DNA of 33,055 nt from Methanobacteriota archaeon. Lineage in GTDB: Archaea; Thermoplasmatota; Poseidoniia; Poseidoniales; Thalassarchaeaceae. The notes beneath the pieces are model-generated. The model saw only the letters and a list, made by a program, of their open reading frames with translations. It searched no databases and was not told the DNA's origin. The translations under genes were made by a program, and so were the position numbers. Every line of letters starts with the position of its first letter. Position 1 is the stretch's first letter. The stretch spans positions 1 to 33,055 of the forward strand of contig PSPX01000024.1 in assembly GCA_004195715.1 (NCBI GenBank), given 5' to 3'. Below are positions 1-33,055 of the stretch, in pieces.

Positions 1-14
1 TGAGGATAGGGTAA

Positions 15-46
15 GCCGAACACACCCTACTCTGTGTCCGGCTTTT
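15..46 (+). terminator. Candidate hairpin terminator of a gene left of the window
   Basis: Positions 15-24 and 33-42 form a 10-base stem with one mismatch around an 8-base loop, followed by TTTT at 43-46 and further T-rich sequence. This suits a transcript arriving on the plus strand from outside the window. The rest of 1-101 holds a short GTTTAAC direct repeat near 57-73 and no coding signal. Confidence 0.4.
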
Positions 47-101
47 CGTTCGTCTGTTTAACTCGGTTTAACGAAGCAGAAAATGATCCTATGTTCATGC
101 T

Positions 102-1364
102 TCAGATCTCGGAGTAGTAATCGGAGACCGCATCCTCGAGGGCAGATCCCGCTGCAGTCTCATCGACGCTAAGGCTCACGCCGTCTCTGCGGAGCGCCTG
201 CCCCCCGACTAGGACATCGAGGCAACGCGCCCCGCTGTAGATTAGGCTGGCCAGCAGCCTCCTGCCGTCGCGCCCCCACGGCCTCATCCTGACGTCATCG
301 AGATCCCAGGTCACCCAGTCGGTCGAGCCCTTCGTGGCCAGCTGCCAGGTCTCGACCGGGTTCAGTATCCTAGCGTCCCAGTGGTCGTGGCGCTGGACCA
401 GGCTCGCTGCCTTCGCTTCGGCGCGCATGTCGAGGCTGTTGTTACTGGCCGCGCCGTCGGTGCCGAGCCGCACGTCCACTCCCGCCTCGCGCATAGCGGG
501 GTAAGACATGGTACCGCCGCAGGCCAGCTTCTGGTTCGAGGTTGGGCAGTGCACAGCGTGTGCCTCGTGACCGGAGAGTATCCTCATCTCTCTCTTGGTG
601 ACCCATCCGCAGTGGGCACACACCGTGCCCCCATCATCTGCGCTTTGGAAGTAGCCAATGGAGTCGAGATACTCCACTGGGTACATACCGTGCTCGGCGT
701 GGCAGTCGGCGACCTCCTTGCGAGTCTCGCTGGTGTGAATGTGGAGTATGCAACTGTGCTCAGCAGCCATCTCGGAAGCTTTCAGCAGCATCTCCTCGCT
801 ACAGGTGTAGACCGCGTGGGTGCCGATGCCGTACTCGACTCGATCAGAGGGAGCGCTTCCCCTGAGGAGACCGCCCATCTTGTGCAGTGCCTCGGCGCCT
901 CCAGAGGGGTATGAAGGGGTGGGGAAATCGGTGATCGGGCCGCATGCGATGCCTCGCACTCCGGATTCGACCAACACTCCTGCCACAACATCCGGGTGGT
1001 AGTACATGTCGCATGCGAAGGTGGTCCCGGTGGCTATCATCTCGGCCACTGCCGCTCTGGTGCCGGCTTCGACGAACTCCGCAGTCAGCCCCTTCTCGAC
1101 CGGGAAAATCGAGGTCTCGAGCCACTCCATCAACGGCAGGCCCTCGCCCATCGAGCGATTGAGTATCATCGCGAGGTGGGTGTGCCAGTTCTGCAGCGAG
1201 CGCGTGACTAGGCGGGTCGAGCCGTTGATTGTCTCGGCCACGTCCTCGTCGCCCTTGCTCGCAGAGTACGAGCCGTCTGGGTGGAGCAGGTAATCACCGT
1301 GCTGGACGGCACCGTCGTGGTCAATCAGGCGCGTTCCCGTGACCCGCCGCACACCCTCGTCCAT
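102..1364 (-). CDS. Amidohydrolase, MtaD/SAH-deaminase-like (adenosine-type deaminase)
   Basis: Zinc-dependent amidohydrolase of the TrzN/MtaD group, whose members deaminate S-adenosylhomocysteine, 5'-methylthioadenosine or 5'-deoxyadenosine in the cytoplasm. Visible signatures over 420 residues are HTH (H61, H63), LHIHTSE (H210, E213), AHCGW (H251), HCPTSNQKLACG and the GTDG aspartate D303. The ATG start at 1364 lies 38 bases after the preceding protease gene on the same strand, so co-transcription is likely. The C-terminal part is odd: the usual stretch of glycine-rich GSL-PGK-ADLV type that rebuilds the small beta domain is almost absent, with ATKG running directly into a short DLDDVRMRPW segment. 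The deaminase class is secure; the substrate cannot be read from sequence. Confidence 0.85.
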   Translation of the reverse strand: MDEGVRRVTGTRLIDHDGAVQHGDYLLHPDGSYSASKGDEDVAETINGSTRLVTRSLQNWHTHLAMILNRSMGEGLPLMEWLETSIFPVEKGLTAEFVEAGTRAAVAEMIATGTTFACDMYYHPDVVAGVLVESGVRGIACGPITDFPTPSYPSGGAEALHKMGGLLRGSAPSDRVEYGIGTHAVYTCSEEMLLKASEMAAEHSCILHIHTSETRKEVADCHAEHGMYPVEYLDSIGYFQSADDGGTVCAHCGWVTKREMRILSGHEAHAVHCPTSNQKLACGGTMSYPAMREAGVDVRLGTDGAASNNSLDMRAEAKAASLVQRHDHWDARILNPVETWQLATKGSTDWVTWDLDDVRMRPWGRDGRRLLASLIYSGARCLDVLVGGQALRRDGVSLSVDETAAGSALEDAVSDYYSEI

Positions 1365-1402
1365 GGGCGAGCGAGCGGCCCGCCCGCCTCAAGTGTTCTC
1401 CA

Positions 1403-2437
1403 TCAGGTTAGGGAAATCATCTCTGAGAAATGCAGCAGGTTCCCCTCCCTCTCGTTTTCCGACATGTACTGGATGAAGTAACGCGCTCGCGCACCCTGGT
1501 CAAAAGAAATCTCGCTGCGGTCACCATATCGGCTCATCAGATTCGTCCGTGAAGGGTTGTGCTGCTCCAAGGTGCAATTAGCGAACTCACTCGGTTCCTG
1601 ATCCGGCCTGTCGCTTTCGTAGGCGTTGGCGGTGCAATTGATTACCTCCTCACACCAGATGTAGCAATCGTAGGATGTCGAGCAGATGAAATCTCCAGTT
1701 CGGTAGCACTGCTCAGTCGGGGTAATCCAGTCCTGCGTCCATAAGGAGGCTTGTGCGAGGTCCGAATCCGAGTTCGGCTCCTCATGATTTTCATGGGTGT
1801 GGTACAGTCCGAGGAAGTGCCCGAGTTCGTGACTCGGAACGTAACTGGTGGCGAATGATGAAGCCCTCACCGTGCTGATGTAGTACTGTCGGGTATGCCA
1901 AGGATAGTTGCTGTATTGTCCCCAGCCATTGCTCTGCATGATGATGTTGACATTGGCTGGGTTGTAGCCTTCAATGAAACTGTCACCGAGTTGAGAGACT
2001 GAGACCTGATCACCAAAATCGCCACCGTCTTCACTCGAGTTGTTGAGTGTGTCCGGCTTCTCACCTCCCTCCTCTTCCTCCGCGTCTTGGACGTCGGGAA
2101 AGGCTTCGTCGATCCAGATTATCTCGTTGAGGATGAAGTCGATTCCATAGGAGTTGTAGACCGAGTTAATCAATTCGATTCCGGTGTCGATTGAGGTTTC
2201 GTTAATCAGCCATTCGACACCGTCGTTGTCTCGATAGACGAAGATGGTCATGGAGAGCTGTCTGACTGGCCCAGACTCGCAGTCTAGTCCTGGGTAGGGC
2301 GAGTCCTCTGATACGTCCACCCAGTACTCCTGACTGTCACAGTCATAAATCTGGTAATCGTACTCGTTCCAGTTGAGGCATCCCGATAGAACTGGTGCGA
2401 ACAGGATGATTACGAGTAAGGTGGCTGTTCCCCGCAT
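1403..2437 (-). CDS. Secreted lipoprotein zinc metalloprotease (metzincin, pappalysin-like)
   Basis: Predicted membrane-anchored extracellular protease of 344 residues. The N-terminus is a lipoprotein signal peptide with hydrophobic residues 7-17 and a lipobox L-S-G-C ending at Cys20. The zinc site HELGHFLGLYH gives H203, E204, H207 and H213, the elongated metzincin form HExxHxxGxxH. Met301 in NLMSRYGD is a plausible Met-turn about 90 residues downstream. The region between signal and catalytic motif is acidic (about residues 110-140) and the protein has many cysteines, fitting an exported protein. Pappalysin-like (M43) is the closest recognisable fit, but M10/M12-type relatives share the motif. 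It lies between the FAH and deaminase genes without an obvious functional link. Confidence 0.82.
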   Translation of the reverse strand: MRGTATLLVIILFAPVLSGCLNWNEYDYQIYDCDSQEYWVDVSEDSPYPGLDCESGPVRQLSMTIFVYRDNDGVEWLINETSIDTGIELINSVYNSYGIDFILNEIIWIDEAFPDVQDAEEEEGGEKPDTLNNSSEDGGDFGDQVSVSQLGDSFIEGYNPANVNIIMQSNGWGQYSNYPWHTRQYYISTVRASSFATSYVPSHELGHFLGLYHTHENHEEPNSDSDLAQASLWTQDWITPTEQCYRTGDFICSTSYDCYIWCEEVINCTANAYESDRPDQEPSEFANCTLEQHNPSRTNLMSRYGDRSEISFDQGARARYFIQYMSENEREGNLLHFSEMISLT

Positions 2438-2486
2438 GACCCCAACTTGTGGTACTAGGGCTAAACCCTTGCTGGACCGGCATCAG

Positions 2487-3104
2487 TTACTTGACTGCGG
2501 CAGGAACGGCACATTTCGCGTTGAGCACACTAACCGTCTCTCCCTCCGAGTTCTTCATCCAGCACTCTATGACGTCACCTTCGTGCATTGCCCCTACTCC
2601 CTTTGGGGTGCCTGTCCAGACTAGGTCTCCTGGAGAGGGTTCGTACCAACCTTTCAGATGCCCGAGGATTGACTCCACTGAGTGCACCATCAGTTCGGTC
2701 GAGGCCCGCTGCCTGTCTTCGCCATTAACCGACAGGCAAATCTCCACCGGACGCGGGTCCCAAGCGGTCCAAGTCCCTAGCACCCCCGAGCCGGCGAAGC
2801 CCTTGCCCTCGAGCCACGGCCAACCCTTCTTTTTGGCCAGCGTTTGACGGGTCCTGTTGGTAGTGTCGTTGCCAACACACATCTCCACCGGCTCAAGGTC
2901 CTCGCCGAGCCGGATGACTAACTCCACTTCATGGTCGATATGGTCCTCGTCCGAGCTCAGGGCGACAACATTGTTCCCATCCTCATCGGCTTCGACCAGA
3001 GCGGTCGGTGGCATCAGGAAGAAGCGAGGGTAGTCGGTGACGTCACCGTAGATTTCTTTGGCGTGCTCTACGTAGTTGCGGAACACCGCCCATCCGACCG
3101 CCAT
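2487..3104 (-). CDS. Fumarylacetoacetate hydrolase family protein (FAHD1/YcgM-like acylpyruvase)
   Basis: Cytoplasmic metal-dependent hydrolase or decarboxylase of the FAH fold; FAHD1-like members act on acylpyruvates or oxaloacetate. The motifs run in family order: RNYxxHAKE near the N-terminus, DHEVELV with the two metal-binding glutamates (E59, E61), GNDTTNR (D80), KKKGWPWLEGKGF, GSGVLG, and GDLVWTGTPKGVG near the C-terminus. At about 205 residues it is the usual size for the short FAH proteins. I chose the ATG at 3104, preceded by a GGAAGTG sequence; an in-frame GTG at 3122 would add six residues. It is first in a minus-strand run with the protease and deaminase and is divergent from the J-domain gene. 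The exact substrate is unknown. Confidence 0.85.
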   Translation of the reverse strand: MAVGWAVFRNYVEHAKEIYGDVTDYPRFFLMPPTALVEADEDGNNVVALSSDEDHIDHEVELVIRLGEDLEPVEMCVGNDTTNRTRQTLAKKKGWPWLEGKGFAGSGVLGTWTAWDPRPVEICLSVNGEDRQRASTELMVHSVESILGHLKGWYEPSPGDLVWTGTPKGVGAMHEGDVIECWMKNSEGETVSVLNAKCAVPAAVK

Positions 3105-3169
3105 GACACTTCCAACACCCACAATCCCATTATCGCATCGCTACCGAACTAAGCAGGTTGAAGACTCTC

Positions 3170-3181
3170 CCTCGGCCGAGG
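3170..3181. promoter_or_regulatory. Perfect 12-base palindrome upstream of the J-domain gene
   Basis: CCTCGGCCGAGG reads identically on both strands and ends 7 bases before the ATG at 3189, inside the short divergent gap between the FAH and J-domain genes. It could be an operator or a leader hairpin. In a GC-rich genome it could also be chance. No clear ribosome binding site is seen for the J-domain gene apart from this element. Confidence 0.25.
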
Positions 3182-3188
3182 CGCATCG

Positions 3189-4169
3189 ATGGCTGAGGAC
3201 CCCTACCGAGTCCTAGGCGTCTCCAGCGACGCCAGTGATGCCGAGATTAAGCGGGCCTACCGCAAACTTGCCCGACAGTATCATCCTGACCGGAACCCGG
3301 ATGACGCGGCGGCCGAGGAACGCTTCAAGGCGATACAGGCCGCCTACGAGAACGTCGGAACTGCCGAAGCCCGCAGAGAGTACGACCAGAGTCGTCGCAT
3401 GGAGGACATGTTCGCTGGAGGGGGCTTTCAGGGTAATCCGTTCGGAGGGGGCTTTGGCGGCGCCGATCTGGGTGACATAATCTCACAGTTCATGGGAGGG
3501 AGAGGAGCACCGAGAGGCTTCGATAACAGGTCCTCAAGTGGTTTCGGCGGTCAGCCCCAATCTCCCTCCATCGAGCCCGCCCAACCAATAAGGGGGGCTG
3601 ATATCGAGGCAGGACTCGACATCTTGCTCGAGCAGGCTTCGCAAGGGTCCGAGGTGAAATTCAGCCACCGCAGGCTAAGGCGCTGCGAGAAGTGCAAAGG
3701 CTCGAGTTTCGGAAAGTCGCGGCGTTGCGCACCGTGTAGTGGCACGGGAGTTCAGACCAAGGGCAGCACACTCACCGTGAAGGTCCCTCCCAATGCTGAG
3801 CACGGTCAGTTGCTCCGCCTCAAGGGTATGGGGCATGAGCACCCCGAGGGAGATCCGGGAGACCTGCGGATTACTCTGAGGTTGGATGCTCAGGAGGGGC
3901 GGCGCTGGGAGGAAGGCAGATTGGTTCAGGAGGTCCCAATACCGGTCACGACACTGCTTCTCGGCGGGAAGGTGAGAATCTCTACGCCAGCCGGAAAGAG
4001 GGTGCAAATCGACGTACCCGAAGGCACTCGCATAGGTGACCGCAGGAGGCTACAGGGTCACGGCCACTCCGGCGGACCACTTGACATCGAGTTTATCTTG
4101 GCCGAACCAAATACCCTGAGCAAATCCCAGCGCAAAGCGCTGGAGAGACTCAAGGACAGCGGGTTGTGA
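3189..4169 (+). CDS. J-domain co-chaperone, DnaJ/CbpA-like with a reduced zinc module
   Basis: Hsp40-type protein of 326 residues that would stimulate a DnaK ATPase. Residues 4-66 are a J domain with the HPD motif at 32-34. Residues 75-125 are Gly/Phe-rich. The substrate-binding C-terminal domains follow (about 136-310). The zinc region is unusual: only two CxxC pairs are present (C166/C169 and C180/C183), instead of the four CxxCxGxG repeats of type I DnaJ, so it can bind one zinc at most and is intermediate between DnaJ and CbpA. It is probably a second, specialised J protein, because canonical dnaK/grpE/dnaJ are not in this window. The stop overlaps the GTG start of the RND exporter by 4 bases, implying translational coupling. 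Confidence 0.85.
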   Translation: MAEDPYRVLGVSSDASDAEIKRAYRKLARQYHPDRNPDDAAAEERFKAIQAAYENVGTAEARREYDQSRRMEDMFAGGGFQGNPFGGGFGGADLGDIISQFMGGRGAPRGFDNRSSSGFGGQPQSPSIEPAQPIRGADIEAGLDILLEQASQGSEVKFSHRRLRRCEKCKGSSFGKSRRCAPCSGTGVQTKGSTLTVKVPPNAEHGQLLRLKGMGHEHPEGDPGDLRITLRLDAQEGRRWEEGRLVQEVPIPVTTLLLGGKVRISTPAGKRVQIDVPEGTRIGDRRRLQGHGHSGGPLDIEFILAEPNTLSKSQRKALERLKDSGL

Positions 4170-7100
4170 ACCGCACACAACCTGTCAAATACCCGTCTTT
4201 CGCGGCCCCCAACATGCGCGACTTCGCTCATGTAGCCGACTTCCTCGTACCGAGGCGCAGACAGGCACACATCGTAATCATCCTCATGTCCATGCTGATG
4301 CTCCCTGGAATCTCAGCCACTTTCAGTCCAATCGACATAGAATCCTACGACCTAGAGTCGCCGGAACTCGACGCAAACGAGGTTCTCATGGAGGAGTTCT
4401 CATCGGCTGGAGGGATAGAGGCCTTTGGAATCTTTATTCGTGACCCGAGTTACTTCGGAGAGCCGGACTCCGATGTCACGATGATTGCCGACTACACCGG
4501 TCATGGCCTAGGGTTGACAAACCCCGAGGGAGGGGTACTCAACCTCACCGTGTTAAGGGAGATTGACGCTAAGGCCGAGTATCTGAGACAGCATGAGATT
4601 TCCGAGTTTTATCTCTCGTTTGCATCCCAGATTACCGGTGAGTCCGTGGTCGGCATACTCGACCTCGCCACCGACTTCAGGTCCTTCATGTCGGGCCAAT
4701 CAGCCTTGACTAGCCCCAGAATCGACCCCGAGACGCTGACCATGGCCCCACCCTCCACCGACTGGATCGACTGCGGCGTCCTTGAGTGCCTGTCATTCGA
4801 TGACGAAAACCTCACCCAGGCCCATATTGACTTAGCCGCACACAGGTTGGCCAATCATAGTTCAGGAGCCTTCCTCAGACTCCTGTCCAAGGATCGTGGA
4901 TTCACTCCAGATCCATCAAGTCCGGTTTTCGGACCTTACAATCACCAACTCCTATCTGATGGAACAATCACTGCAGAGGAATGGGGCCCTGGGCGTTGGT
5001 CAGCGTCTTCCGCGTGGCTACTCATCAACTTCGACAGAGAGGCCATGCAGAGCAACGGCTGGTCATTCTCCTGGTTGAACTCCAGTTCGGATTCGAATTC
5101 CGGATACGAGCGGAACGGAGTCACATTCGAGACCAAACCGATTCATAACTCGGTCGAGCAATGCCGCGAGAGGGCTCTAGTGGGTGAGGAACTCTGCTCG
5201 ATGGAATGGCTCTATTTGGCCCTCGAAGAAGATTTGAGATCCACTGATGAAATGGTCGTCACTCTGATGTTCGCGGAGGGCGTAAATGTCGAGATAAACC
5301 GAGAACTGTACTCTAGCGCCCATTTGATTTTGATCATGACACTGGTGGTGACCATTCTGCTGTGGCTCAGTCTCAGGAGAGTATCGGATGTGGCCATAGT
5401 CGTAGTTGGTCTGGTACTGTCACTGATGTGGATGCAGGGATTGATTGGATGGGCAATCATCTTGGGGCAGAAATACGGGATGGAAGTGATATTCCGCTCA
5501 CAGTTCTCCAACCTTTTGCCAATCTTAGTGCTCGCCTTGGGCATAGACGACAGTCTGCACGCGCTGCATAGGTACAAGGAAGAGAGGAGAGGAGGAGCCA
5601 GTCCCGAACTGGCAGCTCGCACCTCGTTAAGCAGAGTCGGCCGGGCCATTCTTCTGACCTCTACCACCACCATCGTCGCGTTCATGGCCAATATGACATC
5701 GAACATAGCCGCGCTCCGATCCTTTGGCATAGAGGCAGGTCTGGGAGTACTATCCGCATTTATCCTCACCGGCCTCTGGGTCCCTCTGGTTCGCTTCGAC
5801 TTCGACCTGTGGATGGAATCGAAGGGGAAACTACAGGATGAGAAGGAAGGCCTTGTTCACATGGTACCGGAATCTTGGCTAGCCGCAGTCACCACCAATT
5901 CAGCTAGACATGCCCCAGTCGTAGCCGCACTGGCCATCCTAATCACCGCGGTGGCCGTTCCGATGATGCTCTCACTGGAAGGCGATTTCCAGGTTGAGGA
6001 CTTCATTGAGAGCGAATCCGACCTCGCAGTGGGAATCGGCCTGGTAAACGAGCGCTTCAGCGACGAGGGCGAGCCCGCTTTCATCTTAGTTGAGGGAGAT
6101 TTGACGAATCCTAAGGTGATAGTCGCCATTGGGGAACTACGCAACAACGCGAATTCACACGGGCCGGATGATTCGAACCAACTCTCTCGCCTTCCCACGG
6201 GCGAGGTCGAGATGCTAGCCATCGACGGCATACTCGGATTTGCCAAAGCGGCGATGGCTTGGAACAACACCTCGTTCATCGCAGCAGGTTGGGACCCCTT
6301 GGCCGAAGATGGCGGAGTCGATTGTGACAAGGATTTCCTAGGCCTGCCTTCATTGGGTGACAGGGAGTGCCTAATCTTCCTCTACGGCTTCGTGTTGACT
6401 CGAGGGGTTCCTGAGAGCGGTGGCTACCCATCAATGCCGCCATCCATCGTCGCCGAGTATATCCAAGTAGCCGAGGAGATCGACTACGAGCACCCCTGGC
6501 TCACCATTTCTGGTGAGACCCCGCACTACCTCCGAGCCTCAATCCGATTCGGAATATCCAGTCCTGAGCAGTTTGCATTGGTTGAGCCTGCTTTGGCTCA
6601 ACTGGGGGATGACATGGCTCCGTTGCAAGAGCTCGCTCGAAATCCCCTCAGAGAGCAAGGTGATCTTTCTTCCGCAGATGAGCAGTATCCTGTCACTTGG
6701 GCGATTCCGACCGGCGAACCCGTCATCAGGTTCGTCGCCGCTGACTCGATGCAGGATGAGATGCAGGGCACACTGCTTCTGGGCGTGGTACTCTGCACAA
6801 TCACCCTGTGGTGGGGCTTCCGTGAGGAGACCTCGGCGAGGCAGCGATGGGAAGAGGGGATGCAGAACCGAGCTGACTTCGCTCGCAGAGTGGGGTCGAC
6901 AGTCGTAGTTACTGGAGTGATTACCTATCTCATGTTGGGAACAGGTTCCGCAGTCTTCTTCGCAGCCCTCGCGCTTGTTCTTTCTATCCTCTGGGGCACC
7001 CTGCCATTCTTCATCGCTACAGTGACCACCGGCCCCATCTTTGTCGTAATCGTCTGGCTGTACGCCATGGTTGAACTGGCCGGATACGGGCTCAACATGG

Positions 7101-7432
7101 TCACCGTTGCAATCGCAGCAATGTCCCTCGGAGTGGGCATAGACTACGTCATCCATCTCATTGAGAGATATCGTGAGGAGCGTGAGAAGGGAGCGACGCC
7201 ACACCTCTCACTGGCTGCCGTTGGCAGCGCCTCAGGTCTCGCGCTCTTCGGCTCCGCAGTATCGGACATAGCCGGGTTCATGGTAATCAACCAGTCCAAG
7301 ATGGGTTTCTTCTCCACTTTCGGGCTGTTCTGCGCTGTTATGATTGGACTGTCGCTAATTGCAAGCATGATATTGACACCGGCAGTATTGGGCCTGCTTC
7401 ATCGCAAATCACTACTCTCTGAGTATTCTTGA
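4166..7432 (+). CDS. RND/MMPL superfamily membrane exporter
   Basis: Large inner-membrane protein of 1088 residues with the duplicated RND layout. TM1 lies at about 33-52, followed by a large extracytoplasmic domain (about 55-380). A helix bundle at about 385-560 carries GIDD at 459-462. TM7 (about 583-603) is followed by a second extracytoplasmic domain, and a second helix bundle (about 867-1080) carries GVGID at 989-993. The repeated GxGID-hxhhxRYxEER pattern matches MMPL/HpnN-type predicted exporters of lipids or hydrophobic compounds. The acidic residues in TM4 and TM10 would be proton-relay candidates. The start is GTG at 4166, overlapping the J-domain stop; an ATG 16 codons later is the alternative. 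The substrate is unknown. Confidence 0.85.
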   Translation: MNRTQPVKYPSFAAPNMRDFAHVADFLVPRRRQAHIVIILMSMLMLPGISATFSPIDIESYDLESPELDANEVLMEEFSSAGGIEAFGIFIRDPSYFGEPDSDVTMIADYTGHGLGLTNPEGGVLNLTVLREIDAKAEYLRQHEISEFYLSFASQITGESVVGILDLATDFRSFMSGQSALTSPRIDPETLTMAPPSTDWIDCGVLECLSFDDENLTQAHIDLAAHRLANHSSGAFLRLLSKDRGFTPDPSSPVFGPYNHQLLSDGTITAEEWGPGRWSASSAWLLINFDREAMQSNGWSFSWLNSSSDSNSGYERNGVTFETKPIHNSVEQCRERALVGEELCSMEWLYLALEEDLRSTDEMVVTLMFAEGVNVEINRELYSSAHLILIMTLVVTILLWLSLRRVSDVAIVVVGLVLSLMWMQGLIGWAIILGQKYGMEVIFRSQFSNLLPILVLALGIDDSLHALHRYKEERRGGASPELAARTSLSRVGRAILLTSTTTIVAFMANMTSNIAALRSFGIEAGLGVLSAFILTGLWVPLVRFDFDLWMESKGKLQDEKEGLVHMVPESWLAAVTTNSARHAPVVAALAILITAVAVPMMLSLEGDFQVEDFIESESDLAVGIGLVNERFSDEGEPAFILVEGDLTNPKVIVAIGELRNNANSHGPDDSNQLSRLPTGEVEMLAIDGILGFAKAAMAWNNTSFIAAGWDPLAEDGGVDCDKDFLGLPSLGDRECLIFLYGFVLTRGVPESGGYPSMPPSIVAEYIQVAEEIDYEHPWLTISGETPHYLRASIRFGISSPEQFALVEPALAQLGDDMAPLQELARNPLREQGDLSSADEQYPVTWAIPTGEPVIRFVAADSMQDEMQGTLLLGVVLCTITLWWGFREETSARQRWEEGMQNRADFARRVGSTVVVTGVITYLMLGTGSAVFFAALALVLSILWGTLPFFIATVTTGPIFVVIVWLYAMVELAGYGLNMVTVAIAAMSLGVGIDYVIHLIERYREEREKGATPHLSLAAVGSASGLALFGSAVSDIAGFMVINQSKMGFFSTFGLFCAVMIGLSLIASMILTPAVLGLLHRKSLLSEYS

Positions 7433-7510
7433 GTTCCATTAGGTTCTTGACATAATGTAGGTTCGAATTTTTTCATGATAGAGCCCGGATATGCTGACAG
7501 AGGCCATATC

Positions 7511-8002
7511 ATGGCCGTAGAATTCGATAGGAAGATCATCGTTTACTGGTGGATGATGGCGAATTTGGGTCTTCTTGTGACAGTGGTTGGAATCATAGCA
7601 ATGGTTGTCTGGATTCCGTTTGGATGGATTGTGCATAAGAAGCAGTTCGAGCACATGAGCGGGGCCCTGACAGACCGCTCAATCAATATGCGCATGGGGT
7701 GGCTATTCAAGAAACAGCAGAACATTCCCTTGGACAAACTCACAGATGTGTCTATTCACGAGGGCCCAATACTGAACGCATTCGGAGTTGTCAGGATGCA
7801 GTTTGAGACAGCTGGTGCTGCACCATTCATCCTCACCGGGGTGAAAAACTCCGATCAGTTCCGCGACCTCGTTCTTCAGCAAAGAGACTCATTGGTTTCC
7901 ACCCCTCAACAGTCTGCACCTTCAGACGACTCCAACGATGTCCTAGTCGAGATTAGGGATATCCTTCAGCAAATCAATGCGAACATCTCCAACGAGGAGT
8001 AG
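7511..8002 (+). CDS. Membrane-anchored PH-domain protein (YdbS/bPH2-like)
   Basis: Protein of about 163 residues with two closely spaced hydrophobic segments near the N-terminus (about residues 10-48), a bacterial-type PH domain (about 55-125; LTDRSINMRMGWLFKKQ, then IPLDKLTDVSI), and a charged tail. Proteins with this bPH2/DUF304 fold sit on the membrane and are of unclear function. The ATG at 7511 has an AGAGG element 7 bases upstream and gives a natural MAVEFDRK start. An earlier ATG at 7475 would add 12 residues. The gene begins a short set with the DUF2892-like and DUF971 genes, separated by 1 and 10 bases. Confidence 0.7.
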   Translation: MAVEFDRKIIVYWWMMANLGLLVTVVGIIAMVVWIPFGWIVHKKQFEHMSGALTDRSINMRMGWLFKKQQNIPLDKLTDVSIHEGPILNAFGVVRMQFETAGAAPFILTGVKNSDQFRDLVLQQRDSLVSTPQQSAPSDDSNDVLVEIRDILQQINANISNEE

Positions 8003-8003
8003 A

Positions 8004-8237
8004 ATGGTATTCGAATGCAACATTGATGCTAGAGGCAAGGCGTATCGTTTCAAGTTAGGAATCATGGGAGTCGTAGCTGGATTGGTATTGGCAGCAGCCT
8101 TCTACATATCAGGAATCGAGGGGGGAATTCCTTGGTTAATATCTCTAGGATTCATAGGCGGTGGAGCGTTTACTATTTTCGAAGCCTGGACTGGATGGTG
8201 TGTTGTACGGGCTCTCGGATTCCGAACCCCTTTGTGA
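8004..8237 (+). CDS. Small two-helix membrane protein, DUF2892 (YgaP-membrane-domain)-like
   Basis: A 77-residue protein with a charged N-terminus (CNIDARGKAYRFKLG), two transmembrane helices (about residues 21-37 and 44-62) and the ending TGWCVVRALGFRTPL. This matches the DUF2892 pattern of an Asn/Arg-containing start, two helices and a GxC-x-hhxxLGhxT tail. The ATG at 8004 follows the previous stop by one base and has GAGGAG just upstream; an in-frame ATG at 7977 would overlap the PH gene and is less likely. In DUF2892 proteins the segment is often tied to rhodanese or sulfur chemistry, but nothing here shows that. Confidence 0.68.
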   Translation: MVFECNIDARGKAYRFKLGIMGVVAGLVLAAAFYISGIEGGIPWLISLGFIGGGAFTIFEAWTGWCVVRALGFRTPL

Positions 8238-8247
8238 GGAAGAAATC

Positions 8248-8568
8248 ATGACGAGCGACATTTTGACTGATTTGGAGCGCGGCGACGAGGACTGCGTCCT
8301 CCGATTTGCCGACGGAGCCGCATTCAGGGTCAGTTACCTGTCGATACGCAGTCGCTGTCAGTGTGCCAAGTGCAAGCCGAGGCAGGAGAACCAGCAGAGA
8401 CTCATCGAGTTCGAGGAAGAGGTCGCTCGCCTCAGGGTCGAGAAGCCACGAGCCGAGCCGGTAGGTCGTTATGGAATCAGGTTTGATTGGCCGTCTGGCT
8501 GCTCGAGCGGAATCCACTCCTTCAGACATCTGAGGAGCGTTGCCGAGGACCTCGGTTCAGCGCTGTGA
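8248..8568 (+). CDS. DUF971 domain protein
   Basis: Soluble protein of 106 residues covering one complete DUF971 domain, the module also found at the N-terminus of gamma-butyrobetaine hydroxylase. Diagnostic parts are FRVSYLSIRSRCQCAKC (three cysteines) and VGRYGIRFDWPSGCSSGIHSFRHLR, where the family has a WxDGHxxGIYxxxxLR ending. Here the usual DGH is SGCSSGIH. The three cysteines near residue 35 could hold a metal. In bacteria free-standing DUF971 proteins often lie near iron-sulfur carrier genes; no such partner is adjacent here. The ATG at 8248 is preceded by GAGGA. Function is not established. Confidence 0.8.
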   Translation: MTSDILTDLERGDEDCVLRFADGAAFRVSYLSIRSRCQCAKCKPRQENQQRLIEFEEEVARLRVEKPRAEPVGRYGIRFDWPSGCSSGIHSFRHLRSVAEDLGSAL

Positions 8569-8573
8569 ACCTC

Positions 8574-8646
8574 CGGATTACCTATCCGAAGGGGTCAAAG
8601 GCGACTCTCCGGTCGCGAATTTATCGAAGACACGGGTAGCCCCGTG
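8574..8646 (+). promoter_or_regulatory. Three consecutive hairpins upstream of pus10
   Basis: The 95-base gap before pus10 holds three perfect short stems: 8574-8578 with 8584-8588 (CGGAT/ATCCG), 8601-8605 with 8612-8616 (GCGAC/GTCGC), and 8631-8636 with 8641-8646 (CACGGG/CCCGTG). The first two could end the upstream transcript. The third lies at or just after the expected start of the pus10 transcript. Confidence 0.35.
8618..8625 (+). promoter_or_regulatory. Candidate TATA box for the pus10-L21e run
   Basis: AATTTATC is the only AT-rich octamer in the gap and lies about 40-46 bases before the pus10 ATG. That leaves room for a transcript start near 8645 and the ribosome site GGTGGTGAT at 8652-8660. 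A promoter here is inferred from spacing only. Confidence 0.35.
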
Positions 8647-8663
8647 ATTTCGGTGGTGATACA

Positions 8664-10088
8664 ATGCAGGGAAATGGTCCCGATGGAGGCGAGCAGAAGC
8701 TCGACGAGGAAGATGAGTGGCAACTCTACGCCAGCGCCGGGTACGCCTCGGCAGAAACCGTCACTGAGGTCGAGGAGGCCGAGGAGATCGACAAGGAAGA
8801 GTGGTTTGACGGCGACGACCTCGAGGTCAACGGAGCCCCAATAGATTGGGACGCACCACCCTGTCCCGCTCCGCTAGGCATCGCTCACATCATCAAGATG
8901 GGAACCTGCGATTACTGCCTGCACAGAGTAGCTGGTCGCAGAACCAAGGCCCGCGGAGCCGAGGGCGGTCGGGAGATTCGAGAGGACGCCCACGCAAGGG
9001 ACCCCGGGATAGCCAAGTTCGGGGCACCTGAACTGTGCCCTCTGTGCGAAGACCTGTTCGACGATACAGGTAACATTGTCAGTAGGGTCATAGAGTCCAC
9101 CAAAGGCATCGAGTACGGAACCATACAGTTCGGGATCCATCTGCCGAAGGATCTAGTACAGGATGAGGACAAGACCCGAAGTAGGCACGGAGCTCCTGCT
9201 TCGAGACCGCTAAAGGCTGCTTTCGCCGATGCGATACAGGAACAGTTGTCCAAGCACATGCCTGATATCGAGTTCGTCAAGGAGAAGCCCGACCTGATGA
9301 TTCTGGTCGACGGCCTAACCCTCAGGATCGATATCGATGTCAGACCAGTCTTTCTCTATGGCAGGGACAGGAAGCTCAGCCGAGAGATTCCCCAGACCAG
9401 ATGGCCTTGCCGCGCCTGTAGGGGAAGGGCGCAGGGCTGTGAGTCCTGCCAGGGCACCGGTCTGCAGTACCCCGACTCCGTACAGGACCTCATCGGTGAG
9501 CCAATCAGAGCCGCCCTACAGGCTGAGGACACCTCGTTCCACGGCATGGGTAGGGAGGACATCGACGTCAGATGCCTTGGTTCAGGTCGCCCCTTTGTCC
9601 TAGAAGTCAAGAATCCTCGACTCCGTAAGGCGGATCTCGTGGAACTCGTCGAAGCAGTCAACGATAGTTCCTCGGAGAGGGTGGAAATCGATCAGCTAGA
9701 TTGGACAGACAGGAAGCGAATCGGGAGAATCAAAGAGACTCGCTCAGATAAGTCCTACACGATTAGATTCAGGGTCGACGACATCCCCGAAGAGGAGACG
9801 GTGAAGGAAGCCATATCAGGGCTATCGGGTGTCGTACTGGAGCAGGATACGCCCAAGCGTGTCTCGCACCGCAGGGCTGCCAAGACGCGAAAGAGAAAAG
9901 TTGTCTCGATCAGCGACGTGATTGTTGATGGCGATGAGGTCCAGTCAACCCTACGTTGCGAAGCCGGGACTTACATCAAGGAACTCATCCATTCCGATGA
10001 GGGCAGAACGGTACCCTCGGTCAGCGGTGTGCTGGATAGGGAATGCGAGGTGCTTTGGCTCGATGTCGAGGAAATTCACGCTGACTGA
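8664..10088 (+). CDS. pus10: tRNA pseudouridine synthase Pus10
   Basis: Archaeal Pus10 makes pseudouridine 54 (and often 55) in the T-loop of tRNAs. This 474-residue protein shows the N-terminal zinc module (C82/C85, C125/C128), a middle THUMP-like region, and the catalytic domain with LYGRDRKLSREIPQTRWPC, a second cysteine set (C249/C252, C259/C262), and FHGMGREDIDVRCLGSGRPF. The catalytic Asp is D299 in GRED, by analogy to GRTD of TruA. The first 65 residues form a strongly acidic extension not needed for the family. The ATG at 8664 has a good GGTGGTGAT ribosome site. It lies 78 bases before the L21e gene, an order common in euryarchaea. Confidence 0.95.
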   Translation: MQGNGPDGGEQKLDEEDEWQLYASAGYASAETVTEVEEAEEIDKEEWFDGDDLEVNGAPIDWDAPPCPAPLGIAHIIKMGTCDYCLHRVAGRRTKARGAEGGREIREDAHARDPGIAKFGAPELCPLCEDLFDDTGNIVSRVIESTKGIEYGTIQFGIHLPKDLVQDEDKTRSRHGAPASRPLKAAFADAIQEQLSKHMPDIEFVKEKPDLMILVDGLTLRIDIDVRPVFLYGRDRKLSREIPQTRWPCRACRGRAQGCESCQGTGLQYPDSVQDLIGEPIRAALQAEDTSFHGMGREDIDVRCLGSGRPFVLEVKNPRLRKADLVELVEAVNDSSSERVEIDQLDWTDRKRIGRIKETRSDKSYTIRFRVDDIPEEETVKEAISGLSGVVLEQDTPKRVSHRRAAKTRKRKVVSISDVIVDGDEVQSTLRCEAGTYIKELIHSDEGRTVPSVSGVLDRECEVLWLDVEEIHAD

Positions 10089-10108
10089 GCCCAATGCCTC
10101 ATCCGAGC

Positions 10109-10164
10109 CCTTAAGAAGAATCGGCAGGTCGAACGCTCCCGCGACCCATGGTCGAAAGGTGATT
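10109..10164 (+). promoter_or_regulatory. Leader of the L21e gene: TATA-like box, hairpin and ribosome site
   Basis: CCTTAAGAAG at 10109-10118 is a TATA-like element about 50 bases before the start codon. A perfect small hairpin (CGACC 10142-10146 with GGTCG 10150-10154) directly precedes the ribosome site AAAGGTGATT at 10155-10164. The ribosome site is clear; the promoter and a regulatory role for the hairpin are guesses. Confidence 0.35.
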
Positions 10165-10166
10165 CA

Positions 10167-10460
10167 ATGGCCACGAGAACACACGGCGAACGTCAGGGTA
10201 CCCGCAGCATCTTGAAGAAGAAGAAAGCCGAACGAAGTCGTGTTTTCATTAATCGTGTGATGCATCCCTATGCCGAGGGAGACCGTGTCGCAATCGTGCT
10301 CGACGGAGCCCAGCAGAAGGGCATGCCGCATCGCCGCTTCCAAGGTAAGACCGGCATAATCGCTGGAATTCAAGGGCGGGCATATGTCGTCTCGGTTTCG
10401 GACGGCGACATGCAGAAGACCGTGGTGGCTAGGCCTGAGCACCTCAGATTCATGGAGTGA
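10167..10460 (+). CDS. rpl21e: Large ribosomal subunit protein L21e
   Basis: Archaeal/eukaryotic 50S protein eL21, 97 residues, the normal length. The basic N-terminus (GTRSILKKKKAERSR), the core GDRVAIVLDGAQQKGMPHRRFQGKTG and the closing VVARPEHLRFM are typical of the family. The ATG at 10167 is preceded by the strong ribosome site AAAGGTGATT. The next gene, rpo4, begins 9 bases after the stop. With pus10, rpo4, the DUF655 gene and ksgA it forms a conserved archaeal information-processing run. Confidence 0.97.
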   Translation: MATRTHGERQGTRSILKKKKAERSRVFINRVMHPYAEGDRVAIVLDGAQQKGMPHRRFQGKTGIIAGIQGRAYVVSVSDGDMQKTVVARPEHLRFME

Positions 10461-10469
10461 GTGATTCTA

Positions 10470-10823
10470 ATGTCTGAGAAAGAGTATGTCGACTTCGCCA
10501 CCGTCCGCGACCTGTTGGAGCAGGCCAACGAGCGCCGTGGCGAACTCTCCTACGAACAGCTCATGGCACTCGGGCACGCTCAGTGGGCGGCCAGTGAGAA
10601 TCGCGGCGGCAGGAAGACAGATCCAGAGGTCTTCAGAGGACTACGTGATGCGCTGATGGAGAACGAAAAACTCGCACCACATCCCGAGATCTGCGCCAAG
10701 TTGGCCGAACTCTGCCCTCTGATAGTGGCAGACGTCAGGGTAATCGTTGCTAGCAAGAGGATTGCGATGGACACTCCGGAGATCGAGGAACTCATCACAA
10801 TAATCCGTCAACACGTTCTCTGA
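10470..10823 (+). CDS. rpo4: DNA-directed RNA polymerase subunit Rpo4 (RpoF)
   Basis: Archaeal Rpb4 homologue of 117 residues that pairs with Rpo7 to form the polymerase stalk. The C-terminal HRDC-like helix set is recognisable: PEICAKLAELCPLIVADVRVIVASKR, then DTPEIEELITII. I take the ATG at 10470; an in-frame GTG at 10461 would touch the L21e stop. Its place directly after L21e and before a DUF655 gene is the standard archaeal order and strongly supports the call. Confidence 0.92.
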   Translation: MSEKEYVDFATVRDLLEQANERRGELSYEQLMALGHAQWAASENRGGRKTDPEVFRGLRDALMENEKLAPHPEICAKLAELCPLIVADVRVIVASKRIAMDTPEIEELITIIRQHVL

Positions 10824-10894
10824 TACTACTTTTCGGCACTTTTCGCCAACAATTTCATTCAAGGGGGGGAACCGTTCTGAACAGCCTGAGAGAT

Positions 10895-11467
10895 ATGCAG
10901 TTCGGCGACCCCGATGAGTCCGATGAGGAAGATTCGAGCCCGTATGAATCCGAGACCCATATCAGGGTCTTAGATATGCAGGACAGACGTCCCATGGGGC
11001 ATGAGATACACGGCATCACCGAACCATCGATGCATCTGGTCCGCGCTCGAGTGAACGATTCTGGGGAGTTGTCCGAAGGCTCGAGGATGACAACCGACTC
11101 GGAATCAATCGGCCCCCTATCTGAAATCAGGCACCGAGACCTCTCTCCAGCAGCTATCAGCATACTGACAGAGGCCCTGTTGGCGACAATCTCCGAGACC
11201 CCCGAGAAGCACTTGGGATTCTACAACAGCGCCGGACCGATGTCACTGAAGTACCACGCCTTCCAGTTGCTCCCCGGTATCGGGAACTCAAAGGCATTGC
11301 AGATGGTCCAACTCCGAGGGATTGTTGGATGGAGTGATTTTGCAGCGGTTGATGAGGCCTGTGCAATCGACTCTGCTAGATTGTTGGCGGAGCGCTATGT
11401 CAAGGAGATGGAAGACGATGCCCAGACCCCTAGATTGCTCGACGTCCTAGTTCGCTCCGAGATCTGA
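10895..11467 (+). CDS. DUF655 helix-hairpin-helix nucleic-acid-binding protein
   Basis: Archaeal protein of 190 residues with an acidic N-terminus, an OB-like stretch with EPSMHLVRARV (about 43-53), and a C-terminal helix-hairpin-helix part containing KYHAFQLLPGIGNSKALQMV (about 117-136). DUF655 genes lie between rpo4 and ksgA across many euryarchaea and are thought to act on RNA, although no activity is assigned. The ATG at 10895 lacks a strong ribosome site, whereas a G-run sits at 10862-10868, so a non-ATG start a few codons upstream (a CTG near 10877) is possible. The stop is 13 bases before the ksgA ATG. Confidence 0.88.
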   Translation: MQFGDPDESDEEDSSPYESETHIRVLDMQDRRPMGHEIHGITEPSMHLVRARVNDSGELSEGSRMTTDSESIGPLSEIRHRDLSPAAISILTEALLATISETPEKHLGFYNSAGPMSLKYHAFQLLPGIGNSKALQMVQLRGIVGWSDFAAVDEACAIDSARLLAERYVKEMEDDAQTPRLLDVLVRSEI

Positions 11468-11480
11468 CCGGAGTGGGGCC

Positions 11481-12371
11481 ATGGACGACTTGGACACACG
11501 GCTCCTAGTAGACCTGCTTAGAGATCGAATTAGACCTAGCAAGGAGTTAGGCCAGCACTTCCTTGTCGATGACTCGGTCATCTCCAGATCAGTCTCTCTC
11601 GCTTCTTCTAAGGTCCCGCTGGGAGAAGATTCGCACGTCATCGAGATTGGTCCCGGTCCCGGCTCACTGACGCTGGCTCTGCTGAGGGCCGGGACCTCGG
11701 TGACCGCCTTTGAGATTGATGAAGAGGCGGTGGCCCACCTGCAACGCGTTTTCGGAGATGCTGATGGACGCCTCGAAGTGATTCTTGCTGATGCCTTGGA
11801 TATTGACTGGCCTGCGGATGCGACCCACGTGGTAGCGAACCTGCCGTATCAGATATCCAGCCCCGCAATAGAGCGAATCCAGAGGCATCATGCCGCCTAT
11901 CCCCTCGCATCCATAGTCCTCCTAGTGCAGAACGAGTTTGCCGAGAGGATGACCATCGGCAGGGATGCTTCAGCCCTCAGCCCATTGGCTCTGTCGCTTT
12001 GGCTGGATTTCGATGTCGAACTGGACGTCAAAGTGTCCCCTCACTCATTCAGTCCCTCTCCACGCGTGACTTCGCGCCTAGTGTCTCTGAATCCCGCAGA
12101 TAGGGCTCAGGGAGTGGACCGCAGGATGTTCCGAATCATCACCCAGCACTGCTTCGCCAACAAGCGCCGCAAGATGCGCACTCTGCTATCCAAGGCACCT
12201 AGCCGTTTGAGTCGCATCCGGGGCTGGCACAAGAAGCGCTGGGCAGAGGCTGTCAAGAGCATTGGACATTTGACCCAAAAAACTCTACCTGAGGGTTGGA
12301 TGGAACTCAGGCCCGAGAATCTGCAGACTTCCCACTGGGTTGCAATCGTAGAGGCAATTTCGTCCGAATGA
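11481..12371 (+). CDS. ksgA: rRNA small-subunit dimethyladenosine transferase KsgA/Dim1
   Basis: SAM-dependent enzyme that dimethylates two adjacent adenines near the 3' end of 16S rRNA during late small-subunit assembly. The 296-residue protein has the N-terminal LGQHFL motif (23-28), the SAM-binding loop VIEIGPGPGSLT (53-64), the acidic residue of motif II in FEID (77-80), and the catalytic NLPYQISSP (120-128). The C-terminal part is basic, with KRRKMRTLL, as in the family. The ATG at 11481 is preceded by GGAGTGGGG. It closes the conserved run; the hemK-type methyltransferase often found next is replaced here by an unrecognised gene. Confidence 0.96.
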   Translation: MDDLDTRLLVDLLRDRIRPSKELGQHFLVDDSVISRSVSLASSKVPLGEDSHVIEIGPGPGSLTLALLRAGTSVTAFEIDEEAVAHLQRVFGDADGRLEVILADALDIDWPADATHVVANLPYQISSPAIERIQRHHAAYPLASIVLLVQNEFAERMTIGRDASALSPLALSLWLDFDVELDVKVSPHSFSPSPRVTSRLVSLNPADRAQGVDRRMFRIITQHCFANKRRKMRTLLSKAPSRLSRIRGWHKKRWAEAVKSIGHLTQKTLPEGWMELRPENLQTSHWVAIVEAISSE

Positions 12372-12472
12372 GCCGATATGAGAGGGTTTTGACAGCGCCT
12401 TGATAGAGGGCCCACGGTTCCGCAGGTCAGGGCAGCGGGTCACGCGACGGACCCAAGCTGGGATGAATACTC

Positions 12473-13564
12473 ATGGCAAAGAAGGACACCTATCTTGCGC
12501 TGCTCAGACGCGGCATAGACGAGAACACCGCACACATCCTCTCTGACAGCGGGGTCAAGGTAGGCGATCTGAAGAAGTTCGACGTTACCACTCTAATCAA
12601 CAACTACGGACTCAAGAAGAAAATCGCTGAATCCGTCCTCGATGCTGTGCGCTCGGGCCCGCGCGACTCCAGCAAGCAGAGGTTTCTAGCCGATGTACTG
12701 TCCGACCGAGGTAGGAAAAAGGTCGACAAGATAGAGGAACAACGCTTCAAGCGAGAGCAGAAGGATCTACACTCTGAACTGCTCGAAAAGAAGGAGCAAC
12801 TCAGGATAGCAAAGGTCGAGGCATTTCGCAACAAGAAGTTGGTGATGAACAGGCTCGGCAAGACCATCGAACTGATTGTCAAACTGGAGAACACCTTCGA
12901 CGACGAGTCCAAGGACGAGCAACGCTCCAAATTACGCGACCAACTAGAGACCAGAGGGCTAGAGGCAGCGAGGGACCACGAGATGCTTGAACTAGTCGGG
13001 ACCCCGCAGGACATCGTCGACTTCCGCAGGAAGATTGTACCAAAGATATGCCTCCACGCATGCCCCTTATGCGGCGAGGAAATCGACCCGCTTGGAAGTA
13101 ATGTGGTTGAAGATATGACAGATTATTCACTCGTCTGTTGGGAGTGTGAGGAGGAGTTCAGAGCTCCAATGGCCCAGATTGTCGAAGACCGCTTGGCCAA
13201 TGGCTCAAGGATCAAGATCGACACGAAGAAGAAACACCGGCTGCCAGTATCTCGGAAACCGAAGAAGAAGACAACCCCCTCAGTTACCGAACAAATGTTA
13301 CGAGATCTCGAATCTACTGGCGCCTCTACTGAAGAACTTGAGGCAGCGGTCGAGTCAAGCAAACTCTCTGGAGTGCTGATGAGCATAGACGACTGGATTG
13401 ACCAAACCATAGCCGCGAAGGGCTACATCCAGGCTCAGGAGCACCGCGAGGAATTCATCATAGCAACCGGTGCGGGTGCCACGAAGTTCAACAAGTGGAT
13501 GAAAAAGGCTGGACTGGTCTTCAACAAGCAGACAGGCAGATGGACCCGCTGGGAAGACCGCTGA
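12473..13564 (+). CDS. Unrecognised zinc-ribbon protein with helix-hairpin-helix-like and coiled-coil parts
   Basis: I do not recognise this 363-residue protein. Residues 1-60 look like paired helix-hairpin-helix units (ILSDSGVKVGDLKKF, then INNYGLKKKIAESVL). Residues 80-175 are a highly charged, probably coiled-coil segment. A zinc ribbon follows (C197/C200 and C222/C225, with C193 and H195 nearby). Then come a basic linker KKKHRLPVSRKPKKK (252-266) and a C-terminal helical domain ending in aromatic residues. The composition suggests nucleic-acid or ribosome binding. It starts 101 bases after ksgA and is followed within 9 bases by a ferredoxin gene. A role in rRNA processing or DNA repair is only a guess from parts and place. 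Confidence 0.8.
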   Translation: MAKKDTYLALLRRGIDENTAHILSDSGVKVGDLKKFDVTTLINNYGLKKKIAESVLDAVRSGPRDSSKQRFLADVLSDRGRKKVDKIEEQRFKREQKDLHSELLEKKEQLRIAKVEAFRNKKLVMNRLGKTIELIVKLENTFDDESKDEQRSKLRDQLETRGLEAARDHEMLELVGTPQDIVDFRRKIVPKICLHACPLCGEEIDPLGSNVVEDMTDYSLVCWECEEEFRAPMAQIVEDRLANGSRIKIDTKKKHRLPVSRKPKKKTTPSVTEQMLRDLESTGASTEELEAAVESSKLSGVLMSIDDWIDQTIAAKGYIQAQEHREEFIIATGAGATKFNKWMKKAGLVFNKQTGRWTRWEDR

Positions 13565-13573
13565 GGCAGGTCC

Positions 13574-13873
13574 ATGTCCGAAGAGACTCCGGTTATCCGG
13601 TTCTTCCGTGGCTCGAAGCCCATGGGAACTGCCAGAGTGGTGCCAGATACTCCAATTGTAGAAATCGCTGAGTTGGCGGGAGTAGAAATTCCCACTAACT
13701 GCACCTCAGGCAACTGTGGGACCTGTCTCGTAAGACTGATCAGCGGACAGGTGGACCTACCCGATGAGCTTCCTCCCGGGATTGACGAAGATCTGGTGGC
13801 TGCTGGAGGCACGCTCACATGCTGCATCCTCCCGATAGGCTCGTGCGATATCGACTTGATACCCCCCCTGTAG
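13574..13873 (+). CDS. [2Fe-2S] plant-type ferredoxin
   Basis: Small electron carrier of 99 residues with the beta-grasp fold and the cluster ligands C43, C48, C51 (C-x4-C-x2-C in NCTSGNCGTC) and C83. The short spacing and the LVRLISGQVDLP segment match plant/cyanobacterial-type [2Fe-2S] domains as found in reductases and free ferredoxins. An extra cysteine directly after C83 is unusual but does not disturb the set. The ATG at 13574 has AGGCAGGT upstream. It is followed after 8 bases by a 55-residue membrane protein. The redox partner is not evident. Confidence 0.9.
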   Translation: MSEETPVIRFFRGSKPMGTARVVPDTPIVEIAELAGVEIPTNCTSGNCGTCLVRLISGQVDLPDELPPGIDEDLVAAGGTLTCCILPIGSCDIDLIPPL

Positions 13874-13881
13874 GTGCTTGA

Positions 13882-14049
13882 ATGGTAGATTGGACGGATA
13901 CCGAGTTTCTCGTCGTGTTGGTATTTGATATCGCTGCACTCGTAATCGCGGTCTGGTGGATTTCAGGGCGTTTCACCTCGAAGATGCGCGAAGTAGAGGA
14001 GAGGATGTCGCAAAAGGCCCCGGAAACGGCCGTTGAATCAGAGGAATGA
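13882..14049 (+). CDS. Small single-span membrane protein (55 residues)
   Basis: Short ORF starting MVDWTDTEF, with one clear transmembrane helix (about residues 9-28), a basic flank (SGRFTSKMR) and an acidic amphipathic tail ending ESEE. The ATG at 13882 has a good AGGTG ribosome site at 13872-13876 that overlaps the ferredoxin stop codon, arguing that it is translated with the ferredoxin. Its last 12 bases overlap the end of the convergent MIP18-like gene. The orientation predicted by the positive-inside rule places the tail in the cytoplasm. No family recognised; it could be a membrane anchor or a small partner of the ferredoxin. Confidence 0.65.
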   Translation: MVDWTDTEFLVVLVFDIAALVIAVWWISGRFTSKMREVEERMSQKAPETAVESEE

Positions 14050-14349
14050 AATCATTAATTCGTTCACTGCAGCAGTCCATCGTTCTGCATGAGGTATTCC
14101 TACCACTTCAATATGGCATCCAAGCACTCCTTTCTGAGATGATACTTCGTTCCTGAGGTTAATCAAGTCATCGAGGCAGCATGGGCAGTGAGGATGGGGG
14201 GGCCTCACCCATAATTCCACTATTCCGGAATCGTCAACCTCCACTCCTCTCAGAATCGTCTCGTCTGTAATCGGTTTTCCGTGTGGTTCGTTACGATCTC
14301 GCAATACTCTGGCAAGTCTCGTCTGCGCGTTCCGTTTGGCTCTGCTCAA
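14038..14349 (-). CDS. MIP18/DUF59-like iron-sulfur assembly protein
   Basis: About 103 residues resembling the MIP18 (PaaD/SufT) family, which helps insert Fe-S clusters into target proteins: an early helix with ARVLRD, then GVEVDDSGIVELWVRPPHPHCPCCLDDLINL and GVLGCHIEVVGIP. The HCPCC cysteines sit where the family has its reactive cysteine. There is no suitable ATG. I chose a TTG at 14349 that overlaps the preceding TGA stop as TTGA and has GGAGGT 9 bases upstream inside the preceding gene; a TTG at 14373 would add 8 residues. It is last in a minus-strand run after the M24 and LOG-like genes and converges on the ferredoxin/microprotein pair. Confidence 0.62.
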   Translation of the reverse strand: MSRAKRNAQTRLARVLRDRNEPHGKPITDETILRGVEVDDSGIVELWVRPPHPHCPCCLDDLINLRNEVSSQKGVLGCHIEVVGIPHAERWTAAVNELMISFL

Positions 14350-14864
14350 AGTCCAAGCACCTCCGAAATCCAAGTATTTGCAGCCTTCACATCCTCCAGA
14401 TCAATGACTTCCTGCCCTTCTCTACGATCCAGTTTACTGCCGGCGAGCTTGGTGGCCCATCCCCCGGTACCTGACATAGTAGCGACTGGCTTGTTGAGCT
14501 GCCATGCGAAAGCAATCTCTGAGAGAGTTCCAGCACCGCCTCTTACAGCTATGCAGACATCCCCAGCGCGCGCCACCAGCATGTTCCTGAACAACCCGAG
14601 GCCTGTTGGAATGACCACATCGACATGCGGATTGGCTGCATCGGCATCTTCCATAGGCAGGATTCCGATGGTATCGCCACTCTGGTAGCTTTTGCTGCTC
14701 CGCGCGCCTTTGCATACTGCGGCCATTGAACCTCCTAGGCCGCCGCATGCCACTCTGCAACCAAGGTCCACTATAGTGCGACCGAGATCCTCGCAAAGTG
14801 CCTCGACCTCTGGTGCCTCATTGAGGTCGTGGGAGCCGAACACCGAGACGATAGGCTTCCTCAT
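14346..14864 (-). CDS. LOG/TIGR00725-type nucleotide-binding Rossmann protein
   Basis: 172-residue member of the LOG (so-called lysine decarboxylase) superfamily, TIGR00725 branch. Motifs: VSVFGSH at the N-terminus, ACGGLGGSMAAVCKGA, GDTIGILP, FRNMLVARAGDVCIAVRGGAGTLSEIAFA and PVATMSGTGGWA. LOG proteins cleave the ribosyl bond of cytokinin-type nucleotides; the short TIGR00725 forms are poorly characterised and keep the GGxGT phosphate loop. The ATG at 14864 lies one base from the M24 peptidase stop, so the two are almost certainly co-transcribed. Its end carries the ribosome site and start of the MIP18-like gene. Confidence 0.85.
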   Translation of the reverse strand: MRKPIVSVFGSHDLNEAPEVEALCEDLGRTIVDLGCRVACGGLGGSMAAVCKGARSSKSYQSGDTIGILPMEDADAANPHVDVVIPTGLGLFRNMLVARAGDVCIAVRGGAGTLSEIAFAWQLNKPVATMSGTGGWATKLAGSKLDRREGQEVIDLEDVKAANTWISEVLGL

Positions 14865-14865
14865 G

Positions 14866-16119
14866 TTACCACTCCGTCAGCATTGGAAAGGCCTCACCCA
14901 TCGTCAGGCACTCCATCCCATCTTCACCGCGCACCCATGTGTCTTCGACCCCCATCGCTCCTTCGGAATAGATCACTTTCGGCTCGATGGCCATAGTACC
15001 GCCCTTTTGCAGGGGCCGGTCGAAACCCCTTGCTATTACGGGGGTCTCATCTAGTTCGAGTCCAACAGAATGACCAAGGAATCTAGCCTGATCAGGGGGC
15101 ATCCCCATCAGGTGACCCGCATGGCCCATTTCCGTTACCATCGCACTCCCTTCGTCCCAGACAGCCGAGCAATCTACGCCTTTTCCAAGACTGTCTATGA
15201 CGAAGCCAGCGACTTCCTTCATGTCATTGAGCTTCTGTATCCACTCGTCAGAGAGTCGTCCGGCACTAAACATTCTAGTGCAGTCCGAGACGTAGCCGCG
15301 GTGGACGTGGACAATGTCCACGAGCACCGGCTCACCCTCGGTGACCCTGGCAAAACCAGCACCCAGCGAGGCTATCGGACTGCCCCCTAGTCCGGCTACG
15401 CCTGAATCGAAGTACGAGGGCACCGCACCAGAGCGACCGGCGGCGATAACCACCCTATCGCAGTCCATCGGCCAGGTTCTCATTCTGATGCGTCCGCCAA
15501 ATCCCGCGGACCTACTCACTTCATCGGCGGCTCCAGCCATCCCGATTTCGGTCTGTCCGATGCCCCCTTGATCACGAATCACATTGAACATCATCCGATT
15601 AATTCGACCACTTTCGCGGTGCATCTCAAGTTCCCATTCTGACTTGGTCTCCCTGAGTGAGTACAGTATGCCCGTACAGTCCTCGCTCTCTCCGCTTAAT
15701 CCATCGATCTTTGATGACAGGAAGGACCACCTAGATTTCGGTACCTTGCCGGCTAGCATTCCCGGGGCCTGGGTGCACCCTGCTTCACTGAGAGAACCCT
15801 CGAATTCGCCCATTTCGGGTCTGGCTGCTATGGAGTGGGGTGAATCACTGCCCCCAGCTTCGTGGCGAGCCCGCTGCAGAGAGCGCCTGACCCATTGGGT
15901 GTTCGATATCCCCGAGCCTTCAGCGCCGACCAGCAGCAGTGAGTTCTGTCGACCTCCAGTCAGCCAGTAGAGCTCGACTGGATCGTCGATTAGTACGGAT
16001 TCATGGCCTGCCCGAGCAAGTGCCTCAGAAAGTCTGGATTGTCTCGTTTCCAACTCTGATACGGGAACCCTCCAGTCCTCGCCGTCCGGGCCTGAAATGC
16101 GCTCGGCATCCCAACTCAT
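14866..16119 (-). CDS. M24 family metallopeptidase (Xaa-Pro peptidase-like)
   Basis: Cytoplasmic pita-bread peptidase of 417 residues. An N-terminal creatinase-like domain (RLSEALARAGHESVLIDDPVELYWLTGG) precedes the catalytic domain with the five metal ligands D268 (LVDIV), D279 (VSDCT), H350 (GHSVG), E379 (AIEP) and E392 (GVEDTW). This matches aminopeptidase P/prolidase, which release residues next to proline. The ATG at 16119 is chosen because the creatinase-type region begins soon after and it leaves room for the divergent pgk promoter. An in-frame ATG at 16194 would overlap the pgk start. It begins the M24-LOG-MIP18 run. Confidence 0.87.
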   Translation of the reverse strand: MSWDAERISGPDGEDWRVPVSELETRQSRLSEALARAGHESVLIDDPVELYWLTGGRQNSLLLVGAEGSGISNTQWVRRSLQRARHEAGGSDSPHSIAARPEMGEFEGSLSEAGCTQAPGMLAGKVPKSRWSFLSSKIDGLSGESEDCTGILYSLRETKSEWELEMHRESGRINRMMFNVIRDQGGIGQTEIGMAGAADEVSRSAGFGGRIRMRTWPMDCDRVVIAAGRSGAVPSYFDSGVAGLGGSPIASLGAGFARVTEGEPVLVDIVHVHRGYVSDCTRMFSAGRLSDEWIQKLNDMKEVAGFVIDSLGKGVDCSAVWDEGSAMVTEMGHAGHLMGMPPDQARFLGHSVGLELDETPVIARGFDRPLQKGGTMAIEPKVIYSEGAMGVEDTWVRGEDGMECLTMGEAFPMLTEW

Positions 16120-16150
16120 GCTAGCGCTTCTAGAGTCACCCACGAAAGGT

Positions 16151-16188
16151 ATTGTGGGAGCACACAGAGCGTGTTCTGCACCCACAAT
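16151..16188. promoter_or_regulatory. Inverted repeat between the M24 peptidase and pgk genes
   Basis: ATTGTGGG at 16151-16158 is repeated inverted as CCCACAAT at 16181-16188, 22 bases apart, and the inner GCA/TGC adds partial symmetry. It fills most of the divergent intergenic gap and reaches the pgk start codon. It could be an operator for a dimeric regulator shared by both genes or a leader hairpin of pgk. Confidence 0.35.
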
Positions 16189-17491
16189 GGCCATAGAGGG
16201 GTCGCTAGTGCCGCCAAACGTGACTACCGTCCTGTCGCTGGACGACGTCCGCCTTACGGGACGGACGGTGCTGTACAGAACCGACGTCAATTCTCCTCTC
16301 CATCCGTCGACTGGCGCATTCCTCGATGACAGTAGACTACGCTCGATACTCGAGACCCTCGGGGATCTGTCTGATGCACAGGTTGTCATCATGGGACACC
16401 AGTCGAGACCGGGCAAGGAAGACTTCACCGATATGTCGGGCCACTGTGACCGGCTGTCTCGTCTGCTCGGGCAACCAATTCAATTCGTCTCCGACGTCTG
16501 CGGAGATGAGGCGCTAACGGCCATCGAGGCGCTGCAGCCCGGAGGAAAAATATTCCTAGACAATGTCAGGATGCACCCCGAGGAGTACGGTCCTGAGAAG
16601 GTAAGCGAGGATGAGGAGCGCGACTCTGAGATTGTCACCAAGCTTTCTGCTATGGCCGATGTCTACGTTACTGATGCCTTCGGAGCCTCACACCGAAATT
16701 CCCCAACTCTGACCGGATTCGCCGAGGAGATGCCGTGCATCGCGGGTCGGCTGATGAATAATGAAATTAGGGCATTGAGTCTTGCAGTTAACGACCCACC
16801 GAGGCCCTATGTAGCGATTCTGGGTGGAGCGAAGTGTGACGACTCACTAAGAGTCGCACTCAATCTGATTGGCCGTGGAGTAGTCGACACCATTGTCATG
16901 GTAGGAGTCGTTGGAAACCTGATGCTGTGGGCAAGTGGTCATGACATCGGAAGTGGCAACAAGGAATTGATTCGTGGTACTATGGGGGACGAATTCGAGA
17001 AGACATGGGAGATGGCCGAGAGACTGGCCACAGACCACTCGGAACTGCTATTCCTGCCACGTGACCTCGCCATTGAGGTGGACGGCCAGCGCCAGCCGTT
17101 GGAACTCAGCGCCCTGCCGACACAACACCCCATCTACGACATTGGCTTCCAGACATTGATGGACATGCGCCCTCTAATCACGGGTGCCAACTGTGTGCTT
17201 TGGAATGGCCCAGCCTCATACTTCGAGCTGCCTGAATTCGCTTTCGGAACCATCGAGATTCTCAACATGTGCGCGGAGGCCACAGGGGTATCTATCGTCG
17301 GTGGCGGACACACTAGCGCGTTGGTGAACCAGCGTGGGATGGCCGGAGAGGTAAGCCACAACAGCACCGGGGGCGGTTCGGCACTGGGTATGCTCTCGGG
17401 CGATCCAATGCCCGTTATTGACGCACTCGCGCGTTCGAACGACAAGTTCAGGCCACTACTCGGCGCATTGGGTCTCGAACCGGCGGAATGA
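16187..17491 (+). CDS. pgk: Phosphoglycerate kinase
   Basis: Reversible transfer of phosphate between 1,3-bisphosphoglycerate and ADP in glycolysis/gluconeogenesis. The 434-residue protein shows RTDVNSP with the substrate residues D33 and N35, R50 in DDSRLRS, DNVRMHPEE, DAFGASHRNSPTLTGF, GGAKCDDSLRVALNL, NGPASYFELPEFAFGT and the nucleotide-binding VGGGHTSALV with STGGGSALGML. The ATG at 16187 fits; an upstream in-frame ATG at 16097 would run into the divergent M24 gene. The stop codon TGA (17489-17491) ends on the last base of the oppositely oriented tRNA-Thr gene, leaving no room for a separate terminator. Confidence 0.95.
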   Translation: MAIEGSLVPPNVTTVLSLDDVRLTGRTVLYRTDVNSPLHPSTGAFLDDSRLRSILETLGDLSDAQVVIMGHQSRPGKEDFTDMSGHCDRLSRLLGQPIQFVSDVCGDEALTAIEALQPGGKIFLDNVRMHPEEYGPEKVSEDEERDSEIVTKLSAMADVYVTDAFGASHRNSPTLTGFAEEMPCIAGRLMNNEIRALSLAVNDPPRPYVAILGGAKCDDSLRVALNLIGRGVVDTIVMVGVVGNLMLWASGHDIGSGNKELIRGTMGDEFEKTWEMAERLATDHSELLFLPRDLAIEVDGQRQPLELSALPTQHPIYDIGFQTLMDMRPLITGANCVLWNGPASYFELPEFAFGTIEILNMCAEATGVSIVGGGHTSALVNQRGMAGEVSHNSTGGGSALGMLSGDPMPVIDALARSNDKFRPLLGALGLEPAE

Positions 17492-17563
17492 GCCACTGGG
17501 GGGACTTGAACTCCCGACCTCCTGATTACGAATCAGGTGCTCTACCAACTAAGCTACAGTGGC
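17491..17563 (-). tRNA. tRNA-Thr (anticodon CGU)
   Basis: Read on the minus strand from 17563, a full 73-base cloverleaf is visible: acceptor GCCACTG/CAGTGGC, D arm GCTT...GAGC, anticodon stem CCTGA/TCAGG around the loop TTCGTAA (anticodon CGT, reading ACG), a 5-base variable loop, and T arm with loop TTCAAGT. The T stem has one A-C mismatch. The discriminator base is U and no CCA is encoded, as usual in archaea. No intron is present. The 3' base coincides with the last base of the pgk stop codon. Confidence 0.95.
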
Positions 17564-17588
17564 GTCAGCGCGACCACCCGTGGCACTC

Positions 17589-17599
17589 GCATAAGAGAA
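17589..17599. promoter_or_regulatory. Candidate TATA box for tRNA-Thr, possibly bidirectional
   Basis: The plus-strand sequence GCATAAGAGAA (CTCTTATGC on the minus strand) is centred about 30 bases upstream of the tRNA 5' end, the normal archaeal TATA distance. The same element lies about 50 bases before the plus-strand membrane protein gene at 17646 and could serve both. Inferred from position and AT content only. Confidence 0.4.
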
Positions 17600-17645
17600 T
17601 CGGTGCCGCAGACAACGCTAAGGCCTCAATGACTTACACACCTGC

Positions 17646-18179
17646 ATGGAAGAGACTGACGAGGGCGCAGCCCCGGAAGGAACAACACTAGCAGGAACAC
17701 CGAATGCCGCCCCCGCTGGCGATGATGGCGGGGCGTACGGCCAGCCCGAAGTGCAGTACGCCAAGAGGTCTGCAGTTCCCGTTATCATTGGGGCTATTTA
17801 CTCCCTCTTCCAAGTGCTCGCAGTTCTGGGTTCTCTAGCTGTTGTACTTGGAGGTGCTCTGCTTGCAAGTTTTGCATCCGAAATGGGTGACGGTTCAACC
17901 GAGGTCGGCATCATGGTAACCGTGGTCGGCGTCATTATGCTTGCAATATCCGGTGTGGGTCTTTATGCCGGCATACTCATGATTCAATACAAGAAGAAGG
18001 GTATTCACATCGCATTGAGTCTGATTGCTGTGGGTTTCCTCATGAACTTAGTCATGAACGTCGCAATGGAATTGCCCGTCACCGATGGTTTGGTAGGTTC
18101 ACTCGCTACCAGTGGTATTTGCGCGGCACTTGTCGCAGTACCATTGCTAGTATCTGGCATATCTGAACAGATGGAATAG
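17646..18179 (+). CDS. Four-helix membrane protein of unknown function
   Basis: 177 residues with an acidic, Ala/Pro/Gly-rich N-terminal tail (1-40), then four predicted transmembrane helices at about 43-76, 86-113, 119-140 and 148-173, with a short basic loop YKKKG between the second and third. No catalytic motif is seen. The layout resembles small DUF4064/DUF4190-like multi-pass proteins with a disordered proline/glycine tail, but I cannot assign a family. It stands alone: the divergent tRNA-Thr lies upstream and its stop abuts, with zero gap, the end of the convergent phosphohexomutase gene. Confidence 0.75.
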   Translation: MEETDEGAAPEGTTLAGTPNAAPAGDDGGAYGQPEVQYAKRSAVPVIIGAIYSLFQVLAVLGSLAVVLGGALLASFASEMGDGSTEVGIMVTVVGVIMLAISGVGLYAGILMIQYKKKGIHIALSLIAVGFLMNLVMNVAMELPVTDGLVGSLATSGICAALVAVPLLVSGISEQME

Positions 18180-19565
18180 TCAGCGCAGTGCGCTGAGATC
18201 CGCCATGTGCCCGATACGGGCATTCACGTCCGCGAGGATGCCCTCCAGCGCAACCTCGGTCTTACCCTCCGCGCGCATCACCAGGATGGCCTCGGTATTG
18301 CTCGGTCGGCACAGGTACCAACCGTCGTCGTAACGCACTCTGATACCGTCCACCGTTGAACATTCCATGTCTGAGAAGGCTTCCTGCACGGCCGTCATAA
18401 CTTCTTCTCGCTCACCAGGTAATGGGACCTTAGTCTCCCCCGTTGAAGGGTAGTCTGACAGGAATGAGAAGCGCTCTGAGAAGGATGGACCACCATCTGA
18501 GGGAGCGGGGTCACGCCCGATTATCTCAAGCAAGCGCGCGGAGTTGTAGAGTGAGTCGTCAAAGCCCGGCCAGCGGTCGTGTAGGAAGAAGTGCCCCGAC
18601 ATCTCACCTGCCATCGGGGCTTGGGGATTGTCCCGCAACTCTCGTTTCATGAACGAGTGACCAGTTCTCACCATTCTTGGCACACCGCCAGCAGATGTAA
18701 TCGCCTCCTCTAGTGCCATACTGCACTTGACATCGAAGTACACTGTCCTCTCGGCCTCGGTGGCATCCTCTGGCAGGTTGGACAGGATGTCTGAGGCGAA
18801 TATTGCCATCAACCTGTCCGGGTGGATGAAGCATCCGGCCTCGTCGACTACACCAATTCTATCCCCATCCCCATCCATCCCAATGCCAAACTCAGCGCCG
18901 TGTTCGACCACCGCAGTTGCTAGATCAGCCATGTTGTCCGGGCGAGTCGGGTCTGGAGGGTGGTTAGGGAAGTTGCTGTCCCACTCGCAGTACAGTGGGA
19001 TCATATCGATTCCTAAGGCATCCATGAGCCTCACCGCCAGAGGTCCCGGGACCGCGTTGCCACAGTCCACTACGATACGAATCGACCTAGCAGGTTTGCC
19101 AGCATTCTCAACTATCGTGCGAATGTAGTGGTCCTCAAAGCCACCCACCTCGATGTGAGTGCCCTCGCCCTCGCGAAATTCGCCTGATTCGAAGGTCGCT
19201 CGCAACTCCTGCAGATCATCTCCGGCCACTGGAAGCTTACCATGACAGATCTTGAATCCGTTGTACTCGGGAGGGTTATGGCTTGCTGTGATGGCCACAG
19301 CGGCCTGCACAGGGAGGTCGACCGTGGCACGATACAGTACTCCGGTAGTGGTCACACCCAAATCGAGGACATCCGCACCGGTGCTAACGAGTCCCTCAAC
19401 GAAGGCAGCGTGGAGGCTGGGTCCGGAATCCCTGATATCTCTCGCGATAGCAACCGCGGAAGCATCGAGGTGAGTGGCAACGGCTCTTCCAAGGGTGTTG
19501 GCGAATTCGGGCGTTAACTCGCTTCCTGCGATGCCCCTGATGTCGTACGCCTTGAACACACTCAC
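18180..19565 (-). CDS. manB: Phosphomannomutase/phosphoglucomutase (alpha-D-phosphohexomutase)
   Basis: Interconverts hexose 1- and 6-phosphates, feeding sugar-nucleotide synthesis for glycans. The 461 residues show the catalytic phosphoserine loop ITASHNPPEYNGFK (S95), the Mg-binding GMDGDGDR (D231, D233, D235), the sugar-specificity loop GEMSGH (321-325), and the phosphate-binding CRPSNTEA near the C-terminus. GEMSGH is typical of PMM/PGM dual enzymes; GlmM or phosphopentomutase activity in archaea cannot be excluded. The ATG at 19565 is 133 bases downstream of RidA, so it may have its own promoter. The gene sits downstream of uppS on the same strand. Confidence 0.92.
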   Translation of the reverse strand: MSVFKAYDIRGIAGSELTPEFANTLGRAVATHLDASAVAIARDIRDSGPSLHAAFVEGLVSTGADVLDLGVTTTGVLYRATVDLPVQAAVAITASHNPPEYNGFKICHGKLPVAGDDLQELRATFESGEFREGEGTHIEVGGFEDHYIRTIVENAGKPARSIRIVVDCGNAVPGPLAVRLMDALGIDMIPLYCEWDSNFPNHPPDPTRPDNMADLATAVVEHGAEFGIGMDGDGDRIGVVDEAGCFIHPDRLMAIFASDILSNLPEDATEAERTVYFDVKCSMALEEAITSAGGVPRMVRTGHSFMKRELRDNPQAPMAGEMSGHFFLHDRWPGFDDSLYNSARLLEIIGRDPAPSDGGPSFSERFSFLSDYPSTGETKVPLPGEREEVMTAVQEAFSDMECSTVDGIRVRYDDGWYLCRPSNTEAILVMRAEGKTEVALEGILADVNARIGHMADLSALR

Positions 19566-19597
19566 GGCCCGGGTCAGATGCAGACACTCCTAAGCAT

Positions 19598-19610
19598 TCC
19601 CGATTCGGGA
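19598..19610. promoter_or_regulatory. Palindrome in the 133-base gap upstream of the phosphohexomutase gene
   Basis: TCCCGA-T-TCGGGA is a perfect 13-base palindrome 33-45 bases before the phosphohexomutase start. An AT-rich patch, ATAATAT at about 19687-19693, further upstream on the same strand could be a TATA box. Nothing else is visible in 19566-19698. Confidence 0.25.
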
Positions 19611-19698
19611 TAGCCACTCAATCAGCGTACTTTTCGACCACTTGGCAACTCTCGTAACTCATCAGGCTCCTCAAAACGCTTCAGGATAATATCGTTCA

Positions 19699-20073
19699 TT
19701 ATGCTCCCCCGCAACCGCGAAACGCCTCACAGACAATCTCAATCAGCGCGCCGCCAGGTAGGTCTGCGACTCCATAGGTTGCTCTGGCAGGTGGTATCGA
19801 GTCCCCAAGCCACTCGGAGTAGATCTCGTTGACCGTAGAGAAGAATTCTATGTCGGCCAACAGGATAGTGACCTTGACAAGGTCCGATTTAGAGCTGCCG
19901 GCCGCAGCCAGCAGACCGTCCACCTTGGCCAGAGTGCCGTGCGTTTGTGCCCCTATCCCATCTACTGAAAGATCCACTTGCCCGGACAGCCAGATATGGT
20001 CCTTCACGCTGATTCCCGGGCTGTATGGTCCGAAGACGGCTCCGCCGGCATCGATCTTCAGTTTGCGAGCCAT
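19699..20073 (-). CDS. RidA/YjgF family reactive enamine/imine deaminase
   Basis: 124-residue trimeric protein of the RidA family, which hydrolyses reactive enamines and imines released by PLP enzymes. The motifs GPYSPG (15-20), ARATYGVADLPGGALIEIVCEA and the conserved R97 and E112, equivalent to Arg105 and Glu120 of RidA, are all present, so deaminase activity is expected. The ATG at 20073 is 30 bases after the Nudix stop in a minus-strand run. A metabolic tie to its neighbours is not evident. Confidence 0.93.
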   Translation of the reverse strand: MARKLKIDAGGAVFGPYSPGISVKDHIWLSGQVDLSVDGIGAQTHGTLAKVDGLLAAAGSSKSDLVKVTILLADIEFFSTVNEIYSEWLGDSIPPARATYGVADLPGGALIEIVCEAFRGCGGA

Positions 20074-20103
20074 ACCTCCCGCACAGGCTCTTCAGTGAAA
20101 TGT

Positions 20104-20556
20104 TTACTCTCGCAACATCTCGATGATTCGGAAGTGACTTCCAGCTACTTGATTGGCTGTCAGTTCAGCTATTGGCACCCAAGCAGCATCTGCTGCATCA
20201 TCGCCACTCCGTGGCACCGCTTCGGGTTCCACGTCAACTAGGTAGAACAGCGCAATGATGTGCTTTCTCGGGTCCCTGTCGGGATCGCCTTGAATTGAGA
20301 GGGCGACCGGGTTGTAACCATCGACCCCCGCCTCCTCCTCAAGCTCGCGCAGGACTGCGTGCTCAGGGTCCTCTCCATAGTCTACGAAGCCACCTGGAAA
20401 AGCCCATTTTCCCTTCCAGACTTCGGGCTCACCCCCTCTTCTGATTAGCAAAGCCTCGATGCCGGACTTTCCCTCCCTGAGGGCGACCGCATCCACAGCG
20501 ACGGCCGGATTGCTGTAGCCGTCGCGCCCGCAGACATCGCACGCATCACTCTCCAT
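20104..20556 (-). CDS. Nudix hydrolase (ADP-ribose pyrophosphatase-like)
   Basis: Cytoplasmic Nudix enzyme of 150 residues. The Nudix box is complete: G56-x5-E62-x7-R70-E71-x-x-E74-E75-x-G77, within GGFVDYGED...RELEEEAG. An N-terminal CDVCG (C6, C9) could be half of a zinc knuckle. The PGGFVDYGE form and the region after the box (ALSIQGDPDRDPRKHIIALFYLV) resemble ADP-ribose or nucleoside-diphosphate-sugar pyrophosphatases. The start overlaps the end of uppS by 11 bases, which suggests coupled translation. Confidence 0.9.
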   Translation of the reverse strand: MESDACDVCGRDGYSNPAVAVDAVALREGKSGIEALLIRRGGEPEVWKGKWAFPGGFVDYGEDPEHAVLRELEEEAGVDGYNPVALSIQGDPDRDPRKHIIALFYLVDVEPEAVPRSGDDAADAAWVPIAELTANQVAGSHFRIIEMLRE

Positions 20557-21427
20557 AGCGACGCCTCCTGCTTTGGTAGGACTCGAGCGCCTCGTATAGG
20601 TCGTTCTTGGAGAATGAGGGCCAGTGAACGTCGGTGAAGTGCAGTTCTGAGTAGGCTATCTGCCACAGGAGGAAGTTCGAGATACGCTCTTCGCCGCTAG
20701 TCCGGATGACAAGATCCGGGTCAGGCAGATTAGCTGTGTACATCCTAGCCGAGATCTGAGCCGAGTCTATCGATTCCAGCGCGAGTTCACCCTTGGCGTG
20801 GTCCGTTGCTACTTCACGCACAGCATCGACAATCTCCTCTCTCCCTCCATAGGCCAGACATACTGTGAACAAGAAGTTGGAATGTCCTGCAGTCTGGCTC
20901 TCGGCACGGTCAATCGCGTCGCGTACCTTCGAAGGCAAACTCTCCAAGCGACCCACAGCCTGTACCTTGACTCCGCGTGAGTGTATCCGCGGATCTGCTG
21001 CAATCTCGTCGAGACCGGAGATATACAAGTCATACAGTGACTCAAGTTCATCCTCTGGGCGCTCGCGCATGTTCTCGGTTGAGAGTGCATACACAGTGAA
21101 GTATGGGATCTCCAGATCTAGAATCCAGTTCATCACATCCTTGAGCTTCTCCTTACCGTGGTGATGCCCCAAATCACGCCCAATGTTACTATTCCACGCA
21201 AATCTCCTATTTCCATCCATAATGATGGAGATGTGCTCGGGCAATTCGCCCTGTTTCAGTCTGTCGCGCAGTCTGTTGGTCCGGATTCTGTCAGTTCGAG
21301 AGATGAAGCTCCATGCATAGCTGGAGTTCGCGATCAGTCGAGCAGGTACGGAGACCAGCTTGAATCGCAGGAACCACTTGGCCAAATCGTCGACCCGACG
21401 TCCCAACGACTTGCGCATGCGTCCCAT
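20546..21427 (-). CDS. uppS: cis-Prenyl diphosphate synthase (UppS-like)
   Basis: Chain-elongating enzyme that makes the long cis-polyprenyl diphosphate used as a glycan lipid carrier. Residues 67-80 hold the catalytic IIMDGNRRFAWN (D71). YALSTENMRERPEDE, AYGGREEIVDAV and the pyrophosphate-binding DPDLVIRTSGEERISNFLLWQIAYSELHF follow. The N-terminal extension of about 60 basic residues before the catalytic motif is longer than in bacterial UppS and may bind the membrane. The ATG at 21427 is chosen because it follows the HAD gene and has GGTGAT upstream; an ATG at 21418 is equally possible. An open frame continues upstream into the HAD gene but would overlap it. Confidence 0.94.
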   Translation of the reverse strand: MGRMRKSLGRRVDDLAKWFLRFKLVSVPARLIANSSYAWSFISRTDRIRTNRLRDRLKQGELPEHISIIMDGNRRFAWNSNIGRDLGHHHGKEKLKDVMNWILDLEIPYFTVYALSTENMRERPEDELESLYDLYISGLDEIAADPRIHSRGVKVQAVGRLESLPSKVRDAIDRAESQTAGHSNFLFTVCLAYGGREEIVDAVREVATDHAKGELALESIDSAQISARMYTANLPDPDLVIRTSGEERISNFLLWQIAYSELHFTDVHWPSFSKNDLYEALESYQSRRRRYGE

Positions 21428-21476
21428 GCTATCACCAAATGCTGACTGCGCTAAAGGGCGTCGCCTACTCAAGAAC

Positions 21477-22022
21477 CTACTCGAAGACGATATCCGCCCC
21501 GTCTTCGAGCTTCTCCAGAAGACCCTTTTCGGGGTTGACGACAATAACCTGTCCAGACCGCTCCCAAACGGCAAGGTCGTGATGACTGTTGCCTGCATAT
21601 CCGAAGCCGTTCTCACCGTATCTGGAGACTAGAGCCTCAGCCTTGCGCTTGTCACGCAAATTGTAGGTGGCGTCCGAAGCCATCACATCGGAAAACAGAC
21701 CCACATGGGCGGCCACCCTCTCAGCCACGATTCTATCAGATGCCGTTGCCAACACCAGTGTTCGCCCCCTAGCTCGCTCTCCTGTAATCCAGTCGAGAAA
21801 AGCCTCGTGGTAGTTCAGTTCTGCAGGATCGAAGACCAGTTTCTCAGCGAGATCCCGCTTCCACTGTGCCCTTCTTCCTGTGAGTTCTTTCAGAATTATG
21901 CCAAGAAGCATCCACGGCCGCCTCGGAATGACTCGGGAAAAACAGATTCTACTCATATCCGAGAGAATCAGAGTACCGTCCATGTCAACGGCCAGTGGAG
22001 TGTCAGACACAGCATCTCCCAT
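21477..22022 (-). CDS. HAD-superfamily phosphatase, resembling the HAD domain of UbiA fusions
   Basis: 181 residues with the four HAD motifs: DMDGT (D13 nucleophile, D15 acid/base), LATAS (91-95), K125 or K127 in LRDKRKAEA, and GNSHHDLAVW (H147, H148, D149). The start PLAVDMDGTLILSD and the overall spacing resemble the HAD domain fused to UbiA-type prenyltransferases in some bacteria. It stands 49 bases before uppS on the same strand. The pairing suggests dephosphorylation of a polyprenyl or phosphoribosyl lipid precursor, which is inference. The ATG at 22022 overlaps head-to-head with a plus-strand ATG at 22021. Confidence 0.85.
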   Translation of the reverse strand: MGDAVSDTPLAVDMDGTLILSDMSRICFSRVIPRRPWMLLGIILKELTGRRAQWKRDLAEKLVFDPAELNYHEAFLDWITGERARGRTLVLATASDRIVAERVAAHVGLFSDVMASDATYNLRDKRKAEALVSRYGENGFGYAGNSHHDLAVWERSGQVIVVNPEKGLLEKLEDGADIVFE

Positions 22023-22109
22023 GAGCCTCGCTGAGGGGGCTTGGATTCAAGGCTTCGCCGACCGATTCAATGAAGTCGACCACCACCTCGTGGTTCTGGG
22101 GGGTGCGAC

Positions 22110-23360
22110 GTGGCAGAGCAGGAGAGACCTTGGAGACCGGCCGCAATGGCCGAGATTGAGTCCGATTCTGATGCTCCACCGGGATTCAATGCGGTCACTT
22201 TCGCGGGAATCGGGATGGTGGCTAGGATGCTGGAGCCACATGATTTGGCGAATACTGACGATTGGAAATCCCTTGTTGCTCGTTTGGAGTCATGGGGAGA
22301 GGTCCCTGATCCCGATTCCATAGCTTCGATTTCAACTGCTGCCACTAACAGGGGATTGGTAGCCAAACTGTCTGCTAATTCCGATTGGAGCGCCGAATTC
22401 CTTCCATGGGGCTCGGACGGGCGGCTCAGGGCACGGGCAAAAGCGGCCCCGAAAGGCTCTCGTGTACCATTGGGGGGGTACTCCTGGCAAGGCACCGACC
22501 TCATCATAATCAGACCCGCAGACTCCACATCGACTGATTCTGCGAGCGAGATTACAAGAGCCCTGAAGGCAGACGAAATGGGCACTGCTCAAGAAGAACT
22601 GCGAAACGCCGGAACAGTCTTGGGACACTATCACACAAAAGCCATGGCAGCAAGGACGACACCCCCCGATGCATCCAGATGGAACGCTAGGAACCAGTGG
22701 CTGGAGGAGACTCTTCACGCGACGTACATCTGGCGAGCCCCGTACTCGAAGAACCAGCCATGCACCCTCGCCCTCGGCGATGCCAGACTCTCGGACGTCT
22801 CAGGTGACTCACTGAAGATAGGGAGGCCGAGATTGGCCGATGCTCTGCGCGCACATACCTGCGAATTCCCGGCTATGCGCGACCTTGCATCCCTAGTCCA
22901 CGATCTGTCAAGAATCCACTACTCATCGCCAACAAACCTCGAACTGACTCCTCTGCGCTCGGCACTGATTGATGGTTGGAAGACCGCAGCGCCGTCTGAC
23001 TGGGCCTCCGACGAAGCATTCTACTCACATAGAGGTGGGATGGCGATATGGGAGTACGAGCAGTGCCTACTCGATGTACTCGAGGCAACTTCTCACCAAT
23101 CAGGTGCGCCAGAGCCGGCAGTGACTACGCTGGCTTACGTCAAGACTTACCAGAAGCGGATGTTCAGCAACCGCACCTTCTCGTCACTTTCGGTGATGGC
23201 TGCGTTCTTCGGCATTGCCTCTTTGGTCAATACTTTCCCACCTACGATGGGAGAGATTCCTCTTCCGATAGCCTGCATCGCCCTGAGTTTCTGGCTGTAT
23301 AGAGTGTACAGGAGAATGTCCCCGTCTCCTGAGAGGCCGTTCACGCATCTCGGGAAATGA
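22110..23360 (+). CDS. Membrane-anchored protein with a degenerate kinase-like fold (hypothetical)
   Basis: Not confidently assigned. The 416-residue protein has a soluble region (1-350) and two C-terminal transmembrane helices (about 355-373 and 383-400). The segments LGHYH (171-175), LALGDARLSDV (220-230) and MRDLASLVHDLSRI (256-269) follow the order of aminoglycoside/LPS-kinase proteins: helix, HGDxxxxNV loop, then DFG and RDLA helix. However, the Asn of the loop is Asp229 and the DFG position reads KIG, so it is likely a pseudokinase if related. The start is GTG at 22110 after a G-run acting as ribosome site. An open ATG frame starts at 22021 in another phase, and an indel in that G-run would join it. 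The 3' end overlaps gpmA by 20 bases. Confidence 0.65.
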   Translation: MAEQERPWRPAAMAEIESDSDAPPGFNAVTFAGIGMVARMLEPHDLANTDDWKSLVARLESWGEVPDPDSIASISTAATNRGLVAKLSANSDWSAEFLPWGSDGRLRARAKAAPKGSRVPLGGYSWQGTDLIIIRPADSTSTDSASEITRALKADEMGTAQEELRNAGTVLGHYHTKAMAARTTPPDASRWNARNQWLEETLHATYIWRAPYSKNQPCTLALGDARLSDVSGDSLKIGRPRLADALRAHTCEFPAMRDLASLVHDLSRIHYSSPTNLELTPLRSALIDGWKTAAPSDWASDEAFYSHRGGMAIWEYEQCLLDVLEATSHQSGAPEPAVTTLAYVKTYQKRMFSNRTFSSLSVMAAFFGIASLVNTFPPTMGEIPLPIACIALSFWLYRVYRRMSPSPERPFTHLGK

Positions 23361-23940
23361 CACCCTCTTCGTAGCTGTAGTGTATCGGTTTTCCTGTGGG
23401 TATCTCGAGAGAGACGATGTCCTCAGGGCTTATTCCATCAATGTGCATCACAATAGAGCGCAGCGAGTTGCCATGAGCTGAGACTAGGACGTTCTTGCCG
23501 TCGACTAGATCCGGTAATATCTCCTCGGCGAAGTAGGGAATGGTCCTCTCGGCTGTCATCTCCAGACTCTCGCCATCAGGGGGGGCGACATCGAACGAAC
23601 GACGCCAGATGTGAACCTGCTCCGCACCATGCTTCTCCGCCGTTTCTGCCTTGTTCAGGCCCTGTAGCGCGCCATAGTGACGCTCGTTGAGCCTCCAGTC
23701 ATACTTCGTCGGAACATCTTCTGAGGCCTCGTTGTGCCGCATGATAATCTCAGCAGTCCTTTGCGCTCTAACGAGGTCGCTCGTGTGGACGATGTCGATT
23801 CGAATCTCTGCCAGTTGACGCCCAGCCTCTTCAGCCTCTTCCACACCCTGCTCGGAGAGGCCGACATCAGTCCAACCAGTGAAGCGGTTGGAGGCATTCC
23901 AGACCGATTGGCCGTGGCGGACCAGAATGAGTCTGGCCAT
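23341..23940 (-). CDS. gpmA: 2,3-bisphosphoglycerate-dependent phosphoglycerate mutase
   Basis: Histidine-phosphatase-superfamily enzyme interconverting 3- and 2-phosphoglycerate. At 199 residues it has the phospho-accepting RHG (R8, H9, G10), NRFTGWTDVGL, TSDLVRAQRTA, the LNERHYG segment (E86) that distinguishes mutases from plain phosphatases, and the second histidine in SAHGNSLR (H156). Most archaea rely on the cofactor-independent enzyme, so this bacterial-type form suggests ancient transfer, although related archaea also have it. It follows the MscS gene by 9 bases on the minus strand. Confidence 0.93.
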   Translation of the reverse strand: MARLILVRHGQSVWNASNRFTGWTDVGLSEQGVEEAEEAGRQLAEIRIDIVHTSDLVRAQRTAEIIMRHNEASEDVPTKYDWRLNERHYGALQGLNKAETAEKHGAEQVHIWRRSFDVAPPDGESLEMTAERTIPYFAEEILPDLVDGKNVLVSAHGNSLRSIVMHIDGISPEDIVSLEIPTGKPIHYSYEEGVISRDA

Positions 23941-23949
23941 GTTTGCACC

Positions 23950-25047
23950 TTACATCTGGGCCCTGCGCCGCGGCTCGTGGAAAGCCAAACCGCTCTCGTT
24001 ACCCCTAGCGCGGGCCATTAGCAAAATGTCCTCGGTGAACTCCCTCTGGGTCTTTCCAGAGGAAGCACAGTAGAAGTTGGTTGAAACCGTAATCTTCGAT
24101 GGAAGAGTCTCAGTGACGCGAACCCACGAGTCCTCGCGCTTGGTAGATCTGGGATCTGCAAGCACCTGCTCGCAGAGGGATTCACAGAACTGACGGAGCT
24201 GGGCAGCATCGCTATCCTCCTCAAACTCGAAACGCGGGCGAATCCTACGGAACCTTCGGTGACTGAAGTTCTCAACAGGGGAGTTGGTGATGTTGGAGTT
24301 GGGGATTGTGATCATCGTGTCTGCCCCCGTCCTCAGCATGGTGGTGCGCAGGCCGATGGTGACGACCTCACCCTCGGCATCCTCGACGACAATCCAGTCA
24401 CCGACGTTGAACGGCTGGTCGACGATTATCGAAATAGCCCCGAAGACGTTCGCCACAGAGTCCTTCGCTGCAAGTGCCAGAGCCAGGCCAGTGATTCCAA
24501 GACCTGCGATGAGGCCGTTGAGGTTGACCCCGAACAGTCCTGCTATCACGAAGAACCCGACCACTACCACAGCGAGTCGCCCTATTGACTCGGCAACGCT
24601 AGCCAGCGAGCGGCGAGCCGCCATATCGTCTCCCTCGACCACGATGAAAGCATCGAGGTAGTCGACCAATCGGTATGCTGTCAGAAGCACGAGTATAACG
24701 AATCCTGCCCATGAGATTACCTTTACAGTGTCTATCAGATCGGCGTCCCAAACGGGTGCTGCGTTCACGTACTCTCCCATTTCGTCTGTAGCGGAGAGCC
24801 AATCCAGAGAGAGCCACATTGCAAAGAAGACGACCATCCACCTAAGTGACTTGGGAGCAAACACATTCTCGCTGTTTATCCTTTCAATTTTGGAGAATAC
24901 ATCCATCAACCGCGGAAAAATCATCCGTCTGGAGAGTATTCCAGCTGCCATACTGAGTGCAGCACAAGTGATTACAACAACCAGAGTCCCTGTTGAGAAG
25001 TCACCAATCATGGGGTCCCTCTCCATGAAATTATCGAGCACGTTCAT
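23950..25047 (-). CDS. mscS: MscS family small-conductance mechanosensitive channel
   Basis: Pressure-relief channel of 365 residues in the cytoplasmic membrane. Predicted helices lie at about 20-38, 68-84, 108-126 and 155-173, and the pore helix at about 178-210 reads AGLGITGLALALAAKDSVANVFG, the classic Gly/Ala-packed TM3. After it come QPFNVGDWI and IGLRTTMLRTGADTMITIPN of the beta domain, then an alpha/beta vestibule. There is one more helix than in E. coli MscS, as in many homologues. The ATG at 25047 is followed by gpmA in a two-gene run; a hairpin or palindrome lies in the divergent gap before the carboxypeptidase gene. Confidence 0.93.
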   Translation of the reverse strand: MNVLDNFMERDPMIGDFSTGTLVVVITCAALSMAAGILSRRMIFPRLMDVFSKIERINSENVFAPKSLRWMVVFFAMWLSLDWLSATDEMGEYVNAAPVWDADLIDTVKVISWAGFVILVLLTAYRLVDYLDAFIVVEGDDMAARRSLASVAESIGRLAVVVVGFFVIAGLFGVNLNGLIAGLGITGLALALAAKDSVANVFGAISIIVDQPFNVGDWIVVEDAEGEVVTIGLRTTMLRTGADTMITIPNSNITNSPVENFSHRRFRRIRPRFEFEEDSDAAQLRQFCESLCEQVLADPRSTKREDSWVRVTETLPSKITVSTNFYCASSGKTQREFTEDILLMARARGNESGLAFHEPRRRAQM

Positions 25048-25084
25048 GGTGCGGCCGAGGGCGCCCCCCTCAAAAGGGCATCCC

Positions 25085-25099
25085 CGGTCCTGTGGACCG
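25085..25099. promoter_or_regulatory. Palindrome in the divergent gap between mscS and the carboxypeptidase gene
   Basis: CGGTCC-TGT-GGACCG forms perfect 6-base arms around a 3-base loop near the middle of the 100-base gap (25048-25147). It may be an operator or leader hairpin; no clear TATA box is visible for either gene. Confidence 0.3.
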
Positions 25100-25147
25100 C
25101 TTCTCCGAGGGATTGAATACCGCCCCTATGGTCGCAGAGGCGTTCAG

Positions 25148-27307
25148 ATGTCACCAATAGACGCCACACGTGTCGAGCAAGCAGAGGCGCGCTCTCGCCG
25201 AGTTCCAATGACAGCGATGCTTCTCCCCTTGCTACTATCTCTAATCGCACCGGCTTCACTTGTGTCTCCGGTCGAAGCTCAAGACGCGGAACCCGGGTAC
25301 GCTCCCGAAGACATCTGGTCCGATGAGTACGCCTTCCAGATATTCCCGTGGGGAGGCAATGAGAGAGTTCAGTTCAAGACATATCACGACTACTTCACGA
25401 TGAAGGACAGGATGCAGTTCCTCTCTGACCGCAATCCCGAGTTCATCTCCTACCACGAAGGGCTCATCGGCGGAATCAACGCTCGTGGCAACGAGATGGG
25501 CTCCGACGACTATGAGGGGTGGTACTACAATCACGCCAGTCCTTGGGTGAAGATTACCGGGGATGTAGCCGGAGGAGATTGTAACGACTTTGTTGGAGAC
25601 TGCGGCAACTACGCTGATCGTCCTGATGTCATGTTTGTAGGTAACCATCATGCAAGGGAGTGGATGTCCTACACCGTACCGATGTTGTTCATCGAGACCG
25701 TGGCGTACTACTACGGTCAGGCTGGAGTGGACAATGACGGCGACGGACTGATCGACGAGGATCCCTGGGACGGCATCGACAACGATGGAGATTGTGCGAT
25801 GCTCAATGCGAGTAATCAGGACTACAATGGAGACGGCGTTGCATGCGGACCAGGGGACTTAGGTGTGGACGAGGACTTCTCTGAACAGTTCATCACCGAC
25901 CTAGTCAATACGAGAGAGATATATGTGATACCCATGCTCAATGTCGATGGCAATCGTTACGATCGTGAGGAATACTGCGGCGAGACTGCGTGGGAGAATT
26001 GCAGGACCAGCGGTTGGAGGAAGAACCTGCGAGATAACACTGTGACCGGGTTCACACCTCTGCCTGACGTCGATGAGGAGGTTGACGAGGGCTGCGACGG
26101 AGTCGACCTGAATCGCAACTACCAGTTTGAGTGGGGCGCCCCCCTTGGTGCGACCGGCCCGCTATTCCCTGGAATGTGCTATGCAGGCGGTCCGAACAAC
26201 GATGTCTACAACGGCCCTGTTGACACCGTCGACAATGACGAGGATGGCAAGGTCAACGAAGATCACGTCGATGGTAAGGACGACGATGCCGATGGTCTGG
26301 TTGACGAGGATTGGATGGGTGGTAACAGCGAGCCTGAGACCAAGTTCATCCAAGACTTGACTGAGATGAATGATGATGACGGAGATGGTTCTTCCGAGTT
26401 TAAGTCCACGATAACATGGCACTCGTTCTCGGAATTGGTTCTTTGGCCGTGGGGTCATTGCACGGAATGCGTCTCTCCTGATGACGAGTATCTCATCTAC
26501 CACGGCAATGTGATGGCTCAGATGACTGATTACGCGCCTATGCAGTCATCAGACCTATACCCGACTACTGGAGACTTCTGCGATTGGCATTACGGGGTTC
26601 ACGACTCGTATTGTTACACCATAGAGATTGGTAACGCCTTCCACGAACTTCCAGAGGACATAGCCCATATCGCAGTTCGGAATCTGGGGATTTCATTTTA
26701 CATGTCAGAAATCGCCGATGACCCTCGATACAGGGCGATTGTCGGAATCGAGAACACCACGACCCGCCAGTGGCTGGCAGATCCAGCCAATGTCACTGTG
26801 CCGGAGAACGGTGACATACCCGTCGAGTTGTGCCTCGATACCTCATTTCCCTACACAACTCAGATCGAGCGCACCCATCTAATGTGGCGCTTCGTAGAGC
26901 CAACTAGGCAGCAGAACGACTTCGGGCCGACAGAATGGGTAGATGTCCCGTGGATGATGTCTGCGTTTGCAGATACTGAGGATTCCTGCGTACTTCTCGA
27001 CGGTGCCAATGGAACCATGCTCATGAGTCACATTCCTATGCCTGACACTTCGGTCGGCAAGATTCAGTACAAGGCGATGTTAGGAACGACTAACGGAGCC
27101 TTCCCATTCACCTATCCGACTGTCGATGAAGGTGGGAACTACTACGAGTTGGCAATACCTTACCGAGCCTCCTTCGGCTCGGCTGTTCTAGCAGTTCTGA
27201 TGTTCTTAGTGATAGCAAGTTTTGTCTGGGGCGGCCTCGGCTATACCCTGCGCGCTATGTTCGATGACGAACGTGGCGTAATCGGTTTGCCGGAGGATGG
27301 CGGATGA
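25148..27307 (+). CDS. Secreted, membrane-anchored M14 zinc carboxypeptidase with calcium-repeat insertions
   Basis: 719-residue exopeptidase with an N-terminal signal segment (basic 12-19, hydrophobic 22-40) and a C-terminal anchor helix (about 677-700), so the catalytic part faces outside. Zinc ligands are H168 and E171 (HHARE) and H425 (WHSFSE). Substrate residues include N322/R323 (DLNRNY), and the catalytic glutamate is E493 (YTIEIGN). Two acidic insertions, about 194-242 and 357-390, carry DxDxDG-type loops as in thrombospondin type 3 repeats and probably bind calcium. A beta-rich domain (about 545-670) precedes the anchor. The ATG at 25148 is chosen because the signal follows directly; an ATG at 25208 would shorten the basic part. 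It overlaps the transporter gene by 4 bases. Confidence 0.93.
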   Translation: MSPIDATRVEQAEARSRRVPMTAMLLPLLLSLIAPASLVSPVEAQDAEPGYAPEDIWSDEYAFQIFPWGGNERVQFKTYHDYFTMKDRMQFLSDRNPEFISYHEGLIGGINARGNEMGSDDYEGWYYNHASPWVKITGDVAGGDCNDFVGDCGNYADRPDVMFVGNHHAREWMSYTVPMLFIETVAYYYGQAGVDNDGDGLIDEDPWDGIDNDGDCAMLNASNQDYNGDGVACGPGDLGVDEDFSEQFITDLVNTREIYVIPMLNVDGNRYDREEYCGETAWENCRTSGWRKNLRDNTVTGFTPLPDVDEEVDEGCDGVDLNRNYQFEWGAPLGATGPLFPGMCYAGGPNNDVYNGPVDTVDNDEDGKVNEDHVDGKDDDADGLVDEDWMGGNSEPETKFIQDLTEMNDDDGDGSSEFKSTITWHSFSELVLWPWGHCTECVSPDDEYLIYHGNVMAQMTDYAPMQSSDLYPTTGDFCDWHYGVHDSYCYTIEIGNAFHELPEDIAHIAVRNLGISFYMSEIADDPRYRAIVGIENTTTRQWLADPANVTVPENGDIPVELCLDTSFPYTTQIERTHLMWRFVEPTRQQNDFGPTEWVDVPWMMSAFADTEDSCVLLDGANGTMLMSHIPMPDTSVGKIQYKAMLGTTNGAFPFTYPTVDEGGNYYELAIPYRASFGSAVLAVLMFLVIASFVWGGLGYTLRAMFDDERGVIGLPEDGG

Positions 27308-29112
27308 GCCAGCAGGAGCCCTCGTCGGACCAGTTCAGTGGCCGAATGGGACTGATCTTCGCCACCATCGGTGCCGCCATAGGAACCGGTAACATCTGGC
27401 GCTTCCCTAGGATGGTAGGCGCCAACGGGGGTGGCTCGTTCCTAGTCCCATGGCTGATTTTCCTATTCCTCTGGTCCATTCCACTAATCATAGCCGAATT
27501 CGCACTGGGCAAGCGCAGCAGGACAGGGACAGTGGGCACATTCAGAATCTTCGCCGGCCCAAAATTCGCTTGGATGGGACTTTGGACAGCTTGGATATCA
27601 ACAGCAATAGGATTCTACTACGCCGTCGTCACTGGTTGGTGCCTGAACTACTTCCAGACCGCCATCCGTGGTGGACTATCCCAGGGCGTTGATACCACCG
27701 AGGTCTGGAATAACTTCCTGCAGGCGCCGGGGCAGGTCATCATCTACCAAATGATTGCGATTCTGATTACGATGGCTGCAATATGGAGAGGCGCCAAGGC
27801 GATTGAGAAGGCAAACGTAATGCTGATGGTGTCATTATTCGTACTGCTCTTCACCGCGCTCTTCCTAGCCTTTGTGATGGACTTCGAAGACGGAACCCTC
27901 GATGGCTTCGTCTACATGTTCAGTATCCAGCCAGAGTATCTGATGGAGCCCGAGACTTGGATAAACGGACTCTCGCAGTCAGCCTGGTCGTGTTCGGCGG
28001 GCATGGGTATGGCAATCACCTACTCGGTGTACATGCGCAAGGACGAGGACACCACCCTGAACGCCGCCACTATGTGCCTCGCCAACAACAGCATCTCGAT
28101 CATCGCCGGTCTGACTGTGATGATGGCAGTGTTCGCTGTCTCCGACGACCCGCTCAGCGCGGTAGGCGGCGGCAGTTCAGCAATCACCTTCCTTGTCCTC
28201 CCTGAGGTATTCGCCAAAGCGCCCGGCGGCCCCGCGATACAACTGCTCATGGTCGCGGTATTCTTCCTTGCGCTGTCCTTCGCCGCGCTGACCTCGATGA
28301 TATCGACTGTGGAACTGTGCGTGCGCAACTTCGTCGACCACGGGGTCGACCGCTCGCAGGCGGTCGGGTTCACAAGCGTCGCCATCTTCCTGTTCGGGCT
28401 GCCGAGTGCAGCGTTGTGGATTCTAGTGGATGAGTCCACCGGGGTGGCCTTCCCCCAGTTCCTCGAGGTACAGGACCACATTTGGGGCTACGGTCTGATG
28501 TTCAGCGGGCTGTTCATCGCCTACAGCATCTGGAAGTATGGCTGGAGCCGCTACAAGTCGTGGCAGGAGGAGAACGAGGTCGAGGACTTCGACATGGGGG
28601 ACTACGTCGATAACGGTGTTTCCGCTTTCCGTGACGACTTCATCAACACCGGAGACAACGACTGGTGGATTGGGCGCTGGTGGGACGCTATCATGTACAT
28701 CGGATTCCCTGCCATGTTTGCCGTCCTGATGCTCTCTTACTTCAGTGACCTGCTGCTCAATGTGCATGACCCATGGAATCCGACCAATCCTCATGGGATC
28801 TCGATTATCCTCCTGTTCTGGGGTGTCACTGCGTTCATTTTCATCTCTCTCAACAAGTATGTTCTCGTCAATCGGATGGTTCCCACCAAAGACTCTCCTT
28901 GGTTCTGGCCCCTTTCGAGAGACTTCGAGCTGGAGCCGCGCCCGCTGTTCCGCAACGTCCCCGAGGGCGCGGATGCACCAATCGACATGCTGCCGGGGGG
29001 CAGCGATCCATTCGTCGTGCAGGCCGGCGAAACACTTCCTGACTCATTTGTCGACGAGTATGGCGAGACCCGCAGCCATTCAACGGCAACTGTTGAAGCA
29101 GAACTCGTGTGA
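27304..29112 (+). CDS. Sodium-dependent NSS (SNF) family transporter, probably for amino acids
   Basis: LeuT-fold symporter of 602 residues with about 11-12 transmembrane helices. TM1 has the signature GAAIGTGNIWRFPRMVGANGGGSF, whose unwound centre binds Na+ and substrate. The TM6-TM8 region is also recognisable (SQSAWSCSAGMGMAITYSVYM; FFLALSFAALTSMISTVE). Bacterial and archaeal NSS proteins mostly import amino acids. The C-terminal 60 residues are soluble and acidic, longer than usual. The ATG overlaps the carboxypeptidase stop as ATGA, and its own stop overlaps the next gene as GTGA, so the three genes are translationally linked. Carboxypeptidase products are an obvious substrate, by inference. 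Confidence 0.93.
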   Translation: MSQQEPSSDQFSGRMGLIFATIGAAIGTGNIWRFPRMVGANGGGSFLVPWLIFLFLWSIPLIIAEFALGKRSRTGTVGTFRIFAGPKFAWMGLWTAWISTAIGFYYAVVTGWCLNYFQTAIRGGLSQGVDTTEVWNNFLQAPGQVIIYQMIAILITMAAIWRGAKAIEKANVMLMVSLFVLLFTALFLAFVMDFEDGTLDGFVYMFSIQPEYLMEPETWINGLSQSAWSCSAGMGMAITYSVYMRKDEDTTLNAATMCLANNSISIIAGLTVMMAVFAVSDDPLSAVGGGSSAITFLVLPEVFAKAPGGPAIQLLMVAVFFLALSFAALTSMISTVELCVRNFVDHGVDRSQAVGFTSVAIFLFGLPSAALWILVDESTGVAFPQFLEVQDHIWGYGLMFSGLFIAYSIWKYGWSRYKSWQEENEVEDFDMGDYVDNGVSAFRDDFINTGDNDWWIGRWWDAIMYIGFPAMFAVLMLSYFSDLLLNVHDPWNPTNPHGISIILLFWGVTAFIFISLNKYVLVNRMVPTKDSPWFWPLSRDFELEPRPLFRNVPEGADAPIDMLPGGSDPFVVQAGETLPDSFVDEYGETRSHSTATVEAELV

Positions 29113-30548
29113 GTCGGGCCATGCGCGAGCCGGCATGCTGGGAGATGCGCTGGCCCGAGGTCGCAGTACTCGACGGCAATGCGAATGCACTTGGTATCGA
29201 AGAGGCATCGCTGATGGATGCGGCTGGTAAGAGACTCGCTACTGCTGCACGCGAAATGGCAGAAGGAGCGATTGTGATCTTATGTGGACCGGGCAACAAC
29301 GGCGGAGACGGCTTCGTCGCCGCTCGCTACCTGCGTGAATGGGGCATCGATACCTCGGTCATAGCCAGCCACGCTGAATCGCGCGGCGCCAGCGCGCGCG
29401 CCGCGCGCGAGGCCGCAGGTGAGGTACGAATCTGGCCCAATGCACCTCTCAAACCTCATTCTCTCGTCGTGGACTGTCTGTTGGGAGCAGGGGTCTCGCC
29501 TGGACAGAGCCTCAGGCCCCCTATCGGAGACATCGTAGCTTGGGCAGTTGAACTCAAGACTCCCGTGCTTGCCTGTGATATCCCAACGGGATTGGGAGGA
29601 CTGGATGCGCTACCAGCTGTCGCCACCATCACCTTCCATAGTATCAAGCAGGGACTGGCCTCACCCGAGGCCGGGGAAGTCACGGTGGCTCCATTACCAT
29701 GGCCGGCCGAGGTCGAAGACTGCGGGCCCGGTGATGCGAACCGGTATCCTCCTCTCACTGCAAACGCTCGCAAGGGAGACCGCGGCCGACTATGGGTAAT
29801 CGGAGGAGGTCCCTACCACGGTGCCCCGATGCTTGCAGGGATGGCAGCCGCTCGCACTGGCTGCGATCTCGTACACATCGCGATGCCTAGTGCAGCCGCA
29901 GCTAGAGTAGAGTGGCCAGCCACACTGATTCCCGAGATCTTGCCAGACGAGGACATGCTAACCGATGCTTCTCTCGCACATATCTCCGAAGCCTTCGGAT
30001 TGCGTGGAACTCAAGCGCTAATCATCGGCCCTGGTCTGGGCCATGATGATGCCACGTTGAGTGCTGTATCAGAGATACTCAAGATGTCTTTAGACAACAG
30101 TATTCCCGTAGTGATTGATGCTGATGCCATCAGTGCCCTGCCCAGTGGGTCATGGCCTGATGGACTAAGCGGCGTTGCCACTCCTCATGCCAAGGAGGCC
30201 GAGCGCTGGCTTGGAACAACATCCCCCTCAGATGCACTCAATGATTGCTCGGGAGAGGCCGTTACCATCGTGGTCACCGGCCCGGAGGATGAACTGACAG
30301 GTCCCGAAGGTCGCACCTGTCGTGCCTCAGGGGGTCACTCCCGCATGGCGGTGGGAGGTACTGGCGATCTGCTGGCAGGAACGATAGGAGGGTTGCTGGC
30401 TCAGGGCATGGAGGCATGGCCTGCAGCTAGACTAGGCTGCGCATTGCTGCGCGAAGCCGGTACCAGAGCAGCCGAGAGCACCGGCCCAGGACTGCTTGCA
30501 GAGGACGTTCCTGTTGAGATAGCCAGAGTACTGGCGGAGTGGACGTAG
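29109..30548 (+). CDS. nnr: Bifunctional NAD(P)H-hydrate epimerase / ADP-dependent dehydratase
   Basis: Repairs damaged NADHX and NADPHX. The N-terminal YjeF epimerase domain (about 15-215) shows EVAVLDGNANALGIEEASLMDAAGK, the loop CGPGNNGGDGFVAARYL, and VVDCLLGAG. The C-terminal ribokinase-like dehydratase (about 220-475) shows GDRGRLWVIGGG, IIGPGLG, VVIDADAIS, TPHAKEAERWLG and the catalytic RMAVGGTGDLLAGTIGGLLAQG. Full length, 479 residues, is normal for the fused enzyme. The GTG at 29109 overlaps the transporter stop; an ATG at 29121 is an alternative. A GC-only 10-base inverted repeat lies inside at 29380-29407. Confidence 0.95.
   Translation: MSRAMREPACWEMRWPEVAVLDGNANALGIEEASLMDAAGKRLATAAREMAEGAIVILCGPGNNGGDGFVAARYLREWGIDTSVIASHAESRGASARAAREAAGEVRIWPNAPLKPHSLVVDCLLGAGVSPGQSLRPPIGDIVAWAVELKTPVLACDIPTGLGGLDALPAVATITFHSIKQGLASPEAGEVTVAPLPWPAEVEDCGPGDANRYPPLTANARKGDRGRLWVIGGGPYHGAPMLAGMAAARTGCDLVHIAMPSAAAARVEWPATLIPEILPDEDMLTDASLAHISEAFGLRGTQALIIGPGLGHDDATLSAVSEILKMSLDNSIPVVIDADAISALPSGSWPDGLSGVATPHAKEAERWLGTTSPSDALNDCSGEAVTIVVTGPEDELTGPEGRTCRASGGHSRMAVGGTGDLLAGTIGGLLAQGMEAWPAARLGCALLREAGTRAAESTGPGLLAEDVPVEIARVLAEWT
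29380..29407. repeat. Perfect 10-base GC-only inverted repeat inside nnr
   Basis: CGCGCGGCGC (29380-29389) pairs exactly with GCGCCGCGCG (29398-29407) around an 8-base loop that is itself alternating GC. In RNA this would be a very stable hairpin, and in DNA the alternating purine-pyrimidine tract could adopt Z form. The coded peptide is a run of Arg, Ala and Ser between the epimerase strands. Confidence 0.7.
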
Positions 30549-30555
30549 GGATAGC

Positions 30556-31029
30556 ATGCTGGTCAGTGAAGATTACCCGTGGGCAAAACTGCTGCGTGAG
30601 TATGCGACTTACTGCGCAGTAGGTTGCATCAATGTCGCCGTATTCTTCGTTATCTACGACTGGCTCTATGACATGGTCCTAATCGAGCAGTACCGGGCAG
30701 CGAGCGCTTGGGCCGTGGCTTACTTCATCAGTTCGTGGCAGGCTCACTTCCTACATCGCTGGCTGACCTTTGAGTCTCCAACTGAATACACGAAAAGCCT
30801 CTATGTGATGCTGCTGATTTACACTGTCCTATGGGCGATTTCCACCACCACGATAGCTTACTTCAGTGACACCCTAGGATACAACCACCTGTACACATGG
30901 GCTGCCAACACAGCTGCTTTCGGCTTCTTGGCCTTCCTTGCACTACGCATCTTCGCCTTCCCCCTGTCGGACGGACGAATCCCACGCAAAGAACGCCTTG
31001 AGGAGTACAAAGAGCGGCGTAGGTCTTGA
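30556..31029 (+). CDS. GtrA-like four-helix membrane protein
   Basis: 157 residues with four predicted transmembrane helices (about 15-34, 50-68, 82-102, 112-132) and a strongly basic tail (KERLEEYKERRRS). The second helix and loop, SAWAVAYFISSWQAHFLHRWLTFES, follow the GtrA pattern in which a polar NFxxxRxWxF-type motif ends helix 2. Here the usual Asn is absent. GtrA proteins are thought to help flip or transfer polyprenyl-phosphate-linked sugars, which would fit the uppS and phosphohexomutase genes elsewhere in the window. It begins 7 bases after nnr and precedes hisS by 24 bases. Confidence 0.78.
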   Translation: MLVSEDYPWAKLLREYATYCAVGCINVAVFFVIYDWLYDMVLIEQYRAASAWAVAYFISSWQAHFLHRWLTFESPTEYTKSLYVMLLIYTVLWAISTTTIAYFSDTLGYNHLYTWAANTAAFGFLAFLALRIFAFPLSDGRIPRKERLEEYKERRRS

Positions 31030-31053
31030 AGTGGTCTTGTTCGTGGCGCGGTC

Positions 31054-32310
31054 GTGACCCAAGGCGTACGAGGCACTAGGGACTTCTATCCCGAGGATAT
31101 GAGGATACGCAACTGGCTGTTCGACAACTTCCGTAACGCCGCCCGCAGCCACGGATTCGAGGAGTACGACGCTCCGGTGCTGGAGCACGAGGAGTTGTAC
31201 ACCCGCAAGCAGGGTGAGGAGATTACACAGCAACTCTACAATTTCGAGGACAAGGGCGAGCGCAGGGTCGCCCTTCGTCCCGAGATGACACCTTCCCTCG
31301 CGCGCATGGTGATGGCTAGGGCAGGAGTCCTGCCCACTCCAATCAAGTGGTTCTCGATCCCACAGTGCTGGAGATACGAGCGCACGCAACGCGGACGCGG
31401 GCGCGAGCACTACCAGTGGAACGTCGACGTCTGGGGCAGCAACGCCCTCGAGGCTGACGTGGAACTGCTCTCGGTTCTAGTGAACTTCTTCGAGGGCGTC
31501 GGACTGACAGCCGACGACTTGGTCATCAAAATCAGCAGCCGCAAGGTGCTGGAGGAGGTTCTCGGCTCGCTGGGAATTTCCGGAGATGCCTTCGCCGCGA
31601 CCTGCATCATTGTCGACAAGATGGACAAATTGTCCGAGGATGTTGTCGCAGCGCAACTGGCGGAGCAAGGACTCGGCGCTGACGCAGTGACTACTATCCA
31701 GTCCACACTCGGGGTTGACGACCTAGATTCTCTTTCAGCCGCACTTGGTGACGACAGCGCGGCCGTTTCGGAACTTGCAGGACTGTTCGACCTCATTGAT
31801 TCCTATGGCATCGCCGACTGGGTTGCCTTCGACGCTTCGGTGGTCCGCGGTCTTGCGTACTACACCGGCCCGGTCTTCGAGGCACACGACCGAGCAGGAC
31901 AGCTACGCGCCATTTGTGGTGGTGGCCGCTACGACAGACTGCTGTCGAGCCTAGGTGGCAAAGACATGCCAGCGACAGGTTTCGGTTTCGGTGACATGGT
32001 CATCATGGAATTGCTGATGGACAAGGGACTCGTACCCGACCTGCCTTCAGGCAACGAGGACATCGTCATCGCAATCAGCGAGGATTTGCGTTCGGCTGCG
32101 ATGTCTGTAGCATCCAGACTCAGAGCGAGTGGTCGCTCGGTTGATCTCGTACTCGAGGACAAGCGCATGAAGTGGGCTTTCCGCCATGCCGAGAGAACTG
32201 GAGCACAAAGGCTCGTTATGGTGATGCCCGAAGAGTGGGCCGCTGGAAATGTGAGAATCAAGAATCTCGAAAGCGGCGAGGAGTCAGATGTCGCCGTTGG
32301 CGATTTGTGA
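31054..32310 (+). CDS. hisS: Histidyl-tRNA synthetase
   Basis: Class II synthetase charging tRNA-His, 418 residues. It shows the start RGTRDFYPED, motif 2 (FSIPQCWRYERTQRGRGREHYQWNVDVWG), the histidine-specific VRGLAYYTGPVFEA, motif 3 (AICGGGRYDRLLSSLGG...PATGFGFG) and a C-terminal anticodon-binding domain (about 330-418). The start is GTG at 31054; no ATG lies nearby in frame. Its TGA stop at 32308-32310 directly abuts the stop of a possible small minus-strand ORF, leaving no intergenic space. Confidence 0.96.
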   Translation: MTQGVRGTRDFYPEDMRIRNWLFDNFRNAARSHGFEEYDAPVLEHEELYTRKQGEEITQQLYNFEDKGERRVALRPEMTPSLARMVMARAGVLPTPIKWFSIPQCWRYERTQRGRGREHYQWNVDVWGSNALEADVELLSVLVNFFEGVGLTADDLVIKISSRKVLEEVLGSLGISGDAFAATCIIVDKMDKLSEDVVAAQLAEQGLGADAVTTIQSTLGVDDLDSLSAALGDDSAAVSELAGLFDLIDSYGIADWVAFDASVVRGLAYYTGPVFEAHDRAGQLRAICGGGRYDRLLSSLGGKDMPATGFGFGDMVIMELLMDKGLVPDLPSGNEDIVIAISEDLRSAAMSVASRLRASGRSVDLVLEDKRMKWAFRHAERTGAQRLVMVMPEEWAAGNVRIKNLESGEESDVAVGDL

Positions 32311-32406
32311 TTACTCTTCTTCGAGGATTTCTTCGATAGCTTCACTGGCTCCAAACATAGAGGCGATGATGGCCGAGACCCAGTCGAACACGCAATCACT
32401 CTTCAC
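32311..32406 (-). CDS. Possible 31-residue ORF downstream of the PGF-CTERM gene
   Basis: GTG at 32406 opens a 31-codon frame reading like protein: a Lys-Ser-Asp start, an amphipathic stretch VFDWVSAIIASMFGASEAI, and a glutamate-rich end. It fills exactly the space between the surface-protein stop (overlap 11 bases) and the hisS stop. No ribosome site is certain and no family is recognised, so it may be a chance frame. Confidence 0.3.
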   Translation of the reverse strand: MKSDCVFDWVSAIIASMFGASEAIEEILEEE

Positions 32407-33055
32407 GAGAGAATCTGCTGGCGCCGACGGCAGCGAGTGCTAGAGCGCCGATACCTGCTATCAGACCGAAGCCGGGCAGAGCGTCCGAGACAGCGCCACC
32501 GATTCCGTCGCCACCGCCACCTTCTCCTGGGATGGTCTGGTTGACCACGGGGAAGTTCATTTCGACGGTGTAGTTGTCCTCATTATTTGAGTAGAAGAAC
32601 TTGAAGTAAGAATCGCACAAGAAAATGAAGCATAAGGGTCCAGAATCTGCATAGCCAACCCACCTGAAGGTAACTATCGGCTCATCAGCCGATTTATTCC
32701 ACCTAGTCATATTCTCATTGACGTCGATTTTCCAGTTCCGAGTTTCAGGATCACCGGTATCTATGCCTGCGTACTCTGTGCGAGCTACTTCCATACTGCC
32801 CTTAGAGAGAGTGACATTCAGATCCTCGCAATCATTAGCACACTGGCCCGGAGCATAGACCTCGACTGCGAAATCAAGCTCTATAGTTCCATTTGGACTG
32901 AGATACATATCCTGCTTGAAGTTCTCCTGTATCTTACATGAGAACTCAACCTCGTGCTTACCATTAGTTACCACACTCTCTCCGAAACCCTCACTGGCAG
33001 AACCTGAGGAATCGTTGCCATCGAAGTGAGTCCAGCAGTTGTTCAGGCCACTGTC
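32396..33055 (-). CDS. PGF-CTERM surface protein, C-terminal part (5' end beyond the window)
   Basis: Partial gene: the frame is open through the window edge at 33055, giving at least 219 residues. The C-terminus is a complete PGF-CTERM sorting signal: a Gly-rich linker, ALPGFG, a hydrophobic helix (LIAGIGALALAAVGA) and a basic end (SRFSREE). In archaea such tails are processed by archaeosortase A, which cuts near PGF and attaches the protein to a lipid. The preceding region has beta-strand-like repeats, several cysteines, and N-x-S/T sites (for example NGT, NVT, NMT, NYT) expected for an N-glycosylated exoprotein. The function of the missing N-terminal part is unknown. A GTG at 32974 is not a likely true start. 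Confidence 0.85.
   Translation of the reverse strand, partial: DSGLNNCWTHFDGNDSSGSASEGFGESVVTNGKHEVEFSCKIQENFKQDMYLSPNGTIELDFAVEVYAPGQCANDCEDLNVTLSKGSMEVARTEYAGIDTGDPETRNWKIDVNENMTRWNKSADEPIVTFRWVGYADSGPLCFIFLCDSYFKFFYSNNEDNYTVEMNFPVVNQTIPGEGGGGDGIGGAVSDALPGFGLIAGIGALALAAVGASRFSREE

Follow-up and report, generated by a model that had tools for sequence, protein, structure and literature searches.

A conserved Poseidoniales-specific protein encoded downstream of ksgA is a candidate accessory factor of RNA polymerase

Directly downstream of ksgA, the window (the whole analysed stretch of 33,055 nucleotides from a Poseidoniales archaeon, contig PSPX01000024.1) carries a reading frame of 363 codons, for whose product, here called Q, a preliminary description made from the sequence alone knew no family. 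What is this protein, and to which cellular machinery does it belong? The frame lies exactly where that description had placed it, and Q is confirmed as a real gene (Table 1). The reverse strand of 12473-13564 is packed with stop codons, and nearly all relatives have full-length homologues, with matches in 57 of 60 genomes. In a search across the class, restricted to genomes at least 85% complete, Q is found in 85 of 88 MGII (Poseidoniales) genomes, as a single copy in almost all of them, and in none of the eight genomes of the sister family f3, where the two matches obtained are RpoA''. The near-universal occurrence of full-length homologues, together with dN/dS values of 0.036-0.050 compared to 0.094-0.135 for KsgA (five computable pairs), identifies Q as a genuine gene.

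The expectation that no known full-length family would be hit was borne out. There is no curated family for Q: the matches in Pfam, NCBIfam and PHROGs all stay below cut-off and are mostly to zinc ribbons, and sequence and profile searches of the PDB gave no match that covers the full protein. No relatives of Q were found in IMG/VR, and by this search Q is not viral. A published survey of protein families in archaea lists 199 that are specific to Poseidoniales (PMC9258230); in the available part of that survey, Q is not named among them. In three assemblies (G055, G204 and G313; loci L043, L215 and L216), Q seems to carry an insertion at the near-invariant motif of residues 337-345. An intein could be ruled out here, as the insertion is a run of N with overlapping ends, a scaffold gap of about 290-340 nt, which probably reflects assembly confusion between strains.

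Table 1. Features at the ksgA locus and domains of Q (positions in the window)
Feature	Position	Strand	Remarks
RpoF/Rpo4, RNA polymerase stalk subunit	10461..10823	+	Pfam Rpb4 just below cut-off; syntenic in both MGII families
KsgA	11481..12371	+	Pfam RrnaAD; upstream neighbour of Q
Q	12473..13564	+	363 aa + stop, ATG start; Poseidoniales-specific protein
Q residues 1-61, (HhH)2 domain	12473..12655	+	homologous to N-terminal extension of RpoA'' (Thermoplasmatota) and RpoH (MGII only)
Q residues 67-192, helical region	12671..13048	+	AF2 at moderate confidence; conservation
Q residues 193-230, predicted zinc ribbon	13049..13162	+	ligands C197, C200, C222, C225; weak zinc-ribbon family matches only
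Q residues 231-270, basic variable linker	13163..13282	+	predicted disordered, pLDDT <50; lowest conservation
Q residues 300-363, predicted C-terminal winged helix	13370..13561	+	near-invariant YIQAQExREdFI..TGAGATKFNKWMKKAGL.FNKQTGRW
2Fe-2S ferredoxin	13574..13873	+	downstream neighbour of Q
55-aa hydrophobic ORF, membrane microprotein	13882..14049	+	less conserved

The position of Q is strictly conserved. In all 79 named contigs that extend far enough upstream, KsgA lies directly in front of Q; the median gap is 104 bp. Of 73 named contigs, 58 have the ferredoxin as the next gene in the orientation of Q, and where it is retained the spacing is nearly always 11-109 bp; in the other 15 this neighbour is gone while Q and KsgA remain. 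The proposed survey of synteny with ksgA and ferredoxin thus supports a conserved place of Q beside ksgA, and the ferredoxin and the small membrane ORF noted behind Q are both present. The gene order Pus10-L21e-rpoF-DUF655-ksgA-Q-ferredoxin is common to both MGII families. The DUF655 protein is encoded between rpoF and ksgA (10895-11467 in the window) and is retained in the MGII loci examined. In non-MGII Thermoplasmatota with rpoF-DUF655-ksgA, an Obg-like GTPase or a lineage gene usually comes next, and a methyltransferase follows ksgA in only one of the non-MGII neighbourhoods examined. No ksgA-hemK pair was seen in MGII, where Q and then usually ferredoxin lie downstream of ksgA. The comparison with a hemK-type methyltransferase has little meaning here, since outside MGII hemK is not the usual next gene in this phylum and ksgA mostly precedes an Obg-like GTPase or other genes.

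The N-terminal domain is informative through the proteins that share it. When the full-length Q profile was run over 292 Thermoplasmatota genomes, 34 genomes outside MGII were matched, always weakly and by the N-terminus only. Twenty of these non-MGII loci were read, and 16 are intact RpoA'' ORFs; of the remaining four, one is an RpoA'' with a TAG in frame, another is truncated where its contig ends, and two are unrelated or were not re-found. The match at L064 is an unrelated protein. In the RpoA'' ORFs tested, Pfam RNA_pol_Rpb1_5 confirmed the assignment. Alignment by hhalign of the Q N-terminus with that of non-MGII RpoA'' starts from the first Met (E 5e-21, 32% identity), and the common 60-residue module at the extreme N-terminus is marked by MAK/RxDTxxAL.(R)RGI and two HhH-like helix pairs. 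Unlike RpoA'' (RpoA2), Q has no catalytic region of the polymerase and forms a protein of its own, with a helical region and a predicted zinc ribbon and winged helix. Within Thermoplasmatota, the front domain of Q occurs elsewhere chiefly as the N-terminal part of RNA polymerase subunits.

The structural neighbours of the Q N-terminus are RAD51-N, NusA acidic repeats (AR) and SAM domains. With the module profile, matches are obtained to Topo V, DisA, LigA, XPF and NusA HhH repeats as well as RadA and L32e; in one genome, ribosomal protein L32e carries an HhH extension of similar kind. The Pfam cut-off for HHH_5/HHH_2 is not reached (13.3 bits for Q of the window, cut-off 27), and weak matches to HHH_5 and HHH_2 are seen in 8 and 3 of 29 Q homologues, respectively. 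The acidic repeats of NusA and the C-terminal domain of the polymerase alpha subunit (alpha-CTD) share the (HhH)2-type fold, the former being both fold and profile neighbour, but they are bacterial, are built into another architecture and show weak sequence similarity (E ~0.02).

The RpoA'' N-terminus varies between families. In the sister family f3, RpoA'' has about 760 aa (L056:2848-5163, L057:2917-5220), including about 250 extra residues (VEKKLGVIWSLP.GYTI...YPF.GYVYLK) between HhH module and normal A'' body, for which Pfam gave no match in L056. The extensions of some families (L052, L059, L060, L063) contain further HhH repeats and long insertions, and the whole RpoA'' ORF ranges between about 480 and 780 aa. 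At L069:4022-6181, the RpoA'' ORF of a 99%-complete genome is broken by one TAG in frame (ctc TAG gag), perhaps a codon read through as for pyrrolysine, perhaps an error of sequencing.

Within MGII, the module profile finds three main kinds of ORF, namely Q, RpoA'' and a third about 7.4 kb upstream of rpoA''. The latter is RpoH/Rpo5 (Pfam Rpb5_C) with an N-terminal extension, encoded by the first gene of rpoH-rpoB-rpoA'-rpoA'' and seen at L177:2353-2940 (contig C6 of G000), L178-L183, L188 and L190, with proteins of about 195-216 aa. Two RNA polymerase subunits and Q therefore carry the module in MGII. The RpoH open frames have about 200-250 aa in MGII, apart from a shorter one at a contig end, compared to 81-88 aa in f3, which lacks Q, so that enlarged RpoH and Q share their taxonomic range. 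Literature searches found no report of an HhH extension on archaeal RNA polymerase subunits, and the one on MGII RpoH is apparently undescribed. Archaeal Rpo5 is normally devoid of the jaw domain by which eukaryotic Rpb5 binds downstream DNA, and in Sulfolobales this locus is filled by Rpo13 (PMC2675907); an HhH module on RpoH would occupy the Rpb5-jaw/Rpo13 region. Divergent from rpoH, MGII genomes encode a methyltransferase (PrmA/MTS-like) fused to a BPL/LplA/LipB-like domain (L177:676-2055 (-), L178:467-1939 (-)).

A coarse, midpoint-rooted domain tree of 65 columns separates the modules of MGII RpoH and A'' from those of Q and non-MGII Thermoplasmatota A'' with 100/100 support. The RpoH module is related to the Q N-terminus and has the same taxonomic range, yet it groups with the MGII A'' module. 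Q may thus have retained an ancestral-looking A'' module, while the modules of the MGII polymerase diverged and one was copied to RpoH.

The constraint on Q points in the same direction as its module. Between the two MGII families, identity is 62% for Q and 62% for RpoA''. L21e (69%), RpoA' (71%) and RpoB (75%) are less diverged than Q; RpoF (55%), RpoH (55%), ferredoxin (51%) and KsgA (43%) are more diverged. By these identities, Q is constrained like a core RNA polymerase subunit, with a conservation equal to that of RpoA''. At the level of the lineage, what characterizes a polymerase subunit is found for Q: near-universal occurrence, single copy and strong constraint.

Behind the module, an AF2 model from a shallow alignment of 33 sequences, without the most divergent MGII relatives, those of the second family, gives a mean pLDDT of 61, low overall and higher at both ends. 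It shows a five-helix domain (1-61), helices 86-141, 148-172 and 178-193, a zinc ribbon, a linker, two short helices and an HHHEE end. The helical region contains the invariant blocks FRxKKLVMNRLGKTIELIVK and QLETRGLEAARDHEML.L.GTPQDI, and a fold search with the long helices returned generic coiled coils only. All four cysteines of the CPLC/CWEC pairs are invariant in 29 of 29 homologues, which is consistent with the predicted C4 zinc ribbon. The model and the conservation recover the HhH-like units, the charged helical stretch, the CPLC...CWEC ribbon and the basic linker of the preliminary description. This anatomy had missed the nature of the C-terminal domain, for which the models predict a winged helix: the HHHEE topology is obtained both for full Q and for the C-terminus alone, where the core reaches pLDDT 74-88 per ten-residue block. 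This domain is the most conserved part of Q and the linker the least. Its structural neighbours are generic (best Z 6.6 over 59 residues) and include FeoC, Stf76, cullin WHB, Z-alpha, RpoE delta and RAP30; the fold searches that had been suggested for both ends of the protein thus led to RAD51-N/NusA AR/SAM and to generic winged helices. A paralogue of the C-terminal domain was not found elsewhere in the relatives, in which two extra weak matches cover the first 40 model residues only.

Taken together, the shared module, the location in a gene block with rpoF, a constraint like that of the polymerase and the common range of Q and enlarged RpoH suggest that Q associates with RNA polymerase. We conclude that Q is probably an unrecognized part of the transcription machinery, and with somewhat better than even confidence we regard it as a Poseidoniales-specific accessory factor or subunit of the enzyme. 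Of the earlier proposal of nucleic-acid or ribosome binding, the nucleic-acid-type parts stand, but the evidence now favours the transcription machinery over the ribosome, since the N-terminal domain of Q is the module of RpoA'' and MGII RpoH. NusA AR2 and alpha-CTD offer a known example of HhH domains that make contact module to module. In Q, the N-terminal module could contact the polymerase in this way or bind nearby DNA. The zinc ribbon together with the helical region would form a rigid body on the enzyme, and the flexible basic linker would bring the winged helix to nucleic acid.

The shared module alone does not prove such an association, because HhH is a common nucleic-acid-binding module that Topo V, LigA, RadA and L32e match too, and two observations run counter to it: most of the genes immediately around Q serve translation or rRNA (KsgA, L21e, Pus10), and in the domain tree the Q module is nearer to the A'' modules outside MGII than to the A'' and RpoH modules within. 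The main rival is that Q is a factor for ribosome biogenesis or rRNA processing which acts with KsgA on the small subunit and binds rRNA through HhH, zinc ribbon and winged helix. The place immediately after ksgA in 79 of 79 contigs, the presence of L21e, Pus10 and DUF655 in the block and the extension of L32e in one genome fit this role. The block includes rpoF as well, however, the nearest relatives of the module are RNA polymerase subunits and not ribosomal proteins, and no evident change in KsgA accompanied the origin of Q in MGII. The conservation of Q also exceeds that of KsgA by far, so that a role merely as its partner is unlikely. We consider the ribosomal role weaker than one at the polymerase and on the whole fairly unlikely.

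A general DNA-binding protein of nucleoid, replication or repair, for which the module shared with the polymerase would be domain reuse, could likewise be built from HhH and winged helix. RAD51-N, Topo V, XPF and LigA among the HhH neighbours and the many DNA- and Z-DNA-binding domains among the winged-helix neighbours agree with this, but the Q profile selects RpoA'', with the same motif from the first Met, despite many other HhH proteins in these genomes, and the neighbourhood contains no replication or repair genes. We regard this as quite unlikely. The close spacing of the ferredoxin gene in nearly all loci that retain it and the resemblance of the winged helix to FeoC would suit a regulator that is not part of the core machinery, such as a transcription factor that responds to redox state or iron and is coupled to the downstream ferredoxin. 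As 15 of 73 loci keep Q and KsgA without an adjoining ferredoxin, and as typical regulators do not share the single copy, near-universal occurrence and core-subunit-like conservation of Q, such a function is very improbable.

Returning to a factor of RNA polymerase, two known proteins invite comparison. Rpo13 of Sulfolobales is a precedent for a small lineage-restricted subunit, located beside Rpo5 and clamp head (PMC2675907), but it has about 104 aa with one ordered HTH and contains neither zinc ribbon nor winged helix. TFE-alpha combines a winged helix with a zinc ribbon, as is predicted for Q; this combination is common, and TFE is missing where Q occurs. In Q, in contrast, the domain order is reversed, HhH and long helices are added and no relation in sequence was seen; within the E-value limits applied, PF02002 (TFIIE_alpha winged helix) matches neither Q nor any of 29 homologues, and Q as a TFE by sequence was rejected. 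TFE alpha and TFE beta are reported missing in Thermoplasmata (PMC4495717), and no MGII genome is among the matches listed for TFIIE_alpha above cut-off. With no recognizable TFE in MGII, a TFE-like role of Q is possible, and speculatively Q might take over part of the TFE work by stabilizing the pre-initiation complex or supporting clamp opening. It is quite unlikely that Q is a basal transcription factor that replaces the missing TFE; as such it would dock on the polymerase near the MGII-specific HhH modules of A'' and RpoH via its own HhH module and helical region, with zinc ribbon and winged helix stabilizing the open promoter complex.

Q thus appears to be a lineage-specific protein of the transcription machinery in which known folds are combined in a new arrangement. 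Archaeal transcription serves as a simple model of eukaryotic Pol II, and its parts list is regarded as almost complete. Should Q indeed be an RNA polymerase factor, one of the most conserved protein families exclusive to Poseidoniales would receive a function, and there would be a testable answer to how transcription is initiated in Thermoplasmatota without TFE. One of the archaeal groups that are most abundant in the surface ocean would then have remodelled its polymerase, with HhH modules on A'' and RpoH and a free factor that carries the same module.
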